DNA of 38,753 nucleotides from a bacterium. Lineage in GTDB: Bacteria > Vulcanimicrobiota > Vulcanimicrobiia > Vulcanimicrobiales > Vulcanimicrobiaceae. Both the position numbers and the translations under genes were made by a program. Numbering within the stretch: position 1 is the stretch's first letter; every line of letters starts with the position of its first letter. The notes below the pieces were generated by a model. It was given only the letters and a program-made list of their open reading frames with translations. It was not told where the DNA came from and did not search any database. Shown here one piece after another: positions 1-38,753 of the stretch. The stretch is taken from positions 1 through 38,753 of the forward strand of contig JAJZED010000019.1 in assembly GCA_021805775.1 (NCBI GenBank). The letters are read 5' to 3'.

Positions 1-864
1 AACGATCTCCTCGTTGCAACGCACGGCCGCGGACTCTACATTCTCGATGACGCCTCGGCACTGCAAGGTTTCGCGCGCGCAGCACGTCGCGGGTTCGCGC
101 TCTTTGCACCACGCATAGCCTATCTTCTCAACGATGTTTCGTGGTGGAATACGCGCGCCGATGGGGCATCTGCGCCCTACGGAGCGATTTTGTCGTACTA
201 TCAGTCCGCCGCAGGCGCAAAAGCGCCGACGATCGAGATCGACGATGCACGCGGGAAAGCGGTTCGGCATCTCTCCGCGCTTCCAAACGGTATCGGTATG
301 AACCGAGTCGTGTGGGATCTCACCGAGGATCCTCCGGTTCCGTGGACGAGCGCGCCGCGTTGGAACCGCGGCTATTCCGGCGGAGCGTCGGTCGTGCCGG
401 GGCTCTATACCGTAAAACTGAGGATCGACGGGCATACGTTTTCGCGTCGCCTTACCGTTGCCGCCGATCCGCGCATGCATGCTCCCATCGCCGTATATCG
501 CGCCGCGCAACAAGCGACGCGGAAGGCTTTTGCGATGCTTTCGTCGATCGACGCAGCGCTCAACGCTCTCGATGCGCGTGAGGCCAAGATTCAAGCGTGG
601 CCGCCGAGTGCGCCACGCAGCGCACGGCTCGCCGCGATTGCAAAATTACGAGCGAGCCTCACGTCGAGCCCTCATGCCGATCAGGACGATGATTTCCTCC
701 GCGATCGGCTGCGCGAACGCGTACAAACGGAGATCGGTTCGCTACAAACGTCGTTCGTCGACCCGACCGCCGAACAACTGCGGGAGAACGCGATCTTAGC
801 TCGGGCGACCGCGCGTCGGGTCGGCCGCGTTAGGGCGTGGCTTGCGGGCGCGGACTCCCCATAA
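1..864 (+). CDS. VPS10/BNR-type beta-propeller protein, C-terminal part (truncated by window edge)
   Basis: The reading frame is open from base 1 and ends with TAA at 862-864, so only the last 287 residues are seen. The first residues read DLLVATHGRGLYILDD, the typical last blade of the secreted sortilin/VPS10-like propeller proteins often labelled glycosyl hydrolase or exo-alpha-sialidase-like. After the propeller comes a region with RVVWDLTEDPP and then PGLYTVKLRIDGHTFSRRLTV, which looks like the beta-sandwich that usually follows in this family, and last an alpha-helical tail rich in Ala and Arg. The family is extracellular or periplasmic; its substrate is unknown and catalysis is unproven. 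The 3' end overlaps the convergent gene at 830-1564 by 35 bases. Confidence 0.85.
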   Translation, partial: NDLLVATHGRGLYILDDASALQGFARAARRGFALFAPRIAYLLNDVSWWNTRADGASAPYGAILSYYQSAAGAKAPTIEIDDARGKAVRHLSALPNGIGMNRVVWDLTEDPPVPWTSAPRWNRGYSGGASVVPGLYTVKLRIDGHTFSRRLTVAADPRMHAPIAVYRAAQQATRKAFAMLSSIDAALNALDAREAKIQAWPPSAPRSARLAAIAKLRASLTSSPHADQDDDFLRDRLRERVQTEIGSLQTSFVDPTAEQLRENAILARATARRVGRVRAWLAGADSP

Positions 865-1564
865 GCGCCGGGTCGGGCGGGGTCGTTGGAAAAGTAAACT
901 CGTCGTATCGGGTGACGGCGCGCACGTTGAAGGAAAATCCAAGTGCGTGCTCGGTCGCCGAGAAGACGCCGCGCACGATTACCCAATATCCGTCGACGAC
1001 GCGATAGGTGAGGCCGATGCGCATGTCGCTGCGGCTATCGCTCAGCACGATGTGCGAAGGTAACTGGGTCGATGGATCGACCTGCACTTCGCTTGGGTAC
1101 ATGCCGGTATCGAGGGGCGTCGGTGCGATGAGCATGTGCGGGGCCGGCGGCGTGGAATCGGGTGCGTAGGACGGTGCGAGAAAACTGATGTAAGGAACGG
1201 TTACGTCGGCATGCGGATCGGGCGTGGGAATTGGAAAGACGATCGGGGCTCCACGTTTGAGGGTGATCGAGATCGCTTTAAGATTTGCGTAAAACGAGAA
1301 CGTAAAACTCGAAAATGGATCGAAATACGGAATGATGGGAAAGGCTTCCCCGGTCCGGGTCGCTCCGTGGGGAAGGTCGTGCATGATCGCAAAATTGTCC
1401 GCATTGCGGAGCGCGACGAGGCGATCGATCTCCTGCGATCGGCCGAGCGAAGGAGCCGTGACGTGCGTTCTCTCGCGATAGGTAATATAGGCCGGCGGCC
1501 GGGCACTATATGCTGCAGTCGTGCGGTTGATAAGAAGCGCGAGCGCGAGGTCGGCACCGATCAT
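830..1564 (-). CDS. secreted protein of unknown function
   Basis: The protein is 244 residues with ATG at 1564, chosen because AGAGAGAG lies just upstream on the minus strand and the residues after it (MIGADLALALLI) form a weak signal-like hydrophobic start. The frame stays open far upstream (to 2824), but that part is antisense to a clear peptidase and is a shadow. The mature part is rich in Pro, Phe and Tyr. It contains VDPSTQLPSHIVLSDSRSD followed by YRVVDGYWVI and ends in FTFPTTPPDPAL. A related VD-x-x-T ... VDGY-x-VI layout occurs in the secreted protein at 34293-35201, so both may share a lipoprotein-sorting-like beta fold; this is inference. It is divergent from the M20 gene, with 54 bases between the starts. 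I do not recognise a named family. Confidence 0.6.
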   Translation of the reverse strand: MIGADLALALLINRTTAAYSARPPAYITYRERTHVTAPSLGRSQEIDRLVALRNADNFAIMHDLPHGATRTGEAFPIIPYFDPFSSFTFSFYANLKAISITLKRGAPIVFPIPTPDPHADVTVPYISFLAPSYAPDSTPPAPHMLIAPTPLDTGMYPSEVQVDPSTQLPSHIVLSDSRSDMRIGLTYRVVDGYWVIVRGVFSATEHALGFSFNVRAVTRYDEFTFPTTPPDPALMGSPRPQATP

Positions 1565-1618
1565 GGACTCTCTCTTCGGCAGAGGAGCCGCGCCCCCCGG
1601 TACCGCACTCTCTTCCTC

Positions 1619-2812
1619 GTGAAGAGAGAGGATCGCGTTGCCTTCGACGCTCGCGTTATCGAATGGAGACGAGCGATCCACCGTCGCCCCGAACTCGGTT
1701 TCCAAGAGTTTGCAACGCAGGCGCTGATCGAAAGCGAACTCGATGCACTCGGTATCGAACGGCGGCGTGCGGCGAAAACCGGCGTGGTCGCCGTCATTCA
1801 CGGCGCCCTGCCGGGGCATACCGTCGCGTTGCGTGCCGACATGGACGCACTCCCGATCGCCGAACGAAGCGGGCTGTCGTTTGCATCGCAGATTCCCGAC
1901 GTCATGCATGCATGCGGTCACGATGCGCACGTCGCGATGTTGCTCGGTGCGGCAACGCTGCTGCAAGCACGACGGGTTGAATTGCACGGAAACGTCGTGC
2001 TGCTCTTTCAACCTGCAGAAGAAGGGCCGGGTGGAGCGGAGCCGATGATCGCCGAGGGCGCGCTCGAAAATCCGCGGGTCGATTGCGCTGCGATGCTCCA
2101 TGTCGACGTGCGTTTGCCGACCGGTACGGTCGGCGTGACGCCGGGGCCGGTCAATGCGTCGGCGGATGAATTTACCTTGCGTATTCTCGGCCGCGGCGGG
2201 CACGGTGCGTATCCGCACACGGGTGTCGATGCGATCGTCGCCGCATCGGCAGTCGTTGTGGCGCTGCAGAATATCGTCGCGCGCGAGATCGATCCGCTTG
2301 CCTCGGCGGTCGTAACTATCGGCACGATCGCGGGCGGCTATCGAAACAATGCGCTCGCCGATGAAGTGGTGATGACCGGAACGCTGCGCGCGCACGATCC
2401 TGCAATCCGCGATGCGCTCTCCGCACGCGTCGAGCAGATCGCGCGATCGGTCAGCGAAGGGTATGGAGCGCGCGCGGAATTGGAACTGCGACGCGGCTAT
2501 CCGCCGGTCGTCAACGACGCTGCGCTCGCGCGAGGCTTCGCGCCCGTGCTCGCGCGCGAGGCCGGGGTTCGGGTAGTCGAGGCCGCTCCGACGATGGGTG
2601 GGGAAGACTTCGCCTACATCGCGCTGGAGGTTCCGGCACTCCTCATGCGTCTCGGGGTTCGGAACGAGGAGATCGGGGCGCACCGCTCGGGGCACAGCGC
2701 CGAGTTTATTCTCGACGAGGCGGCGCTCGCACATGGGGTCGATGCCTTGGTCGCCTTCGCCGTCGCCTTCGGTGCCCCAGGCGCGCTCATCGAGAAAAAA
2801 CGCAACGCCTAG
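1619..2812 (+). CDS. M20D-family amidohydrolase / metallopeptidase
   Basis: This is a zinc-dependent hydrolase of the hippurate hydrolase / N-acyl-amino-acid amidohydrolase group (peptidase family M20, subfamily D), about 397 residues, the normal length. Motifs in order: RRAIHRRPELGFQE near the N-terminus; LRADMDALPI; MHACGHDAHVAMLLGAA, with the metal-binding His and Asp; FQPAEEGPGGAEPMI, with the catalytic glutamates; a dimerisation-domain segment GRGGHGAYPH; and TMGGEDFAY near the end. Substrates in the family are N-acyl or N-carbamoyl amino acids or indole-acetyl conjugates, and sequence alone does not choose among them. The start is uncertain: GTG at 1619 is the only usual start codon in frame that both precedes the RRAIHRRPELG block and lies beyond the divergent gene start at 1564. 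No good ribosome binding site is seen. No signal peptide, so cytoplasmic. Confidence 0.93.
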   Translation: MKREDRVAFDARVIEWRRAIHRRPELGFQEFATQALIESELDALGIERRRAAKTGVVAVIHGALPGHTVALRADMDALPIAERSGLSFASQIPDVMHACGHDAHVAMLLGAATLLQARRVELHGNVVLLFQPAEEGPGGAEPMIAEGALENPRVDCAAMLHVDVRLPTGTVGVTPGPVNASADEFTLRILGRGGHGAYPHTGVDAIVAASAVVVALQNIVAREIDPLASAVVTIGTIAGGYRNNALADEVVMTGTLRAHDPAIRDALSARVEQIARSVSEGYGARAELELRRGYPPVVNDAALARGFAPVLAREAGVRVVEAAPTMGGEDFAYIALEVPALLMRLGVRNEEIGAHRSGHSAEFILDEAALAHGVDALVAFAVAFGAPGALIEKKRNA

Positions 2813-2842
2813 TATCTGCGACAAAAGCAGGTACTACAAAGT

Positions 2843-3346
2843 GTGCTTGCGAAGCTCGTTCTCATGGACGTCTATCGGAACGAAGACCTGCCGCGAGGCT
2901 GCGCGCACTTCGAAGCCGCTATCGATCTTCCGGCTGTTCCTGAGGAAGCCTTCGCGCTGCTCTGCGCGGTAGAGAAGTGGCCGGCTTGGCTCCCCCTCGT
3001 ACGTAGTGCCGAACGCCGCGGAACGGGCGCACTCGAGGTCGGCGATGAGATTCTCTTGCGTCTTGGCGAGCCGCGCGACGAGGAGCAACTCTTCGAGGTC
3101 CGACGCATCGTCGGCAACTACTGCCTCACGCTCGTCGGTGCCTATTCAATGCGGCGCCGGATTGATTTTCGTCTAGAACGACAGAGCAGCCGCGCTCGGC
3201 TGCGGATGGCCTGGCTCTACCCCACCTATCACGGCGCGATGGGAAGCGCCCTCGACCGCTTGTTGCGGGGGCGGATGGTCGCATCGTCGCTCGACCGCGC
3301 CGCTCAGCAGTTCCGGGGGTTGCTCGAGGCGAGCCTGGTGGCTTAG
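2843..3346 (+). CDS. SRPBCC / polyketide cyclase-like protein
   Basis: The protein is 167 residues (160 if ATG at 2864 is used instead of GTG at 2843). The pattern HFEAAIDLPAVPEEAFALLCAVEKWPAWLPLVRSAE, then a beta-rich middle and a C-terminal helix (RGRMVASSLDRAAQQFRGLLEA), is typical of the START/Bet v1-like SRPBCC fold used by polyketide cyclases and coenzyme Q-binding proteins. The fold forms a hydrophobic cavity for a small lipid or aromatic ligand; the ligand here cannot be deduced. The gene begins 30 bases after the M20 stop on the same strand, so the two are probably co-transcribed. No signal peptide or membrane segment. Confidence 0.75.
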   Translation: MLAKLVLMDVYRNEDLPRGCAHFEAAIDLPAVPEEAFALLCAVEKWPAWLPLVRSAERRGTGALEVGDEILLRLGEPRDEEQLFEVRRIVGNYCLTLVGAYSMRRRIDFRLERQSSRARLRMAWLYPTYHGAMGSALDRLLRGRMVASSLDRAAQQFRGLLEASLVA

Positions 3347-3352
3347 CAGTCG

Positions 3353-3381
3353 TTGACCTGGAGTGCCAAACCCGCTAGAAT
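3353..3381 (+). promoter_or_regulatory. sigma70-type promoter for the FmdB-like gene, leaderless arrangement
   Basis: TTGACC at 3353-3358 is followed by a 17-base spacer and TAGAAT at 3376-3381. Only six bases (CACTTC) separate the -10 box from the ATG at 3388, so a normal start of transcription would fall on or next to the A of the ATG. No Shine-Dalgarno sequence precedes that ATG, which fits a leaderless mRNA. Confidence 0.6.
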
Positions 3382-3387
3382 CACTTC

Positions 3388-3645
3388 ATGCCGCTCTATG
3401 ATTACCGCTGTTCTTCCTGTGGGACCATTCGCGAGATCCGCCACGGATTTGACGAGAGCGTGAGCGATCCGTGTGCCGGCTGCGGCGGCGTACTGCTCCG
3501 CGTTTTTAATCCAGCGCCGATTCTCTTCAAGGGCTCGGGGTTTTACGTCACCGACTCGCGCCCATCGGGAGGCTCCTCGGCGAGCTCCTCCTCATCGGAG
3601 AGCGCGAGTCCCTCCGCCGGCAGCTCCGGCGAGAGCGCTGCTTGA
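3388..3645 (+). CDS. FmdB-family zinc ribbon protein
   Basis: The protein is 85 residues and starts MPLYDYRCSSCG, the signature of the FmdB/CxxC_CXXC_SSSS regulatory-protein family. Two CxxC pairs (CSSC at about residues 8-11 and CAGC at about 29-32) form the zinc ribbon, followed by the usual LLRVFNPAPILFKGSGFYVTD. The C-terminal 25 residues are almost all Ser, Gly and Ala, a known family feature. Family members are thought to be small regulators, but the molecular role is not settled. Its own promoter lies immediately upstream. It converges with the methyltransferase-like gene, 8 bases apart. Confidence 0.9.
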   Translation: MPLYDYRCSSCGTIREIRHGFDESVSDPCAGCGGVLLRVFNPAPILFKGSGFYVTDSRPSGGSSASSSSSESASPSAGSSGESAA

Positions 3646-3653
3646 AGCATCGC

Positions 3654-4877
3654 CTAGGCGGGCGGTTCGCTCGCCCCTGAATCGGGTGGCTCCCACTGCC
3701 AGCCCACTCCGGTGCCGGGTTCCCCCGGTTGCGGCGGAACTGCAAACGGCGGGGGGAATGGCGCTCCGAAGGCCGGTTGCGGCTGATCCCCGCCCCCGGA
3801 ATTTGTCGGTGCCCCAAAGCCCGTCCCAGGTGGCGGCGAGAAGTTCGGCGGCGGAACGAAAGTCGGCGGCGGAGCGAAGCTCGGCGGCGGAACGAAGCTC
3901 GGCGGCGAGAGTGCCGCGGGGTGCGATTCGGAGAAGCCGGGCGGAACGCCGGGAGGGCGGATCAGCGGGACTTCGGTGGGCACCGGCGGCGCGGGAAGCG
4001 GTGGAAATTCGTAACCGTTTTCCGTAGTAACGTCGTTTTGCGCGACCCGTACGTCGACGTTTTTTTTCTTTGCTGCCGCGGCGCTCGCAGCTGCGGTCGC
4101 CGCGTGGCGTTCTTCGAGCAGCGGCGGTCGCGCGGTAAAAAGCGGGGCCGGCAGATCGCCGACGGCGGCACCGACGAGCACGTTGCGAACCGGAGGAAGA
4201 ATCTGCGCGTCGGAGCGACGAGCGATCGTGCGTAACTCGTCGATAATTTCTTCTGGTGCCGCTTCGGCCTTCATCGTATCGAGCAACAGCTCGACCGTAT
4301 CGCGTAAATATTGCGGCGGTGGTACTTTAGCAAAAGCAAGGGTGTGTTGAGCGAGTTCGGCTTTCACGCCTTGCAATAGTCGTTTCCAATGATCGATGTT
4401 TTGGTAGCGCTCGAAGAGCCCTGCGGTACGCTTTGCTTGCGCGTAGAGTGCGGCGATGCGCTTTCCAAGGGGATCGGACGGCGGAGCCGGTTCGACGACT
4501 GCGACGCGCCCCGCGACGCGCGCAAGTTCGCCGAGAATTTGCGAGTGGAAAAGCGGATCGACTTCGTGAAGATAGTGATAGGCAAGGCCCACCTCAAAAC
4601 TCGCATCGCGTGCCGGAATGACCGAAGTGCTCCCGCGTAGCAGCGTGGCTCCGATATTGGCGAACTCGGCAATTGCGAGATCGCGCGACTCGATGACGGT
4701 CACCTCGGCGCCGCGTTCGAGAGCCGCGCGCACCGCTCGTGCTTCGTCACCGTAGCCGCAAATGAGGATGCGCTCGCCCGCGCGTAGACCGATAGCATCC
4801 CATATAAGCGCTTCGATATAGCGAGCTTCCGCCTCAAATTCTCGAACCGAATAAACGTAATCGGAGAGTTCCATCAC
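3654..4877 (-). CDS. methyltransferase-like protein with proline-rich repeat tail
   Basis: The protein is 407 residues. The N-terminal 180 residues look like a class I SAM-dependent methyltransferase fold: AGERILICGYGDEARAVRAAL matches the glycine-rich motif I, followed by AEVTVIESRDLAIAEFA, an acidic end of strand 2, and GRVAVVEPAPPSDPLGKRI. A helical middle part follows, then from about residue 260 a low-complexity, probably disordered tail of Pro-Pro-Pro-x-Phe repeats. The substrate is unknown and the tail is not a usual methyltransferase part. GTG at 4877 and ATG at 4874 are both possible; either way the start overlaps the aroA stop by 1 to 4 bases, so it is probably translated by coupling with aroA. 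Confidence 0.7.
   Translation of the reverse strand: MMELSDYVYSVREFEAEARYIEALIWDAIGLRAGERILICGYGDEARAVRAALERGAEVTVIESRDLAIAEFANIGATLLRGSTSVIPARDASFEVGLAYHYLHEVDPLFHSQILGELARVAGRVAVVEPAPPSDPLGKRIAALYAQAKRTAGLFERYQNIDHWKRLLQGVKAELAQHTLAFAKVPPPQYLRDTVELLLDTMKAEAAPEEIIDELRTIARRSDAQILPPVRNVLVGAAVGDLPAPLFTARPPLLEERHAATAAASAAAAKKKNVDVRVAQNDVTTENGYEFPPLPAPPVPTEVPLIRPPGVPPGFSESHPAALSPPSFVPPPSFAPPPTFVPPPNFSPPPGTGFGAPTNSGGGDQPQPAFGAPFPPPFAVPPQPGEPGTGVGWQWEPPDSGASEPPA
3831..3911 (-). repeat. 18-base coding repeat (Pro-Pro-Pro-x-Phe-x)
   Basis: The plus strand shows about four near-identical 18-base units built on CTCGGCGGCGGAACGAAG. On the minus strand they encode PPPSFV, PPPSFA, PPPTFV and PPPNFS in a row in the methyltransferase-like protein. 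The units differ at single bases, as expected for a slowly diverging tandem array. Confidence 0.75.
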
Positions 4878-6151
4878 GCAGTCACCCGTTCGAGCCGTTC
4901 GAAAAAATCAGGAAAACTAACGTCGACTTCGTTAACGGAATCAACCTCAACCGGGCCGGCCGCGCAGCCGAGCATCGCGGCGGCCATTTGAATGCGGTGG
5001 TCCCCGAAGGTTTCGACCGGAATATCGGAGGCGACCGGCGAGCCTCCGTCGATGGCGATTCCATTGGGCAGATCTTCGGCGACGATGCCGACGGCAGCCA
5101 ACAAGCGGTGGATTGCGGCGAGTCGATCGGATTCTTTATCGCGCAGATCGCGAACCCCGGATATCGTCGTTCGGCCATCGGCGAATGCGGCGGCGATGGC
5201 GAGGAGCGGTAGCTCGTCTATCGACCGTCGCGCGCTCTGCGTATCGACCGCGGTCGCGTGCAGTGTCGCGTGTTCGACAAATACGTCGCCGATCGGTTCG
5301 CCGTTGCGCTCGCGTTGATTCCGTCGCTCGATCTTCGCGCCCATCGCGTCGAGTGCATCGAGTAGCCCCGTTCGCGTCGGATTGAGATTGACATCGCGAA
5401 TCAGCAACGCACTCCCACGGGCGAGCGTCGCTCCGACGATGAAGAACGCCGCGGCGGAGAAATCGCCGGGTGCCGTAATCGTTTCTCCGCCACGCACCGT
5501 CGGCTCGTAGAGATCGATCTCGCTTCCATTCCACGAGATGCCGGCGCCCATCGCTGCGAGCATCCGTTCGGTGTGATCGCGCGTCCCGCGATCGCCGGAG
5601 AGTTTGAGCGGCGTATGGGAGAAAAGCGCTGCGAAGAGCAATGCGGATTTTATTTGCGCCGAAGGCTGGACGAGAATAAGATGTCGCGAACGATCGGTGC
5701 TCGCCCCGTCAATCCGTATCGGAAGTCTCCCCTCCGTGCTGACGATGCGTGCGCCGAACGCGCGCAGATGCGCGGCGACCGGCTCCATCGGGCGACGCGA
5801 GAGCGAGGAGTCGCCGACGAAGCGCGCTCGGATACCCACGCCGGTACAGAGACCGAGGAGCATGCGAACGGTGGAGCCGGAGTTCATCGCGTCGATATCA
5901 GCGCTGGGATCGCGGAGAGCGCCGCCGCGTACCGTGTGCTCGTCGCCGTCGCGCGCGATCTCCGCTCCAAGCGCGCCGAGCGCGGTTGCGGTCGCTCGAA
6001 CATCGCGGCCGGGATTGAGGTTCGCAATCCGCGTTTCGCTCGCCGATGCCGAGGCGAGAATAAGGGCGCGGTGCGAGATCGACTTATCGCCGGGTAGCGT
6101 GATCTCGCCGCGAAGGGGGTGAGATTCGAAGCGAGGGGAGCGCAAAATCAT
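4874..6151 (-). CDS. aroA: 3-phosphoshikimate 1-carboxyvinyltransferase (EPSP synthase)
   Basis: This enzyme transfers the enolpyruvyl group of phosphoenolpyruvate to shikimate-3-phosphate, the sixth step of the shikimate pathway, in the cytoplasm. It has 425 residues, the usual length. Visible motifs are LPGDKSISHRA at 19-29 (phosphate and substrate binding), NSGSTVRMLLGL near 90-101, SLSRRPMEPV, RDLRDKESDRL in the second half and FGDHRIQMAAAM near the end, all diagnostic. ATG at 6151 is consistent with the family N-terminus. It is followed with 1 to 4 bases overlap by the methyltransferase-like gene and is divergent from the oxyR-like gene. No other aro gene is near. Confidence 0.97.
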   Translation of the reverse strand: MILRSPRFESHPLRGEITLPGDKSISHRALILASASASETRIANLNPGRDVRATATALGALGAEIARDGDEHTVRGGALRDPSADIDAMNSGSTVRMLLGLCTGVGIRARFVGDSSLSRRPMEPVAAHLRAFGARIVSTEGRLPIRIDGASTDRSRHLILVQPSAQIKSALLFAALFSHTPLKLSGDRGTRDHTERMLAAMGAGISWNGSEIDLYEPTVRGGETITAPGDFSAAAFFIVGATLARGSALLIRDVNLNPTRTGLLDALDAMGAKIERRNQRERNGEPIGDVFVEHATLHATAVDTQSARRSIDELPLLAIAAAFADGRTTISGVRDLRDKESDRLAAIHRLLAAVGIVAEDLPNGIAIDGGSPVASDIPVETFGDHRIQMAAAMLGCAAGPVEVDSVNEVDVSFPDFFERLERVTA

Positions 6152-6267
6152 GGAAGCTCACCGTTCCACGTGCGCCTACGGCGTTCCGGCACGGCGCTCG
6201 TGGGCCAGGCTTCGATGCGCGCGAGGAGGCGGGTGCAATGAGCGCGGTTCGCCGGGAGCACCTATAG

Positions 6268-7272
6268 ATGATTTCGAAGGCGAACGCCGATATTATCGGT
6301 ATGAGCGATGCGCTAGGAGATTCCTCGAAGCTCGTCGGCGGCTCGATGCGCGACCTGCAATATGCGCTCGCCGTCGATGCAAGCAAGAGCTTCAGCCGGG
6401 CCGCCGAGCGTTGCGGCGTCGCTCAAGCGACGCTGAGCGGGCAGATTCGCCGCCTTGAGGAGCGCCTGGGCATCGAACTTTTCGAACGCGACGGACGAAG
6501 CATCCGAACGACCCCGATCGGTGCGCGCATTCTCGCCGAGGCGCGGCAGGCGGTTGCGGCGATCTCGCGCATCGACGAACTCGCGCGCTTCGCTGCGGAT
6601 CCTTTCGTCGGCGAGATACGTCTGGGGATCATTCCGACGCTCGCCCCGTACTTGCTCCCTCGCTTGCTCGCGAGGGTTCGCGAGGCGCTGCCGAAGGCCC
6701 CATTGACGATCGTCGAGGATATGACCGAGCGCATTACCGCGTCGCTTCGCGACGGAAAGCTCGATGCGCTCGTCCTCGCCAGCGAGCCGGAGGGGCAGGG
6801 CTTTACCTCCGAGCTGCTCTTCGAAGAGCCATTCTGGCTTGCCGTCAGCCTTGGCGCGGCCAAGCGCTATCGCGCTCCGGTTCAGCTCGGTTCGATCGAA
6901 CCGGAGACCCTGATATTGCTCGCCGACGGGCATTGTTTGCGCGACCAGGCGCTCGCTCTCTGCGGCGAACCGCACCTCGCGTCGCGCGTCGGTAGCGACC
7001 TGCGGGCGAGCAGTCTGGAGACGGTTCTTAATCTCGTCGCTGCGGAGTACGGGGTAACGATCGTTCCCGCACTCGCCGTCGCTCGCTTTCGCAGCGAGCA
7101 TCGCGACGTCGCACTTCTACCGCTTGAGAGCGGCGCTTCGCGGGAGATTCGTCTGATCTCTCGACCGTTCGCTCCGCGCCGTCGCGCCCTCGATGCGCTT
7201 GGAGCCCTCGTAAAGCGTTGCGGTCGGGAGGGGCTCGCAATGGTGGGGAAGGTGGGACTCGAACCCACATGA
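6268..7272 (+). CDS. oxyR: OxyR-type LysR-family peroxide regulator
   Basis: The protein is a LysR-family transcription factor of 334 residues. The helix-turn-helix reads SFSRAAERCGVAQATLSGQ and the effector domain begins GEIRLGIIPTLAPYLLP, both very close to OxyR. The redox site DGHCLRDQALALC at residues 221-232 keeps two cysteines (C223 and C232) nine apart, as in E. coli OxyR C199/C208, so a peroxide-driven disulfide switch is expected. ATG at 6268 has GGGAG nine bases upstream, but the family N-terminus would match ATG at 6346 (MRDLQYALAV) better; the extra 26 residues are unusual. The stop lies inside the oppositely oriented tRNA-Leu gene, so the last residues (VGKVGLEPT) are antisense tRNA. 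No katG or ahpC is nearby. Confidence 0.88.
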   Translation: MISKANADIIGMSDALGDSSKLVGGSMRDLQYALAVDASKSFSRAAERCGVAQATLSGQIRRLEERLGIELFERDGRSIRTTPIGARILAEARQAVAAISRIDELARFAADPFVGEIRLGIIPTLAPYLLPRLLARVREALPKAPLTIVEDMTERITASLRDGKLDALVLASEPEGQGFTSELLFEEPFWLAVSLGAAKRYRAPVQLGSIEPETLILLADGHCLRDQALALCGEPHLASRVGSDLRASSLETVLNLVAAEYGVTIVPALAVARFRSEHRDVALLPLESGASREIRLISRPFAPRRRALDALGALVKRCGREGLAMVGKVGLEPT

Positions 7273-7324
7273 GTTGCCTCGGCCGCTTTTGAGGCGGCTG
7301 CGTCTGCCATTCCGCCACTTCCCC
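7241..7324 (-). tRNA. tRNA-Leu (anticodon CAA)
   Basis: An 84-base class II tRNA. The acceptor GGGGAAG pairs with CTTCCCC, the discriminator is A, and the terminal CCA is encoded (7241-7243). The anticodon stem GCCGC/GCGGC closes the loop CTCAAAA, giving anticodon CAA, which reads UUG. The long variable arm and the T-arm GGGTTCGAGTCCC agree with tRNA-Leu. Its 3' half overlaps the end of the oxyR-like gene on the other strand by 32 bases. Confidence 0.96.
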
Positions 7325-7355
7325 AGGCTCGGCAGGGCGGATGGTTCGCGCCGCG

Positions 7356-9698
7356 CTACGGCGCTCCTGGAAGGCTGATATCGATCTCGGCGCGCCTTCG
7401 ATAGCGTAGCTCGACGACCCGACTGCCCGCCGGGCTTGGAATCGTAACGAGATCGCCGCCGATCGTACGGATGCGCTCGGCGCCACCCGAAGCGAAGGCG
7501 TCGATCGAAACGCAGCGCGACGAGCACTGCAAGAGCACGCGCAGCCGCGCGCGTCGCGGATCGAGGATAAAGGTTTTCGTAAAATCGACTGGGGTTGCAG
7601 CGAGATCGGGAGCGCGATAGCGACAGATCAATACCTGCGCGGCGGCACTGCTTCGGTCTTCGCAGCGATAAGCTCGATTGAATGTCCCAGCCTCGAATGG
7701 ATGCGTAAATGCGGCGATGTAGTCGCGCTTCGAAGGTGGGGGCGGCGACGTAATATCGTCGCGAAAGAGCCCGATGCTCGTGGCCAGGTTTCGCTCGTGC
7801 CGACGATCTTCGAGCACGAAGGAGCGCGCTCCGGCATCGGCACTGACGATCAAGCGAAGACGTGCATTGTGCAGGACGTACGTCGGCGTTCCATCGGAAC
7901 GAATCGCCGCGACGAGCGCGTGCAGATCGTTATCGGCGTTCATCGGCCGCAGAGCCGGGAGCGGCGCCGTGCAGAGCATCCACGTAACGCGCGCACGCGA
8001 TGCGTTCGCGCGATCGAGGCGCCAGTCACACGCTCCGCCTGCGGGAATGCTGCGCGCCGGAATGGTGACGCGAGCCGATCCGAGGGCGAGCGTGACGTTC
8101 GGCAGCGCGCGCGGCGTTTGCGCGAGGTCGAACGCGTCGAAGAGTGCGGATCGCCGCTGGGGGCTGAGGAGGAGCGTGGCGTCCTCGATGCCGCCGTTGG
8201 TCGGTTCGATGCCATCCGCACGTGCCGCCCGCGCCGACGGAACGAGCGCTCCGCGTCGGCGATAGCGTTCTAAACGCGCGCGGACCGCAGGGAGCATGCC
8301 GGCTTCGTCGGCGATCCGTGGAAGAACGAGCGCGCGATAGCGCGCGAGCGTTCCCGGCGCGGCGAAGCGAAGGTCGACGGCGCGACAGGTAAGCGCGAGA
8401 GAGCGGCACTGCATGAACGCACGGATCGTCGCGGCGGCAAATGCGGCGACGCGCGCGTTGTTGACGGCGTGGGGAGGATACGCGCTGACCGGCCATGCGA
8501 CGGCGATATTTGCGTCGGGACGTAGGCGGGCCAGGCGGCGCGCGCCCTCCTTTTCTACGAGCGCACCGAAATCCGCCGTTGGCGCGTAACGCGCTTGTCG
8601 GGAGCCGCCCACGGAGAGGGCGGCATCCCATGCGTAGAGCGCATTCGCCCACGGCGCCTCCCAACCGGCTGGGTTCATCGTATCTTGGACCGGAAAATTG
8701 ACGATTGCGTGGGCGCCAAGTTGCAAGAGTTGGTGCAGGGCAATCGTCGTGTTTTCAGGCGCGGCCGGGCGTGGACTGGTTTCATTCGCGCCTTGAAGCC
8801 AGCCGGCTTGAAATTCGCTCTGCATGACCGCGCGGTGCGGTTCGGTTTGCAGGAGCGCGGTGGAAAAAATAAGCTGTGCGATATCGTGCGTACCGATGCG
8901 AAAGGCATCGCTCTGATACCAGTTCCCCCACGCCCACACGCCCGCTGCGGCGGGAACTTTACTCTGATAAGTATTTATGAAGAGTGGAACGTTCGGCCCG
9001 ATTTCGCGACGAACGGCTCGCTCGAGCCAGCGAATATAGGCGTGCCAATGCGGTGCCGGCCAGGTATCGTTATCGATGTATGCTCCTTGGTCGTCGTCGA
9101 GCGCGACCGCTTCGACGTCTTTCGACCAGGGGGCGATCGCTGCAAAGAGCGCGTGAAACCATCGATGGACCGCAGCGAGATGGCCTTTGTTCGCCAGCCA
9201 TTCTTGCGCGGCCGCGTCGGCGTGGGCGTTCTGGAATGTCGCCGTCGCCGGATAGCGCCCTTGAAGAATATCGTGCAGCGGCATGCGGTAGCTTTTCCGT
9301 ACGAGCAACCACGCGGGATAGCCGCCGTTGCGCCATTCGTTGCGAATAACCGGCCCCGGGCGCACGATAATACGAAAACCATCGGCTGCGATCAGCGCGA
9401 AAAGTGCGCGTACGTTTCGGCGAGGGTTGGTGCGCCCGCTAAAATCAAACGCTCCGGGGCGCGGTTCTTGAAAGTTCCACGGAATGTAGAGATCGATCGT
9501 GTTGATGCCCATTCCCCTATAGGCGCGAAGATCGGCAGCCCATTGCGAGCGTGGGGTTCGCTCGTAGAAGAAGGAGGCGGCGTAGAGAAAGTGATGGATG
9601 CCGCGGCGGTGCGCCTGCCAACCGCTCGGCGGGGGAGCGAGCGCGCCGATGAGCGCGAGCGATAGTACGAGGGATGCGTAGCGGCGCAGCGACGGCAT
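7356..9698 (-). CDS. secreted GH35-family (beta-galactosidase-like) glycosidase
   Basis: The protein is 780 residues. A signal peptide covers about residues 1-28 (MPSLRRYASLVLSLALIGALA). The TIM barrel follows with INTIDLYIPWNFQEPRPGAFDF (64-85) and VRPGPVIRNEWRNGGYPAWLL (112-132), clear GH35 landmarks. The nucleophile motif is kept as QSEFQAGW (E295). The acid/base motif, normally N-E-Y-G, reads DDDQG at 201-205, so the proton donor seems to be Asp or lost. C-terminal beta domains carry a cysteine-containing LLQCSSRCVSIDAF stretch. The family cleaves terminal beta-galactosides or related sugars; the substrate here is unknown. It lies 51 bases from the divergent esterase and next to tRNA-Leu. 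Confidence 0.85.
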   Translation of the reverse strand: MPSLRRYASLVLSLALIGALAPPPSGWQAHRRGIHHFLYAASFFYERTPRSQWAADLRAYRGMGINTIDLYIPWNFQEPRPGAFDFSGRTNPRRNVRALFALIAADGFRIIVRPGPVIRNEWRNGGYPAWLLVRKSYRMPLHDILQGRYPATATFQNAHADAAAQEWLANKGHLAAVHRWFHALFAAIAPWSKDVEAVALDDDQGAYIDNDTWPAPHWHAYIRWLERAVRREIGPNVPLFINTYQSKVPAAAGVWAWGNWYQSDAFRIGTHDIAQLIFSTALLQTEPHRAVMQSEFQAGWLQGANETSPRPAAPENTTIALHQLLQLGAHAIVNFPVQDTMNPAGWEAPWANALYAWDAALSVGGSRQARYAPTADFGALVEKEGARRLARLRPDANIAVAWPVSAYPPHAVNNARVAAFAAATIRAFMQCRSLALTCRAVDLRFAAPGTLARYRALVLPRIADEAGMLPAVRARLERYRRRGALVPSARAARADGIEPTNGGIEDATLLLSPQRRSALFDAFDLAQTPRALPNVTLALGSARVTIPARSIPAGGACDWRLDRANASRARVTWMLCTAPLPALRPMNADNDLHALVAAIRSDGTPTYVLHNARLRLIVSADAGARSFVLEDRRHERNLATSIGLFRDDITSPPPPSKRDYIAAFTHPFEAGTFNRAYRCEDRSSAAAQVLICRYRAPDLAATPVDFTKTFILDPRRARLRVLLQCSSRCVSIDAFASGGAERIRTIGGDLVTIPSPAGSRVVELRYRRRAEIDISLPGAP

Positions 9699-9749
9699 GC
9701 TCGCCTCTTCGGGTGAGGAAGCCGCGTACCTCGCGCGAAAGAAGTTCGG

Positions 9750-10784
9750 GTGTCTTTTCGAATATGGAGCGAGCTGCTCGGCCTGCGCGGGACGCTCGAT
9801 ATCTGCACGCTACGTTCGGAGGCTCTCGCGTCGGGCGTGCTCGGCGACCCGGTCGAGCGCCTCGTCGGCGTCTATCTGCCGCCGGGATACGACCCGCAGG
9901 CTTCGCGACGATATGCAACGATCTATTGCCTGCACGGGCATGGTTCGAACCTCGCAAAAGCGCTCTCGACCGGACCGTGGGAACGCAACCTCGTTCAGCA
10001 GGCCGATTCGGCGATGGTCGACGGATCTTTGCACCCGGCGATCCTCGTCCTGGTCGATGGCGCGACCCGCTTGGGTGGTTCGCAGTATGTCGATTCGATC
10101 CAGAACGGGAATGTCGCGCAGCATGTAGCAGAGGAGATCGTCGACGAGATCGATCGACGCTATCGCAGCATTTCTCGCGCGAGCGCGCGTGCGATTGTAG
10201 GAAAGTCCTCGGGAGGTTTTGGCGCGTTTCATCTCGCGGCGCAGTTCCCCAAACGTTTTTCGGCACTGGCATCGATAGCGGGGGATAGTTATTTCCGCTT
10301 GACGATGCCGATGCTCTTTCCGGCGGCGCAACGCTCGTTCGAGCGACACGATGGTGACCTGGCGGCATTTCTCGAAGAATTCGAGCGCGAACCATTGCGC
10401 AGCGATGAAAATTACGCCGCGCTTTTTATTTTGGCATGCGCTGCGGCATACTCGCCGCGCTCGAACAAAGCGCTTGATGTTGCATTCCCATTCGACCTTC
10501 GCAGCGGAGAGATCGATGAGGAGATCTTTGCCCGTTGGCTCGCCTTCGACCCCGCAGAGTATGATGCCGACAAAAGAACCGCCCTTGCGGGGCTATCGCT
10601 CTGCTATCTCGACGCCGGGCGCCGCGACGAATATGGGCTCGATATCGCCGCCCGAATCTTGGCGCGGCGCCTCAGCCTCAGCGGGCTTCGCGTGCGAAGC
10701 GAGGAATTTCCCGGCGGTCATCGCAACACTAGCGGGCGCTATATCGGCGCTTTCACCGCGCTTCTCGAGGTACTCGACCGTTGA
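9750..10784 (+). CDS. esterase of the EstA/PHB-depolymerase-like alpha/beta hydrolase group
   Basis: The protein is 344 residues starting at GTG 9750, the only suitable start before the conserved part; GAAAGAAG upstream is a weak ribosome binding site. The core reads VYLPPGYDPQASRRYATIYCLHGHGSN, then the nucleophile elbow GKSSGGFGAF (S154), an acidic candidate in YLDAGRRDEY, and the catalytic His in FPGGHRN near the end. This is the layout of the esterase D / enterochelin-esterase-like family, which hydrolyses small esters. No signal peptide, so probably cytoplasmic. The stop overlaps the next gene by 4 bases (TTGA). Close divergence from the secreted glycosidase suggests shared carbohydrate-ester use; that is inference. 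Confidence 0.85.
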   Translation: MSFRIWSELLGLRGTLDICTLRSEALASGVLGDPVERLVGVYLPPGYDPQASRRYATIYCLHGHGSNLAKALSTGPWERNLVQQADSAMVDGSLHPAILVLVDGATRLGGSQYVDSIQNGNVAQHVAEEIVDEIDRRYRSISRASARAIVGKSSGGFGAFHLAAQFPKRFSALASIAGDSYFRLTMPMLFPAAQRSFERHDGDLAAFLEEFEREPLRSDENYAALFILACAAAYSPRSNKALDVAFPFDLRSGEIDEEIFARWLAFDPAEYDADKRTALAGLSLCYLDAGRRDEYGLDIAARILARRLSLSGLRVRSEEFPGGHRNTSGRYIGAFTALLEVLDR

Positions 10785-11362
10785 TTTCTCGCAGATTTAT
10801 GCTCTCGCTGTTCGCCGTCATCGTGTTCGCAAGTGCGCCGGTTGGGGCGACGCTTCAGTCGCCTCCGCCGGCTACCTTGGCTCAGCGGACCTACAATGAC
10901 CCCGCAATGCATTATGTCGCTCCCGAAGGTGTCGCGCTTATCGGCATGCGTCAGGTGCCGTATCAAACGGCCTCGCACATGACGCCAGTGGCAATATGGG
11001 CATTGGGTATCGGAAAGTCGAATGCGCGCGTTATTTCGTTGGCCTTCGAGCGTTTCTCCCATGGCTCGCTGCGCGGTTTTTATACAACCTATATCAACGA
11101 ACTCCGCAGTGCCTCAAATGGCAGTACGTTCGTGCGTCGCGAGCATGCGATCCTCGTCAACGGTATGCCGGCCTACTGGCTAAAAATCAGCTCCGGCGAA
11201 GGGCTCTCACAGATGCGGTCGTATGCGTACGTTTGGTACGACGGCGTCCGAGGCGTCGTACTTTCCGAGCAAGCGCGTGCCGGTAAAATCAGCGAACGTC
11301 AGGCGAAACGGGATCTCGCCGGAGCGAGCGCCGTCGCCTACCCGGTCGGACGCCCCTATTAG
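10781..11362 (+). CDS. small exported protein of unknown function
   Basis: The protein is 193 residues. It starts at TTG 10781 and overlaps the esterase stop as TTGA, a coupled arrangement. Residues 1-23 (MISRRFMLSLFAVIVFASAPVGA) are a good signal peptide. The mature part, with NDPAMHYVAPEGVALIG and later EHAILVNGMPAYWLKISSG, is beta-rich and resembles the small periplasmic proteins that follow a PsbP/TPP-like or lipocalin-like pattern, but I cannot assign a family. Its stop shares four bases with the convergent cystathionine gamma-lyase gene. Confidence 0.7.
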   Translation: MISRRFMLSLFAVIVFASAPVGATLQSPPPATLAQRTYNDPAMHYVAPEGVALIGMRQVPYQTASHMTPVAIWALGIGKSNARVISLAFERFSHGSLRGFYTTYINELRSASNGSTFVRREHAILVNGMPAYWLKISSGEGLSQMRSYAYVWYDGVRGVVLSEQARAGKISERQAKRDLAGASAVAYPVGRPY

Positions 11363-12510
11363 GGAGCCGCGCTTCGCTCGATAGCGTGCCGTAGATCGGC
11401 GATGAGATCGTCGCAGTCTTCGATGCCGACCGAGAGACGTAGGAGCCCGTCGGTGACGCCGCGTCGCTCGCGATCTTCTTTCGGTATCGATCCGTGCGTC
11501 ATGCGCGCGGGATGACAGAGCAGCGACTCAACTCCGCCGAGGGATTCGGCGAGGCTGAAGAGCTTCGTCTCGCGAGCGAAGGCGAAAGCTCGATCGGCAG
11601 GCCCTCGTAACACAAAGCTCACCATGCCGCCGAACCCGCTCATTTGCGCTTTTGCAATCGTATGCTGCGGGTGGCTCGGCAAGCCGGGGTAGTAAACGCG
11701 CTCGACTTCATCGTGCCGATCGAGAAAGTCGGCGACGCGCGCTGCGTTCGCCGCGTGTTCGCGCATCCGGATGGCTAAAGTTTTCGCTCCGCGCATCGTC
11801 AACCATGCATCGTGCGGTCCCGGGACCCCGCCGACGGCATTTTGATGGAACTTTATCGCGTCGTGCAGATCGGATCGATCGGTTATCGCCGCACCGCCGA
11901 CGACATCGGAGTGACCGCCGATATACTTTGTGGTCGAATGCACGACGACGTCGGCACCCAGTTCCAGCGGCTGCTGAAAATACGGCGATGCAAAAGTGTT
12001 ATCGACGACAACGACGGTACGCTGCGGATCGCGGAGCGCACAGACCGCCGCGATGTCGACAATTTTTAGTAACGGATTGGTCGGCGTCTCGATCCAAATC
12101 AGCTTCGTATCTTGCCGAATTGCCGAACGGACGGCTGCGAGATCGCTCATATCGACGTAGGTGAACGACATTCCATAGCGTTCCAAAACGCGGGAGAAGA
12201 GCCGGTACGTTCCTCCGTACAGATCGTCGGTAACGACGATATGATCCCCGGCACTGCAAAGATTTAATACTGCCGCCGTCGCCGCCATGCCGCTGGAAAA
12301 TGCGCTGCAATAGCGCGCGCTCTCCAGCGAGGCCAACTGTGCCTCCAAGGCGCTGCGCGTCGGATTGACGGTGCGGCTGTAATCAAAGCCGCGGTGTTCG
12401 CCGACGGCGCTCTGCGTGTAGGTCGAGGTTTGATAGATGGGAACGATCGTCGCGCCGGTCGTCGGGTCGGCCTCTTGGCCGACGTGGATCGCTCGGGTAC
12501 TAAATTTCAT
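11359..12510 (-). CDS. cystathionine gamma-lyase / gamma-synthase (Cys/Met metabolism PLP enzyme)
   Basis: The protein is 383 residues from ATG 12510, which places the family start MKFSTRAIHVGQEADPTTGA at the N-terminus; the open frame further upstream overlaps the cbs gene and is not used. The PLP site is HSTTKYIGGHSD (Schiff-base Lys), with YSRTVNPTRSALE and FSSGMAA upstream and SLGGVESLLCHPA downstream, all diagnostic of the trans-sulfuration family. Lyase and synthase cannot be separated safely by eye, but tight linkage with a CBS-domain cystathionine beta-synthase 10 bases upstream favours the lyase, making cysteine from cystathionine in the cytoplasm. Confidence 0.93.
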   Translation of the reverse strand: MKFSTRAIHVGQEADPTTGATIVPIYQTSTYTQSAVGEHRGFDYSRTVNPTRSALEAQLASLESARYCSAFSSGMAATAAVLNLCSAGDHIVVTDDLYGGTYRLFSRVLERYGMSFTYVDMSDLAAVRSAIRQDTKLIWIETPTNPLLKIVDIAAVCALRDPQRTVVVVDNTFASPYFQQPLELGADVVVHSTTKYIGGHSDVVGGAAITDRSDLHDAIKFHQNAVGGVPGPHDAWLTMRGAKTLAIRMREHAANAARVADFLDRHDEVERVYYPGLPSHPQHTIAKAQMSGFGGMVSFVLRGPADRAFAFARETKLFSLAESLGGVESLLCHPARMTHGSIPKEDRERRGVTDGLLRLSVGIEDCDDLIADLRHAIERSAAP

Positions 12511-12520
12511 GAACGCGCCC

Positions 12521-13918
12521 TTACCCCGCCGCCTCCGGGCTACCGGAGAGAAAACTGATGATATCCTGTCGCGTGACGACGCCGACGGGTTCGTCTGCAT
12601 CGGTGACGACGATCGCGTGATTGGCCAAAGTGAGCAACTTATACGCGCTTTCCAACGGCTCGGCGCTATCGAGGGACGGGAAGGGGCGCCCCATGACTTC
12701 GGCGACCTGTCGATGCACGATATCGCTGCGGTCGAAGACCGCCTGCATCACGGCGACGTCGTTTACGCTCCCGATCTGCTCCTTGCCGCGCATAATCGGA
12801 ATCTGCGAGATTTCATACGTGCGTAGAATATCGAGTGCGCGTTGAACCGTCTCGCGTTCGTCGAGGACGATCATCGGCGGGAGTGGCGTCTTACTGCGAA
12901 GGACGTCGGCGACCGTCGCTCGTCGTTTCCCTTCAGCGAGAAAACCGTTCGCAATCATCCACTCGTCGTTGAAGATCTTCGACATGTATCCCCGGCCGGA
13001 ATCGGGGAATATCACGACGACGACGGCATCGTCGGGGAGCGATTTCGCGAGTTGGATGGCGGTAACGGCGGCGGTGCCCGATGAACCGCCGACGAGCAGG
13101 CCTTCTTCGCGCGTAATGCGGCGCGCCATAAGAAAAGAATCGCGGTCGGATACGCGGACCATTTCATCGATGACTTTCAGGTCGACGGTTTCGGGAAGAT
13201 AGTTCATCCCGATGCCCTCGACGGCATACGAGCGCGGCGTATCGCCGGAGTAAATCGAACCTTCGGGGTCGGCGCCGACGACGTGAATCTTCGCATTGCG
13301 TTCTTTCAGATAGCGGGCGGTGCCGGAGATCGTTCCCCCGGTGCCGATGCCGGCGACGAAATGCGTCAGCGTGCCGCGTGTCTGCTCCCAAATTTCCGGA
13401 CCGGTCGTTGCGTAATGCGCGTCGGGATTGTGGTGATTGTGAAATTGGTTCGGCTGAAAAGCGCCGGCGATCTCTGCAGCCAAGCGATTGGCGACGCCGT
13501 AGTAGGATTCGGGAGAATCCGACGGCACGTTCGTCGGGGTCACGACGACTTCGGCACCGTATGCTTTGAGCAAATCGATCTTCTCGCGCGACATTTTGTC
13601 GGGCATGACCAAGATGCAGCGATATCCGCGAATCGCCGCGGCCATCGCCAGCCCACTGCCGGTGTTCCCGCTGGTCGGTTCGACGATCGTGCCGCCGGGC
13701 TTGAGCAAGCCGGCCTTCTCGGCGGCCTCGAGCATAGCAACGGCCGGGCGGTCTTTTATACTACCGCCGGGATTCATATACTCAACTTTTGCGAGAACGA
13801 GGCAGCGCGCACCATCGGTGACGCTGTTCAGCCGTACGAGCGGCGTGTGGCCGATAGCGGCGAGGGCATCGGCGCAGTAATCCGGCCGAAGAGCGGGTTC
13901 GATCGATGGGCTTTGCAT
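12521..13918 (-). CDS. cbs: cystathionine beta-synthase with C-terminal CBS domain pair
   Basis: The protein is 465 residues. The catalytic PLP fold II domain has NPGGSIKDRPA with the cofactor Lys at K55, the phosphate-binding loop GIGTGGTISG and PTSGNTGSGLA. The C-terminal 125 residues hold two CBS motifs: VLRSKTPLPPMIVLDERETVQRALDIL and the repeat ending AIVVTDADEPVGVVTRQDIISFL. The enzyme condenses serine (or an activated serine) with homocysteine to cystathionine; CBS domains often bind adenosyl ligands and regulate activity. GAGG precedes ATG 13918. With the downstream gene it forms a two-gene reverse transsulfuration operon. Confidence 0.95.
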   Translation of the reverse strand: MQSPSIEPALRPDYCADALAAIGHTPLVRLNSVTDGARCLVLAKVEYMNPGGSIKDRPAVAMLEAAEKAGLLKPGGTIVEPTSGNTGSGLAMAAAIRGYRCILVMPDKMSREKIDLLKAYGAEVVVTPTNVPSDSPESYYGVANRLAAEIAGAFQPNQFHNHHNPDAHYATTGPEIWEQTRGTLTHFVAGIGTGGTISGTARYLKERNAKIHVVGADPEGSIYSGDTPRSYAVEGIGMNYLPETVDLKVIDEMVRVSDRDSFLMARRITREEGLLVGGSSGTAAVTAIQLAKSLPDDAVVVVIFPDSGRGYMSKIFNDEWMIANGFLAEGKRRATVADVLRSKTPLPPMIVLDERETVQRALDILRTYEISQIPIMRGKEQIGSVNDVAVMQAVFDRSDIVHRQVAEVMGRPFPSLDSAEPLESAYKLLTLANHAIVVTDADEPVGVVTRQDIISFLSGSPEAAG

Positions 13919-14009
13919 AGCGCCTCGGGCTTCTTACTGCGGTTGCCCGCTGCCTGCGTCGGCGCGGTCGCGCAGGGGTGCGACGTGCGGCACGATAATC
14001 CAGTGGGGT

Positions 14010-14408
14010 ATGAAGGCTCTCCTGCGCGGATTCGCGTTTCTCGCAATCGCAGCGATCCTCGGCGGATGTAACGATGGGGCGCTACCCCCGGGGGCATCCT
14101 ATGCCTCTCTCTCGGGGACCGTGCTCGATGCGGCAACGAACCAACCAATCGCCGGTGCGACCGTTACGCTCGATACGGTGCTTACGGTAACGAGCGATGC
14201 AGCCGGTCATTTTACCTTTGCGAAAATTCCGACCGGCGATTTTGATTATACGGTGCAGGCGCCGGGTTATGCGACCATGAGTTCCAGCGGAAGCGCGACG
14301 CCCGGAAAGCCGAGTGCGATCGTCGTTCGGCTCAGCGCGAAGCCGACGCCGGCTACCCCCGGAACAGCGACGCCCTCTTCGCCACCACGCGATCGATCGT
14401 CTCGATAA
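14010..14408 (+). CDS. small lipoprotein with carboxypeptidase-regulatory-like domain
   Basis: The protein is 132 residues. The N-terminus MKALLRGFAFLAIAAILGGC is a lipoprotein signal with lipobox LGGC, cleaved before C20. The rest, SLSGTVLDAATNQPIAGATVTL ... DAAGHFTFAKIPTGDFDYTVQAPGY, is one carboxypeptidase-regulatory-like (CarboxypepD_reg, transthyretin-like) beta-sandwich, usually for surface binding. A Pro/Thr-rich tail follows. Its last 56 bases overlap the convergent yvcK gene. The same kind of domain occurs at the end of the DUF4382 lipoprotein at 19989-20918. Confidence 0.85.
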   Translation: MKALLRGFAFLAIAAILGGCNDGALPPGASYASLSGTVLDAATNQPIAGATVTLDTVLTVTSDAAGHFTFAKIPTGDFDYTVQAPGYATMSSSGSATPGKPSAIVVRLSAKPTPATPGTATPSSPPRDRSSR

Positions 14409-15657
14409 CCGCTTCGGCGAGACGCTCGGGGTCGTGGCGCACGTGTTCGGATTCACTCATAACCGCGGCGACGATCGGTTCGACGCCGAGGGCTCGAATC
14501 GCCGACTCGTCGTTCTCGACCGGTAACTGCCCCTCGACTGCATAGAGATCGAGGAGGCGGCGCGGGCGCTGCGCGTTGACGAGCGCGTAATCGCAGATCC
14601 TCGCGCCGCCGTATCGCTGTAGCGCGGCGACGTGCTGTGAAGCGCTCATCGCTCCGGTCTCACCGGGCTGCGTCATGACGTTGCAAACGTAAATTTTGAC
14701 GGCGTGCGCCGCGGCGATCTCGGCGGCGATTCGATCGACCAGCAGATTCGGAATGATCGACGTGAAGAGCGAGCCGGGCCCGAGAACGATCGCATCTGCA
14801 TCGCGGATCGCTTCGACGACCTCGTCGAGCGGCTTGACGTCGGCCGGCTCGAGAAAGAGACGATCGATCGGGCGCGGACTTTTACCGACCTCGGATTCGC
14901 CACGAAGAACCGTTTTGTCGTCGAGTTCGGCGCAGAGGGTAGCAAAGCGTAGCGTCGAGGGAAGGACGCGCCCGACGACGCTGAGGACGCGACTCGATTC
15001 CTTGATTGCACTATCGAAATTCCCCGTAATTCCCGTCATCGCTGCGATGAAGAGATTCCCGAATGAATGCCCTTCGAGGCCCTCGCCGTCGGAGAATCGA
15101 TAGCGGAAAAGATCGGTTACCAACGCTTCATCGTCGGCGAGCGCGACGAGGCAGTTGCGAATATCTCCCGGAGGAAGCACGCCGAGCTCTTTCTGCAAGC
15201 GCCCCGAGGAGCCGCCATCGTCGCTGACGGTGACGACCGCAGTGAGGTTGCTGGTATGAGCTTTGAGCCCGCGCAGCAGCGTCGAAAGCCCGGTGCCGCC
15301 GCCGATGGCGACGATTTTGTATCCCTGGGCAAGTTTGAAGCGGCGCAGGCGCCCTAACGGATCGGTGCGCGGTTCGCGGGCCGAGCGCGCGACCGCGCGA
15401 ACGCTAAAATAGAGGCCGAGCGCCATCAATGCGATGCCGATAGCGATGAACGCCGTCGTCAAAAAGGACGGCGGCATGAGATCGACGACGAACGCATCGA
15501 GCATTTCGTCGAGTCGAAAATGTATGCCGGATGCGACGACGATGCGGTTCGCCGCATCCAAGATGAAGAACAACCCGAGGAGCGCGACGAACATCCAACG
15601 CTTGATTCCGAACCCGGGGAGAATCCATTGTGCGCCGGTGAGTATTCGCGAGCGCAT
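14353..15657 (-). CDS. yvcK: YvcK/CofD-family gluconeogenesis factor with N-terminal membrane segments
   Basis: The protein is 434 residues from ATG 15657, which overlaps the rapZ stop by one base (TAATG). Two membrane helices lie at about residues 20-42 and 65-85 (FVALLGLFFILDA and TTAFIAIGIALMALGLYFSV). The CofD-like domain then begins KIVAIGGGTGLSTLLRGLK and continues VTVSDDGGSSGRLQ, PPGDIRNCLVAL, DAIVLGPGSLFTSIIPNLLV and YVCNVMTQPGETG, all family landmarks. YvcK binds UDP-sugars and is required for cell-wall precursor supply during growth on gluconeogenic carbon. The rapZ-yvcK order is the standard one; whiA, often third, is absent. Confidence 0.93.
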   Translation of the reverse strand: MRSRILTGAQWILPGFGIKRWMFVALLGLFFILDAANRIVVASGIHFRLDEMLDAFVVDLMPPSFLTTAFIAIGIALMALGLYFSVRAVARSAREPRTDPLGRLRRFKLAQGYKIVAIGGGTGLSTLLRGLKAHTSNLTAVVTVSDDGGSSGRLQKELGVLPPGDIRNCLVALADDEALVTDLFRYRFSDGEGLEGHSFGNLFIAAMTGITGNFDSAIKESSRVLSVVGRVLPSTLRFATLCAELDDKTVLRGESEVGKSPRPIDRLFLEPADVKPLDEVVEAIRDADAIVLGPGSLFTSIIPNLLVDRIAAEIAAAHAVKIYVCNVMTQPGETGAMSASQHVAALQRYGGARICDYALVNAQRPRRLLDLYAVEGQLPVENDESAIRALGVEPIVAAVMSESEHVRHDPERLAEAVIETIDRVVAKRASLFRG

Positions 15658-16535
15658 TAGCGGCCGATATCCCGCGCCGCGACGGTGCATTCAAATCCGT
15701 CGGCGATATCCGCGCAGGTGCTGCTCAGGCGGCGCGCGACATAGAGCGAGCGGTGCCGACCGCCGGTGCAGCCGATGCCGATGGTAACGCGCGTTTTCCC
15801 TTCGCGTCGGTAGAGCGGAAGAAGAAACGCGATCAGCTCGCGCGCGCGGTGAAGAAAGGGTTCCAGGGTATCGTCGCCTTCGATGAACTTTGCGACCGAG
15901 GGATCGCTTCCGAGGCGTTCGCGCAACTCGGGGTCGTAATTCGGATTGGCGAGAAAACGTACGTCGAAGAGCAGATCGAGTTCGGGCGGCAAACCGTACT
16001 TGAACCCGAATGCGAGAAAGCTCACCTCGAGAGGCCCGCCGAGGCCGCTGCCGACAGCGTTCGTAACGCGAGCGCGTAATTCCGAGAGCGTCATCGCATC
16101 GGTTTCGATCGTGGTCGTGGCGATATCGTGGATCGGTGCGAGGGCGGTTCGTTCGCGCGCGATCGCCTCTGCGAGCGTGACCCCGGGGCTGAGGCGATGC
16201 CGACGCCGCGTCTCGCTGAATCGCCCGACGAGGGCACGCTCGCCGGCCTCGAGGAAGAGGACGTCGAGGCGAGCGACCTGCGCGCGTAGCGCATCGATGC
16301 GGGTAACGAAGGCTGCGACTTCGCCCTCGGGGAGTGCGAACGAGAGCGCGACCCGGGTGGTGCCGCGCCGATGAAAATGCTCGAGGGTCGCGTCGAGAAG
16401 ATCGGCGGGAAGTTGGGCGACGCAAGCGAAGCCGATATCCTCGAGGATCTTGAGCGACTGCGTTACGCCCGCGCCGGAGAGGCCCGCAGCGATAACCAGG
16501 TGGAGCTCGGGAAACCGTGATGCAGGAGTCGGCAT
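15657..16535 (-). CDS. rapZ: RapZ/YvcJ-family protein with degenerate P-loop
   Basis: The protein is 292 residues from ATG 16535. RapZ/YvcJ proteins are nucleotide-binding and in E. coli act as an RNase adaptor in amino-sugar control. The C-terminal half is well conserved: SFLAFGFKYGLPPELDLLFDVRFLANP, then GIGCTGGRHRSLYVARRL, and the middle has VLFLEAGERALVGRFSETRRRHRL. The N-terminal P-loop, usually GxSGAGKS/T, reads GLSGAGVTQ at 18-26: the phosphate-binding Lys is Val24. The following DNLPP motif is AQLPA. ATP or GTP binding is therefore doubtful while the C-terminal binding module is intact. It is coupled to yvcK, and its ATG interlocks with the ATG of the divergent DUF2203 gene. Confidence 0.92.
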   Translation of the reverse strand: MPTPASRFPELHLVIAAGLSGAGVTQSLKILEDIGFACVAQLPADLLDATLEHFHRRGTTRVALSFALPEGEVAAFVTRIDALRAQVARLDVLFLEAGERALVGRFSETRRRHRLSPGVTLAEAIARERTALAPIHDIATTTIETDAMTLSELRARVTNAVGSGLGGPLEVSFLAFGFKYGLPPELDLLFDVRFLANPNYDPELRERLGSDPSVAKFIEGDDTLEPFLHRARELIAFLLPLYRREGKTRVTIGIGCTGGRHRSLYVARRLSSTCADIADGFECTVAARDIGR

Positions 16536-16926
16536 GTCGTTGTTTTCTCCGCGCGAGGCAAACGCCCTCATCGCTAAAGTCGAACCGCTGGTAGAGGAAC
16601 TCTTGCGCTTGCGGCGCGAGCTAGCCATCAACCTGCTCGCAACCAACCCCGATCTCCGCGTCGGCCCCAGTCGCAACCGGCTGGCGGGGCCGCATTCCAC
16701 GCTTCCAACGCCGCGCTTCGGCGAGATGAAGATCGAGATCATCCGGCTCATCCACCGCATCGAACACTTCGGCTGCGTGGTGAAGGATATCGACTTGGGG
16801 CTTATCGATTTCCCAAGCGAGCGTCAGGGCGAACCGATCTGGCTCTGCTGGAAATTCGGCGAGCCCGTCGTCGCGCATTGGCACGGCGAGAACGAAGGCT
16901 TCGAATCGCGCCGCCCGCTGAACTAA
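16534..16926 (+). CDS. DUF2203 family protein
   Basis: The protein is 130 residues. ATG 16534 (MSLFSPREANALIAKVEPLV) has AGGAG at 16524-16528, five bases upstream. The N-terminal half is a helical hairpin and the C-terminal half carries DIDLGLIDFPSE, GEPIWLCWKFGE and VAHWHGENEGFESRRPL, the standard signature of DUF2203. No biochemical role is known. Its start codon overlaps the start codon of rapZ on the other strand in the palindrome CATG, so any promoter must lie within rapZ. Confidence 0.9.
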   Translation: MSLFSPREANALIAKVEPLVEELLRLRRELAINLLATNPDLRVGPSRNRLAGPHSTLPTPRFGEMKIEIIRLIHRIEHFGCVVKDIDLGLIDFPSERQGEPIWLCWKFGEPVVAHWHGENEGFESRRPLN

Positions 16927-16944
16927 GAGCGTCGCAGCAGCGCG

Positions 16945-17355
16945 CTAAGCGGTCGCCTTCTCGGCGCTCGCTTCGAAGGGAATAAAATCTTCGGCGAGCC
17001 CTTGCAGACGAACCTCACCGAACTCCGCGGTGTACGCGCCGCTCTCGACTCCAACGATCGTACCGGTCTCCGGCACGCTCGCCAACTGGGGAATCTTCGC
17101 GCGCAGCTCTTCGGGGATACGGACTTTATCCCCGATCGCCAGCGAGCCTTGCTCCCAGAGTGCGTTGAGGGCGTCGAGCAGCATCGGCAGGGGAATGCCA
17201 TAATCTTCACTCACGGCGCCGATGGTGTGCGATTCGCTGATCGCGCAATTACTGCAGCCGCCAAGGTGAAAGCGCGCGAAGACGCGGCGCGCACCGGCGT
17301 GCATTTTAAAAGCCTGATCGACGGTAATCTCGGGAGTAAAGACGTGTTCGCTCAT
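16945..17355 (-). CDS. DUF1858 domain protein (redox-disulfide type) with C-terminal beta domain
   Basis: The protein is 136 residues from ATG 17355, preceded on the minus strand by AGGA six bases upstream; a longer open frame exists but has no support. Residues about 8-65 (FTPEITVDQAFKMHAGARRVFARFHLGGCSNC ... YGIPLPMLLDALN) match DUF1858, the domain of the hybrid-cluster-associated small redox proteins, with the CxxC pair present as CSNC. The remaining part, GDKVRIPEELRAKIPQL ... GTIVGVESGAYTAEFGEVRLQGL, looks like a small beta barrel of KOW or SH3 type. Function unknown; a thiol redox role is likely. It lies downstream of rnpB on the same strand. Confidence 0.8.
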   Translation of the reverse strand: MSEHVFTPEITVDQAFKMHAGARRVFARFHLGGCSNCAISESHTIGAVSEDYGIPLPMLLDALNALWEQGSLAIGDKVRIPEELRAKIPQLASVPETGTIVGVESGAYTAEFGEVRLQGLAEDFIPFEASAEKATA

Positions 17356-17439
17356 GATGGGTCCTAACGCTGGAGTGCGGGGAGGGTTGCGATCTTTTCG
17401 TACCAACGCGGTGCCGACCCTGGAAGGTTGCGCGTGCGG

Positions 17440-17865
17440 AGGCGTGCCTATAAGCCGGATTCTGTACCTGCAGGTCGTGCAGGCGACGATCATCTCTCTG
17501 GGGCCCGCGTCACCGCGAACCTCGATGCAACGTAACTCGAGCCGGGTGGGCGACCCGCCTGCCGCAAGCGACAGGTATCGAGCGGTCTTGCTTCGGATGG
17601 GGTTTACCGCGAGGCTACGTCACCGTAGACCTCCGTGAGCTCTTACCTCACGATTTCACCCTTACCGGCGGCTCGCGCCGACGGCGGTATGTTTCTGTGG
17701 CACTTTCCTTCGAGTTACCCCGACAGGCCGTTAGCCTGCATCCTGCCCGCTGAAGCCCGGACTTTCCTCGCCGCATCCGCGGCGCGATCGCCCGGCACCC
17801 TCCGCAGGGCGAGGGTACGCGCCCTGCGCGCTTGCAGCCTGCCGTAGCGGCTGTGAAGCACGCCG
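17440..17865 (-). ncRNA. rnpB: RNase P RNA (class A)
   Basis: The minus strand contains the universal core: GAGGAAAGTCCGGGCT near the 5' end (plus-strand 17755-17773) and, near the 3' end, AGAATCCGGCTTATAG (plus-strand 17446-17462). The P4 strands, a P3 hairpin (CGCAGGGCG/CGCCCTGCG near 17810-17830) and the CR-type GGTAAACCCC block near 17600 can all be found. P1 is proposed as GGCGTGC (17859-17865) with GCACGCC (17441-17447), which sets the ends given; these may be off by 10-20 bases. RNase P RNA is the catalytic part of the enzyme that trims tRNA 5' leaders. No terminator T-run is evident before the downstream DUF1858 gene. Confidence 0.95.
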
Positions 17866-17890
17866 ATTGCGCCCTCATCAGCTGCTTGAT

Positions 17891-17919
17891 ACTATAGTCG
17901 TATAATATGACCACACCAA
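17891..17919 (-). promoter_or_regulatory. candidate rnpB promoter
   Basis: Read on the minus strand, TTGGTG (17919-17914) is followed by a 17-base spacer and TATAGT (17896-17891). Transcription would start near 17884, about 20 bases before the proposed P1 of rnpB. The site overlaps the start of the divergent antitoxin gene, so antitoxin and rnpB transcription could interfere. The plus strand of the same stretch also has TATAAT directly before the antitoxin ATG. Confidence 0.4.
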
Positions 17920-18203
17920 AAAACAGACGCGAAAACAGCCCCGTATCGCTCCTGCTGCTGGGCTCGCGCACGATCGGAGCCGCTGCGTTCAAATCGCGAT
18001 GCCTTGAAATCATGGATGAAGTCGAACGCTCCGGCCAGGAAGTGGTTATCACGAAACATCGAAGGGCGGTGGCGCGCCTGCTTCCGGCGCACTCTTTTCG
18101 TGGGTCGTTCTGCGGCGCTCTTCGCGGAAGGGTGATCGGCGCCGATGAGATCGTCGAACCGATCTCGACGGATTGGGAGAACGATGACACCCATTTTGCT
18201 TGA
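17907..18203 (+). CDS. Phd/YefM-family antitoxin
   Basis: The protein is 98 residues. The middle, GSRTIGAAAFKSRCLEIMDEVERSGQEVVITKHRRAVARLLP, is the typical Phd/YefM DNA-binding dimer domain, and the acidic C-terminus (DEIVEPISTDWENDD) would wrap the toxin. It neutralises the PIN toxin encoded next, which overlaps it by 20 bases, and normally represses its own promoter. The start is uncertain: ATG 17907 has TATAAT right before it and no ribosome binding site, and the first 20 residues are not family-like. A palindromic ACTATAGT just upstream (17891-17898) could be an operator. Confidence 0.88.
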   Translation: MTTPKNRRENSPVSLLLLGSRTIGAAAFKSRCLEIMDEVERSGQEVVITKHRRAVARLLPAHSFRGSFCGALRGRVIGADEIVEPISTDWENDDTHFA

Positions 18204-18594
18204 TACCCACGCTGCGGTATGGGCGACAAGCGGGAACCTCCGCCCTGCGATTCAACGAAGCGTGGACGCCGCGGCGCGCGAAGGGCGTCTCTTACTCTCA
18301 CCGATCTCGGCGTGGGAGATTGCGATGCTGGTCGTACGGGGACGCTTGAAGCTTTCGGTACCGGCCGATGCGTACGTGCGGGAATTGTTCGCTCTACCCG
18401 GCGTAGTGACGGCGCCCCTCTCGCCGGCGATCGCCGCGGAAGCGGCGCTCTTCGATCGCGCTCTGCATGCCGACCCTGCGGACCGTATCTTGGCAGCGAC
18501 CGCGATTGCTTACGGTGCGAGCTTGATGACGCGCGATCGGCGATTGCACGCCTTTGCGCGCGAGACGAAGAGCTTGCGCTGCATCGCTTGTTGA
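18184..18594 (+). CDS. vapC: VapC-family PIN-domain toxin
   Basis: The protein is 136 residues from ATG 18184, inside the end of the antitoxin gene. The PIN RNase site is complete: LLDTHAAVW (D7), SAWEIAM (E45), DPADRILAATA (D100) and MTRDRRL (D118). These acidic residues bind Mg ions, and VapC toxins cleave tRNA or rRNA at specific sites. Length and the Phd-type partner fit the common type II module. Downstream DNA is A-rich and has no gene on this strand. Confidence 0.92.
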   Translation: MTPILLDTHAAVWATSGNLRPAIQRSVDAAAREGRLLLSPISAWEIAMLVVRGRLKLSVPADAYVRELFALPGVVTAPLSPAIAAEAALFDRALHADPADRILAATAIAYGASLMTRDRRLHAFARETKSLRCIAC

Positions 18595-18696
18595 AAAGAA
18601 AAATTTGTATGGGAAAAATAAATCCGTCTTCGCGTTCCAACGGAATGTAGCCGGGCTCACCGACGAGCGGCAAGTTTTCGCGTGTATGAATGCTCT

Positions 18697-19110
18697 TCAG
18701 CAGCCATCTACGGCTGGAATGACTCTCCAAGTTTTCAATCGCTGTCGGTCGTCGAAGCTCGCTGAAACCACGTCGCCATCGATCTCGCAGAACCATAATG
18801 TTCGGGTGAATTCCGCCTGCACCACCATGCGGCACCCGCCGACGCATGGTGGCGAAGCGGCCTCAAAACTGCTGAATGACTCGCCCTTCTGAAACACGTT
18901 GCCCTCGTGCCAATCAGCGCCCGAAGAAATCAAGTAGCGCTCGAACGCCGCCTTGTCTGCGTGGTGCTGCAGTTTTGCGACGGCAATCGACTCCCTCACT
19001 CTGTCGGGAAAATCCGGCACGCCGGTGAAACGTGCCACGCCGAGCCCGAGCAGAGGAACAAGAACCAGAGCGATGGCTATCGCGACGATCCGCACTCGTC
19101 GTGCTCTCAT
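18697..19110 (-). CDS. membrane-anchored or exported protein of unknown function
   Basis: The protein is 137 residues from ATG 19110; the frame stays open to about 19188, so a longer form is possible. After MRARR comes one hydrophobic segment (IVAIAIALVLVPLLGLGV), then a mature part with helix VRESIAVAKLQHHADKAAFERYL and a cysteine pair CVGGC, ending CEIDGDVVSASFDDRQRLKTW. The lack of a clear ribosome binding site lowers certainty. It lies in a stretch whose base composition is less GC-rich than the flanks, convergent with the toxin-antitoxin pair. I do not recognise a family. Confidence 0.5.
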   Translation of the reverse strand: MRARRVRIVAIAIALVLVPLLGLGVARFTGVPDFPDRVRESIAVAKLQHHADKAAFERYLISSGADWHEGNVFQKGESFSSFEAASPPCVGGCRMVVQAEFTRTLWFCEIDGDVVSASFDDRQRLKTWRVIPAVDGC

Positions 19111-19538
19111 ATCACGCAACGCTTCATTGTGCTCACGAAAATCACCTGCGATTGCATCAGGCCTGCGTAGCCGCCTGCGCCCAGTCACAGTGCGAACGAA
19201 GATGACAACTATTATGAGAACGAAGCGCTAAATCGTGGAATGCAAACCGACTTGCGAACTCTTTTGCAAGCGTCGCGTCACCGACGTGCGAAAAGCCCTG
19301 CTACATCAGGGCGTTATAGCGGGAATGGGTAGGAATCGAAGAAACCTAATAGCGATCTTCTGGGCGCGTGGAAGGTTGCGAAGCGCGAAAGTTTCGCAGC
19401 ATTCGTTCTTCGCCGGGTTGTCGGGAGGCACCGAAAGGTTACCGTGAAGCGAAGGCACTTGTATCGCGGGGGAATGGTGCAAAATGGCGCTTCTCGGCGT
19501 TCATGGCAACGGAACGGCAACGGTTCATCGAAGCGAAT
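19111..19538. other. gene-poor stretch, no supported feature
   Basis: About 430 bases with no reading frame that looks coding on either strand: the short open frames are Arg/Ser-rich shadows without start signals. A short hairpin GCCCTG...CAGGGC sits near 19295-19313. Composition is mixed and less GC-rich than the core genes. It may be decayed accessory DNA next to the tRNA genes. Confidence 0.5.
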
Positions 19539-19540
19539 AG

Positions 19541-19567
19541 AAAAACGCCCGACGAACCGGGCGTTTC
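19541..19567 (-). terminator. intrinsic terminator after tRNA-Ala(GGC)
   Basis: On the minus strand a stem AAACGCCCG/CGGGCGTTT (19558-19566 with 19543-19551) with a six-base loop is followed by a T-run (from AGAAAAA on the plus strand). It lies directly after the CCA end of the tRNA gene. The same GCCCG-type stem is used after tRNA-Ile at 21022-21053. Confidence 0.8.
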
Positions 19568-19568
19568 T

Positions 19569-19644
19569 TGGTGGAGGCAAGGAGACTCGAACTCCTGACC
19601 CTCACGCTGCCAGCGTGATGCTCTACCAACTGAGCTATGCCCCC
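19569..19644 (-). tRNA. tRNA-Ala (anticodon GGC)
   Basis: A 76-base tRNA: acceptor GGGGGCA pairs with TGCCTCC, D-arm AGCTCAGTTGGTAGAGC, anticodon stem TCACG/CGTGA around CTGGCAG giving anticodon GGC, T-arm with GTTCGAGTC, discriminator A and an encoded CCA. It reads GCC and GCU. Divergent from the second tRNA-Ala gene, 117 bases away. Confidence 0.97.
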
Positions 19645-19761
19645 AAGGTGCGGCGCCTTCTCTTCACGCCGGGTGCCCAGAGTCCTTCGGGCGGGGAGCA
19701 ATTTTACGCGTCGGCGAAGAGGAAATCGTACGCGCCGGGGCCAACCCACGAGCGCCGCGAC

Positions 19762-19837
19762 GGGGACGTAGCTCAGTTGGTAGAGCGCCTGCTTTGCAAG
19801 CAGGATGTCGCAGGTTCGATTCCTGTCGTCTCCACCA
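19762..19837 (+). tRNA. tRNA-Ala (anticodon UGC)
   Basis: A 76-base tRNA: acceptor GGGGACG pairs with CGTCTCC, D-arm AGCTCAGTTGGTAGAGC, anticodon stem CCTGC/GCAGG around TTTGCAA giving anticodon TGC, T-arm with GTTCGATTC, discriminator A and an encoded CCA. It reads GCA and GCG. In many bacteria this species sits in rRNA operons; here it stands alone. Confidence 0.97.
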
Positions 19838-19887
19838 AATCCCGACGCGCGACGAACCGCGCGCGAACGAGCTTGAAGAGTATGGAA

Positions 19888-19980
19888 AACCGGGCGTGCG
19901 GACATCAGCTCTAGCCTTGCACGCTTGCGTCGCGGCGCGTGCCTGCGACGCCGGCCTTCAGCGAGGCCGCACACCCGGTT
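19888..19980. other. structured intergenic element (nested inverted repeats)
   Basis: Between tRNA-Ala(UGC) and the end of the DUF4382 gene, AACCGGGCGTGCGG (19888-19901) pairs with CCGCACACCCGGTT (19967-19980) with one mismatch. Inside, GCGTCGC and GCGACGC form a further perfect seven-base stem. There is no T-run, so it is not a standard terminator, though it separates convergent transcription units. It could be a terminator aid, a small RNA or a short mobile hairpin. Confidence 0.35.
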
Positions 19981-19988
19981 CGCTCGTG

Positions 19989-20918
19989 TTAGTCCACAAT
20001 CGTCGGCACGGTCGTGCTCTGTCCGGCGGTAACCGTCGCGCTCGTTGAGAGCGTTAGCGAAACCCCAACTGAGGCGTCGTATCCCGTCGCCGTCACTTGC
20101 GCTCCCGCTTGCGTGGTGTAGCTGTTCTCGACGACGAGCGTGTATGTGCCGGCGGGAAGCGCGTCGATGGTAAACATTCCGTTCGCATCGGTGATGTCGG
20201 CGTTGACGACCGTCCCGTTCTGCGTCGCCTCGACCTCGGCCCCGACCACCGGCGAACCGGCCTGATCGAGCACGGTACCGGAGAGCAAGCCCGATTGCGC
20301 GATCGCGGTCGCGACGATGACCGGTTTCATGATGAAGTTGCCACCGCCGGTCTCGACGATCGATTGCCCGGCGTTGAAATCGAGTACGAAGCCATAGGTG
20401 TTGCCGGCGAGAGCATCGAGTGAAACGTTCACTTTTACGCCCGCCGTGCCGGCGCCGTCGCCGGAGTCGGTCGAGGTCGCATTACCGAATCCGCCTTGCG
20501 TCGCGCTTGGTACGGTCAACGGAACATCGGTATAGGTCGTCCCGTTCTGCGTGTAGGAGATCGTGGTTGTCGCGGTGTCGAGCACGAGACGAAGCTGTTG
20601 GTATTTTCCTGCCGGAATCGTCCCCGAGAAATTCAACGCGTTCGATGCCGAGGTGTAGTTGAGAATATTCACGACATTTGGGGACGAGTACGATTGCAGG
20701 ACCGTCGCGGCGCTACCGTTGCCGACTGCTTCGACTTTATCGATGCCGAGATTTACCGCGGTCACCGTTATGCCGTTGAGTTGGATCGGTGCATCCAGCA
20801 TCGCGACGGAGAGTTGCGATGTGCCAGCGGTCGGCATCGTGCCGGTGCCCCCGCCGCTTCCACCCCCGCAGGCGGCGAGAGCGAAGGCGAGCGCAAGGGC
20901 GAGTGCTCCAAATTTCAT
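19989..20918 (-). CDS. DUF4382 lipoprotein with C-terminal carboxypeptidase-regulatory-like domain
   Basis: The protein is 309 residues from ATG 20918, preceded by a perfect AAGGAGG seven bases upstream. Residues 1-17 (MKFGALALALAFALAAC) are a lipoprotein signal with C17, followed by a Gly/Ser linker. Residues about 35-205 (SQLSVAMLDAPIQLNGITVTAVNLGIDKVEA ... AGKYQQLRLVLD ... YGFVLDFNAGQSIVETGGGNFIMKPVI) match DUF4382, a secreted beta-sandwich. The rest, LLSGTVLDQAGSPVVGAEVEA ... GMFTIDALPAGTYTLVVE, is a regulatory-like beta-sandwich. A surface-attached binding role is likely; the ligand is unknown. It follows tRNA-Ile on the same strand but is separated by a strong terminator. Confidence 0.88.
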   Translation of the reverse strand: MKFGALALALAFALAACGGGSGGGTGTMPTAGTSQLSVAMLDAPIQLNGITVTAVNLGIDKVEAVGNGSAATVLQSYSSPNVVNILNYTSASNALNFSGTIPAGKYQQLRLVLDTATTTISYTQNGTTYTDVPLTVPSATQGGFGNATSTDSGDGAGTAGVKVNVSLDALAGNTYGFVLDFNAGQSIVETGGGNFIMKPVIVATAIAQSGLLSGTVLDQAGSPVVGAEVEATQNGTVVNADITDANGMFTIDALPAGTYTLVVENSYTTQAGAQVTATGYDASVGVSLTLSTSATVTAGQSTTVPTIVD

Positions 20919-21021
20919 GTTTCCTCCTTGGCGGTGCGAGCGGCCGCTCCGCAGTGGGAAGCATACCCACGACGCGCGCCGCAAAACGTTAAAAAAGAGC
21001 GCTCGTTTGCTCCGCCGGAAT

Positions 21022-21053
21022 GAAAAACGCCCGAATCGATTCGGGCGTTTTTC
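21022..21053 (-). terminator. intrinsic terminator after tRNA-Ile (perfect 32-base palindrome)
   Basis: Positions 21022-21053 are a perfect palindrome, with half-site GAAAAACGCCCGAATC. Either strand gives a GC stem followed by TTTTT, so it can stop transcription in both directions. It lies 4 bases after the tRNA-Ile CCA end on the minus strand. Confidence 0.9.
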
Positions 21054-21057
21054 GTCA

Positions 21058-21134
21058 TGGTGGGCCATCCTGGTCTCGAACCAGGGACCTCATGCTTATC
21101 AAGCATGCGCTCTAACCAACTGAGCTAATGGCCC
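21058..21134 (-). tRNA. tRNA-Ile (anticodon GAU)
   Basis: A 77-base tRNA: acceptor GGGCCAT pairs with ATGGCCC, D-arm AGCTCAGTTGGTTAGAGC, anticodon stem CATGC/GCATG around TTGATAA giving anticodon GAT, T-arm with GGTTCGAGACC, discriminator A and an encoded CCA. It reads AUC and AUU. Confidence 0.97.
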
Positions 21135-21145
21135 GACGGTTTGGG

Positions 21146-21154
21146 AGTATAGCA
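21146..21154 (-). promoter_or_regulatory. extended -10 promoter element for tRNA-Ile
   Basis: On the minus strand TGC-TATACT forms an extended -10 box at 21154-21146. Transcription would start near 21139, five bases before the mature tRNA 5' end at 21134. There is no good -35 box, as usual for extended -10 promoters. Confidence 0.5.
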
Positions 21155-21186
21155 CATCGCGCAACTCCCTCCCTCCCGACTTTCCG

Positions 21187-21447
21187 TTAGATCATCGCGA
21201 TCCACTTTTTGAGGGTTTCGTCGGCGCTCTTGAGCTCGGCCATCAGCAGGCTTTGCAGGGCGTCGCTCTCGCGCATCTGCTCGGAGCGCACGGCGGTGAC
21301 TTGGTCGAACTGCTCGTGCATCGCCAGCAACGAGGCCTGGTCGAGCGCGGCTTGGTGTTCGGCAGCGATCGCGTCGGTCTCCAGCGTCGGGGCGGGCGCG
21401 GGAGCCGGCGTGCCGACTCCGCGCGCTTGGCTCGGCGCCGTCTTCAT
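21187..21447 (-). CDS. small helical protein, paralogue of the gene upstream
   Basis: The protein is 86 residues from ATG 21447. After a Pro/Ala-rich start (TPAPAPAPTLE) the rest is one long amphipathic helix: AEHQAALDQASLLAMHEQFDQVTAVRSEQMRESDALQ. It aligns with the C-terminal half of the upstream protein at 21444-21761 (D-x-x-TA-x-RSE-x-MRE ... L ... M ... K ... D ... KK-x-I), so the pair arose by duplication. The start overlaps the stop of that gene as ATGA, so translation is coupled. No signal peptide or family known to me. It is last in a three-gene operon with a muramidase, suggesting a role at or through the cell wall. Confidence 0.7.
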   Translation of the reverse strand: MKTAPSQARGVGTPAPAPAPTLETDAIAAEHQAALDQASLLAMHEQFDQVTAVRSEQMRESDALQSLLMAELKSADETLKKWIAMI

Positions 21448-21761
21448 GCCGAGATCGATTGGATGAACTTCTTGGTGATGGCGTTGTCGGCTTTAATCTG
21501 CTCCATCTCGACGTTGCGCAAGGTGTTGATCTCGCGCATGTTCTCCGAGCGCTCGGCGGTCGCCTCATCGAAGAGCGCCGACTGCATCGAGAGCTGCTCT
21601 TGATGCTGCATCTGCGAGGCGTAGAGGCCGAGCTGGAAGTTCTCGTCCCAGGAATTCATTGCGTTCATCGCCCCGTTTTGGGCGCCTCCGGCGAGCGCGG
21701 ATGCCCCCATCGAGAGCAGCGCCGGCGCGGCGGCTTCGGCGAGTGCGGGAAGAAAAGCCAC
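21444..21761 (-). CDS. small helical protein with hydrophobic N-terminus, paralogue of the gene downstream
   Basis: The protein is 105 residues from GTG 21761, with AAGGAG well placed upstream and overlapping the stop of the muramidase gene. The N-terminal 35 residues (MAFLPALAEAAAPALLSMGASALAGGAQ) are Ala-rich and hydrophobic, without a classic signal peptide. The C-terminal 60 residues are a heptad-like helix (QHQEQLSMQSALFDEATAERSENMREINTL) that matches the downstream protein. Methionine and glutamine are frequent. The size and helix content recall needle, rod or tail-type subunits of secretion machines or phage-like particles, but no homology can be claimed. Confidence 0.7.
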   Translation of the reverse strand: MAFLPALAEAAAPALLSMGASALAGGAQNGAMNAMNSWDENFQLGLYASQMQHQEQLSMQSALFDEATAERSENMREINTLRNVEMEQIKADNAITKKFIQSISA

Positions 21762-21772
21762 GATAGTTCTCC

Positions 21773-22384
21773 TTACGAAGTGGGGGTGCTGGCGTTGGAT
21801 TCGGCTGCGAGCTCGTCGAGCCAGGGCTGCTCGCCGTGGTTCGCCGTTGGGGGCGGAGCGAGCGGCCCCCCCGTGGGCGCTCCCAGAGGCGCTCCGTAAC
21901 TGCCGGTGCGAGCGGTCGCCTCGGGAAGCTCCGCGCGGGCATCTTCGATCTGCGCTTGGTGTCGGAGCACGGAGTCGGCGTACCCCAGCGTCTCGCCGTC
22001 GGCCCAGCGCGTCGTCGTGCCGCGCGCGGTCGGCGAGCCGGCATTATAGGCCGAGAGCGCGGCGCGTTCGTCTCCGCCGTAGCGTTCGAGCAGGCCGTGG
22101 AGCATCTCGGCCGCTCGCTCGGCGTTCTGGGCCGGGTCCATCGCGGCCGGGCTCCGGGCGAAGGCGTGGTAGCGGTCGTCGATCTGGAAGAGGCCATGCC
22201 CGTGTCCGCCGTCGCCGAGGATGTTGCGGCCGCCATTGCTCCCCGGCCCCCCGGTCTCTTGGGCGGCGACCGCAGCGAGCAGCGAGGGTGAGAGCCCGTT
22301 GCGGGCGGCGGCGCGGGCGATCGGAAGCGCGTAGGCGACGCCGTGGGCGGCGAGCGAGACGGCGGAAGCGGAGAGGGCGGTCAT
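21773..22384 (-). CDS. goose-lysozyme/SLT-like muramidase without classical signal peptide
   Basis: The protein is 203 residues from ATG 22384, preceded by GAGGAGGGG. The catalytic region has AAVAAQETGG with the acid Glu at about E43, then GDGGHGHGLFQIDDRYHAF (58-75), close to the goose-type lysozyme / lytic transglycosylase motif, and later ALSAYNAG. Such enzymes cut the glycan between MurNAc and GlcNAc. The N-terminus (MTALSASAVSLAAHGVAYA) is mildly hydrophobic but is no ordinary Sec signal, and the C-terminal 60 residues are Pro/Ala-rich and probably flexible. It heads a tight operon with two small helical paralogues and is divergent from the DUF177-rpmF operon. A dedicated wall-opening enzyme for an apparatus is an attractive inference. 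Confidence 0.85.
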   Translation of the reverse strand: MTALSASAVSLAAHGVAYALPIARAAARNGLSPSLLAAVAAQETGGPGSNGGRNILGDGGHGHGLFQIDDRYHAFARSPAAMDPAQNAERAAEMLHGLLERYGGDERAALSAYNAGSPTARGTTTRWADGETLGYADSVLRHQAQIEDARAELPEATARTGSYGAPLGAPTGGPLAPPPTANHGEQPWLDELAAESNASTPTS

Positions 22385-22414
22385 AGCACCCCTCCTCTGC
22401 GACGAGCGGCCGGT

Positions 22415-22443
22415 TTGACAAGAGCGCGGCCCACCTCTACAAT
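22415..22443 (+). promoter_or_regulatory. strong sigma70 promoter of the DUF177-rpmF-fab operon
   Basis: Perfect TTGACA at 22415-22420, a 17-base spacer and TACAAT at 22438-22443. The predicted start of transcription is near 22450. It lies between the divergent muramidase gene and the DUF177 gene and is the best promoter match I found. Confidence 0.85.
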
Positions 22444-22461
22444 GACTTGGTTGTACCAAAG

Positions 22462-22481
22462 GGCCCCGCCTCGGCGGGGCC
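22462..22481 (+). promoter_or_regulatory. GC-rich hairpin in the leader of the DUF177-rpmF operon
   Basis: GGCCCCGCC (22462-22470) and GGCGGGGCC (22473-22481) form a perfect nine-base stem with a two-base turn, extended by weaker pairs. It begins about 12 bases after the predicted transcription start and ends 26 bases before the gene start. No T-run follows, so it may protect the 5' end or control expression rather than terminate. Confidence 0.5.
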
Positions 22482-22507
22482 TTCCCAACGCAAGGCGCAG
22501 GTTTTCT

Positions 22508-23017
22508 TTGGCTCGCTCGCACACCGTCGATCTCTCCGGTCTCCTCGCAGGAAGCCGCCAGCGGATCCTCATCGATGACGAGGTTGCCTTAGAACCCTTC
22601 GAAGATATCTCGTTCGTTGGGCCCGTTCGCGTTCACCTCGAGGTCCAGGCCGCCGATGGCCTGCTCCACCTCACCGGGGAGGCGGCGGGCGCGGTGAGCG
22701 CTGCGTGCGTAGGGTGTCTCGAAGAGGTCGAGCGGCCGATGCGCGTCGCAATCGACGAGCGCATCAACCCGCACGTCGGTCGCGAGGACGATCCCTTCGG
22801 CGAAGGAAACGTCCTTCTCGGCGGGAGATTGGATATCGCGGATCTAGCGCAGCAGGTGCTGCTCGGCGCGCTTCCGATGAGGATGCGTTGCTCCGAAGAC
22901 TGCCGGGGGCTCTGTGGAGTCTGCGGAATGAATAAAAACTCGGGCGCATGCTCGTGCGAAACTGGAGAAAAACGTGGCGAACTTAAAATGGAAAACCCCT
23001 CGCAGCAAGACGCGTAG
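22508..23017 (+). CDS. DUF177 (YceD-family) protein
   Basis: The protein is 169 residues. TTG 22508 is chosen because it lies downstream of the promoter and hairpin and gives the family-like start [15 protein letters not shown]; an ATG at 22445 would precede the transcript start. The middle has [33 protein letters not shown] and the end [23 protein letters not shown], the cysteine cluster typical of DUF177. The family is almost always found before rpmF and is linked to 23S rRNA or L32 accumulation in plants and bacteria. The last 44 bases overlap rpmF. Confidence 0.92.
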
Positions 23018-23180
23018 CCGTCGGGCCGCGAATTGGAAGCTCAACCCGGTGACGACGACGGCCTGCTCGCAGTGCCGCCAGCCGAAGCGTCCGCATTTCA
23101 TCTGCGAACATTGCGGAACGTACGACGGGCGCACGGTGGTTGAAGTCCGCGACGAACACGCCGGCCACACGCACGACTAA
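22974..23180 (+). CDS. rpmF: 50S ribosomal protein L32
   Basis: The protein is 68 residues from GTG 22974, with GGAG seven bases upstream inside the DUF177 gene. The N-terminus is basic ([19 protein letters not shown]) and the zinc ribbon is complete: CSQC at residues 32-35 and CEHC at 45-48 with [20 protein letters not shown]32 sits near the peptidyl-transferase region and exit tunnel of the large subunit. It ends immediately before the fabH start. Confidence 0.95.
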
Positions 23181-24170
23181 GTGTCGTTGACCGGAGTTCG
23201 GATTGCGGGCGTCGGGCATTATGCGCCCGAACGCGTGGTTACGAACGAAGATTTCGCGGGCTGGCTCGATACCTCCGACGAATGGATCGTCTCGCGCACG
23301 GGAATGAAACGGCGGCATTGGGTCGCCCCCGGCGAAGCGACGAGCGATCTCGCCGTTGCAGCCGGGCGCAAAGCGCTCGCTCAAGCGGGGCTCGATGCAA
23401 GCGATATCGATTGCTTCATCGTCGCTACCGTAACGCCCGATTATACCTTTCCGGCGACGGGTTGTATCGTTGCCGCGCGGCTCGGCGGGGTCGATAAACC
23501 GGGATTCGATATCAATATCGCGTGCAGCGGATTTATTTACGGCCTCACGACGGCGTCGGCGCTTATCCGCAGCGGCGTCTATAAACGCATTCTGCTCATC
23601 GGAGCAGAGACGCTCACCTCGATAACGAATTACGAAGATCGCGGCTCGGCGATTCTCTTCGGCGACGGAGCCGGCGCAGTCGTTCTCGAAGCTGCGGAGA
23701 AAGATTCGTTTCTTTCCTCGGAACTCGGCTCGGACGGCAGCCGCCCCGAATTACTTTTCGTTGAGGCCGGCGGTTCGCGGAACCCGATCGATGCCGAAAA
23801 ACTCGCCGAAAGGAAAAACTTCCTTTCGATGCAAGGGCGCGAAGTTTTCAAGTTTGCCGTTACAAAAATGATTGCTGCAACCGACGTAGCTCTGAAAAAA
23901 GCGAATCTCACGCGCGACGATTTGAATTTGCTCATTCCCCATCAGGCGAACAAGCGCATCGTCGATGCGGCGGCGAAATATTTGAACATGGGCCCCGACC
24001 GCGTGGTTATCAACATTCACGAGTACGGAAATACCTCTGCGGCTTCGATACCGATCGCGCTCTCGGAGGCCGTTGCAGCCGGGCGCGTGCGCGATAACGA
24101 CATCATCGTCTTCGTCGCATTCGGGGGTGGGCTCTCGTGGGGCGCCGTGACGTGGCGGTGGTCGGCGTGA
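23181..24170 (+). CDS. fabH: 3-oxoacyl-[acyl-carrier-protein] synthase III
   Basis: This enzyme starts fatty acid chains by condensing acetyl-CoA (or a branched starter) with malonyl-ACP. It has 329 residues from GTG 23181, directly after the rpmF stop. The Cys-His-Asn triad is present: INIACSGFIYGL (C115), LIPHQANKRI (H254) and EYGNTSAASIP (N284). The N-terminus (VGHYAPERVVTNEDFAGWLDTSDEWIVSRTGMKRR) is fully typical. plsX, which usually lies between rpmF and fabH, is missing. The stop overlaps the fabD start as GTGA. Confidence 0.97.
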   Translation: MSLTGVRIAGVGHYAPERVVTNEDFAGWLDTSDEWIVSRTGMKRRHWVAPGEATSDLAVAAGRKALAQAGLDASDIDCFIVATVTPDYTFPATGCIVAARLGGVDKPGFDINIACSGFIYGLTTASALIRSGVYKRILLIGAETLTSITNYEDRGSAILFGDGAGAVVLEAAEKDSFLSSELGSDGSRPELLFVEAGGSRNPIDAEKLAERKNFLSMQGREVFKFAVTKMIAATDVALKKANLTRDDLNLLIPHQANKRIVDAAAKYLNMGPDRVVINIHEYGNTSAASIPIALSEAVAAGRVRDNDIIVFVAFGGGLSWGAVTWRWSA

Positions 24171-25129
24171 ACTCGTTGAGAGTCGGCGCGATCTTCCCGG
24201 GGCAGGGTTCGCAGCTGTTGGGCATGGGTGTCGATGTCGCGCAGCGCTATCCCGCCGCCGCCGAACTCTTCGAGCGCGCGGAAAAAATACTCGGTTACGA
24301 TCTTTTGGCGCTGCAACGCGAAGGCCCCGAAGAACGGTTGCGCGAGACGCAATACAGCCAGCCGGCGATTTTCGTTACGAACCTCGCGCTTGCATCGGCG
24401 GTGCGGGGGCTCGTTCCACAGCTCGTTGCGACGGCGGGACACTCTTTTGCCGAATTTTGCAGCCTCGTCGTCGCCGGGGCGATCTCGTTTGAAAACGCAT
24501 TGCGCGTCGTCGACGAACGCGGGAAAGCGATGAGCGCCGCGGCCGCTGCCGCACCGGGCGGCATGTCGGCGATTCTCGGGCTCGATGCAGTCGCGGTGCG
24601 CTCGGTCACCGATGCGACGCAAGCGCGTACCGGGCTGCGCGTCTCGCCTGCGAATTTCAACGCCCCCGCGCAGATCGTCATCTCCGGCGATCTTGAGGCG
24701 GTGGTTGCAGCGGGTGAAGCCGCGCTTGCAGCCGGTGCGAAGCGCGTCGTCCCGCTCAATGTCTCGGGTGCCTGGCACTCGGCGTTGATGGAGCCTGCGG
24801 TCGAACGTTTTCAGCGTGCCGTTGCCGCGGCATCGTTCGGCATGCCCGAGCGCATCGATGTGATCTCCAATGTCGACGCGAAGCCGTATCGCAGCACCGA
24901 GGAGATACGAACGAACCTCGTTGCCTCGATCGTGCACGAAGTCCGTTGGCACGAAACGGCGATTCGCTTGCTGGATTGTAAACTCGATCTCGTCGTCGAG
25001 TTCGGAGCGAGTGCCGTGTTAGCGCCGATGATGAAGCGCGTGCCGAATGCTCCGGAAGTTATCGCCGTCAACGATGCAGCGGGAATCGAGCGTCTCGAGG
25101 CGCGGCTGCTCTCGGAGGTCGGCGCGTGA
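24167..25129 (+). CDS. fabD: malonyl-CoA:ACP transacylase
   Basis: It loads malonate from CoA onto acyl carrier protein. The protein is 320 residues if GTG 24167 is used, which overlaps the fabH stop as GTGA and gives MNSLRVGAIFPGQGSQ; three further GTG codons upstream are possible. The oxyanion motif is GQGSQ (12-16), the nucleophile Ser93 lies in GHSFAEF, Arg in DERGKAM and the catalytic His204 in SGAWHSALMEPA. The usual GHSLGEY is changed to GHSFAEF, which is uncommon. The stop overlaps fabG as GTGA. Confidence 0.95.
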   Translation: MNSLRVGAIFPGQGSQLLGMGVDVAQRYPAAAELFERAEKILGYDLLALQREGPEERLRETQYSQPAIFVTNLALASAVRGLVPQLVATAGHSFAEFCSLVVAGAISFENALRVVDERGKAMSAAAAAAPGGMSAILGLDAVAVRSVTDATQARTGLRVSPANFNAPAQIVISGDLEAVVAAGEAALAAGAKRVVPLNVSGAWHSALMEPAVERFQRAVAAASFGMPERIDVISNVDAKPYRSTEEIRTNLVASIVHEVRWHETAIRLLDCKLDLVVEFGASAVLAPMMKRVPNAPEVIAVNDAAGIERLEARLLSEVGA

Positions 25130-25872
25130 TCTTCGCGGGGCGCAGTGCGATCGTAACCGGCGCAAGCCGCGGCATCGGCCGTGCGATCGCCGTCGATTTG
25201 GTTCGCGGGGGCGCCGATTGTGCGCTCGTCGGGCGCGATACGGCGGCGTTGGAAGAGAGCGCGGCCGCCTGTCGGTCGGTGCGCGCCGATGCTCGCATCG
25301 AGATTCTCGTCGCCGACGTGGCCGACGCGGCATCGGTCGATGCCGCCGTTTTGCGCGCCCAAGATGCGTTCGGGAAGATAGATTTCGCGATCGCCAATGC
25401 CGGGCAATCGATCGACGCCCTGCTGATGCGCATGAAGCCCGAGCAGCTCGACCATCTGCTCGACGTCAACGTGAAATCGGCATTTTATCTCTGCGCGGCG
25501 GTGACGCGCCCGATGATGAAGCAGCGCTCGGGAAGCATCGTGTTACTGAGCAGCATCGTCGGGATTACCGGAAATGCCGGGCAGAGCGCGTACGCCGCCT
25601 CGAAAGGGGCCCTCCTCGCGCTGGGCAGCTCGCTCGCCAAGGAGCTCGGTTCGCGGAATATCCGCGTGAATAGTGTCGCTCCGGGACTCATCGAGACGGC
25701 GATGACCGCCTCGATGCCGGCAGCGTACCGCGACGCGCTGATCGCCAAGACGGCGCTCGGGCGCGCGGGGACCCCGGAGGATGTTGCCGGGGTGGTGTCG
25801 TTTCTTTGCTCCGATGCGTCGCGATACGTCACCGGGCAATGTATCGTCGTTGACGGCGGCATCGTCACCTAA
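25126..25872 (+). CDS. fabG: 3-oxoacyl-[acyl-carrier-protein] reductase
   Basis: An NADPH-dependent short-chain reductase that makes the first reduction of each elongation cycle. It has 248 residues from GTG 25126. The nucleotide site is [10 protein letters not shown] (11-20), then NAG at 91-93, catalytic Ser in LLSSIVG (142-143) and YAASK (Y156, K160), and the end [12 protein letters not shown]. All features of FabG are present. Coupled to fabD by the GTGA overlap; acpP follows after 29 bases. Confidence 0.96.
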
Positions 25873-25901
25873 ATCCGTATCACCGTACTACAAGGAGAAT
25901 C

Positions 25902-26147
25902 ATGTCCAGCAGCACCTTCGATCGCGTTAAGAAAGTCATCGTCGAACAACTCGGCGTTCAGGAGTCAGAAGTGACGCCGGAAGCCTCGATCACCGACGAT
26001 CTCGGTGCCGATTCACTCGACCAGGTGGAATTGGTGATGGCGTTCGAAACCGAATTCAACATCAGCATTCCCGACGAAGAGTCGGAAAAAATCAAAACCG
26101 TCGGCGATGCCGTTGCACGCGTCGACGAGGCTACGGCGAAGGCCTAG
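25902..26147 (+). CDS. acpP: acyl carrier protein
   Basis: The protein is 81 residues from ATG 25902 with AAGGAGA upstream. The phosphopantetheine attachment Ser is S38 in [15 protein letters not shown]; the rest is acidic and helical as expected. It carries growing acyl chains through FabH, FabD and FabG, all encoded immediately upstream. The gene has the best ribosome binding site of the operon, consistent with its high demand. Confidence 0.98.
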
Positions 26148-26162
26148 GCCGGCAGCACCGCG

Positions 26163-27485
26163 GTGTTCGAACAACTCAGCGATCGGTTAGGCGCGCTTTT
26201 TTCGCGCTTAACGGGTCGTGGGCGTCTCAGCGAGAGCGACGTCACCGAGGCGCTACGCGAAATTCGCGTAGCGCTCTTGGAGGCGGATGTTTCGCTTTCG
26301 TCGGCCAAGTCGTTCGTCGCTCGCGTCAAGGAACGCGCGCTCGGTGCAGATATTCTCGAATCGCTCACCCCGGCGCAAACCATCGTTTCCATCTGCCACG
26401 AAGAGTTAGTCGCATTACTCGGCGGCGCCGAAGCTCGACTCCAATTTAGCGATGCGCCGCCTTCGGTTATTCTGCTCGTCGGGCTCCAGGGCTCGGGCAA
26501 AACCACGCATGCCGGGAAGATCGCGCTCCGCCTGAAGGAACAGGGAAGGCGCAGCCTCCTCGTTGCAGCCGATATCTATCGCCCCGCCGCGATCGCACAG
26601 CTACAGCGTCTGGGCGAACAGATCGACCTGCCGGTCTTCGAACGGGGAACGGCAGATCCGGTTGAGACGGCGCGCCTCGGCGTCGCCGAGGCAAAGCGCC
26701 TCGGAATCTCGACGGTCATCATCGACACTGCGGGGCGCCTGCAGATCGACGATGCGCTCATGACCGAACTCGAACGCATCCGGGCGGTAACGAAGCCGCA
26801 CGAGGTGCTTTTCGTCGCCGATGCGATGACGGGGCAAGAGGCGGCGAACGTCGCCGACGGTTTCCATCGTCGGCTCGGTATTACGGGCATCGTGCTCACG
26901 AAGATGGACGGCGATACGCGCGGCGGTGCGGCGCTCTCGATTTTCGAGCGCACCGGAGCCCCGATTAAATTAATCGGCGTCGGGGAGAAACTCTCGGCGC
27001 TCGAAGCGTTCTACCCCGATCGTCTAGCGTCGCGAATTCTCGGGATGGGCGACGTTCTGACGCTTATCGAAAAAACGCGCGGCATCTATACTGAGGAACA
27101 AGCGAAATCCCTCGAACAGAAAATGCGCAACGCGCAATTTTCGCTCGACGATTTCCTCGATCAGTTGCGACAGGTGCGCAAAATGGGATCGATGGGCGAT
27201 CTGCTCAAGATGATTCCAGGTATGTCGCGCGCGCTACCAAAGAATTTTGAACTCCCCGAAACGGAGCTCAAAAAAACAGAGGCGATTATCTGCTCGATGA
27301 CGCGGCAAGAGCGGCGCAGCCCACAGGTCCTCAATGGATCTCGGCGTAAACGCATAGCTCTTGGCTCAGGCACGCAGGTCGCCGATGTGAACCGCTTGAT
27401 CAAACAATTCGATCAGGCAAAATCGCTCATGAAGCAATTCGGGGGCAAACGCCGCCCGCAGATTGCTCGTGGCTCATTCCGATAG
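26163..27485 (+). CDS. ffh: signal recognition particle protein Ffh
   Basis: The protein is 440 residues from GTG 26163. The N domain is helical (residues 1-90). The GTPase G domain has GLQGSGKTT (107-115), the DIYRPAA segment, DTAGRLQ and [14 protein letters not shown]. The M domain has the [13 protein letters not shown] hinge and the RNA-binding part with [25 protein letters not shown]. It binds signal sequences and 4.5S RNA and delivers ribosomes to FtsY. No 4.5S RNA gene is in the window. It starts 15 bases after acpP, without a clear ribosome binding site. Confidence 0.97.
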
Positions 27486-27492
27486 GAGAAGC

Positions 27493-27789
27493 ATGGTTAA
27501 GATCAGGTTGCGCCGCATGGGCGCAAAGAAACAGCCCACGTATCGTTTCATCGTTGCCGATTCGCGCTCGCCGCGCGACGGGAAATTTATCGAAATTCTC
27601 GGACACTACAACCCGCGAACCGAACCGAAGACCGTCGAGATCGACGAAGCGAAGGTGAAAGAGTGGATGAGCAAAGGCGCCCAGCCCTCGGAAACCGTTC
27701 GGCGTCTGCTCTCGGCACGCGGTATGATGGATGCGGGCCCTGCCCCGACCGCCAAACGCAAGCCGAAGAAGGCGGCGAGCGAGAGCTAG
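27493..27789 (+). CDS. rpsP: 30S ribosomal protein S16
   Basis: The protein is 98 residues from ATG 27493, with AGGAG upstream; an in-frame start 30 bases earlier is inside ffh and not needed. [41 protein letters not shown] is the S16 signature. The C-terminal Lys/Ala tail is ordinary. ffh-rpsP-khpA-rimM is a common order in bacteria. Confidence 0.97.
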
Positions 27790-27790
27790 C

Positions 27791-28300
27791 GTGAGCGCTT
27801 TCGACGACGAGTTCGGTCTCTTCAGCGAAGAGACCGGAGAGGAAGAGCGCCGCGCAACCCTCAGCGGCCGGCGCGTCTCCGGGCAACGTCCGACCGGCGA
27901 TATCGAACGCGAGGAGCAACAACCCGACCGTCCGGCCGTTTCGTCGAGCCCGCGTGGTCGCACGCGCCGCGATGCTCCGGCACGTCCCTCGGCGCCACGC
28001 GAGCGAACGCCGCGAAGCGGCGACCCGTACGCGGGTCAACGCCGCGCGCAGGGCATTCTCGATTTTCTCGCGCGCAAGTTAGTCAGCAAGCCCGATGCGG
28101 TAGAAGTCGATCTCTTCCTCGATGAGACGGGACAGCCGACGATCGAAGTCGTGGTCGATCGCGAGGATCTCGGCAAAGTGGTCGGCCGCAGCGGCCGCGT
28201 CGCGCATGCATTGCGCACGATCGCTCGTGCTTCGGCAGAAGATCGAATTACCGTCGATATTCTCGACCGCGAAGAGGCCGAGGGTGAACCGGAAGCCTAA
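27791..28300 (+). CDS. khpA: KhpA-like KH-domain RNA-binding protein with long disordered N-terminus
   Basis: The protein is 169 residues from GTG 27791, one base after the rpsP stop. The KH domain is at about residues 85-160, with QGILDFLARKLVSKPDAVEVDLF, EDLGKVVGRSGRVAHALRTIARA (GRSG loop at 132-135) and ITVDILD. KhpA binds RNA with KhpB and affects cell division genes. Usual KhpA is only 75-80 residues; here about 80 extra N-terminal residues, first acidic then Arg/Pro/Ser-rich, appear disordered. The next gene overlaps it by 17 bases. Confidence 0.88.
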   Translation: MSAFDDEFGLFSEETGEEERRATLSGRRVSGQRPTGDIEREEQQPDRPAVSSSPRGRTRRDAPARPSAPRERTPRSGDPYAGQRRAQGILDFLARKLVSKPDAVEVDLFLDETGQPTIEVVVDREDLGKVVGRSGRVAHALRTIARASAEDRITVDILDREEAEGEPEA

Positions 28301-28799
28301 CGACCGTATCCCGTTAGCAAGGCTCGCCGGAGCGTTCGGCGTGCATGGAGAGATCAAGTGCGACCCGTCTAATGCGGGTCGTACGCTCTTTTTAGCGGGG
28401 GCGCATTTTCATTTAACGCAGGGTGGCGAGGAACGCGAAATCCTCGTCTCGGGAGTGCGCGAGCATAAGGGGCGTCTGCTCTTGCGCATCGAGGGGATCG
28501 ATACCGTAGAAGCCGCGCAAGCGCTCAACGGAGCCGAGCTTCGCGTGGAGCGCGAGCGAATCGAACTCGCTTCCGATGAATACCTCGATGAGGATCTCGT
28601 CGGTCTTCAGGTTCGCGGCGTCGACGGGCGAACGTATGGAAAGATCGAGCGCGTCGAACACTGGCCGAGCAGCGATATGCTCGTCGTCGGTGGGCGCATG
28701 GTGCCGATGGTGCGGGCGATCGTTCGCGAGATCGATCTCGATTCCCGAGTCGTCACCGTCGATCCGCCGCTCGGCTTACTCGACGGTGACGAAGCGTAA
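28284..28799 (+). CDS. rimM: 16S rRNA processing protein RimM
   Basis: The protein is 171 residues from GTG 28284, with GAAGAGG upstream; this start gives the short lead before IPLARLAGAFGVHGEIKCDP, the RimM signature. The C-terminal PRC-barrel part contains DEDLVGLQVRGVDGRTYGKIERVEHWPSSDMLVV and PMVRAIVREID. RimM helps 30S head assembly with S19. trmD and rplS, normally next, are not here; the operon ends and a convergent gene follows 24 bases on. Confidence 0.94.
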   Translation: MNRKPNDRIPLARLAGAFGVHGEIKCDPSNAGRTLFLAGAHFHLTQGGEEREILVSGVREHKGRLLLRIEGIDTVEAAQALNGAELRVERERIELASDEYLDEDLVGLQVRGVDGRTYGKIERVEHWPSSDMLVVGGRMVPMVRAIVREIDLDSRVVTVDPPLGLLDGDEA

Positions 28800-28823
28800 G
28801 GAGTTCTCTTCTCCGCCCGGCTC

Positions 28824-29906
28824 TTAGTGATTGTCGGGATGATGCTCCACGTAGTCGTCGACGGCCTTGCGAATCGCCGTCGGTGCATCGCCCCCGTTGG
28901 CGTGGCCGTGATAGAGCAGCGCGCCGAAACATGCATAGGCCTTGAGGTAGAAGCGGCTGCTGCCGTGTTTCATGAAGTGCCCCGGTATCATCTCGAGCGT
29001 TCCGGTGAGAATCGTCGCGTCGCGATCGAGGCCGCAAATTGCATTCGCCTCGGCGGCGATCGCGCTGGTAGGTGCGGCGACGATCGCGGTGTGGAAGTGC
29101 TTGCGCAGATCTGCCGCGAGAAGATCGGTCGAGGTCGTGAGAACGCCGCCCGGAACACTACCCATTACGCGAACGACGAGCGCTCGTCGCGCGGGTTTCG
29201 GTTCGGGGGTTGGCGATGCGGCGGCTACGGTCGGTCGCTTCCCGAAAAGATGTCCGAGGACGCCCGAGATGCCGGAGATCTTTATCGAGGCCGCCTGCCC
29301 CGCCGGGCCGGTCGCCGTGGGGGCGGGGGTTTCAGAGGAGGTACTCGGTTGATAATCGCGCCCGACCCCGGCATCGGCGAGAATTGCGCGTCGGGCGTTT
29401 AGTGCGAGTGCACCGACGTCGCTCACTGAAAAAACCTGTGCGGTCTTCGAATAGATAATCACGCCGTTGGTGACGCTAACGACCTGCTCGAGAACCGAGA
29501 CGCCTTGGCCGATCGGGGTGAGATAGCCGGCGACGTAGTAGCCCGCTCCAAGGCGCGTGGCCGTCGCAGGGTAGAGTTTTGGTTTCGTCGGCGGCGGGGT
29601 CGGTAGCACATCAAGGCCGCCACTCGCCTCAAAGGCGTGCGCGAAAATCGTAGCAACGGTTGCGCCTGCGTTCTTCGGTAGGCCGCTGGAGGTCGCTGAA
29701 AACGGATAAACGAGGACCTTCGGTCCGCTGGGGATCGGCGTACCCTTCGGCTTCGGCGTGCCGTTCGGCTTCGGCATGCCTTTCGGCGCAAGAAGGGGCT
29801 TCGGCGTCGGGCTCGGGTTCGTTACGGCGCGTGCGGCTACAACGTGGGGAGCTGCGAGCGCGGGAAGGGCACAGAGGGCGAGCATCGCGAGGAAGAGTCG
29901 TCGCAC
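28824..29906 (-). CDS. exported proline-rich protein of unknown function
   Basis: The protein is 360 residues from GTG 29906, preceded by AAAGGA six bases upstream. A signal peptide covers about residues 1-25 (RRLFLAMLALCALPALAAP). A short low-complexity part follows (PKGMPKPNGTPKPKGTP), then a domain KVLVYPFSATSSGLPKNAGATVATIFAHAF with GYYVAGYLTPIGQGVSVLEQVVSVTNG, which resembles periplasmic proteins of the TolB-N/CsgG-like or FlgO-like type, then a Pro/Thr linker and a second domain with RALVVRVMGSVPGG and ICGLDRDATILTG. The second half looks like a degenerate copy of the first. The family assignment is a guess; an envelope role is likely. Confidence 0.7.
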   Translation of the reverse strand: MRRLFLAMLALCALPALAAPHVVAARAVTNPSPTPKPLLAPKGMPKPNGTPKPKGTPIPSGPKVLVYPFSATSSGLPKNAGATVATIFAHAFEASGGLDVLPTPPPTKPKLYPATATRLGAGYYVAGYLTPIGQGVSVLEQVVSVTNGVIIYSKTAQVFSVSDVGALALNARRAILADAGVGRDYQPSTSSETPAPTATGPAGQAASIKISGISGVLGHLFGKRPTVAAASPTPEPKPARRALVVRVMGSVPGGVLTTSTDLLAADLRKHFHTAIVAAPTSAIAAEANAICGLDRDATILTGTLEMIPGHFMKHGSSRFYLKAYACFGALLYHGHANGGDAPTAIRKAVDDYVEHHPDNH

Positions 29907-29943
29907 GGACGGTCCTTTCGGGGGTTTCGGAGACGTGCGGTGG

Positions 29944-30630
29944 TTAGCCGCGTATGGAATCAACGAAGCGGGCGAGCTGAAGGTTCGTCGCCTCGGGTCC
30001 TTCGAGCATCGCTAGGTGCCCGAGTCCCGGCAACACTTCGACGCGCGCGCCGACAATCCGGTCGGCGAGGAACGCCGAGCGGTCGGGTGGGGTCATAATA
30101 TCGCGCTCGCCGACGAGCAAGAGGGTCGGCACGGTAATTGCGGCGATCCGCTCGCGAGCGTCGAAGGCGTCGCAGGCGAGGAAATCGGCGAGCCGTTGCT
30201 CGGCCGATACCGCCGAAAACTGTGCGAGTAATATCGCTCGGCTCTGCTCGGTGGGCGCTGCGAACATCGCATCGGCGAGCGTCTCCAAAACCGCCGGGTC
30301 GTTGCGGCGCAAACTTTCAACGATCGCCGGAGCGACGCGCAATTTCGCGCCGCTGCCGATGGTCACGAGCCCGGCGAGCGGAAGCCTTCCGCGAATCGCG
30401 ATCTCCAATGCGATCGCTCCACCCATGGAACTACCGCAGAGGACGACGTCGCGCCACTCTTCGGCTGCGATCTGCCTCTCGACCGCGTCGGCAAAGCCCG
30501 CGATATCGGTCGCGCCGCCGGGCACGCCGTGCCCTGGAAGTGCGATGGCAACCGCGTCGGGAAAGGCGGAACGCTGGCGATCGAAGACCGCGGGCGTACA
30601 AGCGGCGCCGTGGATGAAAACGAGTTTCAC
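29944..30630 (-). CDS. alpha/beta hydrolase
   Basis: The protein is 228 residues from GTG 30630, which overlaps the stop of the YihY-like gene as GTGA. The fold is complete: LVFIHGAACTPAVFDRQ with the oxyanion HG, nucleophile elbow CGSSMGGAI (S68), acid D177 in GERDIMTPPD and H205 in GLGHLAMLE. This is the pattern of small lipolytic or carboxylesterase-type hydrolases such as MenH- or BioH-like enzymes; the substrate is unknown. Coupling to a membrane protein gene may mean a lipid substrate. Confidence 0.9.
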   Translation of the reverse strand: MKLVFIHGAACTPAVFDRQRSAFPDAVAIALPGHGVPGGATDIAGFADAVERQIAAEEWRDVVLCGSSMGGAIALEIAIRGRLPLAGLVTIGSGAKLRVAPAIVESLRRNDPAVLETLADAMFAAPTEQSRAILLAQFSAVSAEQRLADFLACDAFDARERIAAITVPTLLLVGERDIMTPPDRSAFLADRIVGARVEVLPGLGHLAMLEGPEATNLQLARFVDSIRG

Positions 30631-31433
30631 AAAAATTTCTCCATACGACGTTCTTCGACGGAGGCATTAAGTGCACCGCCGAAAAGAAAGATCGAGCCGA
30701 TTAAATAAAACCACAGCAGCAAGACGATCGGCGCCGTGAGCGCTCCGTAGATCGCCGTGTAGTTCATGTGCAGCGTGTAGAGCGTGAACAGATATTGCAC
30801 CAGCGGCCAGAGCGCCGCGCATAAGAGCGCGCCGGGCAACGCCGTATCCCAGGGGATATCCCGATTGGGGAGCAGCCGATAGAGAAAGAGCGATGCGGCG
30901 AAGACCAGCGCCAGCGAAATTGCATACGCGGCAAGATGTAGAAGATCGCGGCGATCCGGAATCTGCGCGAGCGCAAAGGCGATCGAGAAAATCACCGGGA
31001 GCACGAGTGCGACGAGAAACGCAAGGCCGAGGATCGGTAGTGCGACGACGGCGACGGCGATATGCGCTACGAGCGGGCGGCGTTCTTCGATCTTCATGGT
31101 GCGATCGAGCGCGAAGGCAAGCGACATAAAAAGATTCTTCGCCGACCAAATAAGCACGACCAACGCGATGATGCTCGTGATGCCCCGGCCGTAATAGTAG
31201 GCGCTGAGGTTCGCCGCGACGACGTGGTGGAGCGTCGGCGCGAGTTCGTCGAAGAAAGCAAGCACCCGCTCGCGACCGTGGTGGATGAAGATCGAGACGC
31301 CGCCGATTGCGAGCACGACGAGCGGAAAGAGCGAGAAAAGCGCATTGAATGCGACCGCCTGGGCAGCAAAGGCAGAGCCCTCGGAAGAGAAACGCGCGCC
31401 GGCATTCCTGAAGATCGCAAAGATTCGCGCCAT
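30627..31433 (-). CDS. YihY/BrkB-family inner membrane protein
   Basis: The protein is 268 residues from ATG 31433. About six membrane helices are visible (VAFNALFSLFPLVVLAIGGVSIF, ITSIIALVVLIWSAKNLFM, VVALPILGLAFLVALVLPVIFSI, LLHLAAYAISLALVFAASLFLY, ALPGALLCAALWPLVQYLF, YGALTAPIVLLLWFYLIGSIFLFG). The landmarks AFNALFSLFPLVV, LYRLLPNRDIPW and YGALTAPIVLLLWFY fit the YihY/virulence-factor BrkB family (once called RNase BN). Function unknown. It precedes the hydrolase with a GTGA overlap and is divergent from the gene at 31457. Confidence 0.92.
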   Translation of the reverse strand: MARIFAIFRNAGARFSSEGSAFAAQAVAFNALFSLFPLVVLAIGGVSIFIHHGRERVLAFFDELAPTLHHVVAANLSAYYYGRGITSIIALVVLIWSAKNLFMSLAFALDRTMKIEERRPLVAHIAVAVVALPILGLAFLVALVLPVIFSIAFALAQIPDRRDLLHLAAYAISLALVFAASLFLYRLLPNRDIPWDTALPGALLCAALWPLVQYLFTLYTLHMNYTAIYGALTAPIVLLLWFYLIGSIFLFGGALNASVEERRMEKFL

Positions 31434-31456
31434 CGCGTGCGGTATATCGCCGTACC

Positions 31457-31966
31457 GTGCCGTTTCTCCCACCGCCTCGACTCCTGCGCGATGGAGTGCC
31501 GATCGACTCCTACCGTCCGTTGCTGCTTCGCAGCGGACACCTCTACGCGCCGGCATGGCCGGTCGTTGCGGCCTTTGTCGACCGCATCATTCGCGTCGGG
31601 GACCGGCTCTATATCTATCGGAACGGGCGCTGTGTGGTCGTGCGCGTGCCGCATTCGACGGATCGGACGCTCGCCGAGCTCTACCTGCCGCTCGCGGCGA
31701 CGCTGCGCCCGCTCGGCGATGCGGTAAATTACGCGGCGCCGACGCGCACGGTGGAGGTTCGCACACCGCAGCCGAGCCTCATGGCGCATCTGCCGCGACA
31801 GCCCAATCCCATGCCGCGCACGGTCTTCGTCCCGCGCGTCGCGCCGACGCCGCGCCCGCACTGGAACGGCGTGCCGTTGCCGCGCCGCACGCCGCTGCCC
31901 GCTATCGCTCCGAGCGCACCACCGAATGCCCGAGCGCCGCGAGATCGGCCTTCGCCGACCCCGTAG
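31457..31966 (+). CDS. protein with duplicated copper-amine-oxidase-N-like domain and Pro-rich tail
   Basis: The protein is 169 residues from GTG 31457, 23 bases from the divergent YihY gene start. Residues 8-70 (LLRDGVPIDSYRPLLLRSGHLYAPAWPVVAAFVDRIIRVGDRLYIYRNG) resemble the copper amine oxidase N-terminal domain (a small beta domain used as a surface or wall-binding module), and LAELYLPLAATLRPLGDAVNY looks like a partial second copy. The last 60 residues are Pro/Arg-rich. No signal peptide is visible, which is odd for this domain. The 3' end overlaps the convergent dehydrogenase by 65 bases. Confidence 0.65.
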   Translation: MPFLPPPRLLRDGVPIDSYRPLLLRSGHLYAPAWPVVAAFVDRIIRVGDRLYIYRNGRCVVVRVPHSTDRTLAELYLPLAATLRPLGDAVNYAAPTRTVEVRTPQPSLMAHLPRQPNPMPRTVFVPRVAPTPRPHWNGVPLPRRTPLPAIAPSAPPNARAPRDRPSPTP

Positions 31967-32759
31967 CGGCGAGCTCTGCGAGTCGGCCGGCGACCGCATC
32001 GATGACCGGCAGCGCCGCATCGTATGCGGCCCCTTGCATGAGCCGCGCATCCTTCAGCGCCATATCGACTGACCAGGTGACGCTCTCGTCGCCGACGGCC
32101 ATGCGGCGGCCGCGCCCCTCGATCTGACCCTTGGGATCGTAGAACTCGAAGATACCGAAACTCTCGGGGCCGGTGAGGCCCTGCGCCGCACCGATCTGCA
32201 AAACGTCGGCGATCCCACCGATCACCGCGAGAATCATCGCGTTGCCGAGCAATTTGTAGATCGCGGCCGCTTCGGTACGCTCGCCGAGATCGCGCACCGT
32301 TCCGGTCATCGCTGCGAGGTGTTCGCGAACGCGTGCGATCTCGGTGCGGTCGCCGCTGACGAGCATCGATCCCGTACCATCGAGTGCGTTGGGCGGCCCC
32401 ATGAAGACCGGCGCGTGCAGATAGTGAAAACCTTTTGCACGAAGATCGGCGGTGCGCGCCGCGACGCGCTGCGGTAGACAGGTCGTGTGATCGCAGATCG
32501 GTATCGCGGGGTCGAGCGTCGGCAGAATGCGTTCGAGCACGCTCTCGACGGCGCTATCGTCGCTGAGGCAGAGATGGATATAGTCGGCGCCGAGCGCGGC
32601 CTCTGCGGGGGTCGCCGCAATATGAACGCCGATCTCGGCGAGCGGCTGCGCGTGCGCGGCGCTCCGATTCCAGAGCCGCACCGCATCCCCGCGGCGGCGG
32701 AATGCGCGCACGAAATTGGAGCCGAGGAGCCCCGCTCCATAAAAGGCGATGGTTTTCAT
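31902..32759 (-). CDS. NAD(P)-dependent 3-hydroxyisobutyrate-dehydrogenase-family oxidoreductase
   Basis: The protein is 285 residues. The Rossmann motif GAGLLGSN (8-15) is near the N-terminus, followed by LWNRSAAHAQPLAE; the latter suggests NADP because NR replaces the acidic end of strand 2. The substrate motif around residue 120 is HAPVFMGPPNALDGTGSML and the catalytic Lys is K169 with N173 in YKLLGNAM; SVDMALKDARL is near the end. The family oxidises beta-hydroxyacids or reduces imines or semialdehydes. It begins 5 bases after the stop of the polysaccharide deacetylase gene, so the two are probably co-transcribed. Confidence 0.92.
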   Translation of the reverse strand: MKTIAFYGAGLLGSNFVRAFRRRGDAVRLWNRSAAHAQPLAEIGVHIAATPAEAALGADYIHLCLSDDSAVESVLERILPTLDPAIPICDHTTCLPQRVAARTADLRAKGFHYLHAPVFMGPPNALDGTGSMLVSGDRTEIARVREHLAAMTGTVRDLGERTEAAAIYKLLGNAMILAVIGGIADVLQIGAAQGLTGPESFGIFEFYDPKGQIEGRGRRMAVGDESVTWSVDMALKDARLMQGAAYDAALPVIDAVAGRLAELAATGSAKADLAALGHSVVRSER

Positions 32760-32764
32760 AGGTG

Positions 32765-33709
32765 TTACGGTCCTGGTGCCTTTCCGTCGACGGCGACGAG
32801 CGTTCGCGCGAGGACGAAAGTAATGCCCTCGCGTTCGAGTTCGGGATAGAGCGCGCGCACTGCGGCAAGCGTTGCCGGGCGTGGATGCCCGATGGCGATG
32901 GCGCTGCCACGAGCCAACGCGATGCGCGCCGCGAGGCGTAGTTGTGCCTCGACGGCGGGAACGGTGTTGCGGTCGTCGAGAAAGACGTTCCGCGCGGCGT
33001 TGGGCACGCCGTATTCGCGCGCAGTCCGTTGCGCGACCGTCGTCGCGATGGTGCGCGAATCGATGAAGAAGAGGCCGCGACGCTTGAAGACGCGCATGAC
33101 CGCCGCCATGACGCGCGGGTCGGAGGTGGCGCGGCTTCCTTCATGGTTGTTCGCACCCTCTGCATAGGGTACCGCGTCGATATCGCGTGAGGTTTGCGCC
33201 TCGATCGTTTCGTCATTCATCGAGACCATGATTTTCCCGGGGCCGGGATCGAGCGCGGCGATCGGCTGCATCGGAAGGTGCAGCATGACGCCCTTCCCGG
33301 CGGCGTGGGCTTCGTCGGCGATGCGCGTGCTATAACGCACCTCCGGCAAGATCGCCAAGGTCAGCGGAATCGGCAACGCGATGTAGCCCTCTTCGATGTG
33401 CAGCCATTGGCCGCAGTCGTCAACGATGAGCGCAATGCGCGCGCGGCCGCTCGGTAATGGGGAGCTCGTAGCGACGACGGCAGGGCTGCGCTGCGGCCGC
33501 GGGCTCGGCGAAGGTGTCGGCGGCGCGGGGGGTGCCGAGGGAGGTGGAGCCGTTTGGGCTACTGTGGGCTGCGGCCGCACCGGCATTCGTTCGGGGGCGC
33601 GCGGCGCGAGGAAGGAGCGCGCGAAGAAGACTCCAACGATGAGTGCGAGAGCCGCGACCAGTGCACGAACGAGGGTAATTCGGGGGCGGCGATGCGAACG
33701 ACGTGGCAT
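32765..33709 (-). CDS. divergent polysaccharide deacetylase family protein
   Basis: The protein is 314 residues from ATG 33709, with GAGG upstream. Residues 12-35 form an N-terminal membrane anchor (LVRALVAALALIVGVFFARSFL), followed by a Pro-rich linker of about 50 residues. The domain has ARIALIVDDCGQW, LTLAILPEVRYS, KGVMLHLPMQP, EGANNHEGSRATSD, FIDSRTIA, FLDDRN and AIGHPRPATLAAVR, the signature of the divergent polysaccharide deacetylase family (PF04748, YibQ). Members act on cell-surface sugar polymers in the periplasm; the substrate is unknown. Confidence 0.93.
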   Translation of the reverse strand: MPRRSHRRPRITLVRALVAALALIVGVFFARSFLAPRAPERMPVRPQPTVAQTAPPPSAPPAPPTPSPSPRPQRSPAVVATSSPLPSGRARIALIVDDCGQWLHIEEGYIALPIPLTLAILPEVRYSTRIADEAHAAGKGVMLHLPMQPIAALDPGPGKIMVSMNDETIEAQTSRDIDAVPYAEGANNHEGSRATSDPRVMAAVMRVFKRRGLFFIDSRTIATTVAQRTAREYGVPNAARNVFLDDRNTVPAVEAQLRLAARIALARGSAIAIGHPRPATLAAVRALYPELEREGITFVLARTLVAVDGKAPGP

Positions 33710-33800
33710 GGAGCCTCACTTCGCTCTCGGGGCCCCGCACCCGTTCGCCGCCGGCGAGATCTCTCGATGCATTCTTGATAGCACCATTGGAGGAACGATC

Positions 33801-34250
33801 GTGGCTGAAACCCTCGCGAAACGTCCGCACGGAGTCGGGCGCATTATCGGCGCCGGCATCGTCGGCGGCATTATCGTGGATCTCTTTCTCATCCTCGCGC
33901 ACGTAGTGCCATTCCCGGGAATCTACATGTTCATCGCGTCGGGATTGGTCGGCCCCGCGGCCTTTACGTCATCGTGGTATATCGCGCTCGGTATCGTGCT
34001 GCACCTCATTATCTCGATCGTTTGGGCGGCGATCTACGTCTTCGTTTTCCAACAACTCTTCGCGAAACTCCCATGGTGGGGGAACGCCGTGATCTTCGGT
34101 GTCGTCGTGATGCTCGGCATGCAGGTCGTGCTGCTCGGCAAGCACCTCGAACCCGCATTCCCGACCGGGATGGGGCTGGTGACCAACCTTATCGCCCACA
34201 TCGTGTTCTTCGCGCTGCCGGTCGCCTACATACTGCGGAACGATCTATAA
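33801..34250 (+). CDS. four-helix membrane protein of unknown function
   Basis: The protein is 149 residues from GTG 33801, chosen because GGAGG lies seven bases upstream. Four membrane helices are visible: IIGAGIVGGIIVDLFLILAHV, ALGIVLHLIISIVWAAIYVFVF, VIFGVVVMLGMQVVLLG and LIAHIVFFALPVAYIL. Loops are short. The layout recalls DUF1440/YagU-like or DUF6789-like proteins, but I cannot assign it. The long upstream open frame is a shadow of the deacetylase gene. Confidence 0.75.
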   Translation: MAETLAKRPHGVGRIIGAGIVGGIIVDLFLILAHVVPFPGIYMFIASGLVGPAAFTSSWYIALGIVLHLIISIVWAAIYVFVFQQLFAKLPWWGNAVIFGVVVMLGMQVVLLGKHLEPAFPTGMGLVTNLIAHIVFFALPVAYILRNDL

Positions 34251-34292
34251 TTGCAGCGTGACGATCGAGGGGAGCGATACGTTCCAACCAGC

Positions 34293-35201
34293 ATGAAGGC
34301 GCGTATCGCTCTCCTTGTCGGCATCCTTGCAACCTTACTGCTCGGAGCTCTCGCAGGGCAGGCCCCGCGCGTCGTTTCGGCTGCGCCGAATGTTGCGGCG
34401 AGCTACCCACCGATCGGGAATTATGTCGTCCTCTTCGCCAAGATCCGCAGCGTCTTCCGCTCGCATCGGCCGCCGCCGCCCTACGAAACCTACGAGCTCT
34501 TCCGCAAACAGATGACCGACTACGGCTACCCCGATTACGATAATACCTATCAGGTCGATTATTGGTGCCGCAATTCGGATCGCGCTTGTTTGAAACGCAA
34601 GCTCTATCATCTCGGGGCGATCGGGCGCATGCGCTACGAACGCGCGGCGTTTAACGAAGATTACGATCCGGGTCCGCCGACTGCAGATATTTTTCAGCGC
34701 GCTCCGGCAACGCCGCGCCCGAAGTTCTTTAAGCCGACCCCGGAGCCGTCCTACACGCCGTTGCCGACGATCATCGTTGTGAAGGCACTCTACGATCCCG
34801 ATTACGAGATCGTCGATGTGACGCGCGACGGACCGCTGCTCGACGTTCGCGTGGAGCCGCGGCGCACGCCGATGCGCAATCGGCTCCGCGAGCTCTGGGT
34901 CGACGCGCGAACGTTGGAGATCGAGAAGTTTAACGCGACGGATCGCTTATTCGTCACCGGCGACGGTGCCACGAAGATCTATCCGGTGCTCTTTACCTGT
35001 ACGATGGGGCGCGTCGATGGCTACCCCGTTATCACCCATATCGAGGGGCGCGTCGGCGGCGGTTACGCAGATGACGGCAAGCACGTCACCTACTTTTTTA
35101 AGAAAATCCGCTTCCCGAAGAGCCTCCCATCGTGGTATTTCGACCCACGCGATTACGGCAGCCATCTTGACGAAGCACCGCTCACCGGCGATCGGCGGTA
35201 A
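34293..35201 (+). CDS. secreted protein of unknown function (possible lipoprotein-sorting-like fold)
   Basis: The protein is 302 residues from ATG 34293, which puts the signal peptide (MKARIALLVGILATLLLGALAGQAPRVVSAA) at the N-terminus. Features: a Tyr/Asp-rich part (TDYGYPDYDNTYQVDYWCRNSDRACLKR) with two cysteines, a Pro linker, then LYDPDYEIVDVTRDGPLLDVRVEPR, LWVDARTLEIEKFNATDR and GRVDGYPVITHIEGRV, ending SLPSWYFDPRDYG. The second half has the strand pattern of LolA/LolB-like or DUF4292-like proteins; inference only. The 3' end overlaps the convergent msrA by 49 bases. It may be related to the protein at 830-1564. Confidence 0.75.
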   Translation: MKARIALLVGILATLLLGALAGQAPRVVSAAPNVAASYPPIGNYVVLFAKIRSVFRSHRPPPPYETYELFRKQMTDYGYPDYDNTYQVDYWCRNSDRACLKRKLYHLGAIGRMRYERAAFNEDYDPGPPTADIFQRAPATPRPKFFKPTPEPSYTPLPTIIVVKALYDPDYEIVDVTRDGPLLDVRVEPRRTPMRNRLRELWVDARTLEIEKFNATDRLFVTGDGATKIYPVLFTCTMGRVDGYPVITHIEGRVGGGYADDGKHVTYFFKKIRFPKSLPSWYFDPRDYGSHLDEAPLTGDRR

Positions 35202-35833
35202 GCGTGTGCGACGAGGTTCGGGAACGCTTTCTCGAGCGCGCGTAATTTCGGAAGATCGACCTCGACGATATAGGGATCATTCGGGTGCCGGAGTTCGAAG
35301 TTTTGATGGTACGCTTCGGCGCGATAGAACGCTCGCAGCGGAGCCACGACGGTAACGATGGGAGCGTTGTAGCGATGCGCTTTGGCGAGCGCGGCGATCG
35401 TCGCATCGGCGACCTTGCGCTGATGCGCCGTCGTGTAGAAGATCTCCGAACGATATTGGGGCCCACGGTCGGGGCCTTGGTAATCGCGTTCGGTCGGGTT
35501 CTGCGCGATCGTAAAATAGACGGCGAAGAGTTGCTGTAACGAGATGACGTGCGGATCGAACCAGATCTCGACCGATTCTGCCTGTCGCGTCAAACCCGTG
35601 CTGACGATCTCGTAATGCGCGGTTCTCGCCGATCCGCCGGCGTACCCGACGACAGTGCGCTCCACCCCGACGAGCCGCTGGAAGACCGCCTGCATACCCC
35701 AGAAACAACCGCCGGCGAGAACGATCCGCTCCGTCGTCGGCCGCGCGGCGGCTCGAAGCGGTGCGGTTCCAAGGCCGGCGACGAGAAGAAGGAGCGATAC
35801 CGCAGCGCTGCGGAGGCGTCGAGAGAGCTTCAT
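35153..35833 (-). CDS. msrA: exported peptide-methionine (S)-S-oxide reductase
   Basis: MsrA reduces methionine-S-sulfoxide in damaged proteins. The protein is 226 residues: signal peptide at about residues 1-29 (RSAAVSLLLLVAGLGTAPLRAAA), then RIVLAGGCFWGMQAVF with catalytic C43, VVGYAGGSARTAHYEIVSTGLTRQAESVEIWFDP and QYRSEIFYTTAHQRKVA, all diagnostic. No downstream recycling cysteine is evident, so it may depend on a partner. Envelope location suggests defence of exported proteins against oxidation; oxyR is 29 kb away in the same window. Confidence 0.96.
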   Translation of the reverse strand: MKLSRRLRSAAVSLLLLVAGLGTAPLRAAARPTTERIVLAGGCFWGMQAVFQRLVGVERTVVGYAGGSARTAHYEIVSTGLTRQAESVEIWFDPHVISLQQLFAVYFTIAQNPTERDYQGPDRGPQYRSEIFYTTAHQRKVADATIAALAKAHRYNAPIVTVVAPLRAFYRAEAYHQNFELRHPNDPYIVEVDLPKLRALEKAFPNLVAHAYRRSPVSGASSRWLP

Positions 35834-36066
35834 ACAGGGGAAAACGCACGCGGCAGCGCGCTGGATTTATCGCGGCACGCTATGGCGGCGACCGTATTGG
35901 CGTAGTTATCGCGGATCGAGGTGACGACGCGGAAGGCCGCTAGAGGCCGCGAGGGTTCTCAAGCCTTTTTGCAGGGTTTCCTCCACGATGGCGAAGTTCT
36001 GCGGGGGCGGATCACGTTTATTCGCCTTGCAAAGAATCAACCCCAGCATAAGATTGGAGGCCCTGG

Positions 36067-37392
36067 CTGCCGGAGCACCCCATCGTTCAGGTCGGTGGCA
36101 CGGAAGAAGATCGCACTGCCCTCAGTGCCTTGCTTCGCGGTGCCGCCCTGCCCGCGCCGATCACCCTGAGTCCGAGCGAGGCCATCGCGGCGATCGAGGC
36201 GCGCGAGGTTGAGATCGTGCTGCTCGACGTCACCCAGCGGAGCGCCGATGTCTTTTCGGTTCTCAAGGCGGCGATACCGGGGACGGCCGGGCGCGGGCGC
36301 GCCGAAGTAATTGTCACCGGGCCGATCGGTGTCGGCGAGCGTCTCCAGGCCTGTTTGGCGCGGGGAGCCGCCGATTATCTCTTCACGCCGTTCGATACGG
36401 CGAATCCCTTGCTCGTCGTGCGCCGCTTCGAAGCGATGATCGGCCGCATCCGCCAGCGCGAGGCCACGGTCCGCATATCGACGACCCGCAAGAAGGACGA
36501 GTCGGTTTTACTGCAGATGCACCACGACGCCTCGAGACGCTTCGTGCCGCGCGAGTTTCTCGATCTTCTCGGCCGCGAATCGTTAACCGACGTGCAACTC
36601 GGCGACCATGTCTCGGGGACGATGACCGTCTTATTTAGCGATATTCGCGATTTCACAATACTCTCCGAAGCCCTGACCCCGACGGAGAACTTTCAGTTCC
36701 TCAATTCCTATCTGAAAAACGTAACCCCGATCATTCGCACCTATCACGGTTTTATCGATAAGTATATCGGCGATGCGATTATGGCACTCTTTCCCGATAA
36801 AGCGGTCGATGCGCTCGAAGCGGCCGTCGCGCTCTTACGACAGGTCGCGGTCTATAATGCCGGCCGGAAAAGCGCCGGCTACGTACCGATTCGCATCGGC
36901 ATCGGCCTGCACCGCGGCGAGCTTATTCTCGGCACGATCGGCGAAGAGCACCGCATGGAGACGACCGTTATCGCCGACGCCGTTAACGTCGCATCGCGGA
37001 TGGAAGGGCTGACGAAAATTTTTAAGGTCGATCTACTGGTGAGCGGCGGCGTCGTCGATGCCTTACCGAAGGGACACGGCATTCCATTGCGCCACCTCGG
37101 CGGAGTGAAGGCGAAGGGAAAGACGCAGAGCGTCGAGCTTTACGAATGTTATAGCAACGACGCGCCGCAGTTACGCGAACATAAGGAAACGACGAAAGCC
37201 CTCTTCAGCCAGGCGATGAGCGAGTACCGAAAAGGGATGTTTCTCACCGCCGGCAAGATGTTCGCCCGCGTCGCCGAGCTCAATAAACTCGATGCCCCGG
37301 CCGCCTATTTCCGCGATGCTTGCTCGCTCTCGATCGTACGACCTCGGAGCGCCGAACCGTGGGACGGCGCCGAGGTCGTCGAGGTGAAGTAG
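36067..37392 (+). CDS. receiver-like / class III adenylate-guanylate cyclase
   Basis: About 441 residues. The first 120 residues look like a degenerate response-regulator receiver: IVQVGGTEEDRTALSALL, VEIVLLDVTQ with the Asp, and ARGAADYLFTPFD where the usual KPF Lys is Thr. The cyclase domain follows with both metal aspartates (VLFSDIRDFTILSE, about D192; DKYIGDAIMALFP, about D235) and the strand HRMETTVIADAVNVASRMEGLTK. A helical C-terminal tail (QAMSEYRKGMFLTAGKMFARVAELNKLDAPAAYF) resembles a TPR hairpin. It makes cAMP or cGMP. The upstream stop is at 36049. No ATG, GTG or TTG lies before TTG 36130, which would delete the first strand; CTG 36067 has GGAGG six bases upstream, so I place the start there. 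Confidence 0.85.
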   Translation: MPEHPIVQVGGTEEDRTALSALLRGAALPAPITLSPSEAIAAIEAREVEIVLLDVTQRSADVFSVLKAAIPGTAGRGRAEVIVTGPIGVGERLQACLARGAADYLFTPFDTANPLLVVRRFEAMIGRIRQREATVRISTTRKKDESVLLQMHHDASRRFVPREFLDLLGRESLTDVQLGDHVSGTMTVLFSDIRDFTILSEALTPTENFQFLNSYLKNVTPIIRTYHGFIDKYIGDAIMALFPDKAVDALEAAVALLRQVAVYNAGRKSAGYVPIRIGIGLHRGELILGTIGEEHRMETTVIADAVNVASRMEGLTKIFKVDLLVSGGVVDALPKGHGIPLRHLGGVKAKGKTQSVELYECYSNDAPQLREHKETTKALFSQAMSEYRKGMFLTAGKMFARVAELNKLDAPAAYFRDACSLSIVRPRSAEPWDGAEVVEVK

Positions 37393-37425
37393 AGCGGCTT
37401 AGCTAGGCGTTGTTTCCAAAATGGG

Positions 37426-37488
37426 CGTAAGTCCCAAAATGACCTGACCGCACGTCGTAAGTTTCAGAATCACTTTCGACGTGCGGTC
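37426..37488. repeat. direct-repeat and inverted-repeat cluster at the junction to accessory DNA
   Basis: Two 20-base copies, 37426-37445 (CGTAAGTCCCAAAATGACCT) and 37456-37475 (CGTAAGTTTCAGAATCACTT), match at 15 of 20 positions and are spaced exactly 30 bases apart. A perfect 12-base inverted repeat, GACCGCACGTCG (37446-37457) and CGACGTGCGGTC (37477-37488), encloses the second copy, with CCCAAA and TTTGGG as outer partial arms (37433-37438 and 37493-37498). Layout recalls protein-binding repeats at an element end or a recombination hairpin. Confidence 0.55.
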
Positions 37489-37506
37489 CCGGTTTGGGGC
37501 AGTTGG

Positions 37507-38287
37507 TTAGGAGCGGGCGATGTCCATTCGCGTCTCGGCCATTGCCACTCTTTGAGCGTGCGCGATTGCTGCGGGCCTCTTTTGGTCCGCGAGGAGCCAT
37601 GCGATGCCATCGGGGATGGAGAGCGCCTCCGTGAGCACGCGCATGATGTGACGGAAGACGACATCTAGTAGTCTTGCGGCGTCTGATACGAGCCAGTTAC
37701 CGTTCAGTTTAGGTAGGACCGACCCGTCGTGTTCGGCAAAGCCGATGTCGAACGGGCTCGGAATCGGAGCATCGGAGAATTCAAGAATGCGCCACCCCTG
37801 AGCTTTGCCTTCCTTCGTTTCGTTCAAGGCGTGGACGCTGACGGAGTAGCCGTTTCCGTTGATCTTGAGGATTCCAGTGAAAATAGCCTGATAGAACGAT
37901 GGCGAGCCCGCGCGGCCCTCGACCCTGCTTGGTCTGAAGTTGGAAGGTCCGGAGCAGATTGCCGTATTGCGCGTTGTAGTTCTCGATGCGGGCTGCCGAA
38001 GCGCCGAGGGAGAGCATGATGTCCGTCTGTCGGAGAACGCCGCCGTTGGCTGCGATGGCTGCGTATATGTACGTGTTGGGACCAAGCACCCTGGGAATCG
38101 GTTCCCGCAACTTGAGAACGCCAGCGCGCGCCTTTTTCGCCCGTTCGTTCTGAGTGAAGCGTGTGGACTTGTTGAAGGCATTGTTTCTCGCTCGTTTTTC
38201 GTCGAACGCCTCCAACTCCGACGCTCTGCTAAGCTCGGACAGTTTGTTCCACTCCGTCAGTGAAGCCTTTCCCAGCGACGACGACAT
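37507..38287 (-). pseudogene. unknown protein gene interrupted by a frameshift
   Basis: Two minus-strand frames together make one sensible protein of about 260 residues. The N-terminal part from ATG 38287 reads MSSSLGKASLTEWNKLSEL and continues through GPNTYIYAAIAANGGVLRQTDIMLSLGASAARIENYNAQYGNLLRTFQLQTKQ. Near 37905-37930 (a G/C-rich run) the sense switches frame to SPSFYQAIFTGILKINGNGYSVSVHALNE and continues LEFSDAPIPSPFDIGFAEHDGSVLPKLNG to a stop at 37507. Either the gene is broken or the assembly has an indel. I do not know the family; the helix-rich start and beta-rich end do not match anything I recognise. The start overlaps the gene upstream by 59 bases. Confidence 0.6.
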
Positions 38288-38630
38288 AGCGTGGGTCGAT
38301 CTCCGTTGCTTCCTCTGGAAATTGAGGGTTGAAAGCGGTGGAAAATGAGAGATGAAGCTCAATCTCTTCGTTAGGCTCGATCGTTGAAAACTCGTGGAAC
38401 GAAGGCGCCGAAAACGTCATTCCTCCGAACTGTACGACGGCAGCCAACGGTTCAAACTTGATTACGTTTAGGATGCCGCTCATCTCGCGTGCCTTGAGAT
38501 CGCCGAATACGAAATCGCGCGCGATCACCAAGCGATCTGGGATGAGGAAAGGCCAAGCGTACACCTTGACCTCGGGACTAAGGGGGGCTTCGTGTATCAG
38601 GTAATCCCGAACGGCTACATCAAGCGTCAT
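38229..38630 (-). CDS. unknown protein in the right-edge accessory module
   Basis: The protein is 133 residues from ATG 38630, with GGAG six bases upstream. The same frame stays open for a further 41 codons to the window edge, so a longer form cannot be excluded. The chain looks beta-rich and cytoplasmic: LIPDRLVIARDFVFGDLKAREMSGILNVIKFEPLAAVVQFGG, then EEIELHLSFSTAFNP. No signal peptide. It overlaps the frameshifted gene by 59 bases and is probably its operon partner. Codon use is less GC-biased than the core genes. No family recognised. Confidence 0.55.
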   Translation of the reverse strand: MTLDVAVRDYLIHEAPLSPEVKVYAWPFLIPDRLVIARDFVFGDLKAREMSGILNVIKFEPLAAVVQFGGMTFSAPSFHEFSTIEPNEEIELHLSFSTAFNPQFPEEATEIDPRYVVVAGKGFTDGVEQTVRA

Positions 38631-38753
38631 GTGGGGCTCCGTGTAATTACGGACGGCGACGGTATGCCCTAAGATTGACCGGAGAATGGCGTTCGGACGA
38701 AGCCGTGCATTGAAGCTGCGGCGCCCGACGGAAAAATTCCGACGACAGAGTGC

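Follow-up and report, generated by a model that had tools for sequence, protein, structure and literature searches.

A lineage-specific operon of Candidatus Eremiobacterota links a predicted signal-less muramidase to two unannotated families of helical proteins

The 38,753-nucleotide stretch of DNA that was analysed here (the window) carries LT-A-B, a real, conserved and lineage-specific operon with two unannotated protein families, small proteins A and B, encoded beside a predicted wall-cutting enzyme, LT. The three genes lie on the minus strand, and the operon proposed in the initial annotation, with an 11-base gap followed by an ATGA overlap, was confirmed (Table 1). Homologues of A are spread over an entire class of these soil bacteria, and LT is its neighbour in most A-bearing genomes of one family.

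Gene order, distribution and linkage of LT and A

Table 1. Features of the LT-A-B locus, with positions in the window
Feature	Position	Strand	Description
LT	22384..21773	minus	203 aa, predicted lytic transglycosylase / goose-lysozyme-type muramidase without signal
LT tail			C-terminal, Pro-rich, acidic, disordered; catalytic Glu of LT is residue 43
Small protein A	21761..21444	minus	GTG start, 105 aa
Small protein B	21447..21187	minus	86 aa
LT-A spacer	21762..21772	minus	11 bases, from sequence
A/B overlap ATGA	21444..21447	minus	A stop and B start, from sequence
Shine-Dalgarno-like GAGGAGGGG	22389..22397	minus	ahead of LT, from sequence
Sigma70 promoter TTGACA-17-TACAAT	22415..22443	plus	belongs to divergent yceD-fab operon
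tRNA-Ile(GAT)	21058..21134	minus	immediately downstream of B

Homologues of A were detected in 92 of 148 relatives, covering all three families of one Candidatus Eremiobacterota class. Among the same 148 genomes, A was not found in other classes of the phylum, save for a marginal match in G119 (9e-4). The named records that carry A are almost all from Candidatus Eremiobacterota, and a few have bin labels that are imprecise or odd. LT-A-B occupies a fixed chromosomal site in the home family (f1), divergent from the genes yceD-rpmF-fabH-fabD-fabG-acpP-ffh-rpsP. The sigma70 promoter of this yceD-fab operon is kept in relatives and marks the intergenic region common to both operons; it is the sole conserved promoter, and no shared alternative-sigma promoter was found. 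Positions 17907-18594 of the window resemble, by eye, a VapBC-like pair made up of a Phd-type antitoxin and a PIN-domain toxin.

It had been suggested to check whether the small proteins always occur together with the muramidase. This holds for much of the home family, where about 27 of 30 A-bearing genomes have an LT of this subfamily immediately upstream of A, and fails elsewhere: A-B is present at the fab site without LT in family f2 and in three home-family genomes (G014, G020 and G031), and family f3 carries A alone at a different site, near prfA. Occurrence of the small proteins without the muramidase, named in the initial annotation as an argument against its proposal, is thus borne out in part. 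Conversely, LT without A was found at a contig end (G030) and as the second LT copy of G024. In the preferred reading given below, A would be the old, class-wide core, B a duplicate of A and LT an accessory of the home family. Most apparent absences of A coincide with contig ends. Missing A in G013, G092, G097 and G030 is no evidence of loss, since the contigs end at the locus, and loss was also dismissed in G015, G074, G032 and G039, in which the assembled fab locus is missing. G093 is the sole apparent absence that looks like a real loss.

A functional link between LT and A, already proposed from the operon, is strengthened by this adjacency and by gene fusion. At one locus (L160), LT and A overlap by ATGA. 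In G036, the LT domain reads in frame into A, and the LT tail and stop are gone. No other observation speaks as strongly for joint action of LT and A as this fusion, which comes from one genome bin and in which the start codon and Shine-Dalgarno sequence of A are retained. A is also under purifying selection, with dN of 0.03-0.09 against dS of 0.7-2.0 in pairs within one genus. A tandem copy of the locus was observed in G061 (contig C24; L120, 224-466), with an extra small gene combining an A-like N-terminus and an LT-tail-like acidic end, LMSSLIDGDDDSN.

Gene A was also found to be a target for mobile elements. In G075 (L148, 1875-8880), an element of about 6.7 kb splits A after MTQRKA and encodes a large serine recombinase (Pfam Resolvase and Recombinase); the reading frame of this recombinase closes with the final codons of A itself (DDSITKKFIQSITE). 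In G108 (L150, 3214-4724), an A fragment lies directly against a similar recombinase, and in G110 (L149, 5188-5550) A is cut at the same place as in G075. The IMG/VR provirus contig L146 opens with host LT and A (1-908), and its 93% identity to G010 ends after TQRK; since host identity stops there at phage DNA, a phage appears to be integrated in gene A. The target genes of serine integrases are usually dispensable in growth, and A is therefore probably conditionally needed. Assemblies often break at the fab locus, as in G013, G092, G097 and G030; insertions in A or tandem copies may be the reason.

A wall enzyme without a Sec signal and two paralogous helical proteins

LT matches the Pfam SLT domain (PF01464) with an E value of 1.9e-10 and 40.7 bits, against a curated cut-off of 21.3. 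The domain is matched in 17 of 17 LT homologues, with E43 and the greater part of GDGGHGHGLFQID fully conserved among them, in agreement with the first description of LT as a muramidase. Its nearest solved structures, by PDB sequence search and by fold, are g-type lysozymes; these were the top PDB matches in a Foldseek search with the AF2 model (pLDDT 80.7), which comprises a confident domain and a disordered tail. No signal peptide was seen in any LT homologue. In many of them the catalytic domain starts no more than about 10 residues from the N-terminus, and none leaves room for a Sec signal, which bears out the claim that LT lacks one. Acidic character is common to LT tails. A conserved tail motif was significant in the discovery set (11 of 19 sequences, mean of 1.7 in shuffles) but was present, by eye, in about 2 of 12 further LTs, and was dropped. 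A second LT paralogue of 520 aa, also without a Sec signal and distant from A and B, was noticed in G024 (contig C56; L151, 6748-8310); it combines an N-terminal domain that is peptidase/amidase-like by eye with a C-terminal domain.

Small protein A consists of a Gly/Ala-rich, weakly hydrophobic N-terminal segment followed by a single long C-terminal helix, while B has a soluble Ala/Pro-rich N-terminus and a C-terminal helix as in A. The Kyte-Doolittle maximum of the A N-terminus over 19 residues is 0.7-1.7, mostly under the usual transmembrane threshold, and that of B does not exceed 1.0. AF2 places helices at residues 5-19 and 27-104 of A, with a mean pLDDT of just 62.6 (low confidence). The C-terminal helices of both proteins are amphipathic, with a peak mostly at 90-102 degrees in A, and they resemble each other along DEATAERSENMRE...KKFI in A and DQVTAVRSEQMRE...KKWI in B. 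Profile-profile comparison aligned A and B over 56 gapless columns at 34% identity (probability 99%, E=3.7e-18). A search with A alone recovered the adjacent B in about 20 genomes, and a tree separated A and B into two clades with support of 97/96. These comparisons identify A and B as true paralogues, with a similarity well in excess of what coiled coils show by chance, as expected from the earlier proposal of two duplicated helical subunits.

No convincing family match was obtained for A in Pfam, PDB or PHROG, or for B in Pfam or PDB. The PDB sequence search with B found nothing, and the best PDB sequence match of A, calicivirus VP2 (E=0.12), was judged to be due to chance. A Pfam match to WXG100, the type VII pair, was not found among A or B members. 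The statement in the initial annotation that no named system combines LT, A and B is upheld.

Candidate roles of the operon

We tentatively prefer, without considering it quite an even bet, a reading in which the C-terminal helix common to A and B lets them co-assemble close to the inner membrane, where they would transport or place LT so that the wall can be opened independently of Sec. This helix would join the two proteins into a helical bundle, with the N-terminus of A anchoring it at the inner membrane or inserting it there. LT would attach to the A-B assembly through the disordered acidic tail (in the G036 fusion, directly) and would thereby be brought to or across the membrane, where it could cut peptidoglycan locally and create a passage for the assembly or its cargo. 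The A-B assembly, its location and the activity of LT are inferred. In favor of this reading are the A/B paralogy, the LT-A linkage, the L160 overlap, the G036 fusion, the purifying selection on A, the invariant catalytic residues and missing signal peptide of LT, the acidic LT tails, the more hydrophobic N-terminus of A compared with B and the amphipathic C-terminal helices; the occurrence of A without LT in two families, the mostly sub-threshold hydrophobic segment of A, its low-confidence AF2 model and the confinement of the fusion to one bin, where A retains its start, speak against it.

A holin/endolysin-like cassette for export or lysis, of the kind known from type 10 secretion, would also suit a signal-less LT adjoining a small protein whose Gly-rich N-terminus is hydrophobic. 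Small protein A would then make the membrane lesion, LT would be the endolysin, and B, a paralogue without the hydrophobic segment and in this respect antagonist-like, would be the soluble restraining partner. How signal-less proteins pass in a holin-dependent manner is the subject of a review (PMC9527704). We consider such a cassette improbable: A has no clear transmembrane segment and no holin family match, B gave just a 0.65 match to GTA_holin, and A lacks an adjacent LT in two families.

The idea of phage-like particles, also raised in the initial annotation, found no support. HK97 capsid genes, indicative of a gene-transfer agent or an HK97 prophage, were found in 0 of 60 relative genomes, as was the contractile phage tail sheath (PF04984). 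Relatives of A were found neither in IMG/VR viral contigs nor in phage records, and relatives of LT were not found in phage records; the single close LT in IMG/VR, on L146, is host DNA flanking the provirus. LT does match phage LT profiles, the best being phrog_342, ‘internal virion protein with endolysin domain’ (8.5e-15), and Foldseek relates it to PRD1 P7 (3.7e-4). Three A members weakly match Pfam T7_gp14, with a best E of 0.007 (0.008 in single members). These matches could point to a phage DNA-ejection module that has been domesticated, resembling T7 gp14/gp16 or those of tectiviruses, which we nevertheless regard as highly improbable, given the missing capsid, the absence of A from the viral sequences searched and a chromosomal locus that is fixed through the home family. 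Moreover, A as a T7 gp14 was rejected by hhalign against 11 gp14 sequences (probability 0.3%), and A matched no phage subunit family in PHROG.

The main rival to the preferred reading is flagellum-derived export. Besides a flagellar FlhA, the genome under study encodes a second, lower-scoring and class-wide FlhA in a filament-less flagellar-type cluster (contig C11: L043 13808-17803 and L044 492-8238; also L130, L134, L132 and L133). This cluster comprises FlgB, FlgC, FliE, FliF with a FliG-like tail, FliI, an SLT gene and a rod-like FlgF/G, as well as FliN, FliP, FliQ, FliR, FlhB and FlhA, followed by secDF; neither a hook nor a filament gene was noticed there. It is class-wide in Eremiobacterota and is also present in G017. 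The cultured Vulcanimicrobium alpinus is reported to carry type IV pili but neither flagella nor a flagellin gene (PMC9758169). Since A is as class-wide as the cluster, a link between the two is tempting: A, B and LT could be substrates of the export apparatus, with A and B as axial or needle-like subunits and LT as a FlgJ-like exported wall cutter. The rod genes of the cluster, the lack of Sec signals in all three proteins and the combination of a constant C-terminal helix with a variable N-terminus, which fits needle or rod subunits, are in line with this possibility.

Several results make us regard it as rather unlikely. LT-A-B sits outside the export locus, which has its own SLT gene. FliP and FlhA are both missing from two near-complete genomes, G033 (98% complete, 8 contigs) and G087 (96%), in which LT-A-B is nevertheless intact; strong purifying selection was seen in pairs within this genus. 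The losses of FliP and FlhA are probably recent, since sister species still have the cluster, so that they make the link between A and export somewhat less probable. In G033, gene A (L046, 9568-9945) carries Pro where the helix otherwise has a conserved Leu (NTPRDV), which may hint at relaxed constraint. The T3SS needle family PF09392 matched neither A nor B at E<=10, which leaves a C-terminal likeness of A to needle proteins, noted by eye, unsupported, and A is predicted, at low confidence, as a short helix plus one long helix, with no needle-type hairpin. Of the interpretation suggested at the outset, the operon, the two duplicated helical subunits, the signal-less enzyme and the LT-A link are supported. 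A dedicated secretion-system role is at best tentative, given the position outside the export locus, the separate SLT gene there and the two genomes without FliP and FlhA, and the proposed service to a secretion system or phage-like particle has partial support.

Returning to the preferred wall-opening reading, wall cutting cannot be the basic job of A, because A is fixed class-wide and occurs without LT in two families. It is conceivable, though we think it rather unlikely, that A and B make up a class-specific structure spanning the envelope that has not been described before, possibly the extracellular part of the filament-less flagellar-type export apparatus, to which LT was added as a dedicated wall enzyme in the home family. 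Both families, which carry no annotation, persist throughout one class of a widespread but little-studied phylum, and they are physically linked to a wall enzyme without a visible exit. Should they build an envelope structure, the route of a Sec-less muramidase to the wall would be accounted for, and an orphan flagellum-derived export apparatus might gain the outer part that it lacks. As the phylum includes a species in culture, Vulcanimicrobium alpinus (PMC9758169), the idea can be tested.

Comparison with known systems

Tandem small helical proteins with a conserved C-terminal helix, as seen in A and B, are found in the T3SS needle SctF and inner rod SctI, from which A and B differ in having no PF09392 match and, for A, no helical hairpin in the low-confidence AF2 prediction. 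Holin/endolysin (type 10) cassettes place a signal-less wall enzyme beside a small, partly hydrophobic protein, as in LT-A, but A is without clear transmembrane segments or a holin match and occurs without LT. The phage ejection proteins T7 gp14/gp16 and PRD1 P7/P14 likewise combine a lytic transglycosylase with a small protein that has a Gly-rich N-terminus and a helical remainder; in contrast, A is unrelated to gp14 in sequence, virion genes are missing, and the locus is vertical and fixed.

FlgJ and the T3SS-associated lytic transglycosylases are small SLT enzymes tied to a trans-envelope assembly, and FlgJ, like LT, has no Sec signal. LT differs from them in lying outside the export locus, which has a separate SLT gene, and in being retained where FliP and FlhA are lost. 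Closest to the enzyme itself are the SLT/GEWL-like lytic transglycosylases (PF01464), with which LT shares fold, catalytic Glu and Pfam match; LT is set apart from these by the lack of a Sec signal, a Pro-rich acidic tail and its place as a constant neighbour of A in the home family.
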